From assembly GCA_020055645.1 (NCBI GenBank), contig CM034546.1, positions 140,017,875 to 140,081,874 on the forward strand: a DNA stretch of 64,000 bases, written 5' to 3'. Source of the DNA: Tomocerus qinae (Eukaryota; Arthropoda; Collembola; Entomobryomorpha; Tomoceridae). The notes beneath the pieces are model-generated. The model searched no databases. It was given only the letters and a program-made list of their open reading frames with translations, and was not told where the DNA came from. A program made the position numbers and the translations under genes. Every line of letters starts with the position of its first letter. Position 1 is the stretch's first letter. Positions 1-64,000 of the stretch are shown here, in pieces.

Positions 1-57
1 ACCCCACTCACACTACTTCTACTACACTATAGGTAGGCTCTGCTTACCAACCAAAGA

Positions 58-88
58 CCACGTGCTCAGTAATTTACTGAGCACGTGG
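58..88. repeat. 31-nt perfect palindrome
   Basis: Two 15-nt arms (CCACGTGCTCAGTAA and its complement) surround a single central base. The sequence resembles an inverted E-box-like CACGTG hairpin. No gene is visible beside it. A cruciform-forming relic or the end of a mobile element are both possible. Confidence 0.7.
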
Positions 89-214
89 TACGTGGTCAGT
101 AAGGAAGAGGAGAAGGAAATGACAAAATACTTTTCATAGGGATGAAACGAGTGCGTTTCCTACATACATTGAATAGAGGCACAAATACCTCTACAAACCT
201 ACATGGTACGTTTC

Positions 215-1373
215 GTACACCTATAACAAACATTTTTAACAATTGTCTTCAAACTGGTACTTTCCCTAGTGAATGGAAGAAGGCAAAATAGCCTCTCCAC
301 TTTTGAAACCTGGTAACAATAAGGATAATCCTAATTCTTACAGACTTATATCTATAATTCCTTATCTAGGGAAGGCACTTGAGTCTATTATTCTTTCTGA
401 TTTGAGAATACACATGACTAGAAAATCTCTCATATTTGATAACCAGTATGGATTTCAAAAGGGACTGTCCACTACTCACGCTTTAATAGACCTAACACGT
501 ATTATTTATAATGGACTTGACAAAAAGAGATTGGTAAATGTATCCTTCTATGATATTAAAAAGGCCTTCCCTAGTACAAATTATGTCCATCTATTAAATA
601 AGATGTATGAAACTTTTAAACCACCGTGCTTTGTTCTAAAAATACTCTGTGACTATTTACTTAATAGAAACATATCTATTAGATTAGGTGAGTTCGTATC
701 TGAAAGTTTTTCTGTTTTTGGTGGTTTACCAGAAGGTTCTACACTTGGACCAATTTTATATTGCTATTATATTAATAGCATAAATGATTATCTAAAGTCA
801 GATAAAGTGCTATTCGCAGATGACCTGGCCAAGCCGTCCGTGTCCGATGACTTAAATGGACTAGTCTCTGAAACAGAGCAATCTATGCATCATTTTAATT
901 CATGGTGCTCAGACAACTATTCAGTGCCGAGTTGGCAAAAGTCTAACTTCGTAATATTTAAAAATGTTCGTTCTAATACGGATGTAATTTACCCACTGGA
1001 ACTTGTAAATAATGGAAATGTATTAACTCGTGTGGAGTCCTTTAAATATTTGGGTGTACACCTAGATGAGAATTTAAACTATAATGCTCATGTTGCTTAC
1101 ATTAGCCACAAAATGTCTATGCGATGTTTTAATCTATTACGTTATAAGGAGCAAATACCATCTGAATCAATGCCGATTGTTTTTAGGGCTATTGTTTACT
1201 CGATCTTTGAATACGGTCTAATAATATATTCCAGTACATCCAATTCCAATTTAAAAAGTATCCACATAAGACATCCATCCATAATTCAAAATTATGTTGA
1301 CTCAAATCGTCTCTTACCTTTACCATACCTTGGAAAATTGATCATCTCTGTGGACAACAGCGAAATAATCTGA
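215..1373 (+). CDS. LINE (CR1/Jockey-like) reverse transcriptase fragment
   Basis: This is the reverse-transcriptase part of a non-LTR retrotransposon ORF2. Motifs appear in the expected order: the N-terminal 'PLLKPGN' and 'NSYRLISIIPYLGKALE' block, 'NQYGFQKGLSTTHAL', 'YDIKKAF' (motif A), 'LPEGSTLGPILY' (motif B), the catalytic 'FADD' (motif C), and 'FKYLGVHLDENL' followed by a thumb-like segment. Homology begins before the first in-frame ATG, near 215, with 'FPSEWKKAK' in another frame, so this copy has a frame change near its start and lacks the endonuclease. It ends after 'YSSTSNSNL', short of the usual C-terminus. The same family occurs on the minus strand at 44.8-47.7 kb, where the 'ILGPLPYCYYI' segment is clearly related. 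It is a dead copy truncated at both ends. Confidence 0.85.
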
Positions 1374-2022
1374 AGAATTACGATTTCTTAGACGGAGTAT
1401 TGAAAAAGTTTTACATGCAATTAGAAAGAGTGTGGTTGACGACAGACTAACAAAACTAATTCCGTTTTACGAGATTTTTCTCGACGACAAATTGATTTCG
1501 GATTTTCCAAGTTTGCGGTTGCGATTTATCAAGCATAAAGTTGGAGACAAGTTGTTGGGCTTCAAATTGTATGTTCCTGACCAACCAGAGGAGCAACTAT
1601 ATATTCATTTTTGGTTCCACGAAAGCTCAAGAGTTATGGAACTATTGGATTTGTACACAAATTATCGTGTACCTCGGGAAAAATACTCTGAGGATGATCA
1701 ATTTTATTGGTTATCGACTCGTCAACCATACAAGTGTCTTCACGATAATGGTCAAGCGATACTCAGTAAAGGAATATTGGTTCCACCCAATATCTCATCT
1801 GTATGTCCAAAATATTGTCAATGTAGACTAAAGATGAGACCCGAGAAAGAAATGAAACAACTAGCAAGAGGTAAAAAGATGAATTCGATTTTAACCGAAT
1901 CGGAAGGTTTAATTGCAGCATCTAGTAACCTCAAAAAAGAATTTGACAAAGAGAAGCTGAAAAATCTTATAGAAGATTCGATCGCTGAAAGGAACACTAT
2001 ACAATACTTTTATCCATGTTAG
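1369..2022 (+). CDS. Unrecognised ORF (about 218 codons, no family assigned)
   Basis: The frame is open from just after a TAA at 1,366 to a TAG at 2,020-2,022. The first candidate start is a GTG at 1,432; no convincing ATG exists at the 5' edge, so the ORF may be an exon or a truncated gene. The protein is charged and looks like real coding sequence: an N-terminal basic stretch (RFLRRSIEKVLHAIRK), a hydrophobic/aromatic middle (LYIHFWFHESSRVMELLDL), a 'CPKYCQC' cysteine cluster near residue 145 and a lysine/glutamate-rich tail. It lies 17 bp from the fossil polymerase on the opposite strand and abuts the LINE fragment. It may be a gene of the Polinton-like fossil or captured host sequence. 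I do not recognise a family. Confidence 0.35.
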   Translation, partial: SEELRFLRRSIEKVLHAIRKSVVDDRLTKLIPFYEIFLDDKLISDFPSLRLRFIKHKVGDKLLGFKLYVPDQPEEQLYIHFWFHESSRVMELLDLYTNYRVPREKYSEDDQFYWLSTRQPYKCLHDNGQAILSKGILVPPNISSVCPKYCQCRLKMRPEKEMKQLARGKKMNSILTESEGLIAASSNLKKEFDKEKLKNLIEDSIAERNTIQYFYPC

Positions 2023-2038
2023 CAACTAAAGATGCTAA

Positions 2039-3571
2039 TTATTCATTCATAAACATAAAACTATCAATAAACTTTAAGTTTTCGTTGATTAAAATACTCA
2101 TGAATTTTTCACAAGATTGAGGAATTACTTCAACAGATTCAACAGATTGCACTGTTGAAGCTTTATGAACGTAGTGCCCATCAAAACCTTTTAAATTATG
2201 AAACACAATAGGTATTTTTTTCGACATTGACGCTAAAATATTGCATGGGGCGTGGTGAGCAAAACCTTCAAACCTATTTGGTGGTAGATGATTGTAATAT
2301 CTGACAATATCATTTCCATTTACAAACTTGACAAAAGACAACAAAAGTAACACAAAAGTAGACAAAAGTAAATTATGCTTCAACAACGTTCTTTTGTTCA
2401 TGTATATTCCCTGTTCCTCATCAGTCATTAACATTTCTTCTTTTGCATCAGCTTCAAAGCTTTTTATCCTTCCTTGAAGAATCTCACCCCACTGTATTAT
2501 GTAATCCAGTAACACCTGAGCAGCATCATCATTGTCATTCTTTACTCTATAAGTAAGACTGATTTCTACTTTCATATACCAATTGACAATATGACAATGA
2601 AAACCTGAGGGTTTGCTTAGCTGTACTATTTTCCATATCCTCATCTACAATTAAAAGTTTGTACATAGCTTTGCAAACTGTTTCAAAATCTGCAAAAATT
2701 GTGTATGGTACCATTTGTGTTCTACCGTATTTGTTAAAAAATATGTGTGAGTCTTGTGGAAAATTAGTTTTTTGTGCATCTAAAGCAGCACAATATTTTA
2801 CGTGTGTGTCATAGTCATTGCTAAAGCATTGAAGACAATACCTACACAGATGTTTTGTTCTTCTTGCACTGGCTATTAGTTTATGTAAGTCTTTAATGTA
2901 GACGAAATGTGCATTATCTTCCTCTGTTATCATCATGAGATCGATCATGATTTTTCTAAGGGTTTTACATACATGTAGGGGAACACAATGACTCCTAATC
3001 AGTTTTTGTTGTTCCCTGTATTTTGTCATCTTTTTTACTGAATGCACAGTATTGTCATCGTCACTATTAAAAGAATGGTCGGCTGCCACTTCGTTTATAG
3101 CCTCGTCTTAACTTTGATTTGTATAATTTGTCTTGATAACTGGATTCGGTATTATGACTATTAATTATTTGTTTGTTCAATAAATTTATGCCAATAAAGT
3201 ATGCCAAAAAGGATTTTTGAAAAAAATATTTTATGCCAAAAAGTGTATGCCAATTAGGGGCACTCCCGTTATCATCACCTGGAACATTGACCAATGATTT
3301 ATTTTTACTCTGTAATAATGGAGGTAATTCATTATTACCTCCACCACTAAAAGCTTCATATCTGGAAATCAAACCCTGAAATATATTCTAAAGTCCAACC
3401 AGATCCTCTATACATAAATTCTTCAATAAGTATTTTTACTCTATCAATAGCTACCTTAATTGCCATTTTCCCATTATTGATACTAAATACTTGGAATAAA
3501 AGTGAAGGAAACCCTTTCACTTCATACAATTTATGTGAAATTGTATGAAGTGTAAGAGTAAGTTCATCCAT
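2039..3571 (-). pseudogene. Fossil Polinton/Maverick-type DNA polymerase B
   Basis: This is a relic of a protein-primed family-B DNA polymerase as carried by Polintons/Mavericks and adintovirus-like elements. Recognisable parts, in minus-strand order, are an N-terminal 'GWTLEYISGFDFQI' block, a region resembling the family's Y..L-P..K..(V/I)NV segment, the hallmark 'HFVYIKDLHKLI', a CxxC...H...C zinc-binding stretch (CRYCLQCF... HVKYC), 'VPYTIFADFE' (exonuclease motif I) and 'IPIVFHNLKGFDGHYV' (exonuclease II). The palm and thumb domains are not present. It is broken in several places and clearly non-functional. No integrase, capsid or protease gene of the element is recognised nearby. The polymerase decay is old; the tandem copying that later duplicated it is recent. 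Confidence 0.8.
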
Positions 3572-3754
3572 AGTTTTAAATATTTTTCAAATATTTGTAT
3601 TACGTTTGATTGTAGAGAATGAAACAAGCCTTTTACGTCCTTACAAATGATATTTTTTAGATCTCCCTTATACAAGTGATAAAGTTCAAAAGCTTGTTTC
3701 TTCAGTTCAACTTGTATGCCGGTTGCGCCATCTCCTACTTGGGGAATTTCAACA

Positions 3755-4295
3755 TTGCATGCAAGTACTTATTATATTCCCTACCTTCGCAGATGTACAC
3801 TTCGGTTCGGTACGACCTCTGTAAGGTGCAAGTTTAAAATAGTTTATAACCTGCTTTGATAAATAATAGAATATTGGAGCATGCAAGTACTTATTATATT
3901 TCCCTACCTGCTCAGATCTACACTTCGGTACGACCTCGGTAAGGTGCAAGTTTAAAATAGTTTATTACCTGCTTTGATAAATAATAGAATATTGGAGCAT
4001 GCAAGTACTTATGATATTTCTCTACCTGCTCAAATAAAGATGTACACTTCGGTACGACCTCGGTAAGGTGCAAGTTCAAAATAGATTATTATCGGCTTTG
4101 ACAAATAATAGAATATTGGAGCATGCAAGTACTTATAATGTTTCTCTACCTGCTCAAATAATGATGTACACTTCGGTACGACCTCGGTAAGGTGCAAGTT
4201 CAAAATAGATTATTACCTGCTTTGAGAAATAATAGAACATTGGAGCATGCAAGTACTTATAATATTTCTCTACCTGCTACCTGATTTTAACTTTA
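3755..4295. repeat. About 123-bp tandem repeat, five copies
   Basis: The anchor GCATGCAAGTACTTAT recurs at about 3,757, 3,879, 3,998, 4,121 and 4,246. Units also share 'ACTTCGGTACGACCTCGGTA', 'AGGTGCAAGTT' and 'CCTGCTTTGA' blocks. The array ends about 145 bp upstream of a TATA-box promoter, the position of an upstream enhancer or a transposase-binding array. The short plus and minus reading frames inside are by-products of the repeat. Confidence 0.85.
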
Positions 4296-4439
4296 CGTAT
4301 GTATTGCTGTTCGATATGGACCCAACAAGCAGGTAACAAATTCTTGGTAATTTTATAGAAAATAATTTTTCTACATGTGCTGCACTAGGTTCTGTATGTA
4401 TTGACATTACACTTAAAAATTAGTTCTTTACTAACGACC

Positions 4440-4478
4440 TATATAAACTCCTTGCTTTACCTCAACAAATTATCAGTT
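4440..4478 (+). promoter_or_regulatory. Core promoter candidate: TATA box plus arthropod-type initiator
   Basis: TATATAAA at 4,440-4,447 is followed by ATCAGTTG, containing the arthropod initiator TCAGT, at 4,474-4,478. The distance from the TATA box to the initiator A (4,475) is 33-35 bp, close to the usual spacing. It sits between the 123-bp array and a short intron-containing reading frame on the same strand. An identical copy lies at about 6,835-6,873. Confidence 0.55.
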
Positions 4479-4515
4479 GACAATTCAATTCCAAACTTGA
4501 AATATCAGTTAGAAT

Positions 4516-4783
4516 TTGATTAACTTGTCCAGCTCTCTTGAATTCTTCAATTTTCAACATGAGTTTCATCAATCCAAGCAGCGAAAATTCCTTCAGGTAA
4601 ATGGTAAATGTCGGTGCTTGATTATTGTTTTTCTTAATGTTTTTTATTTTATTTACAGGACGAAGACATGGTTACGCAAATTACACAAATGGAATCCCTG
4701 CTTATCGGAAACTTAGAAGCTGAGTTTATGGAGCTGGACGATCCGAGCGACATTGACCCAGAGGAACTACTAGCCGCCCTGAG
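4516..4783 (+). CDS. Small intron-bearing reading frame, function unknown
   Basis: A 62-bp intron with canonical ends (CTTCAG|GTAAAT at 4,597 and TTTACAG|GACGAA at 4,658) separates two open stretches. Downstream, the frame beginning 'DEDMVTQITQMESLLIG' is acidic and ends 'DPEELLAALR' at a further GT (GAG|GTTTCA, 4,784), so it may continue into another exon. In phase, the upstream exon frame is '..QRKFLQ', which has no ATG; the ATG at 4,559 (MSFINPSS) is in a different phase. The first in-frame ATG is therefore the one inside exon 2 (4,668). The TATA/Inr promoter lies just upstream. No family is recognised. It could be an early gene of the adjacent Polinton-like fossil or an unrelated transcription unit. 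It is duplicated at 6,911-7,178. Confidence 0.4.
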
Positions 4784-4838
4784 GTTTCAAATATCAACAT
4801 ATGTTGCATTCTGTCGGGTTATCATCCATAATTACATA

Positions 4839-5966
4839 TTTGCATCAGCTTCAAAGCTTTTTATCCTTCCTTGAAGAATCTCACCCCACTGTATTATGTA
4901 ATCCAGTAACACCTGAGCAGCATCATCATTGTCATTCTTTACTCTATAAGTAAGACTGATTTCTACTTTCATATACCAATTGACAATATGACAATGAAAA
5001 CCTGAGGGTTTGCTTAGCTGTACTATTTTCCATATCCTCATCTACAATTAAAAGTTTGTACATAGCTTTGCAAACTGTTTCAAAATCTGCAAAAATTGTG
5101 TATGGTACCATTTGTGTTCTACCGTATTTGTTAAAAAATATGTGTGAGTCTTGTGGAAAATTAGTTTTTTGTGCATCTAAAGCAGCACAATATTTTACGT
5201 GTGTGTCATAGTCATTGCTAAAGCATTGAAGACAATACCTACACAGATGTTTTGTTCTTCTTGCACTGGCTATTAGTTTATGTAAGTCTTTAATGTAGAC
5301 GAAATGTGCATTATCTTCCTCTGTTATCATCATGAGATCGATCATGATTTTTCTAAGGGTTTTACATACATGTAGGGGAACACAATGACTCCTAATCAGT
5401 TTTTGTTGTTCCCTGTATTTTGTCATCTTTTTTACTGAATGCACAGTATTGTCATCGTCACTATTAAAAGAATGGTCGGCTGCCACTTCGTTTATAGCCT
5501 CGTCTTAACTTTGATTTGTATAATTTGTCTTGATAACTGGATTCGGTATTATGACTATTAATTATTTGTTTGTTCAATAAATTTATGCCAATAAAGTATG
5601 CCAAAAAGGATTTTTGAAAAATATTTTATGCCAAAAAGTGTATGCCAATTAGGGGCACTCCCGTTATCATCACCTGGAACATTGACCAATGATTTATTTT
5701 TACTCTGTAATAATGGAGGTAATTCATTATTACCTCCACCACTAAAAGCTTCATATCTGGAAATCAAACCCTGAAATATATTCTAAAGTCCAACCAGATC
5801 CTCTATACATAAATTCTTCAATAAGTATTTTTACTCTATCAATAGCTACCTTAATTGCCATTTTCCCATTATTGATACTAAATACTTGGAATAAAAGTGA
5901 AGGAAACCCTTTCACTTCATACAATTTATGTGAAATTGTATGAAGTGTAAGAGTAAGTTCATCCAT
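4839..5966 (-). pseudogene. Fossil Polinton-type PolB fragment, second copy
   Basis: The same family-B polymerase relic as at 2,442-3,571, carried inside the tandem repeat. It has the N-terminal block, the zinc-binding stretch and the first exonuclease motif, but not the second exonuclease motif present in the longer copy. Broken in several places and non-functional. Confidence 0.8.
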
Positions 5967-7231
5967 AGTTTTAAATATTTTTCAAATATTTGTATTACGT
6001 TTGATTGTAGAGAATGAAACAAGCCTTTTACGTCCTTACAAATGATATTTTTTAGATCTCCCTTATACAAGTGATAAAGTTCAAAAGCTTGTTTCTTCAG
6101 TTCAACTTGTATGCCGGTTGCGCCATCTCCTACTTGGGGAATTTCAACATTGCATGCAAGTACTTATTATATTCCCTACCTTCGCAGATGTACACTTCGG
6201 TTCGGTACGACCTCTGTAAGGTGCAAGTTTAAAATAGTTTATAACCTGCTTTGATAAATAATAGAATATTGGAGCATGCAAGTACTTATTATATTTCCCT
6301 ACCTGCTCAGATCTACACTTCGGTACGACCTCGGTAAGGTGCAAGTTTAAAATAGTTTATTACCTGCTTTGATAAATAATAGAATATTGGAGCATGCAAG
6401 TACTTATGATATTTCTCTACCTGCTCAAATAAAGATGTACACTTCGGTACGACCTCGGTAAGGTGCAAGTTCAAAATAGATTATTATCGGCTTTGACAAA
6501 TAATAGAATATTGGAGCATGCAAGTACTTATAATGTTTCTCTACCTGCTCAAATAATGATGTACACTTCGGTACGACCTCGGTAAGGTGCAAGTTCAAAA
6601 TAGATTATTACCTGCTTTGAGAAATAATAGAACATTGGAGCATGCAAGTACTTATAATATTTCTCTACCTGCTACCTGATTTTAACTTTACGTATGTATT
6701 GCTGTTCGATATGGACCCAACAAGCAGGTAACAAATTCTTGGTAATTTTATAGAAAATAATTTTTCTACATGTGCTGCACTAGGTTCTGTATGTATTGAC
6801 ATTACACTTAAAAATTAGTTCTTTACTAACGACCTATATAAACTCCTTGCTTTACCTCAACAAATTATCAGTTGACAATTCAATTCCAAACTTGAAATAT
6901 CAGTTAGAATTTGATTAACTTGTCCAGCTCTCTTGAATTCTTCAATTTTCAACATGAGTTTCATCAATCCAAGCAGCGAAAATTCCTTCAGGTAAATGGT
7001 AAATGTCGGTGCTTGATTATTGTTTTTCTTAATGTTTTTTATTTTATTTACAGGACGAAGACATGGTTACGCAAATTACACAAATGGAATCCCTGCTTAT
7101 CGGAAACTTAGAAGCTGAGTTTATGGAGCTGGACGATCCGAGCGACATTGACCCAGAGGAACTACTAGCCGCCCTGAGGTTTCAAATATCAACATATGTT
7201 GCATTCTGTCGGGTTATCATCCATAATTACA
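4839..7231. repeat. 2.4-kb tandem segmental repeat, copy 2
   Basis: Direct, near-identical repeat of 2,442-4,836, containing second copies of the fossil PolB fragment (about 4,839-5,966, minus), the five-unit 123-bp array (about 6,150-6,690), the TATA/Inr promoter (6,835-6,873) and the intron-bearing frame (6,911-7,178). It continues straight into the 40-bp array, suggesting that the original right flank is here and that copy 1 is the added one. Confidence 0.9.
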
Positions 7232-7475
7232 ATTTAAAATACAGTATGTCGGTTTATAGTCAACGATTACAATTTAATATGCATTCCGACGGTTTAAAGA
7301 CGATGATTACAATTTACTATACATTCCGACGGCTTATAGTTGATGATTACAATTTAGTATACATTCCGTCGGCCTATAGTCGATGATTACAAATTAATTG
7401 GCATTATTTCAGCTAATAGTCGATGCTTACAGATTAATTTGTATTCTTTCGGTTTATAGTAGTACTTTATAGTAG
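7188..7475. repeat. 40-bp tandem repeat, about six degenerate copies
   Basis: Units follow the pattern CGACGGTTTATAGTCGATGA followed by TTACAATTTAATATACATT, with decreasing similarity to the right. The first unit lies within the right end of the 2.4-kb repeat and is also present at the end of copy 1. This links the array to the duplication breakpoint. Confidence 0.7.
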
Positions 7476-7501
7476 TACACCTTACAATCACCTTACCAAC
7501 C

Positions 7502-7518
7502 CGCGCCCTTCGGGCGCG
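7502..7518. repeat. GC-rich hairpin
   Basis: CGCGCCC-TTC-GGGCGCG is a perfect 7-bp stem in otherwise AT-rich DNA. A second GC-rich hairpin, CGCGC-GAA-GCGCG, lies within 7,728-7,742. Such hairpins occur near Helitron 3' ends, but no CTRR terminus follows at the right distance on either strand. Confidence 0.5.
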
Positions 7519-7649
7519 TCTTATTAAATGCTTTCAAATGTCATACATCAGCATTTGGCGCTATCATAAGTGCACAGCTAACAAATTTACAGTTTCTTGA
7601 AAAAATGAAACAAAAATAATGGAAATAATGTATTTTGAAATTACTATTC

Positions 7650-7684
7650 GTGCATATTAATACAGACTCTGTATTAATATGCAC
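7650..7684. repeat. 35-nt palindrome with 16-bp arms
   Basis: The arms GTGCATATTAATACAG and CTGTATTAATATGCAC are perfect complements around a 3-nt loop (ACT). It is isolated in non-coding AT-rich DNA between the 40-bp array and a dispersed repeat. Role unknown. Confidence 0.75.
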
Positions 7685-7932
7685 TGTATTACATAGATAA
7701 TTGAGGATAAAGTAAAAAGGTACAAATTCGCGCGAAGCGCGAGAAAAATTTGAAACTCAACCTCCAAATTTGTCAATAATGATTTGACGAATTTTGTGTA
7801 AGTTAGCTTAATGGTTAAGTGACAGTTGAGGAAAAGAAGTTTGCTTTTATCCTCCAATGATAAGTTATTAATATATTTCCATCAAAATTGGAAGAGATTT
7901 TTGACAACTTAACAAAAACAAACATTGAAATT

Positions 7933-8514
7933 GGACATTTTAACTTATGATTAATGATCGTAATGTGCGTATTAAATAGCATTTCAAAACTTCTAATAAA
8001 AATTGGTTCTGTTATATCGACAAACTTATTCAACATTTTTTTAGTAGAGCTGGGTTTACTTTTTACTACCCTCTTGATTCCTTTGTTCCAGTTGGGTCAT
8101 CTTCTAGTAGAATTAAATAACAGTACTCGGAGCCACTATTTACTGTTTAAAAATATTTATTCGTAAGTTGACTCAAGAGGGAGTCTTAGCTTTTTGATTT
8201 TTAAAGAAGCTTTTTGGTGACTTTGTGGAAGTTTTTTCGAAAATAGTCTTTCGTTATTCCCCGTATTTAATGCTACGTTCTACAGTTATTATTTTGGTGT
8301 AAGAAATTCCTTTTTATCAGGAAGTTTAGGCTGGAGCTAATTTTACCAACCACTGTAGAAAATAAAAGTATATTAATTTAAGTATACTTTGTATTTAAGA
8401 AGGCAACATAATAATCTAATAGAATGTTTTCGAAATTGTTTTCATTACTGTGATCGGTGGCCTGATGAATTTCTCTTGACTGCTAAATTTGCCCCTTAGC
8501 TGGGTTCATTAGTA
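7933..8514. repeat. Dispersed non-coding repeat E, copy 1 (about 580 bp)
   Basis: This copy shares its whole length with 33,137-33,744 in the same orientation. Shared blocks include TCTGTTATATCGACAAACTT, TACCCTCTTGATTCCTTTG, AAAAATATTTATTCGTAAGT and CTTAGCTGGGTTCA. It has no ORF, poly-A tail or clear terminal inverted repeat. It is a diverged interspersed element, non-autonomous or a solo remnant. Class undetermined. Confidence 0.75.
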
Positions 8515-9780
8515 TATACATTGTCACGGAGGAAATTTAAAGCCCTGAAACGTCTTAACGACAATGAATGTCGCTTTTGTTTAGGGGGCTGTGTAAAGTG
8601 TATAGGAGTGAATGCAGTAGCTAAAGCCAAAGCATCCACTCCTATCACTCAGGTAAAGGAATGAATGGACTAGCGACCGACGGAAATTGACATCTTATCA
8701 ATTTCTCGCCGGCCGCTGTCCCTTCTATCAATACATCGTATGATGGGTCCAGGTAGTGAACTCAGGTGAATCTTTTGTTTATTTCCCTAAAGTTCACTGC
8801 CTGGCCCTAATGAATAAAAATCTATGTACATGTCTTCCTAACTCTAAGTTTATTTATACCTGCTATTCCCTACCTACTATTATACTCTAAATTAACCTAC
8901 ACTACTACTCCCTACTAAATTATTATTTAAATTAAAGACATTCTACTTACCTTTTGTTGTAAGTCCGAATGTATGGAAAACTCCCTCTGCCACGTCCGGA
9001 CTTACGAGCTGGAGTTGACCCTACATTCGGACACATTAAGATTTATGTCTCCATACAGAGACTTATCACAATTTGTCAAACATATAAATAGTTTGAAGTG
9101 CCTGGGCACTTCATCTCATTTCTACTGTGGACTCGGCTGTGAACTGTTCTGTTCTTTTGCCCTGGACTGTTTTCTCTTTGTGCCTTACCTTGGACTTGGA
9201 TTTGTGCTGAAGCCTACTGTCAAAGTAAGTTGTTGCACTCTCCTTAGTCCTGTCTCACTATTCCCCATTAGGCCTACTTATATAACCTAACCTTGCCCAA
9301 CTTATATTCTAGATTCTAAATTTGTATTTTTATTTCGAGTTGGATTTTTGTTTGAACTTTATTTTAATAATAATTATTGGTTTTTCTCTTTTAAAAACGT
9401 ACTGGTATTCCTAATCATCATTTCTTTTGCCGCATTAGAGTTAGTCATAATTATTATTGAAGTTTAGACGAAAGCTTACCTAGTGAAGTTCATACATAAT
9501 TCTAAATTATTAATTATGATTCATGCTCATGCCTCTACCTCATCTACCGAATATTCAGCCAAGTAGTAGCGATAGTTAGACTGGATTTGTTTCATCTTTC
9601 TGACAGTTTTGCTATCATTACAACATGTAAAAGTGTACGACTTTTAACATTAGTCAAAACTTTTAAAACTATTAAAGCGTTACCAGTCGCAGTTGCGATT
9701 GTTCTGTGCATCGAAGTGGAAATTTCTAAACTAGAGGTATTCGGAAAAGCTTTACCTAATATGCATCGACTGTCATTATC
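8515..9780. other. Non-coding stretch with hairpins and a TATA-like promoter candidate
   Basis: No gene is recognised. Features seen: an imperfect inverted repeat around 8,745-8,806 (GGTCCAGGTAGTGAACT against AGTTCACTGCCTGGCC); a pyrimidine-rich run at 8,850-8,935; an inverted pair GTCCGAATGTA / TACATTCGGAC at about 8,963-9,035; TATAAATA at 9,083-9,090; and a hairpin TGAAGTGCC-TG-GGCACTTCA at 9,094-9,113. A good splice donor (CAAAG|TAAGT context) follows near 9,222. It might be an old promoter or LTR-like end, but I cannot support either. Confidence 0.35.
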
Positions 9781-10860
9781 AATTTCAAAATATTTGCAGC
9801 CGGCCAATTTTTATATTCTGCCAAAATTACAGAAGTACTACGAAACTTATCCAAAGGGACGGCCTATTTCAAGCACAATTCGAGCTTATAATAGACCAAT
9901 TAGCCAGCTGGTCGATAGATTTCTGCAACCAATTATTTATTCCGGATGTGATATTAGATAATGACCATTTATTGTTACTTTTAAATAATCTAAAACTTGA
10001 AAAATCATTTTCAAACGCAATGGTTACTATTGATATTGTTAGTTTATACACCAGCTTATCAAACTCTAATTGTAAAAAATATTGTCGCGATTTTTATTCA
10101 GAACATAAAGATGCTGTAAACCTACCAATAGATTTAAACCAAGAACAGCTAAAAGTACTGCTTAATCTTAGTTTAGACTACAGCTATGTGAAATATAAAA
10201 ACCAATTTTCTTAGCAACACAAAGGTATTCAGATGGGGGATCTGCATCTTGTAGCATAGCGAATATAACTGTATATGAGGAATTAAAAACTATTTTTGTA
10301 AATAAGCCTGAGATAGTTTTCAAAAAACGTTGTTTGGACGATTTATTTCTAATTGTAAACACTTCAGACATTTCTGATATCGAATGCTATTTAAATAATT
10401 TACTGAAACATGACTATTTAAAATTTACATATGCATATGACAAAAATGTAATCAATGTTCTAGATTTAAATATCAGTCTGTCAAATACCAGTCTGTATAA
10501 AAAGCCAATGTCGAAGCATCCATCAATTGTTACATTATTATTCTAACCATCCAAAACACCTCAAAGACTCATTACCATACTGTCAAATGCTAGGGGCAGT
10601 AAAATGTGTTTCGTTGAATTGAAATTAAAAATTTATATGAAAATTTTAAAAATCGATGCTACCTAGATTCTGTAATATTAGTAATTTAAAAAGAGATTTG
10701 TTAAAACCTAGAGGTGCTTTACTCTTATGTACACTGGCTTATCATAATCCATAGATATTAACAAAATATAATATTTTACCGACTTATTTTACCGAATATT
10801 TCTAATGTTGTAAATGAAACAGTTATTTAATAATTCCATTCTACAATTATGTATGAACCA
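9780..10860 (+). pseudogene. Penelope-like element reverse transcriptase, decayed fragment
   Basis: Pieces in three frames match the better copy at 55.5-57.4 kb. They include 'FYILPKLQKYYETYPKGRPI' and 'RPISQLVDRFLQPII' (the PLE counterpart of the LPK-H...RPI block), 'VTIDIVSLYTSL' (motif A), 'DDLFLIVNTSD' (motif C), 'LKFTYAYDKNVINVLDLNI' and 'LYKKPMSKHPS' (the RKP block), then a weak match to the region after it near 10,700-10,860. At least three frame breaks or stops separate them, and motif B is damaged. No endonuclease is seen. It is a second, much older insertion of the same PLE lineage. Confidence 0.75.
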
Positions 10861-12050
10861 GAAATATAAACATTTAATTTCTGATTTGGATTTAGTGATA
10901 TCGTACTAAAAAGTAAACTGTTTAAATAATTATATAAAATGATTTCTTTCCTGTATTTTCATGTAAAGGTTGAGATTAGGGGCAATTCAATAGACACAAA
11001 AATGACAAGTTAGATTCATTGATATACAACACTAGGATGTTTCAAACATACTCCTTGCTTAAATTCTCTCTCCACAATCAACACATTGGCTTAGTTGATT
11101 TATTGATTTGAGTTTTCAAAATTTTTTAATATTGTCGTATAATATTCGAATTATACCTGATTTCAACCTTCTTAATCAAATTGTAAATGAATATGGCCCT
11201 GTAATCAATTCATGTAAGGAGTACTTTTCTTTCACTGATGGCATAATTATGGTTTAGCAATCAAATTATGTTTTAAATTAACAACTGGATTACAACTTGC
11301 AAAATCCTTTCACTTTAACAATAAATGTAATATTTTGTTTATATAGTTTTAAAAAGAATATGGAAACCGGTCACTGAATAAACATACAACCCAGAGAAGA
11401 ATTTACAGCGTTTATTTCTAGTCTTTCCATAGTTTCATCAATTTTGGAAATTCAGCAGCATGTACTTCAGAAAGAACAACACCGCAGTGAAAATTGACTA
11501 GGACTGTTGAGCGAAATAAGTTTTCTAACATGAAAGAAATGTCCACATTGTCCAGTATATCAAACGCTATTCAAGTTTTTTACCTTTTTACAGATTGTAC
11601 CTTAAACTTTGATTGTACATTTCATTTATTGATTTTCAAATTACCTTCATTATGTTACTGATTATCTTATTAAGTAGTGGCAGCTGCTTTATAGGAATGA
11701 CCAATCTGACCGTCCGCCCGTAAGAATGATAACTTTAACGAAATGACATAATCCGTTCAAATTTTTTATGCGTTAACTAGAGGTCAAATGTAACTTTAAG
11801 TTCGGTAACATCCACTGTCCGGGGGAGGGGTTCGAAAACTAAAAAAACGTAACTTCCGTTCTAGGCGTCGTAAAAATCGTTTAATACCTCGTTCGATATC
11901 AGAATGATTTAATGAACACTAATAAGTAGATTACAGTCATCCTCTAAAAGGTGAAAGGGGTAAAAACTTAAAGATTGACGTAACTTCCATTATATTCGTT
12001 AACTTTCGTGTGTTGACAAAAAAACTTTGTGTTGATTAAAAAAGGGTTAT
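10861..12050. other. Non-coding AT-rich DNA, no gene seen
   Basis: No ORF with coding character is visible. From 11,690 to 12,050 the DNA contains a more GC-rich stretch (GTCCGGGGGAGGGG) and two related 'ACGTAACTTCC' blocks at about 11,849 and 11,979, suggesting a diverged short repeat. Confidence 0.4.
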
Positions 12051-12054
12051 ATTG

Positions 12055-13215
12055 AAAGTGGGTGTAAAACAAAGGAATTTGGCAGTTCGTACAAAGGCTT
12101 TGGCAGTTAGGCCATAAAGGAATTTAGCATTAAATTAGGGAATTAGTATTATAAGAAAGGAAAGTGACTGTTTTTGCGTAAAAGAATTGGCAGTTTTTTT
12201 ATAAAAGATTTCAGCAGTTGTCAATAAAGGAAAGTGTACATTAAAATAAAGAGTCCATGTAGTCGACTGGCTCCAGTGGTATTTTTGACATAATTATTGT
12301 CCACATGAAAGATATGCTCAATTATATATCCTTGGTATAGCTTTTTATTTCCATTGTCAATATTAATCTACTATTGGCATTTTTATCAATTGACAAGTTC
12401 ATATTATTGATCTATAGCCAGTTAGAGTTTAGCCTAATTCTACAATTTTCTTATCAAACAAGTTAACCCTGTACCCAGTGCCGTATTTAGAAGTCGATTT
12501 CGGAATGGGCAATGACGTCATACACCTATATGTAATACGAAAAATTTTGGCTTATTTTGCCTAAAATAGGTGAGAAATAACCTAAAAATCGCATAAATTT
12601 TCCTTTTTGGTATTTTGAGAAATAATTTTCTCGTTTCTTAAATAACAGTAATTCAAGAAACGAGAAAATTTTGCCCTCGATGCCCCCCCCCCACAATACA
12701 GCATTGACTGTACCCTTTACTCATGCGAGATTGCTAAGTTTCATTGAAATACATTCAAGAATTCATTCTGGTCTAGATGGGGTCTATATTTCTCATATCG
12801 TCTGCTTAACATTACTAAGTAACAAGCCATTTCATCATGACTGAGACAAAGTAACAAACCATTTTATCATGACCGCGACAATGTAACAAACTAATGTATC
12901 AGGAGTTAGGTTTGTAACATTGTCGCAGCCATGATAAAATGGTTTGTTACTTTGTAGCAGTCATGATAAAGTGGCTTGTTACTGTGTAATATTAGACAGA
13001 CGATATCTTGTTATTGTGAGCCTACATACGATTACCCTATTTTGGTGAGATTCCCCTATTTTAATGAAACTGAAAAACTGATAATTCCTTTTCGGCCTAC
13101 TGCTACGAGCCTTTTTGCCTACTGCTGAATCCTTTGTTGCTCAACTGCCGTTTCCTTTATTCAAATGCCACAATTAGTCAAACTGCCATTTTCCTTTATT
13201 TTACCCCCACTTTAA
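12055..13215. mobile_element. Inverted-repeat (foldback) element with degenerate arms
   Basis: The left end (about 12,055-12,250: AAAGTGGGTGTAAAAC..AAAGGAA..GGCAGT) is an imperfect reverse complement of the right end (about 13,075-13,213: ACTGCC..TTCCTTT..TTTTACCCCCACTTT). Both ends carry repeated 'AAAGGAA(T)TTGGCAGT'-like blocks. No ORF lies inside. A hairpin with 16-bp arms (AATTTTCTCGTTTCTT; 12,624-12,670) sits near the centre. The structure resembles a non-autonomous foldback element whose right end borders a 23-bp minisatellite. Confidence 0.5.
12796..13008. mobile_element. Foldback MITE, arms about 98 bp
   Basis: The left arm (12,796-12,893, starting ATATCGTCTG) is the reverse complement of the right arm (12,908-13,008, ending CAGACGATAT), with a 14-nt loop. 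Within each arm 'CATGATAAAATGGTTTGTTA' type blocks are themselves repeated twice, so the element looks like an amplified hairpin. There is no coding capacity. It lies inside the larger inverted-repeat structure. Confidence 0.7.
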
Positions 13216-13217
13216 TT

Positions 13218-13815
13218 CATATCTATAAACAAAACCTTCTTGTGTTCACAAAAAAACTTTCTTGTGTAGACAAAAAAACTTTCTTGTCTGGCAAAAAAAC
13301 TTTCTTGTGTTGACAAAAAAACTTTCTTGTGTTGACAAAAAAACTTTCTTGTGTTGACAAAAAAACTTTCTTGTGTTGACAAAAAAACTTTCTTGTGTTG
13401 ACAAGAACTTTCTTGTGTTGACAAAAAAACTTTCTTGTGTTGACAAAAAAACTTTCTTGTGTTGACAAAAAACTTTCTTGTGTTGACAAGAACTTTCTTG
13501 TGTTGACAAAAAAACTTTCTTGTGTTGACAAAAAACTTTCTTGTGTTGACAAAAAAACTTTCTTGTGTTGACAAAAAAACTTTCTTGTGTTGACAAGAAC
13601 TTTCTTGTGTTGACAAAAAAACTTTCTTGTGTTGACAAAAAAACTTTCTTGTGTTGACAAGAACTTTCTTGTGTTGACAAAAAAACTTTCTTGTGTTGAC
13701 AAAAAAACTTTCTTGTGTTGACAAAACAACTTTCTTGTGTTGACAAAAAAATTTCTTGTGTTGACAAAACAATTTTCTTGTGTTGACAAAAAAATTTCTT
13801 GTGTTGACAAAAAAG
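13218..13815. repeat. 23-bp minisatellite, about 26 copies
   Basis: The unit is TTCTTGTGTTGACAAAAAAAC with 1-5 bp length variants and good conservation through the array. Overlapping open frames of 192-216 codons on the minus strand are by-products, because the unit lacks stops in those frames. One isolated unit-like stretch (GTGTTGACAAAAAAACTTTG) lies at 12,012-12,031 beside the left end of the foldback element. Confidence 0.95.
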
Positions 13816-13934
13816 GGTTGACAATGCGAGGGTGAATCCCTAGTTTGCCTAATCATTGGCATATTTAATATACACGGCTACATTGTTAATCACATTTTAC
13901 TTTGCATTTGCAACAGTTTTTAATCGGTCACTTA

Positions 13935-14032
13935 AAGTTGCAATCATTTTATCGGCCTAATGGTTGATCAAGTATACACGGCCTAGTTGTTTGTCTAATA
14001 TAAACGACCTAATTGTTTATCAAAAATACAAC
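13935..14032. repeat. Short degenerate repeat flanking a TIR element (left part)
   Basis: About three units of GGCCTAATTGTTGATCAAAT-like sequence are present, with further units at 14,877-14,910 immediately right of the TIR element. The element therefore appears to have inserted into this array. Confidence 0.5.
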
Positions 14033-14868
14033 GTGAGCCAGAACTGTGTACACAAAGTCTAGGCCCTATAGCTTTTAAACGGAGGCTGCTATGGAAATGA
14101 GGCGACCATCTTTGGCAAAAGGGTTAACTTGTGTTAAACATTCAGTGTTAAATTTTCCAAATGAACATAAAATTAGTTTTAATGAATTACATTTTTTCGT
14201 CGTTTAACGGTGATAATTTGCAACGATTGTTAAATGATTTGGGAGAGGAGTTCATTAAAATCTTTTGGGAAAATGGGTGGCAAGGATTTTCCTTGAATAA
14301 CGTGAAATCAGGTCGCTTTACCTCCGCATTTAAAAACTCGACAAAGATGTTTTTCCAGGGAAATCCTTCATTTCCTTCTTAGATAAATTTTTATCATCAG
14401 TCTTAAAGGAATTTAAACGCTGCGTTGCCTGTGATACTCGCTGATAATTGTTTAGGTTGGTCTCTTTCGCTCTCAAAGGCCAATGTGGTGAGTGTGAGCC
14501 AAGTGTTTAACCCATGAGAAGGTTAATTTAAGAAAAGTGGAACTGAAAGATCGCACTCTGAATCGAACTGAAAGAACTGAAAGATCTGATCGATCGAACT
14601 GAAAGATCTGAATGATTTTGCAGTCGCAAAATCATTTTAATGAATTCCTCTTTTAATTTAGTCTGCTAATCGTTTAAAAAGTGTTGCAAAAAATGAACAA
14701 ATTCTGTCCTGATCAAATGAATTCTGGCCTTCAACTCCTTGATTTAAATTACAAAACACAGCTGAATAAAAGTATTCTTACAGCCCATTTTATTTCTAAG
14801 TTATCCCTCTCAGCCTCCGTTTAGAAGCATAAGGCCTAGACTTTGTGTACATACTTGTGGCTCACCCA
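14033..14868. mobile_element. Non-autonomous DNA element with about 58-bp terminal inverted repeats
   Basis: The left end GTGAGCCAGAACTGTGTACA and the right end (reverse complement GTGAGCCACAAGTATGTACA) continue as matching arms through AAAGTCTAGGCC and AAACGGAGGCTG. The interior is AT-rich with a 73-codon ORF of no recognised family. Target duplication is not clear. Superfamily undetermined. Confidence 0.65.
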
Positions 14869-15284
14869 GTACATGGCCTAATTGTTGGTCAAATATACAC
14901 GGCATAGTTGATGTTAAATGTTCTAACAATTAATAAACCAGACACTGTGTCCCCTAGATTTGGGTGTGAGGAAGTAGGGTTGTTGGTGTGTTGACTCTAC
15001 TATCTCACATTTATTTCAAGCCAAATCCCTCTAGAATCCAGTCCGAAAATGCGAATTTATCAAATTTTTATATTTAAGGCCTGAGTATAGTGACGACCTG
15101 GGTATATTGACGGGCACATAACCTACAGCAGGTAAGACGAAGGTGGATTAGTAATAGATATACAAAACAAACTTATAAATTGGCAATGCTGTATGCGGCA
15201 GTGTTATTCCAATTTTTAAGCTGTTGTCTCATTTTTCGCTTTCATATCCTTACCACCGCTTTTCACTTATTGGTTGTAAAAAAA

Positions 15285-15408
15285 GAGTAGAGGGAACGAA
15301 TGAATAATGCATTGCTGAAGCCTACGTCAATGACAAAAATCCTGTTGGGAGTGAATTTCATTCCATATACAAACCAATGCATTGTTCATTCTTCCCTCTC
15401 TGCGATTT
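15285..15408. repeat. Imperfect inverted repeat (hairpin)
   Basis: GAGGGAACGAATGAATAATG on the left pairs with CATTGTTCATTCTTCCCTCT on the right, about 60 nt apart. It is probably a small foldback relic. Confidence 0.5.
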
Positions 15409-15934
15409 CCAAAGCAAGCTCTTTACCAATGGACGAAAACTGATTGTTAGGATAAATCAAGGATAGCGACAGAAATGAAATGTGACGTCACAATTTCAAT
15501 TGCCCATACCCCATATCTCTGAAATTAGTAGATTAGGAATTCTATGCTATGAATGAATTAACATTTTTTCTATATGAATATCTGGCTAATCGCTGTTGAT
15601 AAGAATGATGCTACGAGGTTCTAGTTACTTCTTTTAAAAGAATGTTCTGTTACTACTCTAATTGTTAGTTCCGTTCCAAAAATGGTTAAATATACACACC
15701 TATTATACTTAAAAGTGTTCCAAAATTTGGGTCAGACACAATCTAATCTATTGTATGACAGTCATAAAAGTTGTTAACAACCGTTCTAAACTGAGCTATT
15801 CCGAGTGGATACATACTATAGCAGATAACCTTTGAATTATGACAATTACTATTGCACTACGTTAGAATTGACATCGCCAAAATCGCCATACACACTACAT
15901 TCACGCAATACTCATTTTGTGCCTAAATTAATTA

Positions 15935-16020
15935 AATTAAAATTTATGCCAATAAATTCTGCCAACAATAGTGACTGAAAAATATTATTTTATGTCCCAG
16001 AGTGTATGCCAATTATGGAG
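15935..16020. repeat. Segment related to part of the 2.4-kb tandem block
   Basis: The order TTTATGCCAATAAA - TGCCAA - AAAATATTATTTTATG - AGTGTATGCCAATTA matches 3,178-3,262 (and 5,575-5,657) in the same orientation. The same sequence family has been dispersed outside the tandem block. Confidence 0.55.
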
Positions 16021-16099
16021 TGATTCTTCGACGTATTTGGAGATGACGGACAGACGGGGAGAGTTGACATTCCGCCAGAGTTGGACAGATATCGACGAC

Positions 16100-16835
16100 T
16101 CCAACAATACCCCACCCACTCTTGTATGGATATAATATGGGGTGTACGGTTTACTACTTCACTACAACTACAGACTGATAGTACTGTCTCTCAACACTGT
16201 GTCAGAGAGCAGAGCTCCCTATAATGCCTACGCTAAAAGGAGCGAACAGCCCGTAGTGCGCCGTTCCCTCCAACCCAACATTCCTTCCAGCAAAGCAAGT
16301 TGTCGTATTAGTCGACATGCTGCTCCGCCACAATCGACACTTCCATTCGGTCAGCCATTGCACCAACACTGAGAACCTCGTCTTCTCCAGTATTTGTTAT
16401 ATTATAATTTCAATTCTGATCTTTGTCAATTAACTAACTGTCTTATTAAATTTGTGCTTCTTTAAATTAACTACGGAAGTCTGATTGGCATCGGATAGAT
16501 TGGGCAAGCACGAAACCTAACCCCGAGATACTTAGAATCATAATTCATATATAATTTATTATATTATACTCAGTCATACAATACATAATACAACATTTAC
16601 CCAAGTTACATTCTAAATTATTATGAGTTTGCTGTTACTACAGTAGAGCAGCGGCAGACTCATAATAACTGGCATTGTTGTTAATTAAGGCCCGAGAAGC
16701 CTTAGACTGTCATTTACTGTTATCGAGACTCTACTAGCCCAACAAAGAAAGGTTATCAAAAATATCCAAGCTACGCTTGTACGCTCATATATACGAGGTA
16801 TCCATATGATCGCTCGTTCGTTATACATAAGTTCG
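16100..16835. repeat. Dispersed repeat D, copy 1
   Basis: Part of this stretch (GTTGTTAATTAAGGCCCGAG through AGCCCAACAAAGAAAGG, 16,675-16,750) matches 53,133-53,240 and its duplicate at 60,389-60,496. The ATATGGGGTGT..CACTACAA..TGATAGTACTG part (16,135-16,185) matches 53,050-53,085. There is no coding capacity apart from an unconvincing 76-codon frame. It is probably a non-autonomous element. Confidence 0.55.
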
Positions 16836-16984
16836 TTATATTGAAAACCTGTGGGATGTCATTTTTCCACAAAGTTCTCTGTGAGGGGTTGAGTTAGGAA
16901 CTTCATCTGAGTATTCCAGCTGTCAATGCCTGCATGCATAATTTGCTCTTTATTCAAACTACTTACCTCAGTGGATGGGCTTTT

Positions 16985-17150
16985 ATTGGAAGGGTCGATA
17001 TCTGTCCAAATCTCATTTTGCTTCAGACTCCCCTCCTTGCAAAGGGAGAACGTGACCTCTAGGTTATGTCAGGTAAAGACCCAATAAAATATTGGGGGTC
17101 AAGTCTAAATATTCTGAGGCGTAGAGATGCTGTGGGACTAACCTTCACGT
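16985..17150. repeat. Dispersed repeat C, copy 1
   Basis: Blocks GTCCAAATCTCATTTTGC, CAGACTCCCC, AATAAAATATTGGGGGTCAA and TAGAGATGCTG..GGGACTAAC recur in the same order and orientation at 24,485-24,656. The right end lies about 20 bp from the fucosyltransferase exon's downstream intron boundary, so the repeat lies in that intron. Confidence 0.65.
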
Positions 17151-17180
17151 AATCAGTTATAAAAATTTATGAAGTCTTAC

Positions 17181-17451
17181 TGTAAGGCATTGACGAAGAA
17201 CTTTTCCGTAATGTATTCTCTGCAATTAGCATTTTCAAATGCGAGAATAAATTTGTAGTTGTTTTGTAGCATGTCTAAACATTGATTATGATTCTGTTTT
17301 GAACAACTGCGATCTCCACATCGACCGTATATGTCCACTTGAAAATGTCTACTCAAAGCTTTGGCGTACTCCATTCGATTATTATTCGGTCGACAGTTTG
17401 AAACTAACATTGCGGCCTTATTCTGTCTTCCCATTGCATAATTTCTGATTC
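17181..17451 (-). CDS. Alpha-1,3-fucosyltransferase, single internal exon
   Basis: This exon of a Golgi alpha-1,3-fucosyltransferase (glycosyltransferase family 10) would transfer fucose from GDP-fucose to N-acetylglucosamine in glycans. The 89 whole codons include the family hallmarks 'MLVSNCRPNNNRMEYAKAL' (acceptor-side VSNC...R), 'VDIYGRCGD' (the DIYG.CG motif), 'CLDMLQNNYKFILAFENANC' and 'REYITEKFFVNAL' (GDP-fucose site with the YITEK core). Splice sites bound it: an AG before GAATCAG at 17,451/17,452 (upstream intron phase 1) and a GTAAGA donor right after ...GCCTTACA (downstream phase 2). There is no stop inside the exon, and the reading is conserved, so it may be a live gene. The other exons (TM anchor, N-terminal part, C-terminal part) are not found here and probably lie beyond repeat-filled introns. 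Confidence 0.85.
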
Positions 17452-17644
17452 CTTAAACAAATGCAAAATAAAATAAATTATTCTTTACACATAACAATAC
17501 GCTGACATTCCGTTATATTTAGTGGTATATCACCTTAGTATGGCCGCAGAGAGGAGGGCACCGGAGCACGTTCCACCCCCCCTCCGCCAAAAATTTACAT
17601 AAATTATATTTATTTAATGTACCGCCCCTGCGTCGTAAAAAATG

Positions 17645-18175
17645 GGTAAATCCAGCGAGCCGAATCCGAAGGTCCAGCTAGCCGAAGCCGAATGTCCAGC
17701 TAGCCGAAGCCCAAGGTACCAGCTAGCCGAAACCGAAGAATGTACCAGCTAGCCGAAGCCGAAGAATCTACCAGGTAGCCGAAGTTTTGTAGGTCCAATT
17801 AGCCGAAATCAGAAGGTCCAGCTAGCCGAAGCCGAAGGGATAAGTGAATCTACCCGAAGCCGAAGGGATAAGTGAATCTACCCGAAGCCGAAGGGATAAG
17901 TGAATCTACCCGAAGCCGAAGGGATAAGTGAATCTACCCGAAGCCGAAGGGATAAGTGAATCTACCCGAAGCCGAAGGGATAAGTGAATCTACCCGAAGC
18001 CGAAGGGATAAGTGAATCTACCCAAAGCCGAAGGGATAAGTGAATCTACCCGAAGCCGAAGGGATAAGTGAATCTACCCGAAGCCGAAGGCATAAGTGAA
18101 TCTACCCGAAGCCGAACTACCCGAAGCCGCAGGTCCCGCTACACGAAGCCGAAGGTACCAGCCCAAATCAGAAGG
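17645..18175. repeat. Minisatellite array with (pseudo)unit CCGAAGCCGAAGGTCCAGCT
   Basis: The left part has about 21-bp units built from AGCTAGCCGAAGCCGAAGG. The middle (17,837-18,115) has ten 28-bp units AAGGGATAAGTGAATCTACC followed by CGAAGCCG. The array is the reverse complement of the unit type in the array at 18,795-19,245. Confidence 0.9.
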
Positions 18176-18794
18176 TGAAGCCAGTCAATCTGTTTGTATC
18201 TTTGTCCATTCTTTTTTAGAATATATTGAATCCCTATAAGAGCATATTGAATCTTGGTAAAAATGCAACCCTGGGTAATAATAGATTTTAAAAAAAGTTT
18301 TTTTGCAAATGTTTAAATCACTATTGCTACTCAACGCAGATTATCCCACAAAAACTTAAAACTGTAAAGTTGTAGGCAATAATCTCAGATAACTGAAACT
18401 TGTAGCCAAATCTGCATTGATTTTAAGAAAACCGATTTTTAAAATAACCACCTTTTAAAAATTTGAAATACAATAATCTGGAACAGTCTTTAATTACGGT
18501 GTACAATTTAGAATCTAGTATTTGGGGATTTAAAGACTGCAAAAACGGTAACTTTAAACCCCAATTAAAGGGTGTTATCTAATTTTCAAATATAAATTTA
18601 AAGTAATAGTAATATAAATTTTTTACAGATTTTCGGTATAAAAGTGGAAATTATGTTACTTCAGTTTATTTTATGACTATTGATAAGGCAAATCAAATAA
18701 AGCCTAGTCCCCTTACTCAGCCCAGCTGAAAATGAATATATAGTAGTTTGGTACGTAATAGATTATTAAGTACTTGATGCAGTTTAGTTTTATT
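18176..18794. other. AT-rich spacer between inverted minisatellite arrays
   Basis: No ORF or known motif. It is flanked on both sides by complementary arrays, so the three parts can fold as one giant hairpin with a loop of about 0.6 kb. Confidence 0.5.
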
Positions 18795-19245
18795 TATCCT
18801 TTGGGTAGCTGGTACTTCGGCTACCTGGACCTTCGGCTTCGGCTAGCTGGAACTTCGGCTTCGGGTAGAGGGACCTTCGGCTTCGGGTAGCTGGACCTTC
18901 GGCTTCGGGTAGAGGGACCTTCAGCTTCGGGTAGCGGGACCTTCAGCTTCGGGTAGCAAGTCTTTCGGCTTCGGGTACCAGGACCTTCGGCTTCGGGTAG
19001 CTGGAACTTCGGCTTCGAGTAGCTGGAACTTCGGCTTCGGGTAGTGGACCTTCAGCTTTGGGTAGCGGAACCTTCGGCTTCGGTAGCAGGACCTTCGGCT
19101 TCGGGTAGCGGGACCTTTGGCTTCGGGTAGCTCCACCTTCGGCTTCGGGTAGCGGGACCTTCGGCTTCGGGTAGCGGGACCTTCGGCTTCAGCTAATTGG
19201 ACCTTCTGATTTCGGGTAGCTGGACCTTCGAGTCGGCTACCTGGA
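18795..19245. repeat. Minisatellite array, inverted relative to 17,645-18,175
   Basis: About twenty units of CTTCGGGTAGCTGGACCTTCG type, 20-22 bp each. Each is the reverse complement of the left array's unit. Minus-strand open frames here (a 71-residue arginine/serine-rich frame) are by-products. Confidence 0.9.
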
Positions 19246-19485
19246 CCTTTGGCTTAGAAAACTTACTGTTTCTAACTAGTTTTAAGTTTAAATACTTAGA
19301 TAAATTTAGCATAGGAATCAATTTGGTATATTTCTAGTAATTAGGTCAACTAGACTTAATATATAGCAATAGAATATACATATAGCATAATTTGAGTAGC
19401 ATTTGAGACAGCACCAGAGCAAGTCGTTGACCTAGTTAGCTCTTCAGCTAGAGCACTGCACAGTATAATCGCACACCAAGTAATA

Positions 19486-20210
19486 GTGATCTTGTTTAGA
19501 GGCTCGTTACTAGACGAGATGAACAGAAAATTTTCCAGTGACAGAAAACAAAGTGCAAACGTTAATAATGTGCAAGCAATGGAGAGTGAATTTAGAAAAC
19601 TATCGAAAGAGGACAAAATGATTAAACTGTACATATGTATATGTGAGCTGAAGGATGATAATTTGGCTGTGAAGAAAATATTTAAGGAAATAAAAAGTGA
19701 CATTGAGGGGTTAGAAAGAAGAATAGATGATATGGAAAACGAAAACGAATTTCTTAGACGTGAAGCGATACAGATGAACATCCGTATTACGGGAATTGAT
19801 GAAGATGAAAACGAAAATCCTGACGAAACTGAGAAAAAAGTAGTGGCACTGTTAGACAAGATCGCAGTAAAATCTGTGAACATAGCGGACACTAGAAGAG
19901 TTGGCAGAAAAACGGAAAAACCTAGACCAATAATAGTAAAAGTGACAAAGAAAAAGACAAGAACAGAATCCTGATGGCAAAGAAATTATTAAGGGAAAAA
20001 GAAGACATGAAATACATTTTCATTGATCCAGAAAAAACAGCAAAGCAGGCTAAAGAAGACAAACTATTACGCGACACTGCAAAAATCTGGAAAGACAGGA
20101 ACACTGGCATAAAAACACAAATAAAGGGCGGTACACTTACGGTGGAAATTAACGGGAATGAGGAAAAATACCGAGTCAATAAGGATGGGCATGTTGAAAA
20201 AATGGACTGA
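19486..20210 (+). CDS. LINE ORF1 protein (coiled-coil type), two frames
   Basis: This is an ORF1 nucleic-acid-binding protein of a non-LTR retrotransposon. It has a charged coiled-coil (about residues 50-105: 'LKDDNLAVKKIFKEIKSD', 'RRIDDMENENEFLRREAIQ'), then the RRM-like 'NIRITGIDEDENEN', 'DETEKKVVALLDKI' and 'RRVGRKTEKPRPIIVKV' segment. The C-terminal part ('MAKKLLREKEDMKYIFIDPE', 'DKLLRDTAKIWKDRN', 'YRVNKDGHVEKM') continues in a different frame from 19,974, so one frameshift lies near 19,950. A related ORF1 is at 36,650-37,044. ORF2 is absent downstream: only about 650 bp of AT-rich sequence separates it from the 3' tail. Confidence 0.8.
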
Positions 20211-20905
20211 CTGCAGTATACCCAGCAGGCGGTTACGAACAAATGTGAATTTGTTTTAATTAGGATAGGAAAAGCAGCAAATAAGAGTGGACATTGCTAA
20301 AAGAGTGTAATTTTATTTTGTTTTAAAAACGTAAAGATTAATGGTAAAACAGTAAAAACTATGTGCAGAATTAATTATTGGTAACAGCCTTAAATTAAGT
20401 GGGTCAAATAAGTAAGGAATTCTGGATGATGTGGATGTGGATGAGTTGGACATGACAGAGAAAGGGAAATAGTTCCAGTGTTGGTAGAATATGTGAGGAT
20501 ATGTGTCAGCAAAATTATTTTCATTGAGTGAGTGCATAATAAGAATTTGCTAATGGAAAAAATAAATTGTATGTATATTTACAGTACCAGGTCAACTAGA
20601 GATATAAAGTATGAAATTATGTGAATGTGTCATCATAAGCATTATTTAACGAGGAATATGCAACTTGTACTAATATTATTGTAATAATTTTATTAGTACA
20701 TAACACTATAAGAAACAAAAACTTGTATTAATCTAAAAATAGGTATAGTATATAGAGCAGAGATATAGTATATAATAAACTAGCCTATAAAATATAACAA
20801 ACAAGTGTCAAGCATAACAATATACATTGTAATTGTAAATTGTCCTGGGTCCATGGGCGCGAGCCCGTAGGGACCGTCAGTAATAAATAAATAAAATAAA
20901 TAAAA
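20211..20905 (+). mobile_element. LINE 3' end with (TAAA)n tail
   Basis: Non-coding AT-rich DNA follows ORF1 and ends with CCATGGGCGCGAGCCCGTAG, GGACCGTCAG, then (TAAATAAA)n at 20,880-20,908. This GC-rich terminal hairpin-like block plus a short simple-repeat tail is typical of CR1/Jockey/I-group LINE 3' ends. The missing ORF2 implies a large internal deletion or two joined fragments. Confidence 0.6.
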
Positions 20906-21101
20906 TATAGCATAATTTAAATGTATTTGTAATTAAGGATATATTAGGATTGAGGACAAGTTATGGAATGGGGAGAACACTGACTTTCAAGGATTTACTT
21001 ATCCACAACTTAAGCCCTTGAGGCTAATTACACGGATTCGGCCTTGATACTTGAATGTTTCAGAGCCTTGCACAAACTTTCAGAAAGTGCATCCGTTACC
21101 C

Positions 21102-21290
21102 AACAATAGGTTTCCAGTCATACTATTATAATAGGAAACGAAGAGGCTGATTTATTAGCCAAAGAATCCACAAAAATGGCAGTTTTTGGTCCCGAACCAA
21201 TACTGCCATTTTCTTCGCAATGCGCAAAAACTGTTATCCCCAAAGCTTTTAACAAATTAAATGCTGAAAGTTTAGTAATTGAATGTGGCT
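21102..21290 (+). pseudogene. LINE-type RNase H fragment
   Basis: The frame reads 'VSSHTIIIGNEEADLLAKES' followed by a short tail to a stop at about 21,290. 'SHT-I-I-GNE-AD-LAK' is the C-terminal signature of the RNase H domain found in I/Jockey/R1-group LINEs (W-P-S-H-x-G-I-x-GNE-x-AD). The upstream RT is absent. It is probably the 3' piece of a LINE, possibly the one whose ORF1 lies upstream, though the poly(TAAA) tail in between argues for a separate insertion. Confidence 0.65.
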
Positions 21291-22740
21291 GAATGCCCAG
21301 CTTTGAGCGAGTTGAGATTCAAGCACCTGAGTAAGTTTCTCGTTCACGTGGATGAAATACCGGGGTTGCCCTTGTCGTCTCTGATTTCATTCAGTATGTC
21401 TGCAGGACGATTAAGTGGCTTCTCCGAACAGTAAAGCTGTTCAGGGAGCAACTGCAAGTAAGTCCTCGCGGCTCTTTACTCTTCAATAGTATTGATCATA
21501 CTCTCCCACTAACACACACATCCACAGCTTCCGTGATACTCAAAACGAGTTGTAAAGTGAAACCACACGGTTGGACTTTACAAACCGACAACACGAAAGC
21601 CGTGTTCCGACACCCACCGACACAAACAGCCAACTCCCGATCACAAGGGATTCAACACCCATCCACTAGATATCGATCGCATGATTTCAATTGAACATAA
21701 CATAAGTTTGCCCCACAACAAAACGACAAGCAGAAGCAAAAAGCAAAATTGGGTATGAGGTTCCCTAATTAAAATGCAGTGGACTGTGGATTGGAGCTTA
21801 TCATTGATCTCTAGCTTGTGTCTGGTGTTATGCGTTATGTGTAATGGTTTCAGAAATATGAAACTGGCAAAAAATTTTACAATTAATTAGAATTAAAAGA
21901 TAACTACACTGAAATGAATTGATCTGTGGAGAGCCCAAAAAGCATGCGTCCACACTGGAACAAGTATCGTAATCAATTGGATGTAAAATGGTAGAAAAGA
22001 ACGCTATATTTAAATGAGTGCGCGCAGGCACAGTATCCTTTGAAAAAAAGTAACGGTTATCATTCTCCTATACATTCCACCCACTTTGGATTGATATAAT
22101 CCAACTAGTTAAATAGTAGTAATAAAATAATCTATGATTAAAGAATCATTAATCAAGAATCAATGACCATGGACCAAACAATTAAAACATAAATTGAGTC
22201 TCTGAGCGGTTTACTCTCTTTCATTCACAGACATCTTGAGGCGTGAACCGATATAGGTTTTTGTGATTATTACGAAAGTCTGACTTAACACTGGATGGTT
22301 TTGCTTTGCTGAGACCGGCTGCTAATGTGACTCGAACATGATTGTCAATGAAGGTATTTCATCAGCACAAAGCTTTTTCTCCCACTCAAGTCTGGATTCC
22401 TAACTTCTCAATCTTCCGGGAAATCAAATGAATGATTATTAACTCACCAATTTGCTCAGTAGAAATCTTGCAAATCGAACTACATGGTTGTTATTGTTAT
22501 TTACAAAAAACAATCCGATAAGGTGCAAATTGATTTAATTAAATAAAGTATAATGAAACTATTTAAATAGCCAGTACTTTTTGGGTAGATTTCAATTGAT
22601 TGCCATACAAGTTATGTAAAAAATGAAATATGTCATTTAATTAGATAAGCGGTAATGGAAGACGGCAGTAAATTAGGTAACTATTATTTAAGAAAGCTAT
22701 CAACCTAGATAACTTACGCAATAAGTAATAATATAAATTA
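21291..22740. other. Non-coding DNA, no gene seen
   Basis: No ORF of coding character, no tRNA-like fold and no array. A small inverted repeat (CTGAACAG / GAACAG type) lies near 21,427-21,450. Nothing else is supportable. Confidence 0.4.
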
Positions 22741-22744
22741 ATAT

Positions 22745-23460
22745 CTTTCGTGTAGTCAGTATGCGACTCCCGAGCACATGAGTACCAATCCCCATCGAGG
22801 TTGTCTGCTAATCACACAACATGTAGTATTTTTACGGGTAATTCACATGTAGAATTTTTACGGGTAATTTACATTTAGAATTTTTACGGTTAATTCACGT
22901 GTAGAATTTTTACGGGTAATTTACATGCAGAATTTTTACGGGTAATTCGCATGTAGAATTTGTACGGGTAATTTACATGTGAAATTTGTACGGGTAATTT
23001 ACATGTGAAATTTGTACGGGTAATTTACATGTGAAATTTGTACGGGAAATTTACCAGTGGAATTTTTAAGGGTAATTTCACAGGAAAATGGTAATTTTAA
23101 ATTTGGAATTTTTACGGGTAACTTCTTAGGGAAAAGGTTGATTTCACAATTAAAATTTTTACGTGTAATTTTACAGGGAATGTTTAAGGTACATTTGACA
23201 AATGAAATTTTTACGGGTAACTTAAGGTAAGAAGTATTTACGGATACTATCACGGCAGAAGTTATTTTAAAAGGTGATTTCCCTGCAGTAGGAATTCTCA
23301 CGGTTAATTTTACGCAAGTAGAATTGGTGGGGTAATTTTAGCAATGTAGATTTTTAGAAGGGCAATGTTACGCACATTGAATTTTGACAGGGTAATTTTC
23401 ACGGCAAGTAGTGTTTTGAAGAGTAATTGCACTGCAAGTAGAACTTTGAAAGGCAATTTC
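22745..23460. repeat. 26-bp minisatellite (family 2), degenerating rightwards
   Basis: From about 22,820 to 23,065 there are about nine units of ACGGGTAATTTACATGTAGA with ATTTTT. Units then lengthen and diverge to 23,460, still showing the 'TTTTTACGGGTAAC/T' core. The array is preceded at 22,747 by CTTTCGTGTAGTC. The reverse complement of the core and of that border recurs at 63,115-63,512. Confidence 0.8.
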
Positions 23461-23562
23461 ACACTTACCCCATATTGTACTCCACATTTACTACATATTG
23501 TACTCCACACTTACTCCATATTGTACTCCACACTTACTCCATATTGTACTCTACACTTAATC
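23461..23562. repeat. 23-bp minisatellite (family 1), about four copies
   Basis: The unit is TACTCCACACTTACTCCATATTG. The same 23-mer, in either orientation, forms arrays at 35,878-36,000, 54,180-54,290, 55,196-55,450, 61,435-61,545 and 62,453-62,850. It directly follows family 2 here. Confidence 0.85.
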
Positions 23563-24013
23563 CATTTATTTATTTTATTTCTTTATTCCACAGATCCCTC
23601 ACCTGAGGTTTTCACAGTATCAGAATACTTACAATATTACAAAACACTTTACTTTACTCAAGCCCTAGGGCTACGTCATCAATACATGAATAGTTAAGAT
23701 CAACATCTGTGTAAATGTATTCTCGTTTTTGTTGTTCAAGTAAATACGCTTTTACACTCTTTCTAAATTTATCAAAATTATCTATACTTTTAATTTTAGT
23801 AGGTATACTGAACCATAATATAAAAATGACTTTATAAAATTGTGTGCAACCATTGATTACTGGTAATGTGTAGGATTTACTACGAGTAGTAAGTGAGTTT
23901 ACATTCAGGAAATCTAAATATTTACAGAAATATGGGGGACATATTTCATAATAAATAGTATATACTAGTTTAAGAATTTCATACTTATACAGATAATAAG
24001 GGAATAGCCACAT
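23563..24013 (-). pseudogene. LINE (CR1-like) C-terminal and 3' tail fragment
   Basis: A 119-codon frame has the typical RT C-terminal tail: 'TTRSKSYTLPVINGCTQFYK' followed by 'WFSIPTKIKSIDNFDKFRKS' and 'VKAYLLEQQ'. This is the 'TR...Y.LP....T...Y..S.....WN-LP..I....S...F...L+' block seen at LINE ends. At its 3' side (plus strand left) is (TTTAT)n at 23,565-23,580, the complement of a (TAAA)n tail. It is truncated at the 5' side and inserted next to the 23-bp array. Confidence 0.7.
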
Positions 24014-24484
24014 TAAGAATTAGTAATCTCAAATCCTACTGAATCAAATTCATCTCTATTAACCCATCCGTTACAGAATTATTTTTTTATGCTCGGATTT
24101 GATATTTCAGTATCACACTACTTTGGGGTAGAGAAACATTTTTTCTATTAATCATATTATTGAAATCTGCAAAGCCCCCGGGATAATGCCCGTTACCATA
24201 TGGCAACGCTAGGAACATATGGGGTCAAAAATAAATGTTACGCAAGATGTGGAGTAAATGTATTTCATGGCAAATGTGTTGAGAAATCGACTAAAATATG
24301 ACAGTTCTGAAAAGCATGCATTCAGTAGAGGGGCGGGTTGGGCGCAGCTCTCACCCCGCCCCCTGGTGCAACACGTGGTTGGAGCAACGGAGGAGGGTTC
24401 AAATGAGGCAACGTGATCGAAGCCTAAATCCAGCCTAAAAGTGGTTCGGAGGGGGTGAAGGTGGGTGGGGATTTGGTCAATGAG
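24014..24484. other. Non-coding DNA, no gene seen
   Basis: A GC-rich patch near 24,330-24,365 (GGGGCGGG...CCCCGCCCC) can form a hairpin. A 135-codon minus frame over this area has no coding character. Confidence 0.35.
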
Positions 24485-24656
24485 TTGATATATATCCAAA
24501 TTCAGTGGAATCTCATTTTGCCCCAAACTCCCCACCCACCATCTAGGGGGTGGGGAGATCAGAAGCGTTACGTCCAGGTCATTTTGATAAAGAATCGATA
24601 AAACATTTGGGGTCATGACTAAATATAGTAAGATATAGAGGTGGTTTGGTACTAAC
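24485..24656. repeat. Dispersed repeat C, copy 2
   Basis: Same-orientation match to 16,985-17,150 (shared ATCTCATTTTGC, CAAACTCCCC/CAGACTCCCC, AAACATTTGGGGTCATG/AAATATTGGGGGTCAAG, GGTACTAAC/GGACTAAC). Diverged, no ORF. Confidence 0.6.
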
Positions 24657-25149
24657 TGTCACACACAGCTTGCTGCATTTATAGCATCCTATAGTATCCA
24701 AATGGTAAAACTGCCGCTTGCAGCGACACAGCGCTCAAAGCGTATTCTGAATTTTGTAATTCAGTCTACGCTCGATAATTATGGATACTGAAAATTCATT
24801 CTAAACCCTAACAAGGATAAAATTATTTCCCATTCCGTGTCCAATAATTTTTGAAAAAAAAATTCCTTAATTTTGCTAATAAGATTCGGATGCAAAAATT
24901 CGAAATTTCATAAAAAATCGAAGACAGGACATAATTTGATACGTTTTTGTAAAATTTGGAAGGACATGCATTAGTGATGATTCATGGGTGGCGGCATGCA
25001 TTTATTAAACCTTGTCTACAGCAAAAAAATTTGAATTAGATGTTCTTGACTGTTACCATATGTTTACTGTAGTAAGGAACGGGTTAAGTACATAAGTCCG
25101 TATTCGTTTAATTATAATATCTATGTTGTATTTTTGAGCATTACCCCAT

Positions 25150-25345
25150 ACTGCACTCATTTATTGGATAATTGGTATTACTAAAATATTTACAACAGAT
25201 TTTTTGTTAACCAAAGACATGTAAGGTTGTAATGGATATAGTGACCATAACTTAGAATTACATTTTTTTCTTAAATCAGTGATATGTTCTGTCCAATTTA
25301 GAATGGTAAGGGAAATAATTTCACAATTTGGCTTAATTTCCACAT
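25150..25345 (-). pseudogene. LINE reverse transcriptase thumb fragment
   Basis: A 60-codon frame reads 'LNWTEHITDLRKKCNSKLWS' then 'LYPLQPYMSLVNKKSVVNIL'. This is the 'W..HI..L..K....L..L......L....K' segment just after the RT palm in LINE ORF2. It abuts the 3' side of the BEL/Pao fossil, so it is an independent fragment. Confidence 0.55.
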
Positions 25346-25429
25346 AAGCGGCGGTTGCTTGTCATCCTTAATAAACACAAGGTCCCCAACATTGATGTTT
25401 TTCTTCTCGATCAACCATTTGGGGCGCTG

Positions 25430-26590
25430 CTAAAGACGGGATAAGTATTCCAGGCTCCAGCGTCTCCAAAAATGTTGATACATCTGCTGCATCAACTGCC
25501 ATCTCACCAATCGGTTTTGTTGCAAGTCCGTGACATCCGGTTCCGGTATCGCCACCAAAGAATCACCAATAAGAAAATGTCCTGGTGTGAGAGCCGAAAA
25601 ATCTCCAGGATCCGACGACAATGCAGTCAGAGGACGTGAATTGAGACACGTTTCGATTTGCGTCAATATAGTTTCCAATTCTTCATACCTTAAAAGCTGC
25701 GATCCGATCACTCTCTTCAAATGAAACTTGAATGATTTCACGCAAGCCTCCCACAGATCACCCATATGTGGCGCTGCCGGTGGGTTAAAATGCCACTGAA
25801 TTCCCTGACTTTCCAGTTTTTCCTTCAAGTGGTCTTGAGTTTCTGTATTTTTCAAAATCTTCAGAAAATCCTTATATCTTATATCGGCGCTAATATCATT
25901 ATTAGCGCCAACAAAATTTGTACCGCAATCGCTGTACAATTCGCTACATATCCCTCTGCGTGAAACGAATCTTCTGAGCGCAGATAGAAAGGCAGCCGAC
26001 GTCATGTCACTCACCACCTCTAGATGAATGGCTCTAGTGGAGAAGCACACGAACACCGCAAGATACCCTTTATACTTGATAGGGTTTCTCTCCCTGTGAT
26101 TTTTCAATGTATAAGGTCCCGCGAAGTCCACACTATAGATTTGGAATGGTCTTCACTGATTGACCCTTGGACTCGGAAGATTGCCCATAATTTGTTGAGC
26201 AAACTCCGCCTTTTGCCGAAAGCACACCAAACATTTGCGTAAAACTTCCTTCACTCGATTTCTTCCCACCGGAATCCAAAACTTAGTTTGTAGAGTCGCC
26301 AGTAACAGCTGGGTACCTGCATGCAAAAGTAATTTGTGGAAATGCAAAATAATTAGTTTACTTAAATGGTGTTTTGAAAGGAGGAAGAGTGGATGCTTCT
26401 GATCAATAGACACATTTGAGTTCTTGATCCGTCCTCCGACACGTAATAATCCTTTCACATCAATAAATGGATTCAATGATTGAATTTTGCTTCGAATTAT
26501 TTTCTTCTGCACATGTATTTCTTCTTGGTACTCCATTGATTGTACCATTCTCACAACTGCCTTCGTTGCATCGCGGAGTTCAACCACAGT
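25430..26590 (-). pseudogene. BEL/Pao integrase region (fossil)
   Basis: It has an upstream zinc-binding HHCC-like segment ('ILHFHKLLLHAGTQLLLATL', 'CLVCFRQKAE') and the integrase core ('MDFAGPYTLK', 'CFSTRAIHLEVVSDMTSAAF', 'SDCGTNFVGA', 'APHMGDLWEACVKSFK'). The 'TCLNSRPLTAL' and 'LTPGHFLIGD' tail is typical of the BEL/Pao clade. Fossil. Confidence 0.85.
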
Positions 26591-27760
26591 CAGAACCCCC
26601 TTGACTATTTACTTAGTCTTCTTAAACGTGACAAATCATTCAAAAAATTTACTAAGAGTACAGCTCCACACAACTACCTCGCAGATACACTACTGCAGCA
26701 TAAGCTTTTTGCGAAACATCGCAAAAGCCGTGGAGTTCCATTTTTTCACTAGCCGAATTAGTCACAAATCTCGGCATTCGGATTTCTTTGATGATTTCTA
26801 AATCTCTTCGATAAGAAAGCCATCCTTCATAATATTCATCTTGAATAGTTTCATCCCAGTCCAGTTTGGCTTCCCACAATTTCTGGAGTAGGATTTTGGC
26901 GGTGATGGTTTTTGGAGCCAACCATCCCAACGGGTCGAAGATTTTGGCCGTCTCCGACAAAACAGTTCTCTTCGACGTGGGTGGAGTCTTGTTAGTCGCT
27001 ACCGTAAATGTGAAGTCATCTGTCGCTGGATGCCACTGTAGCCCTAACGTTTTCAATGATCCATCCAGTTTGAGGAACACTTCCTCAATTGAAATCCTCC
27101 TAGCTGTAGAAGGTTCACTAAATTTCTCTGCAACTGAATGGCACTTTCTTCATCCTTGGCACCTGCCATCAAATCGTCCATATAAAAATCTCTTCTGACT
27201 ATCGATAATACTGTAGGAAACTTCTCTTCCTCATCAATGGCCAGCTGCTGTAGGCTTTTACAGCTAAATAAGGCGCCGCTACAACCCCAAATGACACGGT
27301 TTTCAGTTGATAATCTTGAATTGCTTATTGTGGTAACTTTTTCCACACAATCCGTTGATACTTCGAATCTTCATCGTCAACTAACACTTGACGATACATC
27401 TTTTTAATGTCTGCAGTAATTGCAATTTTATTTTCTCGAAATCTCATCAAAATGGTAATGAGATCATCTTGAAGCTTCTGTCCCACTAACAAATTAGAGT
27501 TGAGTGATTGTCCTCAAGTTGACCGCGCAGAAGCATCAAAAACCACTCGCACTTTAGTAGTGGTACTGCTAGGTTTGTGTACTGCGTGGTGGGGAATAAA
27601 ATAATGTTCTTTATCTTCTGATAATTCTTCTTTAAGCACTAAAGACATATGACCCAAATCCACGTACTCTTGTAGTACTTAATTGTATTCTCTTGCTTTC
27701 TCCGGTTGATTGAAGAAACGACGCTCCATAGCATGTAGTCGATTTACACCTGACAATCTT
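26591..27760 (-). pseudogene. BEL/Pao reverse transcriptase-RNase H region (fossil)
   Basis: 'RRDFYMDDLMAGAKDEESAI' carries the YMDD catalytic box. 'LDGSLKTLGLQWHPATDDFT' and 'IFDPLGWLAPKTITAKILLQ' are the Pao-type connection (Peptidase_A17/RT link), and 'HGFCDVSQKAYAAVVYLR' is the RNase H start. Fossil. Confidence 0.85.
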
Positions 27761-27839
27761 GATTCCCCTAAGAGCTCTGAATTTTCTTTGAATGGTAATT
27801 TAACAACATACCGTCCTGTATCATCACCTTTATGTGTAG

Positions 27840-28310
27840 CTATAAATGCTCTTCACATAATTCTTCCTCTTTGGTTAGATGAGTTTTGCTAGGCATCTCC
27901 TCAATCTCCCAAAATGGCTGTAAGTCCCAATCAATTTCGTGGGCACTTAGTACTGGCTGATCTTGGCGATGACACTTTCCAGATATGATCCATCCCAGAA
28001 CAGACTTTCTTGCAATTGGAGTTCCTCTCGGGCCAGAGATCTTCTGTCCAGACACTAGCACTTCGTAGATGTCGTTCCCTAGAAGGATGTCTATTTGTTC
28101 AGGGTGATCAAACTTCGGATCAGCTAACTGTAAATTCTTGATATGTGGCCAAGTAGAAGTGCTAATTGGAATACTGGGAATATTATCAGTTAATTTGTCC
28201 ATCACTAAAGCATCAAGTTTAAATTGCTTACGCTCACTATGACACGAAGTGAATTCCAACTTTACATAACTTTTCACAACTCCTACGTCAGTTGACCCCA
28301 GTCCCTTCAC
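27840..28310 (-). pseudogene. BEL/Pao protease-region fragment (fossil)
   Basis: 'HPEQIDILLGNDIYEVLVSG' and 'GTPIARKSVLGWIISGK' match the DUF1758 retropepsin-like region of Pao polyproteins (H..IDILLG.D....L........P......LGW...G). Fossil. Confidence 0.75.
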
Positions 28311-28319
28311 TGGTAACTG

Positions 28320-29387
28320 GATACTTAATTGCTTTATTCCTAACCGCTTGGCACACGGAGAGGAAATAAAACTTCTCTAAACCCATTGTCTAAAAAGGCT
28401 TATAATGGTTTTCTATCGCCTTGCTTTAGAAAAATGAGTTTATCTGAGCTTAGAATTTATTTATGACTGAATGTGTATGAGCTATTTTAATGGATGATAG
28501 AAAATACCAAAATAATTTGCTTTCTATAGGTTCGAAATTACAGAGTAGACATATTTATTTTATAGCTAAAAGGCAAGAGATTGAATGATCTTACAACGTA
28601 GATCAACACACCACAGTTTCAAAGATTAATCGAACACTCGAATAAGAATTAATAAGAACATTACTTTTACTCAACACTTCTCTGTTGTTTCTTTGTTGCT
28701 GTCGTGTACGCTCAAAGAAACAGGGCAAAACTAAATTGTTTACCGTAAATATAGGATCCTTAATTAGTATTTGCTACCAGCAATGTCCAGCTCCAAGTCA
28801 AGGGAAAATCTCGAAACAGATTTCTGGGGGAATGTAGGAATTGAAATTAGGTTTCCTTTTCTTAACAATTTGATCCTCCAAATCATGAAATAAGTGATTT
28901 TATGATTTGGATTTTGATATTCATGCAATTCAATCAACGAAACTTAACAAAATAATTGAGTTAACCTTAAAACTTTACGACCAATTAATATTACTCATGA
29001 GTTACATATTAATATTAATATGTAACTCAACACTATTGGGACAGAGTCCACCGAGAGTGAAGTTACTCCAACAAACAAGAACAAGAAAAAGGCCAAGAAA
29101 CAAGAGTGGACAGCGGTTTTATGTAACATTATTTTCCCTGCAATTTACTGCTCGCAGTGACACAATCTTAATTGGTTTTCCATAGTTCATCCCATAGTTT
29201 ACCTAATTACTTGAGCCTAGATTTACATCAAATGCAAATAACGCTGTGTACCTTGTAAAGAATAAAATTATTCTTTACAGGCTCTGCATGTTTGAATTTT
29301 ATTCTTTGAATCTTTAAATTGAATCAAAGCAGTTTGCAAAATAACTTCAGAATGACTAAGATGAAATCTTGCCACATGACCCGCAAA
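28320..29387. other. Unexplained stretch between protease and zinc-knuckle regions of the fossil
   Basis: No Pao coding sequence could be recognised over about 1 kb. It includes a perfect 32-bp palindrome (28,998-29,029) and a 92-codon plus frame with no known motif. It may be a heavily decayed part of the retroelement or an old insertion in it. Confidence 0.35.
28998..29029. repeat. 32-bp perfect palindrome
   Basis: The arm TGAGTTACATATTAAT is followed directly by its complement, with no loop. No function is visible. Confidence 0.75.
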
Positions 29388-29690
29388 TTAATCCTTGGTT
29401 TCTTGACTAACCGTGGTTGAAACCTGTTGCTCTTCATCCGATTGCTTGCGAGATAAAGATTGATTTGAATGTTTCTTTTCCAAATGTAAATACGTATTGT
29501 GAGAATTGGAATTACATGTCTTGCAAATCCATTTGTAATTACAAGAGTCAGCACGATGATCCTTTCCAAGGCACTTATAACATCGTCTTTTATCATTAAC
29601 AAAGGATCGCCGATCACTAACTGAAGCTTTCCTAAAATCATTACACTTATATAACGGATGCGAACCGTCATTACACATCTCACAATTATC
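29388..29690 (-). pseudogene. BEL/Pao gag zinc knuckles (fossil)
   Basis: 'CYKCLGKDHRADSC' fits C-x2-C-x4-H-x4-C, followed by 'CKTCNSNSHNTYLH' as a second finger. It is preceded by the 'CNDGSHPLYKCNDFRK' segment common in Pao gag. The fossil is cut on its upstream side by the inverted-repeat element. Confidence 0.8.
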
Positions 29691-29696
29691 TTGCTG

Positions 29697-31093
29697 ACAG
29701 ATATTATTTGATATCTGAAAGTCAAAGAATTTGTGGCACAGTGGGGAAAAAAGGAATGTGTATTTTGGTAGCTCATAATATTAGGAGAAAATAACTTTCA
29801 GGAAAAAATCATTTTTGCCCCTGTCAGGGGCAGGGGTGCCACAGAGGCCAAAATCGGAATAATTTCTAGAGGGAGAACCAATCAACCGATTTGGATAAAA
29901 CCTTTTTTTAAAATTAGGTTAAATAATACTCTAGAGAAGGTTTTAATAAAAAATTGAAATTCGGAAATTTCAAATTTTAAAAAATAAATAAAATTTTGAA
30001 AAAATTAAATTTCGAAGAAAATTTTTTTTTCGAAAATTCTGCAGAAATGAAATGAAAGAGCTTATAAAATTTTTGCTGACCTGTACCATACATCGGATGG
30101 CAAATATAGATTACATTGTGTTGAGGAGAATAAATACTTTATTTTGACTAAACGAATCAACAAAGTTAGAAGTACACTTTCTCAACAACTAAGTAAAAGC
30201 ATTCTCAAAGGCAATAATTTAAGATTTTTGCAATGAAAGATTTTTAGCTTCAGAACATGTATTTAATTGTTAAATATCGTTTATTTATTAAATCTTACTA
30301 TTTAATCCTCTTTCCCTGGTAAAACTAAGAGAATCTGGCATAACTTAATGTTTCCAAACGTTATCATTTAGTATAACATCATTTGTGTGTGGTTATGTAC
30401 GAAATTATAGATAACACCTTGTAAGCGTACATAATGCATTGACTAGTGCCTACGTTATGCACAAGAGATGTTCAGATTAGAGCCTACTTAATGCATGGTA
30501 ATAATTTTTTTCTACCAAGTAGAAATTTTTAATTTTTACGGTATAATAATGTTATAACGAGTTATGTTAAATATGTATTTGATGTTGATTGACAAAATAG
30601 GTCTCATTAAATGAGAAATAAATACAGTTGTGCCAAGCTAATATACTTTGATTTATATTAGACCACTGATATAATTTACATGCCAGCAAAAATGGTAGAT
30701 ATTATATTTTTGTACTGGGTTATTTTATAAGCTCTTTCATGTCATTCCTGCAGAATTTTCGAAAAAAAAATTTTTCTTCGAAATTTAATTTTTTCAAAAT
30801 TTTATTTATTTTTTAAAATTTGAAATTTCCGAATTTCAATTTTTTATTAAAACCTTCTCTAGAGTACTATTTAACCTAATTTTAAAAAAAGGTTTTATCC
30901 AAATCGGTTGATTGGTTCTCTCTCTAGAAATTATTCCGATTTTGGCCTTTGTGGCACCCCTACCCCTGACAGGGGCAAAAATGATTTTTTTCCTGAAAGT
31001 TGTTTTCTCCTAATAATATGAGCTACCAAAATACACATTCCTTTTTTCCCCACTGTGCCACAAATTCTTTGACTTTCAGATATCAAATAATAT
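29697..31093. mobile_element. 1.4-kb inverted-repeat DNA element, arms about 375 bp
   Basis: The left arm (29,697-30,071) and right arm (30,721-31,093) are nearly perfect reverse complements. The shared order is CAGATATTATTTGATATCTG, GAAAGTCAAAGAATTTGTGG, CACAGTGGGG, CCCCTGTCAGGGGC, CCGATTTGGATAAAACC and on to CTTATAAAAT. The spacer of about 650 bp is AT-rich without ORFs. The outermost 20 bp of each arm is itself almost palindromic. It sits inside the BEL/Pao gag region, between the frame ending 'TSKQ' and the zinc knuckles. It is non-autonomous; the superfamily and target duplication are not resolved. Confidence 0.85.
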
Positions 31094-32060
31094 CTGTCTG
31101 CTTACTTGTAGTTCCATGATGAACTGAAGTAGATCGTTTCTCACCAAACTGCTGATTTCCCTTGCGGGAGTTTCCACAGCTGGTAGATTTTTGCTTACTA
31201 TTTTTTCCAATGTCTGCCGCAGCGATGACCTTGGAATACTGAATGATGAATTCGGTAAAATCTTTCAACGTCGGAATAGCATTTCCTCCTTCCATCTGCT
31301 TCTTCTCCCATTGTCGAGTGACTCACTGTCGAGTTTCCTTGTACAAATATGAATGATGAGCAATTCGCTGATCTGCTCCTACAATTTCCAACGCTCTCAC
31401 ACTTTCCACAATAGTGTCTTCTAATTTGCGAAGTGCATCTAGCGATTCATGTTGCATAGTTGGCATTGCACACAATCTGTCAAAGTGGGACTTGATGAGC
31501 TCTCGCTTATCCTCAAAACGAGCTTCGAGGATATCCCATGCTTGTGTATAATTTAGATCTGTGATCTGAATATTCTTAATTAAACTTGCAGGCTCTCCTT
31601 CCAACGAGGCCTTCAAATATTGTAACTTCTGCCTGAAAGCTTAGTATTCAGATGCACTGACTACTGAAATAAGTCATGAAATGAAATCCAACCTTGGATA
31701 TCTCCCTTAAAAGTGGGCAGTTCCAATTTGGGAAGTTTGACATCTGTTGTCCCTGCAGGTGCTGCTTGACCTGCTGTCCCAGCAAGGCTATGCTGAATGG
31801 TAATTAACGTTTTCTTGATTTCTTTTAATCTTGTAAATTCTGTAACCTTCTGATTCGCATCGATTTCTCCGTCATCTTTGCACAACGGAAGAATATCGTC
31901 GAAAATATCACTGTTACATTTTCGAAGTCGTTCCACTTCTTCGAGGTTTTCTTTGACGTCCGCTGCATCCAGTGGGTGCGTCGCATGCTTAGTGACATCG
32001 GATTCTAGATCATTTATCTTTCCGATAAGTCCCTCACGTCTCTTGATTTGTCTATCCATT
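31083..32060 (-). pseudogene. BEL/Pao gag region (fossil)
   Basis: 'VKLPKLELPTFKGDIQGWIS' plus 'FHDLF' is the hallmark of the DUF1759 gag domain. It is followed by 'YLKASLEGEPASLIKNIQIT'-type sequence and 'AWDILEARFEDKRELIKSHF', also typical. The N-terminal part is coiled-coil-like ('RREGLIGKINDLESDV'). Fossil. Confidence 0.85.
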
Positions 32061-32916
32061 TTTAATAAACTTGCACAAAATTCAATGTAAATATTTGTTT
32101 TCTAATTCACAAATATTCAAAACTTGCTTCTTCTACTACCAAGTGTATCCTTAGGGAAAGGTGATTGAGATATCTTGAGTTCCTTGATGGACGACTCCAA
32201 GATATCCTTGATGATCAATGACTGCTGCCTGCTACTTGAGTACGGAGCCACTTGATCTGATGACCTTCGACCTTCTGTCTTAGGTTAAAACAAACTGATG
32301 ATAATCACAATAGTCCGCAGACTTAACAAGTACAGTTTTCGCAAAAACTGCACAACACTGATGCTTAATAACACGCAAGTTCCCGAATAAGGTTCGAGCA
32401 ACACAAAAATGTTTTCTAATTGTGTATTCGGAGCTGAAGGACCAATGATGTGGGTGGGTAAATTGTGTGTTATTTAATGTGATCAGTGTTTTATGGTATT
32501 TTGAAACCCTTAAATAATTGCACTGCAGGAAACAAATCAGTATATTTTTAACTAAACTATCTAGACAAACGCAAAATCTAGACAAATCTCTAATCGACGA
32601 TCGTACTGGTCTTATTACAGTCTAATCGGGTCTAATCATACAAAATACAACATCAAGCATACTAAATAATGAATTGATTCTTGCGTGGTGCTCAAGCATC
32701 TATAATATAATCCTAGAGTTGAAAAAAATTACGAATCTATCTATATTTGTCTGGTAGGAGAGCTTAGGAAACATGCATATACTACGTAACGCAAAACCCC
32801 CTCCCCCATGTGTAACGTAAGTGTTGACTGCAACACTTTTGAGTACCTCCTCCTCCCATAAACTGCACACGTTATATATACATGTTCCTTAAAAGCAAAA
32901 TGCGCAAGCCCAACTA
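32061..32916. other. Non-coding DNA upstream of the BEL/Pao fossil
   Basis: This may include a 5' leader or remnant LTR, but no matching terminal repeat was found on the other side. A short hairpin (AAGTGTTGACTGCAACACTT) lies at 32,818-32,837. Confidence 0.35.
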
Positions 32917-33004
32917 ATGCTTTTAATAATGTACCCCAACGCATACCTTCATGTGCTAAATTTAGTACATGGAGGTATGCGTTGGGGTACATTATTGAAA
33001 ACAT
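32917..33004. repeat. 88-nt near-perfect hairpin
   Basis: Arms ATAATGTACCCCAACGCATA and its complement extend to about 39 bp with two or three mismatches, and a loop of about 10 nt (CTAAATTTAG). It is longer and more perfect than a typical animal pre-miRNA, so a foldback relic or siRNA-type hairpin is more likely. Confidence 0.75.
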
Positions 33005-33136
33005 TAATTCCTCTAAACAACCGAAAAGAGTCGTTTCATATTATTGTAACGTTGTAACATCAAAACAATAGAAATTTACACAAGAAGGTTGAGTGGTATG
33101 GTGATTCGTGATTGAATGGAAATGATTGGCGATAGG

Positions 33137-33744
33137 GGACATTTCGTAATGATCGTAACGTGCCTTATAAATTGCATTTCAAAATTTCTAATCCAAATTG
33201 GGTCTGTTATATCGACAAACTTATTTGAAACTTTTAGAACTGGGTTTACTTTTTTACTACCCTCTTGATTCCTTTGGCAGTTGGCACACCTTTTTGTAGA
33301 GTTAAATAACAGTACTGGGTAACTAACTATTTATTCTTTAAAAATATTTATTCGTAAGTTGTACTCATTGAATTTGTACGTATTTCCAAAATCCCAGGGA
33401 GAATCTTATTTTTTTGAATTAAAAAGGGAGCTTTTTGGTGACTTTGTGGGATTTTTTTCAAAAAGGGAGTCTTTCATTGTTCCCTGAATTTGATGCTACG
33501 ATCTACAGTTATTATTTTGGTGTAGGAAATTCCTTTTTATCAGGAAGTTGGGGCTGCAGCTAATTTCACCAAACACAAGATAATAAAAGTATATTAATTT
33601 AAATATTTAAATGTTTAAATATTTAAATTTACAAAGGTAACAAATAACCTAATGGGGTGTTTTCGAAATTGTTATTACTGCGATGGGTGACCTGCTGAAT
33701 TTCTCTTGAGTGCTAGATTTGCTCCTTAGCTGGGTTCACTAGTA
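33137..33744. repeat. Dispersed repeat E, copy 2
   Basis: Same-orientation counterpart of 7,933-8,514, with shared TCTGTTATATCGACAAACTT, ACTACCCTCTTGATTCCTTT and CCTTTTTATCAGGAAGTT. It ends immediately beside the truncated LINE at 33.75 kb. Confidence 0.75.
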
Positions 33745-33749
33745 GCAAA

Positions 33750-34497
33750 ATAATAATATTTATAGCATCATACATAGAGTAACTAAATCTATGACATTCA
33801 TAACGTAAAACATAAATCGTATTCCACAAATACAATTCTCAACAGTATTGTTTAAATGATTTTGATATAAATGGAGCAGATACATCATATATACCAATAA
33901 TTTTATTACATAAACTATTTACTCTTATCTCTAAAAGATCGGAACAGTCATTAAAACAGATATGTTTTCTGCTAGTGTACACATATCCATGGCTTTATAG
34001 TTACGAAATGTTATACATTTTTAGCGTACTTTATCTTTTCATCAAATTTAATTCCAGCAGTTACTAAGGAATTGTCAGAAATACATGGGTCAGTAACATT
34101 TAAACTAATAATACTATTTGCCTTATCAGTGATAAAAAGATCTAGAATTGAGTTCTTAATCGCTTGAGTATTAACAAGCTGACTAAGGTTTAGATATTGT
34201 ATAGGACTAATTGTAATAGTGGTAATTAGTTGGTAGATTAAAATTCCCATTAACATACATGTTTTTATCTATGCTACATAATTCAGAGAACATTAAGTCA
34301 AAGCTTGTCAAGTCATTGCTGGTACCCTCAGCAGTGTAGTCAGGAGAGCGATATATACATAAAGCAATAAACGATTTGTTAAATTTAAATTGAATTGACA
34401 GTGCAAGATATTCAACACTAGTATTACTATCTAAGTCAGGCTTACATTTAAAAATATATTCTATACATTTAAACACTTGGTTTCGGACGGTGTTCAA
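33750..34497 (-). pseudogene. CR1-like LINE, ORF2 endonuclease region
   Basis: 'SVEYLALSIQFKFNKSFIAL' and 'CIYRSPDY' (the E/Y-R-P region of the APE-type endonuclease), then 'GNFNLPTN' (the GDFN box, here GNFN) and 'SILDLFITDKANSIISLNVT' with 'DPCISDNSLVTAGI' (normally SDH) are recognisable in two frames. The catalytic D of GDFN and H of SDH are replaced, so this endonuclease is inactive. The element keeps its 5' half (ORF1 upstream) but its RT is missing at the junction with repeat E. Confidence 0.75.
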
Positions 34498-35297
34498 AAA
34501 TGTTACTATGCATTTTCTTAATTGTGACTTTTTTATCGTTAATTATAGGGGGTACAAGTGAAGTTATTACCCTTGATGTGGACGCCACAACTTTATCGTT
34601 ATCACGTATAACTATAGAATTATGTAGATCCTGATCAGCCTGTCTTCTCAATCGCTTTTCTTTCACTTGTTGCCTTGACAAATCTGGGTTTATAAAAACA
34701 ATGGAATATGCATGTATACTTCTTAGCTTATAACTAGCTAATAATAATTTCCGTCTTTCAGTTAAGCTATCATAAGTTAATTTAACAAGACTGTTTTTAC
34801 CCTTAATTATAACAAAAATATCTCGGACAAATCCAATCCTACAATTAATAGACTGCAAAATGTGTGCTAATTCATCCATGGGAACAGTCAGGTGCAAATT
34901 CAGATAAATCCTACTCCCTAACAATTAAAATGTATTTGCGACTTTCTGTTTCTATCCTATCTTCAAGTTTGACAATTTTTTCCGAATTTTGATTAATATT
35001 TACTGTCATTAAATCTAATTGTTCAACTGCAGTTACGTTGTCAGAGCTATTTGTAATCAGCTTTGTTACCATTATTTCTAAAGTCGCAAGCCAATTTACC
35101 AAAGTAGAAACTGATATGTTACTTACTTTGCAGTCATCACATATCCAGATATAATTAGTTGGATTTTTAAAAAAACCTTTTGCGTAAGAATGATGGTAGA
35201 GGTTATTACAGAATCCACAGTTTATACCTCCTTCAACTGAATCGGAACAAATTGCACATTTTGTAGGAGACATAATTATTAAATATAGTTGCACCAA
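34469..35297 (-). pseudogene. CR1-like LINE ORF1 with PHD-like zinc finger
   Basis: The first frame (34,911-35,297) starts 'MSPTKCAICSDSVEGGINCG' and continues 'FCNNLYHHSYAKG...WICDDC', a PHD/C4HC3-type finger typical of CR1/L2-group ORF1. A coiled-coil follows ('VNINQNSEKIVKLEDRIETE'). The second frame (34,469-34,924) carries 'MDELAHILQSINCRIGFVRD' and 'DLSRQQVKEKRLRRQAD', the conserved RRM-like and basic tail of the same ORF1. The two frames overlap by 14 bp, so one frameshift separates them. Confidence 0.7.
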
Positions 35298-35877
35298 ATA
35301 TAAGTGATAAAATCCCCTTTACTTACATTAACCTTAAACTAGATAATTATAAATATCCGTGGTATAATAGAAGAGTAACAGTAGCACTGATATTAGCTTA
35401 TTTGTGATTAACTGAGCTAATTATAAACAACTACACGCAAATTATAATTATAAAGAGTCCATACACAAGACACAAAGAGTCCGTAAGGAGAAACTGCACT
35501 TACAATAAATAGACACAATATATCCTCACTGTTATTTAATTTGGTCGGCCAGCAAACCGTAATTGTGTGAAATTAAATTTACACCAAAATGCGGAAAGCA
35601 AAAGAGTAAACAAATACCTAGTTACCTTCCCCGTGTTTAGCGAGCAAGCCAAGGACTCCGCTTTACTTACTTTGTAGAATAAAACAGCAAATTACTACTT
35701 AATGCAAAAAGTAGGAAAATAATTTTTACAATAACATTACTTGTAACTAGTTGCAGAATTATAGGAGAAATACACACAAGTGCGCTATACCAACTTCTTA
35801 ATGAAATCACGATAAGAGAGAGACCCTTCAGTTCTTGCTTCGTCCTTGGCCGCTACAACTAAACTGTACTAAACTAA
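35298..35877 (-). mobile_element. Probable LINE 5' untranslated region
   Basis: Non-coding DNA upstream of ORF1 on the minus strand, ending at the 23-bp minisatellite at 35,878. No promoter element could be assigned. Confidence 0.35.
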
Positions 35878-36000
35878 ACTCCATATTGTACTCCACACTT
35901 ACTCCATATTGTACTACACACTTACTCCATTGTACTCTACACTTGCTCCATATTGCACTCCACACTTACTCCATATTGTACTCCACACTTACTCCATATA
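35878..36000. repeat. 23-bp minisatellite (family 1)
   Basis: About five units of the TACTCCACACTTACTCCATATTG type in the same orientation as 23,461-23,562. They lie directly at the 5' boundary of the CR1-like LINE. Confidence 0.85.
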
Positions 36001-36249
36001 GATCAGACTAAATATTACACATTTTTACACATGAATATATTTAAATTTTTCAAGGAATGCAAGCTTTCTGCGAAACAAAACTTGCGAAATTATTGTTGTG
36101 ACCATACAAGCTTACTACTAAATAGCTGACTAACCTGCTTGTCTAACCTAACCTAAAACGTGCTTTGTTAGCTAAAGATTAATGTAAACCCTAATGTCGA
36201 CGACCAATTTAGTGTATTTTTATTTGGTGTACTTTTAATACCATCTATT

Positions 36250-37232
36250 AATGTTTTGTGGAGTAGCAAAAGTGGAAGCAAAGCAGACAGTCGCTGACCT
36301 AATTAACTCCGCAACAGAAACATGCACAGTGCACATCTCACTATCCCTACTCCATTCGCACCAAAGCCCAAAGTTCCACGCTCCCCAACTAACATCAATA
36401 ACACACCAACACCACGAAAAAGACCTGCAGATACAATCTTATAGGCTGACCAAACAAAAGCAAACAAAATGGACCCCAATTGCAACACCCTATCTATTGA
36501 TCACAAACTAATTGCATTATTTGAGATAATTCTTCGTTTTGACAATGCAAACACTCAACACGAACAAGTAGTTAATAAAGTGGAGGAAGACTGTAGACGC
36601 TAAATTTACGACTCCATTGGTATTAATGGATTAACGGAAGGAGCTGACGAAACTTTCGGTGACACCGAAAAGAAAGTGACAGAAATGTTCGGGAAGATGG
36701 GAGTAAACAACACCATACTCAGAGACGTTCGACGAATAGGAAAGAAAACGACAACACCAAGCGCCATTATAGTGGAATTCCTGAAAAAGAAAGACAAATT
36801 CTATACACTAGCAGCCAGTAAAAATCTGAGGGACCAGGACGAATACAAAACTGTGTACTTGACCTGCGAATTGACCAGACAACAAGGATGGACAGACAAA
36901 ATACTACGAGACACAGCAAAGCAGTGGAAAGCTCACAACCCAGGCGTAACAACCAAAATCAGAAACGGAATCCTAGCAGCAACCAAAGATGGGAAAACAG
37001 AGCGCTTCAAAGTTAACAACGACGGACAGGTAGAAAACATATGAAACAACGCGCCCATGGAGTCAAGGGCCACACAATTTAGTCCACAATTAAGTCAATA
37101 AAAATAAAATAGTTAATAGCAATAAGAATATGTTAAACACTTAACCTAACAATACAATTAAAAACACAAACAAGCGCACCCCAATAGACAGTATCAGCTT
37201 ATGGAATATAAAGGGAATAGATAACTTATATA
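36250..37232 (+). pseudogene. LINE ORF1 (coiled-coil/RRM type) and start of ORF2 endonuclease
   Basis: The best frame (36,676-37,044) has 'DVRRIGKKTTTPSAIIVEFL', 'KKKDKFYTLAASKNLR', 'QQGWTDKILRDTAKQWKAHN' and 'RFKVNNDGQVENI', colinear with the ORF1 at 19.5-20.2 kb. The preceding segment ('ADETFGDTEKKVTEMF') is open upstream to a stop near 36,603, so the N-terminal coiled coil is broken off. About 150 bp after ORF1 the ORF2 start is recognisable as 'SISLWNIKGIDNLY', the first strand of the APE endonuclease. The reading resumes after a MITE insertion as 'DTDELETLKQSSIICLVETS' up to about 37,520, after which the similarity is lost. Confidence 0.75.
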
Positions 37233-37447
37233 ATGGTTGAGTTTCTTATTATAAGTCTCTGGTGGATGGGCGACCTCACTAAGGAATAATTCATCGTTAT
37301 TGCGCTGGATAGATGTCCCACCACTGCATTTGACTGTACATGCACGTTACCTTCAGTGCAGTGGTGGGGCATCTATCGAGCGCAATAACGATGATTATTC
37401 CTTAGTGAGGTCGCCCATCCACCAGAGACTTATAATAAGAAACTCAA
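37233..37447. mobile_element. Hairpin MITE inserted in LINE endonuclease
   Basis: The left arm starts GGTTGAGTTTCTTATTATAA and the right arm ends with its complement. Arms are about 100 bp and near perfect, with a short loop around 37,335-37,350. The flanks are TTATATAAT and ATATAGAC, consistent with a short TATA/ATA target duplication. The LINE frame '..NLY' / 'DTDELE..' reads on across the insertion site. No coding capacity. Confidence 0.8.
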
Positions 37448-37673
37448 CCATATAGACACAGATGAATTAGAAACACTTAAACAGAGCTCAATCATATGCC
37501 TCGTAGAAACCTCGTAGAAACGATACAACCAGATGCACAGACGTTAGACAAGAGCAGGTAGACGCTGAAATGACACTAAGAAATCAAAGCTACCATAACA
37601 AAGCTTAAAAACAACAAAGCATATCACAAACGAATTTTATAAAAACCTAGGACACCACGTTAACCTTTTCGGC

Positions 37674-37830
37674 TCAAAATACATGAATACATGTAGTTAG
37701 GAAACGGATTTTGATGTCAAAATACAATAATGCATGTAGTTACAAAGTATACATCTGGGACAAAATACAAGAGTGGATGTAGTTATTTTTAATGCCAAAT
37801 TGTCTTGACTACATCTATTCATGTAGTTGT
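37674..37830. repeat. Diverged 40-45-bp tandem repeat, three to four copies
   Basis: Units share 'CAAAATACA.GA.T.CATGTA' and 'GTAGTTA' blocks. Degenerate; no coding capacity. Confidence 0.5.
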
Positions 37831-38121
37831 AGAAAATGGCAACTGGACAAGCTACAATACGTAGTTACGATAAAATACTGGTGTAAGAACACAAGATACG
37901 ATAAAATATTTCAAAATTACTTCATTCAGTCCACTTAGACTTGTCAGTAATTTTAGAAGCATTTTAAATCTCAGTTTGAACTTGAAATATTGAGGTCACA
38001 ATGCAATGGAAGGAAAATAAAACTTATTTTCAACACCTCTTGAAACCATTTGTCTATACTATACATTAATTTCCGGAAGTTTGTATTGGTGTGTGTCCAC
38101 CCCCATTTTCCCTTTATTGTC

Positions 38122-38405
38122 ACTTCTAGAAGTAGTAAAACCCTATGTTGACACTTTTAGAAGTAGTAAAACCCTATGTTGACACTTTTAGAAGTAGTAA
38201 AACCCTATGTTGACACTTTTAGAAGTAGTAAAACCCTATGTTGACACTTTTAGAAGTAGTAAAACCCTATGTTGACACTTTTAGAAGTAGTAAAACCCTA
38301 TTTTGACGCTTTTAGAAGTTGTAAAACCCTATGTTGACACTTTTAGAAGTAGTAAAACCCTATGTTGACACTTTTAGAAGTAGTAAAACCCTATGTTGAC
38401 ACTAT
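38122..38405. repeat. 31-bp minisatellite, nine copies
   Basis: The unit TTTTAGAAGTAGTAAAACCC + TATGTTGACAC is perfectly spaced. Most copies are identical; the sixth and seventh carry changes. There are no spacers, so this is not CRISPR. Confidence 0.95.
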
Positions 38406-38920
38406 TAATGCGGAGACTAAGATTGCATAAATTAAAAAAAAATTCATTTCAAAAAAGAGGAGATTGAGTTCCCAGTTAGCCAGTTGACGACTGCATGGAA
38501 ATGTTTTTACTGCTAGGTTTCATGTTAATGTGTCACCACCACAAATGGCGTCAAAAATTATTAAAGAAACAAGCAGCATTTCCTTAGATGCTACCCACGT
38601 TTCCAGGAATATATAATGGATTTTTTTTAAATTTCTGGACTTCTAGCCACCGAAAAATTTTACTAGCAAGGTTACCAGTCCTACAAACAGGGTGCTTGAA
38701 ATTTCTAATAAACATTCAAAAAGATTTATTAGAAAAATTAAAAGAATTTTTTACAATAAAGTTTACAAATTTTCAGTTTAATGATTAACCCAAAGATTGA
38801 AGTTGAAGTAAGGGTAGTTGTAAATTCTTAAAATCGCGCCATAAAATACACAGGGCATACCTTGACCCGCTTTCGAGGGACCTAACCTAATTGAAACAAT
38901 AACATTGATAGGTATTTGTG

Positions 38921-39178
38921 GTGTGTGGTCCAAGGTTGGTGGATATGGTAACACACTCTGCCACTAGTATTAGGTTAAATTATATATGTTTGAAATATCA
39001 CCCAAAACCACTTATGGGGATAAAAAGAGGTGTGACCACCAATTTTATAGAATTTAATCCTATGGTATGGAGATACCTGTTCGTTTCCCTTATAAGTGGT
39101 TTTAGGTGATATTTCAAACAAGTATAAGTTAACCTAGTATTAGTGGCAGAGTGTGTCACCATATCCACCAAACTTGGT
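38921..39178. mobile_element. MITE with about 95-bp terminal inverted repeats
   Basis: The left arm (CCAAGGTTGGTGGATATGGT, then CACACTCTGCCACTA, then TGTTTGAAATATCACC) is complementary to the right arm ending ACCATATCCACCAAACTTGG. Loop about 65 bp. No ORF of significance. Confidence 0.75.
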
Positions 39179-39244
39179 GCAATTAATAATGCCGAACTTC
39201 AACCAATACACACCCTTAAAGCTACGATTTAAATATACACCCTT

Positions 39245-39474
39245 CAGTGCATATTTTTCCATATTTATTGAAAAATACTTAAAAATGATCAAAGAACCCC
39301 GATAAAATTCAAAAATGATTTCGAAAATTCAAAAATGAATTTCGGAAATATTCGAAAAAAAAATGATCGAGGAATCTTAAAAAGATTCGAAAATGTTTGA
39401 AGAATTAAAGATATTCGAAAATGAGCGAAGAATATGGAAAAGATTCTAAACTGATTTAAGAATTGAAAATATTC
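39245..39474. repeat. Degenerate 30-bp GATCGAAGAATCTC.. repeat, left of P element
   Basis: Units such as 'GATTCGAAAATGATCGAAGA' and 'ATTCGAAAATGAGCGAAGAA' match the array at 43,876-44,640 in the same orientation. The P element lies between the two parts. Confidence 0.7.
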
Positions 39475-42400
39475 CATATACGAAGAAAGACATGAATTTC
39501 TATATAATACCTACAATCCTTTGCTGTTTACTGAACCCCACTTTTACTCTGAAACGAGCGTAGTTCTCTACGGATTGGTTAGGTAAGACAATGAGGATAG
39601 TGTAGTTCCATAATGATTGGTTCTTGTAAAACAATACCTAACAATATTGAGGGCGGAGTCAAGTAACATGTGACATTGCTGCATTTTGTGCTGCTACGTA
39701 AACATTGGTGTCAGCTGAGATAAATATTTGTAAATATTAAAGTTTACAAAGGTTAATAAATGTGTAATTTGTCAAACACCTGCAAAAAATGAAAATTTAT
39801 CTTTCTATCGTTTTCCAAGCACACCAGAAAGAAAAAAACAATGGCTCAAAATACTAAAACTACAACCCAATGCTCTAAAAAAACAAGTGTTGTGTGTGAC
39901 CAACATTTTAAAAGTGACCAAAAAAGAAGTTTTCGATTAATAAGGAAAGCTTTACCTTTTAGTGCAAGTATTAAAAATGAAGCAGGGAATTCAAAGTCTA
40001 TTTTATTTCAAAATCAAAGCCTAAATGGAATGACCAAACAAGGAACAGCTATAGTGTCTCCTTTACACCCTACATCGAAACAGCATCTACTCGAGTTCAA
40101 TATCAACGACAATGCCAATCTTAGTAATCAGACGCTTAGGTATAAATTAAATATATTTGCTACCGAAATCACAATATTCTTTTTTTTAAATAAAAAGAGA
40201 TATACAGGTTTATTTATTTTACAATGAAAATTTTGTTGCAGCTATCGACAACAATTTTCAGCAGTGGGTGGCAGTGATGGCACCGCTTTGGTCTATTCTT
40301 CACCTATGTTATTGATGTCAAAGGGTGCACATATTTTTAATGAAAATAATAATGTCAACCATTTTCATCAGAAATTTAGGTATTAAGCCAATGAATTTAG
40401 TATTTACACTGCATTTTTTGACTGAAATGAACACATTTTAATTGACAATATTTTATTACAGCTATTGTCAACCATATTCAGCAGTACATATGGGTCCGTC
40501 TTTTAATGGGATGACCTGGCAAGGACCAACTTTGATTCATCCTTCATCTCCGTTACTGGTATCACAGGCGGTGAAGGAAAATTTCAATCCTGATCATCAG
40601 ATGCTTAGGTATTAAATGAATTTATCATCTGCACAACATTGTTTAGTAGAGGTGAATGTAATTTTCACGATTATAATCATAGCAATCAGAATCCCATTGT
40701 GGCAGCAGATTTGAGCCCAAAAAATAATGGAATACCCAGGCGAGCAACAGCTTTGGTAAATCCTTCATTAAAGAGGAAATCATCTCGTTTGGATGCCGCA
40801 TCAAGTGAAAAGTTGTACCGGTATTTAAAAAAGGATTTAAAAATACTATATGGGCATTTAAAATCGGATGTATTTGCATAAATAAACGTGTTCACCTTTT
40901 TCATAATTTAAATAACGTTATCCAACTTAGATCAATTCACCCAAAGCCAACCGCTGAAATCCCTCCACAATCAATTGTACAGGATGCTGAGCTAAATATT
41001 TCAACCACTCCATGCAGAGGATCTATTAAAGATGGAAGGAAACTCTTTCGACTACGGACTAAATTGCGGTACAGTCAAAAAGCTAATCTAAGATTAAAAA
41101 GAAAAATATCAAAACAAAAAACATTGGACGAGAAGCTTCAATCCATATTTCTTAGTAATCCCGACGTGAAAGAAATTATTATTTCACAAGTTAAGCGTTA
41201 TCAAACTAATAAGCTACATGTCTATACTGAAACCGAGAAGAACACAGCTATGACTTTGTACTATTCTTGTGGCTCTAAAGGATATAGGTACTTCTAATAT
41301 AATTTTAAAATATCATATTATATTGTATCGTAATTGAAAAAGGATTTTTACAATTTTTTTTAAATCTTAGGACATTTCTCAAAATGGGATTTAAATTGCC
41401 TTCCGTCTCTACCATTAGTTTTTGGATGACAAGTTTTTCATTTGATGTGGGTTTAAACGAGCAGCTTATTCAAATAGTGAAGGAAAAAGTCAAAACGTTG
41501 AAAAAGAAGGAGAGAGAATGTATCCTTGTTTGGGACGAAGTTTCTGTCAAGGAATTATTAGAATATGACCGTAATAAAGATCGTTTGACGGGGATAGCGG
41601 ATCTAGGGGATGGAAATCGTAACCTAAATCTTGCAACCGAAAGTCTTGTTTTCATGATACAAGGTCTGTATGGTAGCTGGAGACTACCATTTTCGTATTA
41701 TTTTTCTTCGTCAAATACAACCACAGAAAATTTGAAGGCAATTGTACTTGCTAATATCAAGACAGTGTTCTCTTTGGGGTTATCCTTACGAGCATGTGTC
41801 TGTGATATGGGATTTTGCAATCAGGGACTTTATCGAGCTTGGGATGTAACTGCGGAAAAGCCCTACATAGAGGTAGACAACCATAAATTATATATGGTTT
41901 TCGATATGCCCCATTTGATTAAGCTAATAAGAAATAATTTAATGAAACATCATTTTGTTATTAATGGTAAGCCAAAGATTAGGATCAAAAGGTTATATAT
42001 TAATCAATTTCGAAACAAAGACAGGAATTGCACGTTAAGAATGGCACCTAAACTTTCCGATGCTCATTTTAACGTAAAGGATTTTGGAAAGATGAGGGTT
42101 AAGTTAGCGACTCAGGTTTTAAGTCATTCCGTTAGCACCGGAATGTTTAAATCTAAAAGGTTAAACAAATTAGCTAAACCAACCGCGGAGTTTGTAAAAA
42201 ATATTGACACTATGTTTGATTTGTGCAATATTTCTAAAATAACGGACACCAAGCCAGTAAAAAGGGCCAATAAAATACATGAAAACAATCACTTGTTTGA
42301 CAAGTATATAAAATTAGTTAAATCTATAGAACTACCAAGTGCAAAGTGTGGTAGACCTGATTTCTTAAGGGGTCTAGAGTTAACATTAACCGGTATAAAA

Positions 42401-43875
42401 ATGCTTATTGCAAATTTAAAATTAGATGGTTATAACTACGTATACACACGGAGAATTCAGCAAGACTGTGTTGAAAATTTCTTTTCTATGATAAGAGCAA
42501 AAGGAGGGTGGTGCAAAAACCCAACAACTAGACAGTTTAGAGAAAAATTCAGATTTTTAGTTTTTAACAGTGCCATCAGCATTTCTAAATATGCAAATTG
42601 TGAAAATGCTTCATTACATAACCTAATAACTATGTCAGATTTAAAAGCACTGGCTAAAACTAAGAATGAACAGCCAATTTGCGCAAATAACAGAGGTAAT
42701 GAATTTCGACCTCCTATTGGAGCAGCCACTCATGATACTGAGTTGGCATGTCCAAATCCTATGCTAGCAGCTACTCAGGCCACAGAGTCGTCAAATTGTT
42801 GCAAAAATTTTTTTCAAGTTCCAAAATCAGGGAAGGAGAAAGAGGCTACAATTAATGATCATAACAGAATGGTGGCCATGTACGTCGGTAGTTATTATGT
42901 CAAAAATAGTTTTATTAAAACTAATTGTGTAAAATGCAAAAGTATGCTTTTTAGTAGCGCGTTAACTTCTAAAAAAGAAATGCTATGTTTAGAAAAAGCC
43001 TATGCTATTGGTAAAAATCAAGATAAAAACTTGGGCTATAATACTACCCTTACAGAATTTAATTTTGATGTCTTCTTCTACATCGCAAAATTTTTTCACA
43101 GTGTGCTTAATAAAACTCTTGACACCCGTGGCGTTGATGTGATTAAAAATATGTTAACACATTTCAAAGGTATACAGTTAGTTAAGAATTGGTTAGATCC
43201 TTCCACTTGTGTTTGTGCACAGAATAGAGAAAATATAATGTTAAAATATTTGAGAATTATATTATTTCGAGTAGTCAAAGACAAAAACGAAAATGTAAAA
43301 CAATCAAAGTCATGGGGACAAACTAGACGAGATTTAAGAAACCAATAGACTAAGTTTAATTAACTTCAAATTAAATGGTACATCATTTACCAGCATAAAT
43401 CAATTAATTGTTATTCCAACAAGATTATTTCAGTTTGAGTACAAAGGTTTTCAAATTCCATTAATGACTATCTGAAAAATTGTGTAATTTTTATCAGAAA
43501 AAATAATTTTAATAAATTATGTGAGAATTAAAATTTATTTATGTTTTTCTTGTTTTTCATAATTGGACACGAACAAACAACCATTTCATCAATCTGATTT
43601 TGTTATAGATTTTATGTTTACCCAGATGAAATTCACAATCGCAAGAATCACGTTATCAGCAGACACAATCCACTTTAAATTTAAATTTTCGTTCCTTCCG
43701 CTATGCTCTGACTGTCGCTTGATTTACCAGATACAAGAAACCTCCCTAAGACCGCCTCCTCGAAATTCTAAACCAATGAGTAAATTCTCAAACTGGGCCT
43801 GTTTCTTTGCACATTGTTTCGATATCTTAATGTATAGAATATGCTATATTCTATACATGGCCTTCTTTATCTATG
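39475..43875 (+). mobile_element. P-element/THAP-type DNA transposon (4.4 kb)
   Basis: Boundaries come from three observations. The left end CATATACGAAGAAAGACATGAAT and the reverse complement of the right end CATAGATAAAGAAGGCCATG match at 17 of 23 positions. Both begin with CA as P-element termini do. Each end abuts the same 9-bp sequence AAAATATTC (39,466-39,474 and 43,876-43,884), consistent with the 8-bp target duplication of P elements plus a chance base. Because the target is a minisatellite rich in AAAATATTC, the duplication alone is weak evidence. Inside are a THAP-encoding 5' exon, four short exons and a 654-codon terminal ORF. A polyadenylation signal (AATAAA) lies near 43,512. Confidence 0.7.
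39753..43348 (+). CDS. P-element-type transposase (THAP + RNase H-like core)
   Basis: A cut-and-paste transposase related to Drosophila P and vertebrate THAP9. The inferred exons are to 40,139, 40,242-40,379, 40,462-40,608, 40,647-40,820, 40,931-41,287 and 41,371-43,348. All introns have GT/AG ends, and the four internal exons are multiples of three with matching phase. Exon 1 starts with a THAP finger ('CVICQTPAKNENLSFYRFPS', later 'VVCDQHF'); one base is missing in an A-run at 39,886-39,892, so the finger is split between two frames and no in-frame ATG precedes it. Exon 5 has a basic coiled coil. The last exon carries D51 ('WDEVSVKE'), D141 ('CDMGFCNQ'), 'DMPHLIKLIRNN' and E364 ('QDCVENFF'), the expected acidic residues. 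The core looks intact; the DNA-binding domain does not. Confidence 0.8.
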
Positions 43876-44641
43876 AAAATATTCGAAAAAGATCGAAGGT
43901 TCTTCAAAAGATTGGAAAAAGATCGTGGAATCTCGAAAATATTTAAAAATGAGCGAAAAAGATCGTGGAATCTCGAAAATATTTAAAAATGAGCGAAAAA
44001 TCTAGAAACGATTCTAAAATGATTGAAGAATTACAAATATTTGAAAATGAGCGAAGAATCTCGAAAAGATTCTAAAATGATTTAAGAATTGAAAATATTC
44101 GAAAAAGATCGAAGGTTCTTCAAAATATTCGAAAAAGATAGACGGGTTTTCAAAATATTCGAAAAAGCTCGACGGATCTCAAAACTATTCAAAAAAATCG
44201 AAGGATATCCAAAAGATTCGAAAAAGATAGAAGGTTCTTCAAAATATTCGAAAAAGATAGAAGGTTCTTCAAAATATTCGAGAAAGATAGAAGGTTCTTC
44301 AAAATATTCGAAAAAGATCAAAGGGACTCAAAAATATTCGAAAAAGATCAAAGGATCTCAAAAATATTTAAAAAAGATCGAAGGATCTCAAAAATATTCA
44401 AAAAAGATCGAAGGATCACAAAAATATTCAGAAAAGATCGAAGGATCTCAAAAATATTCAAAAAAGATCGAAGGATCACAAAAATATTCAGAAAAGATCG
44501 AAGGATCTCAAAAATATTCAAAAAAGATCGAAGCATATCCAAAAGATTCAAAAAATATCGAAGCATATCCAAAAGATTCAAAAAAGAACGAAGCATATCC
44601 AAAAGATTCAAAAAATATCGAAGCATATCCAAAAGATTCAT
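43876..44641. repeat. 30-bp minisatellite, about 25 copies, right of P element
   Basis: The unit is AAAAAGATCGAAGGATCTCA + AAAATATTC, with variants (CATATCC.AAAGATT at the right end). Long open frames in both directions (189 and 97 codons) are by-products of the unit length being a multiple of three. Confidence 0.95.
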
Positions 44642-44763
44642 ATGACAACATAGGATGAAATAGTTTCAGGGTAGAGTGTAGGATTTTTTATAATGGGGAA
44701 GTGTAGTCTATATAGAAAATTCTATTTGTTCCGATACAGTGAGCAAACCAAAATTATGTGTAA

Positions 44764-47711
44764 TTATAGCAAATATTCCGTCAGATTCAGTGGCAAGTTA
44801 CCAGCTTTAAACCTTTTTACTACTTTGTCATTATAGTGGAATCTGAGCAAAAAATTATTTATAATATTTTCAATACGAGCTAAATTATTTGATGAGGTAG
44901 CTGAGTATATCACTAGACCGTATTCAAACAGTGAATAAACAAGCGCTCTGAATATTAAGGGCATCTTAGTTATCACCCAGGTATTTACTATATTGATGTT
45001 GTACTAATATGTTATTATCAAAATCAATAATGGAGCTGATGGGTAATGGAACACTTGTATTAGGAATATGGAAAACAACAAACATTTATTTACTCCAGTT
45101 TGGGCTTGAAAGATTATCATTGCACCAACTATTCATTACTGACATCGAATTCTCTAATTCTAGTTCAAGGGTAGAACTGATAGTAGCAATTAAATAATTT
45201 GCAACATCATCTACAAAGAGTAAAATAGGAGAATTGCAGTATTTATTGACGTCACTAATATAATAACAGTAGGGCAAAGGTCCTAGTATGGAGCCTTCAC
45301 GCCTGTCACCAAGTATTTCATACTTATCGGATATATAAGACCTGAGACGAATACTTACATTTCTATCCAGAAAATAGCTGCGCAAAATTTTTAACAAGTA
45401 TTCAGGCGGATTAAAGAAATCTCTAATTTTGTTAACCAGCACAATAAAATTTACACTTGGGAAGGCCTTTTTGATATCAAAATAGGCTACACTAACAGTT
45501 TTGTTACATCTAGTGCGGAGTAAATGTTATCCGTTAATTGTAACACAGCATGAGTGGTGGATAACCGACGTTGGAAACCAAATTGATTTGAGAAGGAATG
45601 AGAATTGCCCATTAAATGCAGACGCAACTTGCAAGCAATAATCGATTCAAATACTTTACCCAAAAGGGAATTATAGAAATTAATCTGTACGAATTTGGAT
45701 CATTACCACTACCCCCAGGTTTAAGAAGAGGAGTAGTAATAGATTGTTTCCAAGCTTGAGGAAAAACACCTTCAACTAAAGCAACATTGAAAATTTTTGT
45801 TATCTAAGCAGTCAGCAAGTAGTTTAATAACTTTAGTTGGTAATGCGGAAATAATAGGAGTAATTGTAGGTTTCACACCATGAATATGTTTTATAACAAT
45901 CTTTGCACCATAAAAAGAATTCCACAACTGAAGAAGATTATTACTTTCATCTACATGAGAAAGTGAAAAAGTTTTAGCAAAACAAGCAGCAATATCATCA
46001 TTCTCAACCAGTTTCAAATTTTCTGCTTCAAGTACATTTGTTGTTTTAATATTAGCATTTGTCAATTGCTTATAGAATTTCCATATTGAAGAGGAATTGT
46101 ACGATTTAATGAAGTTAGCATGATAATAGTTCCTCTTTGCTTTACGTAATTCCCTTGTTACATAATTTTTCAATTTACGACTATATTGCCATAAGATTAC
46201 ACTATCATCAATGCGAGATAATTTCTTAAAATGGTCTTTAAGATGAATTAACTTTTTTAAATTCGAATCTATCCATGGATTTTTTGCCGATTATACGTTA
46301 CGCTTAACCATAGGAATCATTCTATCAACAACATTTAGACGGTTCCCGGACATACGTGCCAACGGTCAATAATGCCAAGTGTTTTATGACCCTTTGTACC
46401 AAGGGGTTTTCATAAGTGCCAAAAACATAAGTGCCAAAACGAATAATGCCAATAATATTTTTATTAGTCACGTTTAGTTATATACGTCAGTTTGCCTTAT
46501 GAATATGAAGAGTTATGTCATTTTAGGCTTTGGTTTTTTGGTTGTGCCTGCCTACAAAATATGTACAAGCTTTGATAGAATCAATGTTTGGTTTTGTAAA
46601 ATATTGTGCAACTTGGAAAGTAATTTTCTAATCGAGTTCCCGATATTCTTTCTTCTAAAGGTGGTACCATTGAACTATTGAAGTAAAGGTGCATAAGTGA
46701 ACAGTGGCATTGCTCCCTTTGAAGATGAGATAATAAAATCCAAATTGAAGGATGAGGTTTGTCCACCCGGTAATTGAAGCCACTGTGCCACCCTTCTAAA
46801 GCATTTGTTGTCCGTGGGACGTCTTACATTCTCTAGGCAGTCTTCCTTACTTACAAACTACTTCATACATATAAAATGCACACTATATTATATTTTGTAA
46901 AATTGATAGCCTAATACACTATACAATACATTATGAATAATGGCACTTTATGCTTTGGCACGTATGGTTTTTGGCACTTATGGAAATGGCACATACGTTT
47001 TTTGAGATAGGATAAAAGTGCCAATTGGCACTTTTATTTTTGGCACATGTGTCCGGACACCCATTTAGACATATAGATTCAAACATTGACAACATATCAT
47101 TTACATTATCACACGAATCTATAACAGACCAAGGAGAATTATTCATTTCAGAGATTGCCAATTCCCGATTTAAGTTTGTGTAATTACGAGTACAGATTAA
47201 TTCTCGCTTAAGTTTAACATGCACTTTTTTACGTACTGTGTAAACCATATCATGATCAGATTAATTAAGACTAATAACCCTCGTTTATTTTACAAATTCA
47301 TTTCTATTACAAGAAATATGATCAATTATCGATTCATATATAGATTTTGTACCATTACAAGTGTATCATTTCATTTAGGAGAGCTTTAGACTTTGCTGGT
47401 ACAGGAATATCACAGTTAAAATTACCCAAAAAAGTAATTTCATTGCTTTGGGTATGTAAATGATTAATAAGCGTATTTATTTGACCGCAGAAACCCACTG
47501 AAACAGAGCCATCAGCATGTATCACATCAAGAGATGGAGAATCAGTATGCTTATAAATACCAGCTATTACAAAAGGTGATGTTTCAGGAAGCTTTAAACT
47601 CAAACAAATACATTCATTTTCATTCGTGAAGCTGTCATATACAATATTATTGACATTCAAGGTATTTTTATAGTACACCATAAGACCACCCCTTTGCCTG
47701 TCACATCTCAA
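44764..47711 (-). pseudogene. CR1-like LINE ORF2, endonuclease to RT, interrupted
   Basis: On the minus strand: endonuclease ('RQRGGLMVYYKN', 'FVIAGIYKHTD', 'ITFLGNFNCDI' = GDFN box with N for D) at 47,711-47,355; the linker ('HVKLKRELICTRNYTNLNRE', 'FESICLN') at 47,248-47,070; the RT N-terminal region ('RELRKAKRNYYHANFIKSYN', 'SIWKFYKQLTNA') at 46,173-45,772; and the RT core ('EYLLKILRSYFLDRNVSIRL', 'EGSILGPLPYCYYI', 'LLFVDDVAN') at 45,442-45,086. A thumb piece ('ITKMPLIFRALVYSLFEYGL') follows to 44,764. A 721-bp DNA element splits it at 46,341-47,061. Several frame breaks are present and the catalytic box is FVDD. Same family as 215-1,373. Confidence 0.85.
46332..47070. mobile_element. 721-bp DNA transposon (MULE/hAT-like, non-autonomous) with 9-bp target duplication
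   Basis: CATTTAGAC occurs at 46,332-46,340 and 47,062-47,070. Between them the ends GGTTCCCGGACATACGTGCC and (reverse complement) GGTGTCCGGACACATGTGCC form inverted repeats. Removing the element and one copy of CATTTAGAC rejoins the LINE linker as 'FESICLN-VVDRMIPMVKRNV', in frame. Many 'AGTGCCAA' motifs lie near both ends in mirrored orientation, as transposase-binding sites do. The interior has no recognised gene. The 9-bp target length fits Mutator-like elements; an 8-bp duplication (hAT) with a chance base is also possible. Confidence 0.85.
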
Positions 47712-47729
47712 TATGAAGTAACCATCAAT

Positions 47730-49605
47730 TTAAGGGTGTCAAACTAGGATTCAGGCCCTATGTATCTAAAGAACCGTAAGTAGCACGGCAAAACCGTTAA
47801 TACCAATCAAAAGCCCGTGCAAAGTTACATTGAAACACCGGTTTTCATCAACTTATTCCTACGCTTTCGCTTACACCAGCAGTTCTCCCAAAAAAAGTTG
47901 AAAATATGAATCAATTACTATCGCCTTTTCCATGTCTCAAACACTTTTGTCACCAAATTTATGTCGATTTTCTTTCACTCTTCATTTAGGACTTTCCAAA
48001 CCCCTTCCATGCACTTTAGTTTCCTTGCAAAAAGTCTTCTCTTTAAATATCTTAAGCCAAAGAAGTCCATGGGACTGGTGTCAGGAGATTTTACCGGTAT
48101 CAGGGAATTTTCTAATATAGTTATACCTGTTCTTCTTTGTAAGTCTGTCGCGTAGGCGATGGTTTTCCTCGCTGTGTGGCTAGTTGCTGCATCATGGTGA
48201 ATTTTCACTTTACTTAACTCCCCAGGGTAGATTTTAGGTATTTCTTTTTCAAGTAATGGCTTCAGGACCTTCTCTATGTACCATTCGGCGTTGACTTTCA
48301 CTTTCTTTGGTACCCGAATCAAGCGTAGGTTTCCACGGCCACTTACAGCACCAATGACCATGAAAGTGGTAAAATAGTTGTCTTTGTCAACTACCCAATC
48401 ATCGGGGATGAATTTCCCTTTTGGAACGTAGCATATTTTTCTTTTACCATTTGTGTTGTGTAAGCCGAACATAGCTTCGTCCAATGTAACAACGTATTCC
48501 CACTGTTTTGCTGAAATCCATTTTTCATAAAGCTTCCGGCAGTTCGTCTTTCGATTCTGTTGTAATGGCCAAGAGCCGCTTTGTTAGGCCTGCCCTTACT
48601 CTTGACGAAGCTATGCAAGTAATATGCAATACTAAACGCAACTTCTGGTTCCTGCACTAATGCTAGATGAATCTACTTAGATAGGAAGTTGTATAAATCA
48701 TGGAATGATGTAATAACTGATGTGAATGTGTGTATGAGTGTTTGTAATAAATGTTGAATGTACTCAAGTGTATGTTGAAATAGAATTAGACTGAATATTT
48801 ACTAGCAAGTAAGTTAACTGTAGGAAGAATAGGTTTGCCGAATAAGATAGGAAAGGTAAGAGACTAGTAGTTGTTGATAGCTGGACTTCCCGACGAGAAC
48901 TGAGGAGTTGATTCCCAGTTCCAGGTAAAGTTACTTTGGTGGGAGTTGTTGGGATGGAAAGGAGGATACAGTACATGTGTTAGAGTAGGATAGGAGCTGG
49001 TAGAGTAACCCGTTACACTGTATATGCTTTGGGGTTAACTTATGGACCCGGGTTTTTCTTCGGACTGCCCAACTTACCAATTATGCCGCGTACGGTAGTT
49101 GCCGACACTTTTACTATACGGGCAATTTCTCTTTGGCTGGGGGGATTTTCTCTTTTTGTCAATACATCAACCTTTTTAATTATAGCACTAGTTACTACTT
49201 TGGGGGCAATTTGTTTAACTGGTGATGGCAGTCTCAATACTTTGGCCGTTCTTCGTTTACCAATATTTTTCAGTACAGTTCGTTGTGAAACAGTGATATT
49301 ATCTTCTCTAAGTTTCTTCACAGTGATTCTGGAACTGAATTTAGCGGCGGAAAGAGCTTTAATCATACCCTCTACTTCGGGGGGTATTTTTTGGCATGTT
49401 TTAATGTTTTTTTCGATTTTTTATTTTTACTAAGTGAATTGAACTGCAGTGTTGACGTACACTTGAGGTAAAATATTTAAAAGTACCGGTGGCGGTAAAT
49501 AAATCTGAGCAAAACTCCTCCGTGCACCTTTTGTAATAGAGCACTAAGTGAACCGTCCCACGGAAAAGCCGTTGTTGATCCGAAATTGTGGTTCCAAGTT
49601 TCACC
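47730..49605 (-). pseudogene. Tc1/mariner superfamily transposase, DD41D type
   Basis: A DNA transposon relic. The N-terminal helix-turn-helix frame (49,366-49,040: 'RITVKKLREDNITVSQRTVL', 'NPPSQREIARIVKVSATTVR') is followed, after an apparent insertion of about 370 bp (48,660-49,030), by the catalytic part. Catalytic residues are D in 'TLDEAMFGLHN' (about 48,485), D in 'IHHDAATSHT' and D in 'SPDTSPMDFF' (47,975-48,484). I count 41 residues between the second and third D, the spacing of the rosa/DD41D family. A frame change occurs near 48,545 ('RKLYEKWISAKQWEYVV' is in another frame). Terminal inverted repeats could not be assigned. Inactive. Confidence 0.75.
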
Positions 49606-49785
49606 CGGATGCTCCTATTTCCATGTTAGTAAACTGGTCACTAAAATTTTCAGTCAGAATAGTTTCAAAGCTCAAAGTTAGTTTTATTAGAGTGACAAAA
49701 AAGACATATTCAACTGCAAAATCAATTTACAATTAAAACTCAGCTAACATATTACTGCGGCTGCTCCTCCTCTATGGTCACTATC
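49606..49785. other. Non-coding DNA
   Basis: Nothing recognised between the mariner 5' side and the next LINE tail. Confidence 0.3.
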
Positions 49786-49789
49786 CTAA

Positions 49790-49955
49790 TACAATTTGAG
49801 ATAAAACAATCAGTAGTTCTACTAATATTCCATTTCCCTTTGCAATATGATTTCATTTTTGACAAGATCCATCAGTTTACCTAATGATAGTTCTTTATAG
49901 GCCCATTTCCTTGGTAGTTTGTTCCAAGTCAATATTGCCTCATGCTGCACGGATC
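49790..49955 (-). pseudogene. LINE C-terminal tail fragment
   Basis: The minus frame reads 'KRSVQHEAILTWNKLPRKWA' followed by 'YKELSLGKLMDLVKNE', the 'WN-LP...' tail typical of LINE RT C-termini. Short and degenerate. Confidence 0.5.
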
Positions 49956-49959
49956 TTTT

Positions 49960-50816
49960 GTAGGCATTCGAATTACATGTTTTAACTTTTAATTTAAGGC
50001 ACGTTTAAAAAGGCACGTTTAAATCTATATAAAGTGCTACTGTGTAGTTTCGATTTTTTTTCACTTTCAATTTTTCCCTTATATAGTGGTATAACAATGG
50101 TTTGTTTGTAGAGTTGAGGGAAGTATTGAGAGAATGCGAACTAACTTCGATGTCGCCATTACTCCTACTACGTCCTTCTTGGAATTGTCTCCAATTGTCA
50201 CTACTGCTATCACATACCTACCTATCCTATTCTAACTTATCTAAATATGCTAATTACCATTCAATTCCTTCTAATGAACTCCTGAACTTACCTTTCTACA
50301 ATCACTTACTTCTTGACTCTGTCCCTACTTACATCTCGACGGTGCTGTCCGCACCGAGATTTCTAGAAAAACGCCTCCTTTCCTAACTTATTTAATTCTT
50401 ACTTATTCTTCATTAAAAAATTACACCTATTTATATTTCAAAATTATTCTACCTACTATAATCAGACGCTAATTCAGCCGCTGTATCCCAAATTAAAAAT
50501 AAGTCCCATATACCTACATCATTAATATTGTATTTATTCTCCCACACTCAACATACCCAGCTAATATATTATTTCCTGACAGTATCCTTATGAAAGTGAA
50601 CTGAATTGGTATGCAGAGATTCTTGCAAAAAGACTAATACTGAAAATGTAATCCTCGAAGAATTCTGACCAATAATGTGGAATAATTCCCGAATACTGCA
50701 CAATAGTAAGAGTTGTAATGAGTTAGACTTCTAGACTTGATCTAGAGTTAACTAGACTGATTTATTTATTTAATATTTACTGCTTATATACTCTTACTTG
50801 ACATTGACTTTCATCA
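49960..50816. other. Non-coding DNA, no gene seen
   Basis: A pyrimidine-rich segment (50,150-50,420) resembles in composition 8,850-8,935. A 94-codon plus frame there has no coding character. Confidence 0.3.
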
Positions 50817-52724
50817 ACTTATTGGCTTAGAACTAGAACATGTAACCTAATTGGAATTAATTGATTCGGGACAGTAGTCCCGATCTTAAATAATAACTGG
50901 AACGGTGTTCCACAATAAAATTAGAAAATGGAAATCTTGACCTAGAACAATTAAATAATTGAGTTGCTTAACCCACATATTAAAAGATAATCTGGAACAA
51001 CCAGTTAAATATTTAACTATATATAGAAGTACAGTAAAAAGTATTACGTAATTATCATCTACTGTATACATTTACTAGTAAAGTTACCCGTCCTACGGAC
51101 GGTGTAGTAACAGAACGCTTAAATTCCTTAAAACATTGTCAAGAGTAAAATTTGTAAAAGGATCCTTTGGGCCAGTGGACTTACTGCGGCCTAAAAATTT
51201 TCCATGATCGCATGAACTTTAAGACTTGCAATTTTAACCATCGTAGGTCTACACTGTAAAGAAGCTTTACAGAAGAAATTACGATGGAGCTCTCTTTAGT
51301 TGCGGAGTAATTGAGGCAGCAAGTAAAAGTCTGTCTCCCATATAAATAGCATTGGAATGGACATTTTTAAACTTTCACAGTTTAAAAATACCCTTTCGCA
51401 AAGGTTTTTATTGGGTTTTTAATTTTTTCTTATAGTTAAACATGTTAACTGTGGTTCACAAAAAAATTACGATGGAGCTCTCTCTACTTAGAAAATTATT
51501 AATTTTCAAAAAATATATACCTTTAAAGCACCTATATCACACTACATTTTAATAGGGCATTTAAGTGTCATTAAGTTTCAGTGCATCCAGGGGCCGAATC
51601 CTGCCCCTATCAGACTAAGTATTAAAACTGTCTCAATATTTCAAGACCAGTCTTGTGTGTGTGTGTTATGGGGACAGCACGACTACTACCATTGATTAGT
51701 AGAGCTATGCTACCGCTCAAGCCGCGAGGGCTTACTTGCAGTGACTCCCGGAAAAACTTTACTAAGTGTACAGACTTACACGAAGAGACTTATTGAAGAG
51801 TACTGAGCCATGAGACGGAACGAATCAACACTGTCCCGCAACTCAATCTGGTGAGCAGGCAGAGAGGGACAGGGACATGTAAGCCGACCACAAGTGACCC
51901 CCTTCAAATCACTTATGGCAGTCTACTTCAAACCCACCTTATCACCTCATGTGCATCCCATTGTCCAGACTTGTGCAAGGTAGAACTAGTAGCACGCATA
52001 TAGACCAACAGAACAATCCATACACTACAGACCAAGGCCATGTAACTATTAACTCAACCACGTTTAGATAACTATTGACAGAACAACGAGCTCCTAAAAA
52101 CGTCTATTGTCTCAAAAAGACCCATTTAGCCACAAGATTAATAATCATATGTTTTGGCGATCTAACATAAATCTCCTTACGGTATTAACTTCTAACGCGG
52201 GAGAAAGCCAATAAAAGGCGCCTCGCTCATTTTAATCTTTCATATTACTAAGTATACGTACTCATCATCAACATATTAAAGCAATAATGAATTCTTACAC
52301 AATAATGCTTTACTTTGTTTTATAAATTAAAAATAGTAAAAGTGGTTTAAACATTTCAAATTTTTTAAAATGTAGAGAATTTTTATCTCTATTTTATGAC
52401 ACTAAAATCTAATTTTTGTAAACAGATGTCGTTAAGACATTAGATCTAACAACATATATGATTTGATGGGTCACTTACAATTTGAATGTTCACACTCTGG
52501 GACTGTTTTTTGTTGACATAAATTGCTTCCTTATCTGTAGGAGCCTTAACGGTAATGTGTGGTTCGTCTATGATACCCAAAATACCGGGGAACTGCTACT
52601 CTGAAATATCGGTTTTTTATCTCCTTTGCGCTATTGACTTCCGTTAGAAATTGTTATTCTGAGCGTGACCAGAGACCTCGATATTTTTTTGTCGATGGCA
52701 ATGGTTGTGGTTCACTAAAAAATT

Positions 52725-52905
52725 AAGGGAAGTACTATTTTTCGTAAACTATTTTATATCATTTTATCTTTTCATTTAATTCAAAAAGAACAGCCTAAAA
52801 GTGCATATTTAAAACGAAACTTACGACTTTGAACTTCTTTTTGAATTGCATGAAAAGAAAAAAATGATATTATAAAATAGTTTATGGAGAAACAATACTT
52901 ACACT
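52725..52905. repeat. Inverted repeat (hairpin), arms about 60 bp
   Basis: ACTATTTTATATCATTTTAT with TCTTTTCAT and TTCAAAAAGAA on the left are mirrored on the right (TTCTTTTTGAA, ATGAAAAGA, ATAAAATAGT). It is nested in the 2.4-kb TIR element. A duplicate is at about 59,982-60,155. Confidence 0.65.
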
Positions 52906-53049
52906 GATTTTATTAATGAATCACGTTGATTGTCATCAACAAACAATTTTGGGTATCACAGACGAAACACATTGTTATTAAGGCCCCCCACAGAAAACGG
53001 TACCACTGATCATGATTTCAATTGATACGCATGTGGTATGCATGTATGG

Positions 53050-53255
53050 TATATGGGGTGTTCTGCCTCACTACAAAGTGATAGTACTGGGCGCAGGCCT
53101 CATTCCGGGCCTATTGCCAACTCCCTCAATACTGGTTTTGTTGTTAATTAATACCCGAGAAGCCTAAGGCTGTCATTTACGAGTCACTGTTGTGGGACTG
53201 TTATCGGAAGTCTACTAGCCCAACAAATACAGGTTATCCAAGCTACGAGCTCGTT
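53050..53255. repeat. Dispersed repeat D, copy 2
   Basis: Matches parts of 16,135-16,750 (GTTGTTAATTAA, CCCGAGAAGCCT, CTACTAGCCCAACAAA). Duplicated at about 60,306-60,511 inside repeat R copy 2. Confidence 0.6.
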
Positions 53256-54286
53256 GTCGAGACGAAGTGTCCATGTGATGTCCCTTGTAATTGCGGGTTC
53301 GTGCTTAATCTTTGTCTTAATTCCACATTAACAAGTCAAACACTCGCCTTTAAACAGCCCTCGGCCATTTTACCAAGCCAAAGAATCGAATTGGAAGTGG
53401 AAACACATTGATTAGTCAGACGACTGAGTACTCCACCAAGCCAACGTGACTGGGTACGCATGTGGTACATTAACTCTTTTTGCAGACGGTGGCTACCCGT
53501 GTAAGTCTTGGTTAGTATCGCAAAACATAAGCTCGTCTCTTATCTTATTCATCCCTACCCACCATCTCAGTGCCCTCCTCCTCACCATCTCAGTACCCTT
53601 CTCCTCACCATCTCAGTACCCTTCTCCTCACCCATCTTTCCAACCTCGCATTCCTCGCCCCTTCAAAATGATATTTCTGCTTCGTCCGATATAATTTCCA
53701 ACAATCGTAGTGTTACGCTAAATCTTCTGTGTGACTGTGTTGTAGCTAGTAGGATTATTATAGCAATATGGTTTAGTTCAAATTGGGCTTTCGAATGGCT
53801 AGAAAGTAGCTTAAAATAGGCTTGAACCTAAGATCAAGGTTAGCCTAGCCCAAAACTGTGGAGGATTGAGTCTAACAAGGAGACTTGAAATATTGAGACA
53901 GTTTTAAGCCTTAGTCCGATAGGGGGCAGGATTCGGCCCCAGGTATGTCAATAGGATGCACTGGAATTCCTATGCCCTTGTAGCTTTGGTACTTATTCGC
54001 TAATAGCAACAAATATTGCTTCATACGCTATATTATATAAGACTTTTGTTACTGTGACAATTCAAAGCTGATCTTTTGGTCAATGGAAACAGCAGGCCCA
54101 GTTTGTGTCCTAAATAATGCTTATAACTGTGTTGTATAGGCCCAACTCTGGCTCTTAACCCAAGGGATCCTTTATTCTGATGAATATGGAGTAAGTGTGG
54201 AGCAGAATATGGAATACATGAGGAGTAGAATATGGAACACATGAAGAATAGAATATGGAGTACGTGAGGAGTAAAACATGGAGTAC

Positions 54287-55195
54287 GGGAGACTGGGGAT
54301 AGTGTACCAATGGGGATAATGTACGAACTAAAGAATTTTCAAGAAATCCTTTTGTGTACAAGATTTTTAAAATACTAAGCATTTCTTGCAATACATCATA
54401 GCAAAAAATTGTAGAAACCTGATTCATACAGGGTTTAAAAAAATGAAATTGTATTTCATGAGTCGAAAAACATGCAAAAGTAAACTTCCAAGGGTTCACA
54501 TGAATTTTCTCAAAGATGTATTTCAAGGATTCTAAAGAGTAATAATATTTTGACTGAGACATATTATTCTTCAAAATGATCTCAAATTCTATTTGAGATT
54601 TACATTGTCAATGTTTTCAAAGGGAAAATATTTATGGCAACAAAGTCATGATGGGTATAGTTGACGAAAATTTGCATTATCGCTTGCAATAATAATAGTT
54701 TTACGGTTATATTGCAATTTTGAGTCACAAGTCCTTCATCTAAATATAAGAGTGATAGATGCATTCATTATTTTCTCCAAACCTGGAAGTTGAAAAATAC
54801 TTTGTCAAAGTTCACAAAATAAGAAAATCCATTATAATCATGAATTTTAATTTAAGAAATGTAGAATAGTCGACAGCTGGGGCAAATAGTAAAACCCTCT
54901 GTGACAACCTTCAAAAAAGGAGCAACTTTGAAGTAAAAAATTAAAAGATGAAAATATTATTCTTTTGTTCCCACTAAAATTATTTCGTCCACTATCCCCA
55001 TGTTATTCGTACACTATGTTGCATTTACCAAATAAAATATTGTACTTCAGATTGTGACCCAAAAAATTTTGAAAAATACGTAAACTACGCCTAACAATGT
55101 ACACTTCAGATTCATATTATAAAATTAATCTATTTTTCATGCGATTTTATAAAATTATCTAAACAAAAAGTCCGTACACTATCCCCAGTCTCCCC
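54287..55195. mobile_element. 0.9-kb non-autonomous DNA element with GGGAGACTGGGGATAGTGTA ends
   Basis: GGGAGACTGGGGATAGTGTA at the left end is complementary to TACACTATCCCCAGTCTCCC at the right end. Related 'GGGGATA.TGTACG' blocks recur just inside each end. It is inserted in the 23-bp minisatellite, units of which flank both sides. The interior is non-coding. A duplicate is at 61,541-62,449. Confidence 0.75.
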
Positions 55196-55450
55196 TGCAT
55201 GTGGAGTAGAATATGAAGTACGTGTGGAGTAGAATGTGGAGAAAGTATGGAGTAGAATATGGAGTACGTGTGGAGTAGAATATGGAGTACGTGTGGAGTA
55301 GAATATGGAGTACCGGTTGAGTAGAATATGGAGTACGTGTGGAGTAGAATATGGAGTACCGGTTGAGTAGAATATGGAGTACGTGTGGAGTAGAATATGG
55401 AGTACGTGTGGAGTAGAATATGGAGTACGTGTGGAGTAGAATATGGAGTA
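55196..55450. repeat. 23-bp minisatellite (family 1, reverse orientation)
   Basis: About eleven units of GTGTGGAGTAGAATATGGAG + TAC, with two CCGGTTGAG variants shared with copy 2. The PLE segment begins right after the last unit (55,451). Confidence 0.9.
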
Positions 55451-55497
55451 GCGAGCTTGTAAAACCAAGTATAAGTAAAAACAGAAAATTTCGTAAT

Positions 55498-57446
55498 ATG
55501 ACTAAAATATTTAAGTTAAAACGGAATCCAACAAGAAAAGTAAATAATATGCTATTTAAATTGTACAATGATGTAAACAGAGCACCTAATTTTATTCACA
55601 ACTTGACTAATGATAAAATTATACCCTTCGAAACCAAAGTGCTATTATGGCTAGGTTTAAAGTTCAGTGTAGACGAGCAACCAAACTTTAAAAACATAAG
55701 AGCGAGTTTTAAGGAAATGATGAGAAAGTTGGGGTGGAATGCGTATTTCTCTGACAAAGAATCAAAAGATTTAGATATCTTTGAAAACATTGCATACCAA
55801 TTTACGAAAAAAACCAAACCAAAAGTTCATTCAGATTTAGAATATAAGATTTTTCCTGACAGGGATAAACTAATTAAAAATGTTTGTAACCGTGTTAACC
55901 AAAATTATAATCCAATTGAAATGTTTTCCGAGGATTTTATTAACGTGTTTAAAGACTTCCAAATAGACAATAATATTATTATTAAACCTAGTGATAAAAA
56001 TGCAGGGACATGTGTTATGTACAGAAAAGATTATGACACCGAAATATTATCGCAACTTGAAAATACTGATACATATTTTCCATCCACTAAGTCGCATTTC
56101 ATTTACAAAACTGAATCGTTATTGGATGAGGTTAGATATTTTTCAATGCCAATGGAAATGAAAATAAAGCAAATAGTGGATAAGAATTATGAAGCAGCTT
56201 TTTCTATGGTCTACCTAAAGTACACAAACTCAAAAAAGATTCCAAAGATTTTCCAAAATGTAGACCAATAAGCAGTACACTAAAATGTTGTAATAGAAAT
56301 ATTAGTAAAATAACTGACAAAATATTACAACCAGTTATGAATCTTATGCCAGATGTGATTCTAGACACTAACCATCTAATTTTAAGATTAAATGAAATAA
56401 GTTTAAATCCAGACAAGAAATATGTGTTAGTAACTGCGGATATTGAAGCACTGTACCCGAATCTTCCCATAAAAGTTTGCAAAACACACTGTCTAGAAGC
56501 ATTTGAAGAAAATAGACATTTGATTAATTTACCATGTGCTATTTCAAGTATGCAGTTGTCCAAGTTGCTAGATTGGAGTCTTGATTACAATTTCATAGAA
56601 TTTAACCAACTATATTTTAAGCAACATAAAGGAATACCAATGGGGTCTAATTGTAGTGTAACTGTAAGTAATATTACTGTATCTAGAGAGATCAAACAAT
56701 TATTTGAAGATAAAGAGGAAATTATTTCTATGAATAGATTTATTGATGATATTTTACTATTTATTGAAGTAACCAATATTAATAATATAGATGAGTATCT
56801 TAACTCCCTGTTTCAGCACGAGTTTTTAAAATTCACATACGAATGGTCTTATAATCAAGTAAACTTTTTAGATTTAACAATAGGTCTAAATAATAATATT
56901 ATAGAAACTGTAATTTTTCGTAAGCCAATGAGTAAGCATTTATATCTTCACTACTATTCAAATCACGCAACCCATGTAAAAAAGTCACTTCCTTATTCAG
57001 CTGGTATAAGAATTAAAAAATGTTTTTCTGATACTGAAAAGGCAAATTTGGAAATCACATCTGAAATGGAAAAATTTAAAATTAGATGTTATCCAAATAG
57101 TCTTTTAAATGATTGCGTTAAAAAACTGAAAAATGTAAGCAGACATTCTATTCTCACACCTAAAAAAGACTTACTGATCCGCAATCTCAGAATTCATACT
57201 CCAGAAATATTGGAACACTATAAAATAGACGTAACTAAGCTAACGGAAAAAGAGTTTGGTAATAAGATATTTGTGGTAGTACCATTTTATAATAATATAC
57301 GAAATATTGGTAATATTTTTAAAGAGGAAGTGTTTAACGCAATACAAAAGTGTAACGATGAAAAACTCAAAGATTGGATAAATAATGTTACCATAAGTAT
57401 AGCGTATACAAAAATAAACTCTGTACAAAAAATGTTGAAGGGGTAA
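55498..57446 (+). CDS. Penelope-like reverse transcriptase (one frame break)
   Basis: This protein would copy PLE RNA into DNA at chromosomal ends or nicks. The first part (ATG at 55,498 to about 56,200) has the PLE N-terminal region ('TNDKIIPFETKVLLWLGLKF', 'IIIKPSDKNAGTCVM'). The frame changes at a T-run near 56,196-56,200; beyond it come 'FYGLPKVHKLKK' and 'KCRPISSTL' (the PLE signature), 'VTADIEALYPNLP' (motif A), 'QHKGIPMGSNCSVTVSN' (motif B), 'MNRFIDDILLF' (motif C, with the catalytic DD) and 'FLDLTIG', 'IFRKPMSKHLYLHYYSNHAT'. The C-terminal region ends with 'KIFVVVPFYNN' and a stop at 57,446 without a GIY-YIG endonuclease. It resembles endonuclease-less PLEs, or the endonuclease was lost. 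Confidence 0.85.
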
Positions 57447-57955
57447 AGAGAAACATAATTCTCGTTTCTCTCAGTCTAAGAATACGTACATATAAAAACC
57501 TGTCATTAATAGCAAGGAGTGGGAAATTGTGACATTGAGAGGCAATTAACATCAGCCGGGACCGGACAGAAAAATTCTGTCAGAATTTTAGATTTTTTCT
57601 AAAATTGTATCAAAGAAAACTTTATATTTTTACATTTGTATAAGCCTATACTTTACATTCTATAAACTAATGTATAACCGTTTGTTACTTGCTCTGTTTT
57701 TGTAAAATGTAACGATAGTAACGAAACTTAATGTTTTTAAAATGTTGTTTTTTAGAAGATGACAATGTAATTTAGTATACAACTAGATTATTGAAGAAAT
57801 AATGTTTTGTGAAAGGAAATCGAAATAGGTAATCACTTCAGTGGCATTTTTATGTGTATTCTGTCATTTAAAATATAAAATCATTTAAAATATAAAATGA
57901 TATAATTAAGCTGGTACTTAAGGATATTTTATAATATAAATAATTTTTGGTGATG
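57447..57955. other. PLE 3' region, AT-rich, no gene
   Basis: No GIY-YIG endonuclease remnant was found in any frame on reading. AT-rich sequence continues to the ribozyme-like motif. Confidence 0.5.
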
Positions 57956-57990
57956 TAGAGTCTGATGATAATATGAAACTAGTCACTCTA
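57956..57990 (+). ncRNA. Hammerhead-ribozyme-like core (type I, minimal stem III)
   Basis: In order: stem I 5' strand TAGAGT (57,956-57,961), CTGATGA (57,962-57,968), a 6-nt linker TAATAT, GAAA (57,975-57,978), a 2-bp stem III AC-TA-GT, the cleavage-site triplet GTC (57,982-57,984), then ACTCTA (57,985-57,990), which pairs perfectly with TAGAGT. All conserved catalytic-core bases of the hammerhead are present. Stem II, normally G-C rich, is missing (linker has no pairing), so self-cleavage would be weak or lost. Penelope-like elements are known to carry minimal type I hammerheads, which fits the location. Confidence 0.6.
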
Positions 57991-58073
57991 AGATTTTCCG
58001 GCAAATAAACAATAAATAATCAGAAATTGGATTCTGGGGCGATTTTTCCTTACAAGGATTGCATATTTCTTCT

Positions 58074-61000
58074 ACTTATTGGCTTAGAACTAGAACATGT
58101 AACCTAATTGGAATTAATTGATTCGGGACAGTAGTCCCGATCTTAAATAATAACTGGAACGGTGTTCCACAATAAAATTAGAAAATGGAAATCTTGACCT
58201 AGAACAATTAAATAATTGAGTTGCTTAACCCACATATTAAAAGATAATCTGGAACAACCAGTTAAATATTTAACTATATATAGAAGTACAGTAAAAAGTA
58301 TTACGTAATTATCATCTACTGTATACATTTACTAGTAAAGTTACCCGTCCTACGGACGGTGTAGTAACAGAACGCTTAAATTCCTTAAAACATTGTCAAG
58401 AGTAAAATTTGTAAAAGGATCCTTTGGGCCAGTGGACTTACTGCGGCCTAAAAATTTTCCATGATCGCATGAACTTTAAGACTTGCAATTTTAACCATCG
58501 TAGGTCTACACTGTAAAGAAGCTTTACAGAAGAAATTACGATGGAGCTCTCTTTAGTTGCGGAGTAATTGAGGCAGCAAGTAAAGTCTGTCTCCCATATA
58601 AATAGCATTGGAATGGACATTTTTAAACTTTCACAGTTTAAAAATACCCTTTCGCAAAGGTTTTTATTGGGTTTTTAATTTTTTTCTTATAGTTAAACAT
58701 GTTAACTGTGGTTCACAAAAAAATTACGATGGAGCTCTCTCTACTTAGAAAATTATTAATTTTCAAAAAATATATACCTTTAAAGCACCTATATCACACT
58801 ACATTTTAATAGGGCATTTAAGTGTCATTAAGTTTCAGTGCATCCAGGGGCCGAATCCTGCCCCTATCAGACTAAGTATTAAAACTGTCTCAATATTTCA
58901 AGACCAGTCTTGTGTGTGTGTGTTATGGGGACAGCACGACTACTACTATTGATTAGTAGAGCTATGCTACCGCTCAAGCCGCGAGGGCTTACTTGCAGTG
59001 ACTCCCGGAAAAACTTTACTAAGTGTACAGACTTACACGAAGAGACTTATTGAAGAGTACTGAGCCATGAGACGGAACGAATCAACACTGTCCCGCAACT
59101 CAATCTGGTGAGCAGGCAGAGAGGGACAGGGACATGTAAGCCGACCACAAGTGACCCCCTTCAAATCACTTATGGCAGTCTACTTCAAACCCACCTTATC
59201 ACCTCATGTGCATCCCATTGTCCAGACTTGTGCAAGGTAGAACTAGTAGCACGCATATAGACCAACAGAACAATCCATACACTACAGACCAAGGCCATGT
59301 AACTATTAACTCAACCACGTTTAGATAACTATTGACAGAACAACGAGCTCCTAAAAACGTCTATTGTCTCAAAAAGACCCATTTAGCCACAAGATTAATA
59401 ATCATATGTTTTGGCGATCTAACATAAATCTCCTTACGGTATTAACTTCTAACGCGGGAGAAAGCCAATAAAAGGCGCCTCGCTCATTTTAATCTTTCAT
59501 ATTACTAAGTATACGTACTCATCATCAACATATTAAAGCAATAATGAATTCTTACACAATAATGCTTTACTTTGTTTTATAAATTAAAAATAGTAAAAGT
59601 GGTTTAAACATTTCAAATTTTTTTAAAATGTAGAGAATTTTTATCTCTATTTTATGACACTAAAATCTAATTTTTGTAAACAGATGTCGTTAAGACATTA
59701 GATCTAACAACATATATGATTTGATGGGTCACTTACAATTTGAATGTTCACACTCTGGGACTGTTTTTTGTTGACATAAATTGCTTCCTTATCTGTAGGA
59801 GCCTTAACGGTAATGTGTGGTTCGTCTATGATACCCAAAATACCGGGGAACTGCTACTCTGAAATATCGGTTTTTTATCTCCTTTGCGCTATTGACTTCC
59901 GTTAGAAATTGTTATTCTGAGCGTGACCAGAGACCTCGATATTTTTTTGTCGATGGCAATGGTTGTGGTTCACTAAAAAATTAAGGGAAGTACTATTTTT
60001 CGTAAACTATTTTATATCATTTTATCTTTTCATTTAATTCAAAAAGAACAGCCTAAAAGTGCATATTTAAAACGAAACTTACGACTTTGAACTTCTTTTT
60101 GAATTGCATGAAAAGAAAAATGATATTATAAAATAGTTTATGGAGAAACAATACTTACACTGATTTTATTAATGAATCACGTTGATTGTCATCAACAAAC
60201 AATTTTGGGTATCACAGACGAAACACATTGTTATTAAGGCCCCCCACAGAAAACGGTACCACTGATCATGATTTCAATTGATACGCATGTGGTATGCATG
60301 TATGGTATATGGGGTGTTCTGCCTCACTACAAAGTGATAGTACTGGGCGCAGGCCTCATTCCGGGCCTATTGCCAACTCCCTCAATACTGGTTTTGTTGT
60401 TAATTAATACCCGAGAAGCCTAAGGCTGTCATTTACGAGTCACTGTTGTGGGACTGTTATCGGAAGTCTACTAGCCCAACAAATACAGGTTATCCAAGCT
60501 ACGAGCTCGTTGTCGAGACGAAGTGTCCATGTGATGTCCCTTGTAATTGCGGGTTCGTGCTTAATCTTTGTCTTAATTCCACATTAACAAGTCAAACACT
60601 CGCCTTTAAACAGCCCTCGGCCATTTTACCAAGCCAAAGAATCGAATTGGAAGTGGAAACACATTGATTAGTCAGACGACTGAGTACTCCACCAAGCCAA
60701 CGTGACTGGGTACGCATGTGGTACATTAACTCTTTTGCAGACGGTGGCTACCCGTGTAAGTCTTGGTTAGTATCGCAAAACATAAGCTCGTCTCTTATCT
60801 TATTCATCCCTACCCACCATCTCAGTGCCCTCCTCCTCACCATCTCAGTACCCTTCTCCTCACCATCTCAGTACCCTTCTCCTCACCCATCTTTCCAACC
60901 TCGCATTCCTCGCCCCTTCAAAATGATATTTCTGCTTCGTCCGATATAATTTCCAACAATCGTAGTGTTACGCTAAATCTTCTGTGTGACTGTGTTGTAG

Positions 61001-62703
61001 CTAGTAGGATTATTATAGCAATATGGTTTAGTTCAAATTGGGCTTTCGAATGGCTAGAAAGTAGCTTAAAATAGGCTTGAACCTAAGATCAAGGTTAGCC
61101 TAGCCCAAAACTGTGGAGGATTGAGTCTAACAAGGAGACTTGAAATATTGAGACAGTTTTAAGCCTTAGTCCGATAGGGGCAGGATTCGGCCCCAGGTAT
61201 GTCAATAGGATGCACTGGAATTCCTATGCCCTTGTAGCTTTGGTACTTATTCGCTAATAGCAACAAATATTGCTTCATACGCTATATTATATAAGACTTT
61301 TGTTACTGTGACAATTCAAAGCTGATCTTTTGGTCAATGGAAACAGCAGGCCCAGTTTGTGTCCTAAATAATGCTTATAACTGTGTTGTATAGGCCCAAC
61401 TCTGGCTCTTAACCCAAGGGATCCTTTATTCTGATGAATATGGAGTAAGTGTGGAGCAGAATATGGAATACATGAGGAGTAGAATATGGAACACATGAAG
61501 AATAGAATATGGAGTACGTGAGGAGTAAAACATGGAGTACGGGAGACTGGGGATAGTGTACCAATGGGGATAATGTACGAACTAAAGAATTTTCAAGAAA
61601 TCCTTTTGTGTACAAGATTTTTAAAATACTAAGCATTTCTTGCAATACATCATAGCAAAAAATTGTAGAAACCTGATTCATACAGGGTTTAAAAAATGAA
61701 ATTGTATTTCATGAGTCGAAAAACATGCAAAAGTAAACTTCCAAGGGTTCACATGAATTTTCTCAAAGATGTATTTCAAGGATTCTAAAGAGTAATAATA
61801 TTTTGACTGAGACATATTATTCTTCAAAATGATCTCAAATTCTATTTGAGATTTACATTGTCAATGTTTTCAAAGGGAAAATATTTATGGCAACAAAGTC
61901 ATGATGGGTATAGTTGACGAAAATTTGCATTATCGCTTGCAATAATAATAGTTTTACGGTTATATTGCAATTTTGAGTCACAAGTCCTTCATCTAAATAT
62001 AAGAGTGATAGATGCATTCATTATTTTCTCCAAACCTGGAAGTTGAAAAATACTTTGTCAAAGTTCACAAAATAAGAAAATCCATTATAATCATGAATTT
62101 TAATTTAAGAAATGTAGAATAGTCGACAGCTGGGGCAAATAGTAAAACCCTCTGTGACAACCTTCAAAAAAGGAGCAACTTTGAAGTAAAAAATTAAAAG
62201 ATGAAAATATTATTCTTTTGTTCCCACTAAAATTATTTCGTCCACTATCCCCATGTTATTCGTACACTATGTTGCATTTACCAAATAAAATATTGTACTT
62301 CAGATTGTGACCCAAAAAATTTTGAAAAATACGTAAACTACGCCTAACAATGTACACTTCAGATTCATATTATAAAATTAATCTATTTTTCATGCGATTT
62401 TATAAAATTATCTAAACAAAAAGTCCGTACACTATCCCCAGTCTCCCCTGCATGTGGAGTAGAATATGAAGTACGTGTGGAGTAGAATGTGGAGAAAGTA
62501 TGGAGTAGAATATGGAGTACGTGTGGAGTAGAATATGGAGTACGTGTGGAGTAGAATATGGAGTACCGGTTGAGTAGAATATGGAGTACGTGTGGAGTAG
62601 AATATGGAGTACCGGTTGAGTAGAATATGGAGTACGTGTGGAGTAGAATATGGAGTACGTGTGGAGTAGAATATGGAGTACGTGTGGAGTAGAATATGGA
62701 GTA
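58074..62703. repeat. Giant direct repeat R, copy 2 (4,630 bp)
   Basis: Counterpart of 50,817-55,450 with second copies of all nested features: TIR element (about 58,835-61,228), hairpin (about 59,982-60,155), repeat D (about 60,306-60,511), the 0.9-kb element (61,541-62,449) and the 23-bp array. It continues past 62,703 into further minisatellite units, which copy 1 does not because the PLE starts there. Confidence 0.95.
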
Positions 62704-62855
62704 CGTGTGGAATAGAATATGGAGTACGTGTGGAGTAGAATATGGAAGGTAAATGTGAATTAGTAAGTTTGGAGTAGAATATAGCGTAAGTGTGGAGTAA
62801 TATATAGAGTAAGTGTGGAGTAATATATAGAGTAAGTAATACAATACTGAGTAGG
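62453..62855. repeat. 23-bp minisatellite (family 1, reverse orientation), extended
   Basis: The same GTGTGGAGTAGAATATGGAG units as at 55,196-55,450, then diverging units (AGTAAGTTTGGAGTAGAATA, GTGGAGTAATATATAGAGTA) to about 62,855. Confidence 0.9.
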
Positions 62856-62989
62856 ACATAGAGTAGTGTAAGTAGTACCAACCTCAAGGGAGCGTGAAGT
62901 TATCCTTCACCCATCATGAAGTTACCCCCTGAAATTGTATGTCAAAATTTGATTGGGCATGCAATTACCCTTCAAAATTCTGCGTAGAA

Positions 62990-63105
62990 TTGCCCCGTCA
63001 AAATCCCACCTCTTGGGCACTTGCGCATCAAAATCCCATCTACTGTGCACTTGCCCATCAAAAACCCACTTACTGTTCACTTGCCCATCAAAATCCCACC
63101 TGCCG
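62990..63105. repeat. 33-34-bp tandem repeat, three to four copies
   Basis: Units of CATCAAAATCCCACCTACTG followed by TGCACTTGCC. They lie between family 1 and family 2 minisatellites. Confidence 0.75.
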
Positions 63106-63109
63106 TTAT

Positions 63110-63425
63110 GTTATGTTACCCGTAAAAATATCACCTGCTGTGAAATTACCCTTTCCCTGTAAAGTTACCACTAAAAGTTCTACTTGTGAAATTACAGTTA
63201 AAACTTTTCTTCGAAATTAAACACAAAAAATCAACCTGTGGAATTACCCGTTGTAATTCCACCAGCGGACTTCCCCGTTATAATTCCACCAGTGGAATTA
63301 CCCGTTATAATTCCACCAGTGGAATTACCCGTTATAATTCCACCAGCGGAATTACCCGTTATAATTCCACCAGCGGAATTACCCGTTATAATTCCGCCTG
63401 TGAAATTACCCCTAAAATCATCTGC
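63110..63425. repeat. 27-bp minisatellite (family 2, reverse orientation)
   Basis: The core TTACCCGTTATAATTCCACC with AGTGGAA is repeated about six times at 63,240-63,400, with diverged units before and after. 'TTACCCGTAAAAAT' variants match the reverse complement of the array at 22,820-23,300. Confidence 0.85.
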
Positions 63426-63477
63426 GAAATAAGCCGTAAAAATTCCACCTGGTTTTTGTTTATTTGGGAGCAGGCTC

Positions 63478-63515
63478 TCGTGTAGTCCGGATTTGCATCC
63501 CGACTACACGAAAGA
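63478..63515. repeat. Hairpin bordering the family 2 array
   Basis: TCGTGTAGTC ... GACTACACGA form 10-bp arms with a 14-nt loop. One arm plus AAG matches, in reverse complement, the CTTTCGTGTAGTC at 22,747 that borders the other family 2 array. This suggests the arrays belong to the same mobile module. Confidence 0.65.
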
Positions 63516-63584
63516 AATTATGTTATAGTTTATGTTATAGTTCATGGGAAGTTATCTAGATGTGTAATCGGGAGTCGGCTGTAA

Positions 63585-64000
63585 TGTAGTTAGATATTGT
63601 GTTGGTGGAAGTCGGGTATTGTGTTAGTGGGAGTCGGATATTGTGTTGGTTGGATTCGCGTATTGTGTTAGTCGAAGTCGGGTATTGTGTTGGTGGGAGT
63701 CGGGTATTGTATCGGTGGTAGTCGGGTATTGTGCTAGTGGGAGTCGGGTATTGTATCGGTAGGTGCCGAGTATTGGGTTGGTGGGAGTCGGATTTTGTGT
63801 TTGGTGGTAGTCGTGTATTGGCTAGTGGGAGTCGCGTATTGTGTTGGTTGGAGTCGGATATTGTGTTGGTGGGAGTCGGATATTGTGTTGGTTGGATTCG
63901 GGTATTGTGTTAGTAGGAGTCGGGTATTATGTTTGTGGGAGTCGGGTATTGTATCGGTGGGTTCGGGTATTATATTGGTGGGAGTCGGGTATTGTATCGG
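63585..64000. repeat. 22-bp G-rich minisatellite running off the window
   Basis: About nineteen units of GGGAGTCGGGTATTGTGTTG + GT with frequent variants (TATCGG, GTTGGA). The runs of three G are single or paired per unit, so quadruplex formation is possible but not certain. The array is cut by the window end. Confidence 0.9.

Follow-up and report, generated by a model that had tools for sequence, protein, structure and literature searches.

Tandem symmetric exons with an inverted-repeat coding core in the transposase linker of springtail P elements

Introduction

According to the parts of the published accounts cited here, the Drosophila P transposase combines a THAP domain, a coiled coil, an HTH, an RNase H domain with a GTP-binding insertion, and a C-terminal domain, and has a flexible, disordered linker (PMC7776569); target duplications of described P elements are 8 bp long (PMC7776569; PMC1562414); and Anopheles P elements have three putative exons, with an additional intron in one element (PMC1562414). 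In zebrafish THAP9, an insertion of about 100 residues between the THAP and dimerization regions is predicted to be disordered and, in the passages cited, is proposed to bridge remote repeats or DNA sites (PMC10983969). The PARCEL motif, as outlined in the cited part of its description, is a 25-residue amphipathic motif of unicellular microbes, often found in membrane proteins, and is encoded by tandem repeats of variable number in dyad-symmetric DNA, with a link to mobile elements in some taxa (PMC2996958).

Here, we analyze a P element in a stretch of 64,000 nucleotides from Tomocerus qinae (the window), for which a sequence-only reading had proposed that four homologous, symmetric phase-2 exons lengthen the linker that joins the THAP domain to the coiled coil, perhaps as a lineage-specific expansion. 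In the titles and opening parts of abstracts examined from the open-access literature, we found neither repeated linker exons nor a coding hairpin for any P element. The genome (334 Mb) was searched for relatives, and the families found are named B to G, beside family A of the window.

Results

The element and its coding integrity

The terminal inverted repeats (TIRs) of the element (Table 1) are CATATACGAAGAAAGACATG and CATAGATAAAGAAGGCCATG. A 30/58-bp minisatellite surrounds it. Two full-length siblings, L030 and L031, show 95% identity to the window element; between the two of them, 15 of 4,446 alignment columns differ. The siblings are flanked by the 9-bp repeats GCAATTACC and GCAATAACC, respectively, and 9-bp direct repeats also flank a family B copy, L037. 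The features examined for membership of the P superfamily were TIRs with a target-site duplication, found in the window copy, L030, L031, and L037, the duplication being 9 bp long; an N-terminal THAP domain, found in the window copy (PF05485, 27.9 bits with a cut-off of 23.9); and an RNase H domain split by a GTP-binding domain, found as PF21787, PF21788, and PF21789, all above the cut-off. Exon 6 aligns to the Drosophila P transposase (PDB 6p5a, E 5.6e-31).

The window copy is broken, not intact. It has no start codon (ATG is present in L030, L031, and L033), and its THAP frame is broken at an A-run, the length of which is the same in L030 and L033 and different in L031. The frame of L031 is interrupted in exon 6.

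Table 1. Features of the window P element (positions in the window; exons are predicted; CM, covariance model)
Feature	Position	Strand	Details
P element, family A, both ends	39475–43875	+	4,401 bp; boundaries common to siblings L030, L031
Left 9-bp target-site duplication AAAATATTC	39466–39474	.	direct repeat
Right 9-bp target-site duplication AAAATATTC	43876–43884	.	direct repeat
Exon 1, THAP and module 1	39749–40139	+	predicted; start codon lost, THAP frame interrupted
Exon 2, module 2, 138 bp, phase 2-2	40242–40379	+	predicted; hairpin core eroded
Exon 3, module 3, 147 bp, phase 2-2	40462–40608	+	predicted
Exon 4, module 4, 138 bp, phase 2-2	40683–40820	+	predicted; acceptor corrected
Exon 5, presumed coiled-coil region, 357 bp	40931–41287	+	predicted
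Exon 6, RNase H with GTP-binding insertion, C-terminal part	41371–43348	+	Pfam, PDB 6p5a
42-nt inverted-repeat core, module 1, 7/10 pairs	40021–40062	+	CM 46.6 bits, training-set member
42-nt inverted-repeat core, module 3, 7/10 pairs	40502–40543	+	CM 44.3 bits, training-set member
42-nt inverted-repeat core, module 4, 9/10 pairs	40723–40764	+	CM 47.2 bits, training-set member
Weaker core copy, exon 6 behind RNase H, 10/10 pairs, peptide PIGAATHDTELACP	42713–42754	+	CM 19.6 bits, E 0.062, outside training set

Exon structure

All predicted junctions are in phase 2, and the lengths of exons 2–5 (138, 147, 138, and 357 bp) are divisible by three. The sequence-only reading had given the same phases and the same sizes for exons 2, 3, and 5, and the module peptides and the donors of exons 1–3 (in order, CTTAG/GTATAA, TTTAG/GTATTA, and CTTAG/GTATTA, the slash marking the boundary) lie where it had placed them. 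It had assigned 174 bp to exon 4; an acceptor at 40683 (ATTATAATCATAG/C), yielding an exon of 138 bp and an intron of 74 nt, is more likely, and with it exons 4 and 3 align gap-free over the first 29 residues. The acceptor near 40648, required for 174 bp, was set aside, since the intron would then be about 40 nt long and exon 4 would reach past the part that matches exon 3.

Alignment of the siblings, suggested as a check in that reading, shows that L030 and L031 keep all four modules, with the same donor and acceptor dinucleotides as in the window. Over the compared part of exons 1–4, they differ from the window by one 3-nt insertion and one 3-nt deletion; indels of 1 and 5 nt are seen in intron 1, indels of 9 and 18 nt in exon 6 relative to L030, and indels of 1 and 2 nt in exon 6 of L031. 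Equal phase at both exon ends, as expected under exon duplication, is thus seen in exons 2–4 of family A and is conserved in the siblings. For families B, C, and E, exon phases were read with a donor list confined to in-frame donors.

Homology of the linker modules

A motif of 14 residues, about [TN][SN]G[MIV]xx[QR]GTxxxxP and encoded by 42 nt, is present in most modules. The four linker modules of the window are homologous, as had been proposed: in five of the six module pairs, Smith–Waterman scores are matched by only 0–4 of 2,000 shuffles (m1–m3, 0; m1–m2, m2–m3, and m3–m4, 1 each; m1–m4, 4), so that chance resemblance, named in the sequence-only reading as one outcome that would overturn it, does not explain these pairs; the resemblance of m2 and m4 is not significant (951 of 2,000). 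When all 64 kb are scanned in six frames with a profile based solely on 11 B, C, and E modules, the three best matches are window modules 1, 2, and 3 (E 0.0008, 0.0013, and 0.0039, the next match having E 1.3), and module 4 is not among the best 12 matches. When each window module is left out in turn and a profile is made of the remaining three, module 1 (E 0.00026), module 3 (E 0.0069), and, weakly, module 2 (E 0.19) are recovered; module 4 is not recovered by the profile of modules 1–3. In the siblings, module 4 reads NGMPRQGTALENP, which is nearer to the motif than module 4 of the window. None of 12 modules has a Pfam match at E up to 1.

At the DNA level, repeats in the window cover the starts and ends of exons as well as some of the sequence of introns 2 and 3. 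Copying of an intron along with its exon is thus seen in family A, where these two introns are partly homologous, and again in L039, with intron ends 96–98% identical, and in the 306-bp units of family F. Since the introns are partly homologous too, the duplicated units comprised an exon plus an intron. By sequence, the linker consists of tandem copies of one predicted symmetric phase-2 exon, and repeated duplication is tolerated, since the frame is preserved whatever the number of phase 2-2 exons.

Related families and turnover of the array

Full-length transposases of families B, C, and D are 62–65% identical to that of the window, and a broken D copy (L043) is 54% identical. Family B (L035–L038) has two module exons; C (L039, L040, L041, L046) has three; E (L045, with the catalytic part missing) also has three, the last one shortened; and in D (L034, L043), the THAP exon and the coiled-coil exon both contain diverged motifs. 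The next group, 35–41% identical to the window transposase, includes family F (L050, L048), in which a 306-bp unit is repeated (4.3 copies with a 96% match, by TRF): besides four such units, there is a fifth module exon, and the coiled-coil exon carries a sixth motif fused to it. The motif G-[MIV]-x-x-[QR]-G-T lies within the 306-bp tandem units of the diverged families. Two more F copies were found, as was family G, with five cores in the 1,551 bases read. Overall, the related families have about 2 to 6 modules. When the genome is searched with one C module and one A module, 23 and 3 places, respectively, are listed at E up to 10, all of them in these elements.

As modules are present in the 35–41% group (F, G), the motif is, judging by sequence, older than families A–E, and the arrays have expanded separately. 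The sequence supports duplication of symmetric phase-2 exons as the process that has lengthened the THAP-to-coiled-coil linker. This duplication is broader than one copy or a recent lineage: modules or diverged traces occur in the 62–65% families read here and, through separate expansions, in two more distant ones.

Recent exchange between units is seen in family C. In L039, identity is 98% between the intron ends preceding exons 3 and 4 (60 nt) and 96% between those following exons 2 and 3 (50 nt). Exon 2 of L039 is 90% identical to exon 3 and 84% to exon 2 of L046; the intron following it is 94% identical to that of L046 unit 3 and 49% to that of unit 2; the intron upstream of it is 80% identical to that of unit 2 and 52% to that of unit 3. 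Comparison of these sister copies shows recent unequal exchange, and, by sequence, exon-plus-intron units have undergone repeated duplication and exchange across the P-element clade. The second module exon of L039, L040, and L041 contains a stop codon; skipping of this symmetric exon would bypass it.

Between the window and its siblings, family A modules have a dN/dS of 1.1 (201 codons, with only 7 silent and 28 replacement changes), which gives no sign of constraint on their amino acids; exon 5 has 0.37, and exon 6 has 0.18. Because of this module value and the eroded pairing in exon 2, the array of family A may be decaying. Plain exon duplication of a spacer, in which length alone matters, the motif fades from common descent, and the inverted repeat described below is incidental or a product of template switching, fits both the module value and the loss of the core from window exon 2. 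It also fits the outgroup copy L049 (from the 35–41% group), whose linker is rich in serine and proline and shows no motif by inspection and no CM match, and the insertion in zebrafish THAP9, about 100 residues long and at the equivalent place, which is proposed as a linker in the cited part of its description (PMC10983969). Taken with the evidence below, we find this explanation rather unlikely.

Nucleotide conservation of the core

The sequence-only reading did not mention that the module motif is also an inverted repeat at the nucleotide level, recurring outside the linker. Pooled over 11 modules (families B, C, and E), dS is 0.26 in the core (14–16 codons), and 1.4 and 1.25 in the neighboring codons, the latter two values being inflated because these codons were compared ungapped. 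Between B and C, 60% of third positions are alike at codons for identical amino acids in the transposase exons. The L036_3 core shares 12 of 14 third positions with L039_2 and 13 with L039_3, whereas comparable exon-6 windows (n = 99) share at most 12; the other two of the four B–C core pairs, those of L036_2, share 10 and 11, within the exon-6 range. Cores F1 and G2 are identical at 42 of 42 positions, while the windows that follow drop to 17, with 20–36 in later ones; such identity amid diverging flanks is not expected of a plain spacer.

Whole-genome pattern scans allowing up to three mismatches list 21 matches for the F/G pattern and 18 for the C pattern. All those listed fall in module-bearing elements, three of the 21 in the F coiled-coil exon; a reversed-pattern control, scanned in the same way, yields 0 matches. 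These observations support the view that the core inverted repeat is kept in several families better than the peptide demands.

Pairing within the core

The family C core is predicted to fold into an imperfect hairpin, with ten pairs and a loop of 8 nt. This structure was held fixed and scored in the other families against random synonymous codons; the p-values obtained treat related modules as independent. The null is exceeded by F_2 (10/10 pairs, p 0.001–0.006), F_6 (10/10, p 0.001–0.005), A_win4 (9/10, p 0.001–0.006), A_L031_4 (9/10, p 0.011), B_L036_2 (9/10, p 0.007–0.017), and E_L045_2 (10/10, p 0.029). It is not exceeded by B_L036_3 (9 pairs, p 0.17–0.19), A_win3 (7, p 0.06–0.08), A_L031_3 (6, p 0.09), A_win1 (7, p 0.31–0.45), E_L045_3 (6, p 0.63), or D_L034_1 (5, p 0.24), nor by three D cores (p 0.26–0.47). 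The core of window exon 2 has 6/10 pairs (p 0.012), yet 8 in a slid register. Pooling of eight modules gives 66 of 80 pairs compared to 46.6 under the synonymous null (reached in 0 of 2,000). Folding energy alone is a weak test here, as random synonymous sequences already fold.

Between C and F, five of the ten pairs have changed on both sides with pairing retained. In 22 cores, 87.7% of cells are paired, compared to 68.6% after shuffling, and the covariation score is 0.471, compared to 0.146 in shuffles and 0.179 in the best slid version; RNAalifold recovers nine of the ten pairs unaided. For 33 distinct cores (the 22 plus 11 rows, poor D and window exon 2 rows included), the respective values are 86.7% and 65.8% for paired cells, and 0.529, 0.159 (0 of 500 shuffles), and 0.148 for covariation. 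Both the paired cells and the covariation across families run counter to a plain spacer. Two further measures, rated least misled by relatedness, stay near shuffles: pairs changed on both sides number 6 compared to 5.4 (249/500) in 22 rows and 8 compared to 6.2 (35/500) in 33 rows, slid versions reaching up to 4 and 7, respectively; further pair types number 14 compared to 13.9 (313/500) and 21 compared to 18.8 (67/500). This would be expected of a plain spacer; however, as evidence against selected pairing both results are weak, because the two measures saturate with ten pairs. The paired changes could also have come from template switching in a quasi-palindrome. Hence, for the core hairpin, the case is strong on pairing and not proven on selection.

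Pairing and covariation would both be explained by a regulatory stem-loop in mRNA, controlling, e.g., the splicing of module exons, similar to the exonic splicing silencer of Drosophila P mentioned in the cited part of PMC7776569; the presence of a single copy in most module exons agrees with this. On the other side, GU/UG cells are not more common than AC/CA cells across the cores (19 and 18), so these counts do not favor RNA over DNA, and Rfam yields no match at the gathering threshold in 5 loci (36,910 bases). We consider an RNA role unlikely, in part also because of the distribution of copies outside module exons described below.

Mismatches without strand preference, the dyad symmetry itself, and the outer arms GGA/TCC, mostly kept across the 33 cores, agree with a candidate 42-nt DNA site, bound within the gene by the transposase itself or by a host factor and acting in regulation. 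A site for the transposase at the element ends was considered and rejected: since the two patterns (up to three mismatches) are listed only inside module-bearing genes and nowhere at element ends, the core is not, by sequence, a terminal binding site. Nor do subterminal inverted repeats exceed chance in one A and one B element; exact shared subterminal words of at least 9 nt are absent from the window copy, and number one of 9 nt in L031 and one of 10 nt in a B element, shuffles giving as many. A DNA dyad, too, we judge to be an improbable explanation.

Core copies outside the linker

A covariance model derived from 22 cores was searched in 22 sources (227,670 bases; E up to 1). It gives 59 matches, 44 of them at module sites in the THAP exon, the linker, or the F coiled-coil exon, and fifteen new. 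Nine new matches lie in exon 6 behind RNase H (window, L030, L031, L035–L038, L041, and L042), with E from 1e-6 (L041) to 0.062 (window); one lies in the D coiled-coil exon (L043, E 0.093); the others are on the opposite strand of the 3' part, in L045 (E 0.042) and in four B copies (E 0.53). The matches in the window, D, E (L045), and the opposite strand of B are weak. An opposite-strand example in C (L039) was located by its peptide, not by the CM. In exon 6, the peptide reads approximately [IM]G[AV]A[TA][HQ]xTELACP, and its block is missing, in frame, from L039 and L040. The opposite-strand peptide, SGVD[PA][QK]GT[VL]LSWP, lies inside a multi-exon gene. By eye, this gene resembles an exonuclease, an identification that the searches did not support, with no Pfam match above the cut-off, no PDB match below E 0.39, and NCBIfam giving only E 0.032.

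Exon-6 copies (A, B, and C) have 10/10 pairs, and the opposite-strand copies have 10 (E and C) or 9 (B), with p 0.007–0.026 and at most 5 pairs in slid registers; being found with a structure model, the exon-6 and most of the opposite-strand copies were selected for pairing. All these sites outside the linker share one frame and orientation relative to the coding sequence, which suggests that the peptide is kept there as well. That exon 6 and an opposite-strand gene contain a similar cassette in the same frame does not follow from plain duplication of a spacer, and copies at these places, which are not cassette exons, also count against a role in splicing of module exons. The cassette sits at two places where flexible linkers are expected.

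Discussion

A palindromic coding cassette that resides in linkers, and has been multiplied as a symmetric exon array where introns render it harmless, is the explanation that we favor, and we put it at about an even chance. By analogy with described transposases, the cassette would inhabit linkers that are probably disordered. At the protein level, it may act as a repeated spacer or a short binding motif, allowing THAP domains to reach sites at a variable distance from the catalytic core; this role is proposed because of the precedents of the zebrafish THAP9 insertion and the Drosophila P linker. At the nucleic-acid level, the symmetry would make it a dyad DNA site or an mRNA stem-loop. Once in an exon between two phase-2 introns, the cassette could be multiplied cheaply by unequal exchange, giving an exon array. 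The fuller version, in which selection acts on the 42-nt cassette as a peptide as well as an inverted repeat, and the cassette spreads, in frame, through P-element genes and forms a self-expanding exon array, is tentative and on balance rather unlikely.

The array would represent a cut-and-paste transposase whose domain spacing evolves by exon counting, with related families, having approximately 2 to 6 modules, as natural replicates. Should selection truly act on the inverted repeat, this would be a rare case of an animal transposon with a coding repeat that serves two purposes; silent-site changes alone would suffice to test the role of the repeat.

The element resembles the P superfamily (Drosophila P, Anopheles P, and zebrafish Pdre2/THAP9) in its THAP domain, RNase H with the GTP-binding insertion, and TIRs starting with CA, and differs from it in the four-module repeated linker and in the target duplications, 9 bp in the four copies read here and 8 bp in described elements. 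Zebrafish THAP9 has a similarly long insertion at the equivalent place in the linker, although in the cited part of its description the insertion is not presented as repeated or as duplicated exons (PMC10983969). The nearest known analogy for the cassette is PARCEL, which shares its way of working and neither its motif nor its host: tandem coding repeats with dyad symmetry are found in the P-element modules, whereas the motif has 14 residues here and 25 in PARCEL, and resides in exons of an animal DNA transposon, the host being an invertebrate, not a unicellular microbe. In line with such a host, most likely an arthropod, the genome contains a nuclear COX1 copy that is open under the invertebrate mitochondrial code. 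Rickettsia palindromic elements are likewise in-frame palindromes inside unrelated protein genes; they are much longer, bacterial, and not known to form exon arrays. If true, a dually selected cassette would be a eukaryotic counterpart of palindromic coding elements.

Opposite-Strand Gene

The P elements of the related families B, C, and E carry a second multi-exon gene, encoded on the strand opposite to the transposase, with the product reading FFDVEKLT...HSAIIDARKTRDLW. Searches of Pfam, NCBIfam, and PDB yielded no assignment for it. The family A element of the window has only about 530 bp 3' of the transposase exon and no space for this gene.

Coordinates of the features
Feature	Element or location	Position	Strand	Remark
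Opposite-strand gene, family B	L037	about 7,940-9,670	minus	
Opposite-strand gene, family E	L045	2,530-3,621	plus	
Opposite-strand gene, family C	L039		minus	
TAG-bearing second module exon	L039	4612-4773		also in L040
TAG-bearing second module exon	L041	6490-6651		
A-run within THAP domain	window	39872-39887		also in siblings
Tandem transposase-exon fragments (five)	G000:C7	811935-818497		next to L041
COX1	G000:C1	36670928-36672268		inside 140-Mb contig; open under invertebrate mitochondrial code
Target-site duplication	window element	39466-39474 and 43876-43884		9 bp
Minisatellite flanks	window element	39271-39474 and 43876-44650		30/58-bp array

Differences Between Copies

Among family C copies, the second module exon contains an in-frame TAG in L039, L040, and L041, and is free of it in L046; skipping of this symmetric exon could bypass the stop codon. 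Behind RNase H in exon 6, L041 and L042 carry the cassette block, which L039 and L040 lack in frame; this difference may have arisen by insertion or by deletion. The tandem fragments adjoining L041 are spaced at about 1.36 kb. The length of the THAP A-run is the same in the window element, its full-length sibling L030, and another relative, L033, and differs in the sibling L031; here, assembly error, mutation, or slippage may be the cause.

Genomic Context and Target Sites

The P-type RNase H family PF21787 has at least 157 matches in the whole genome. The COX1 sequence is apparently a nuclear copy, as it is embedded in the 140-Mb contig.

The window element is inserted in a minisatellite array that runs on at either flank. 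P elements usually have a target-site duplication of 8 bp, whereas it is 9 bp in all four copies for which both flanks were read (the window element, L030, L031, and L037).
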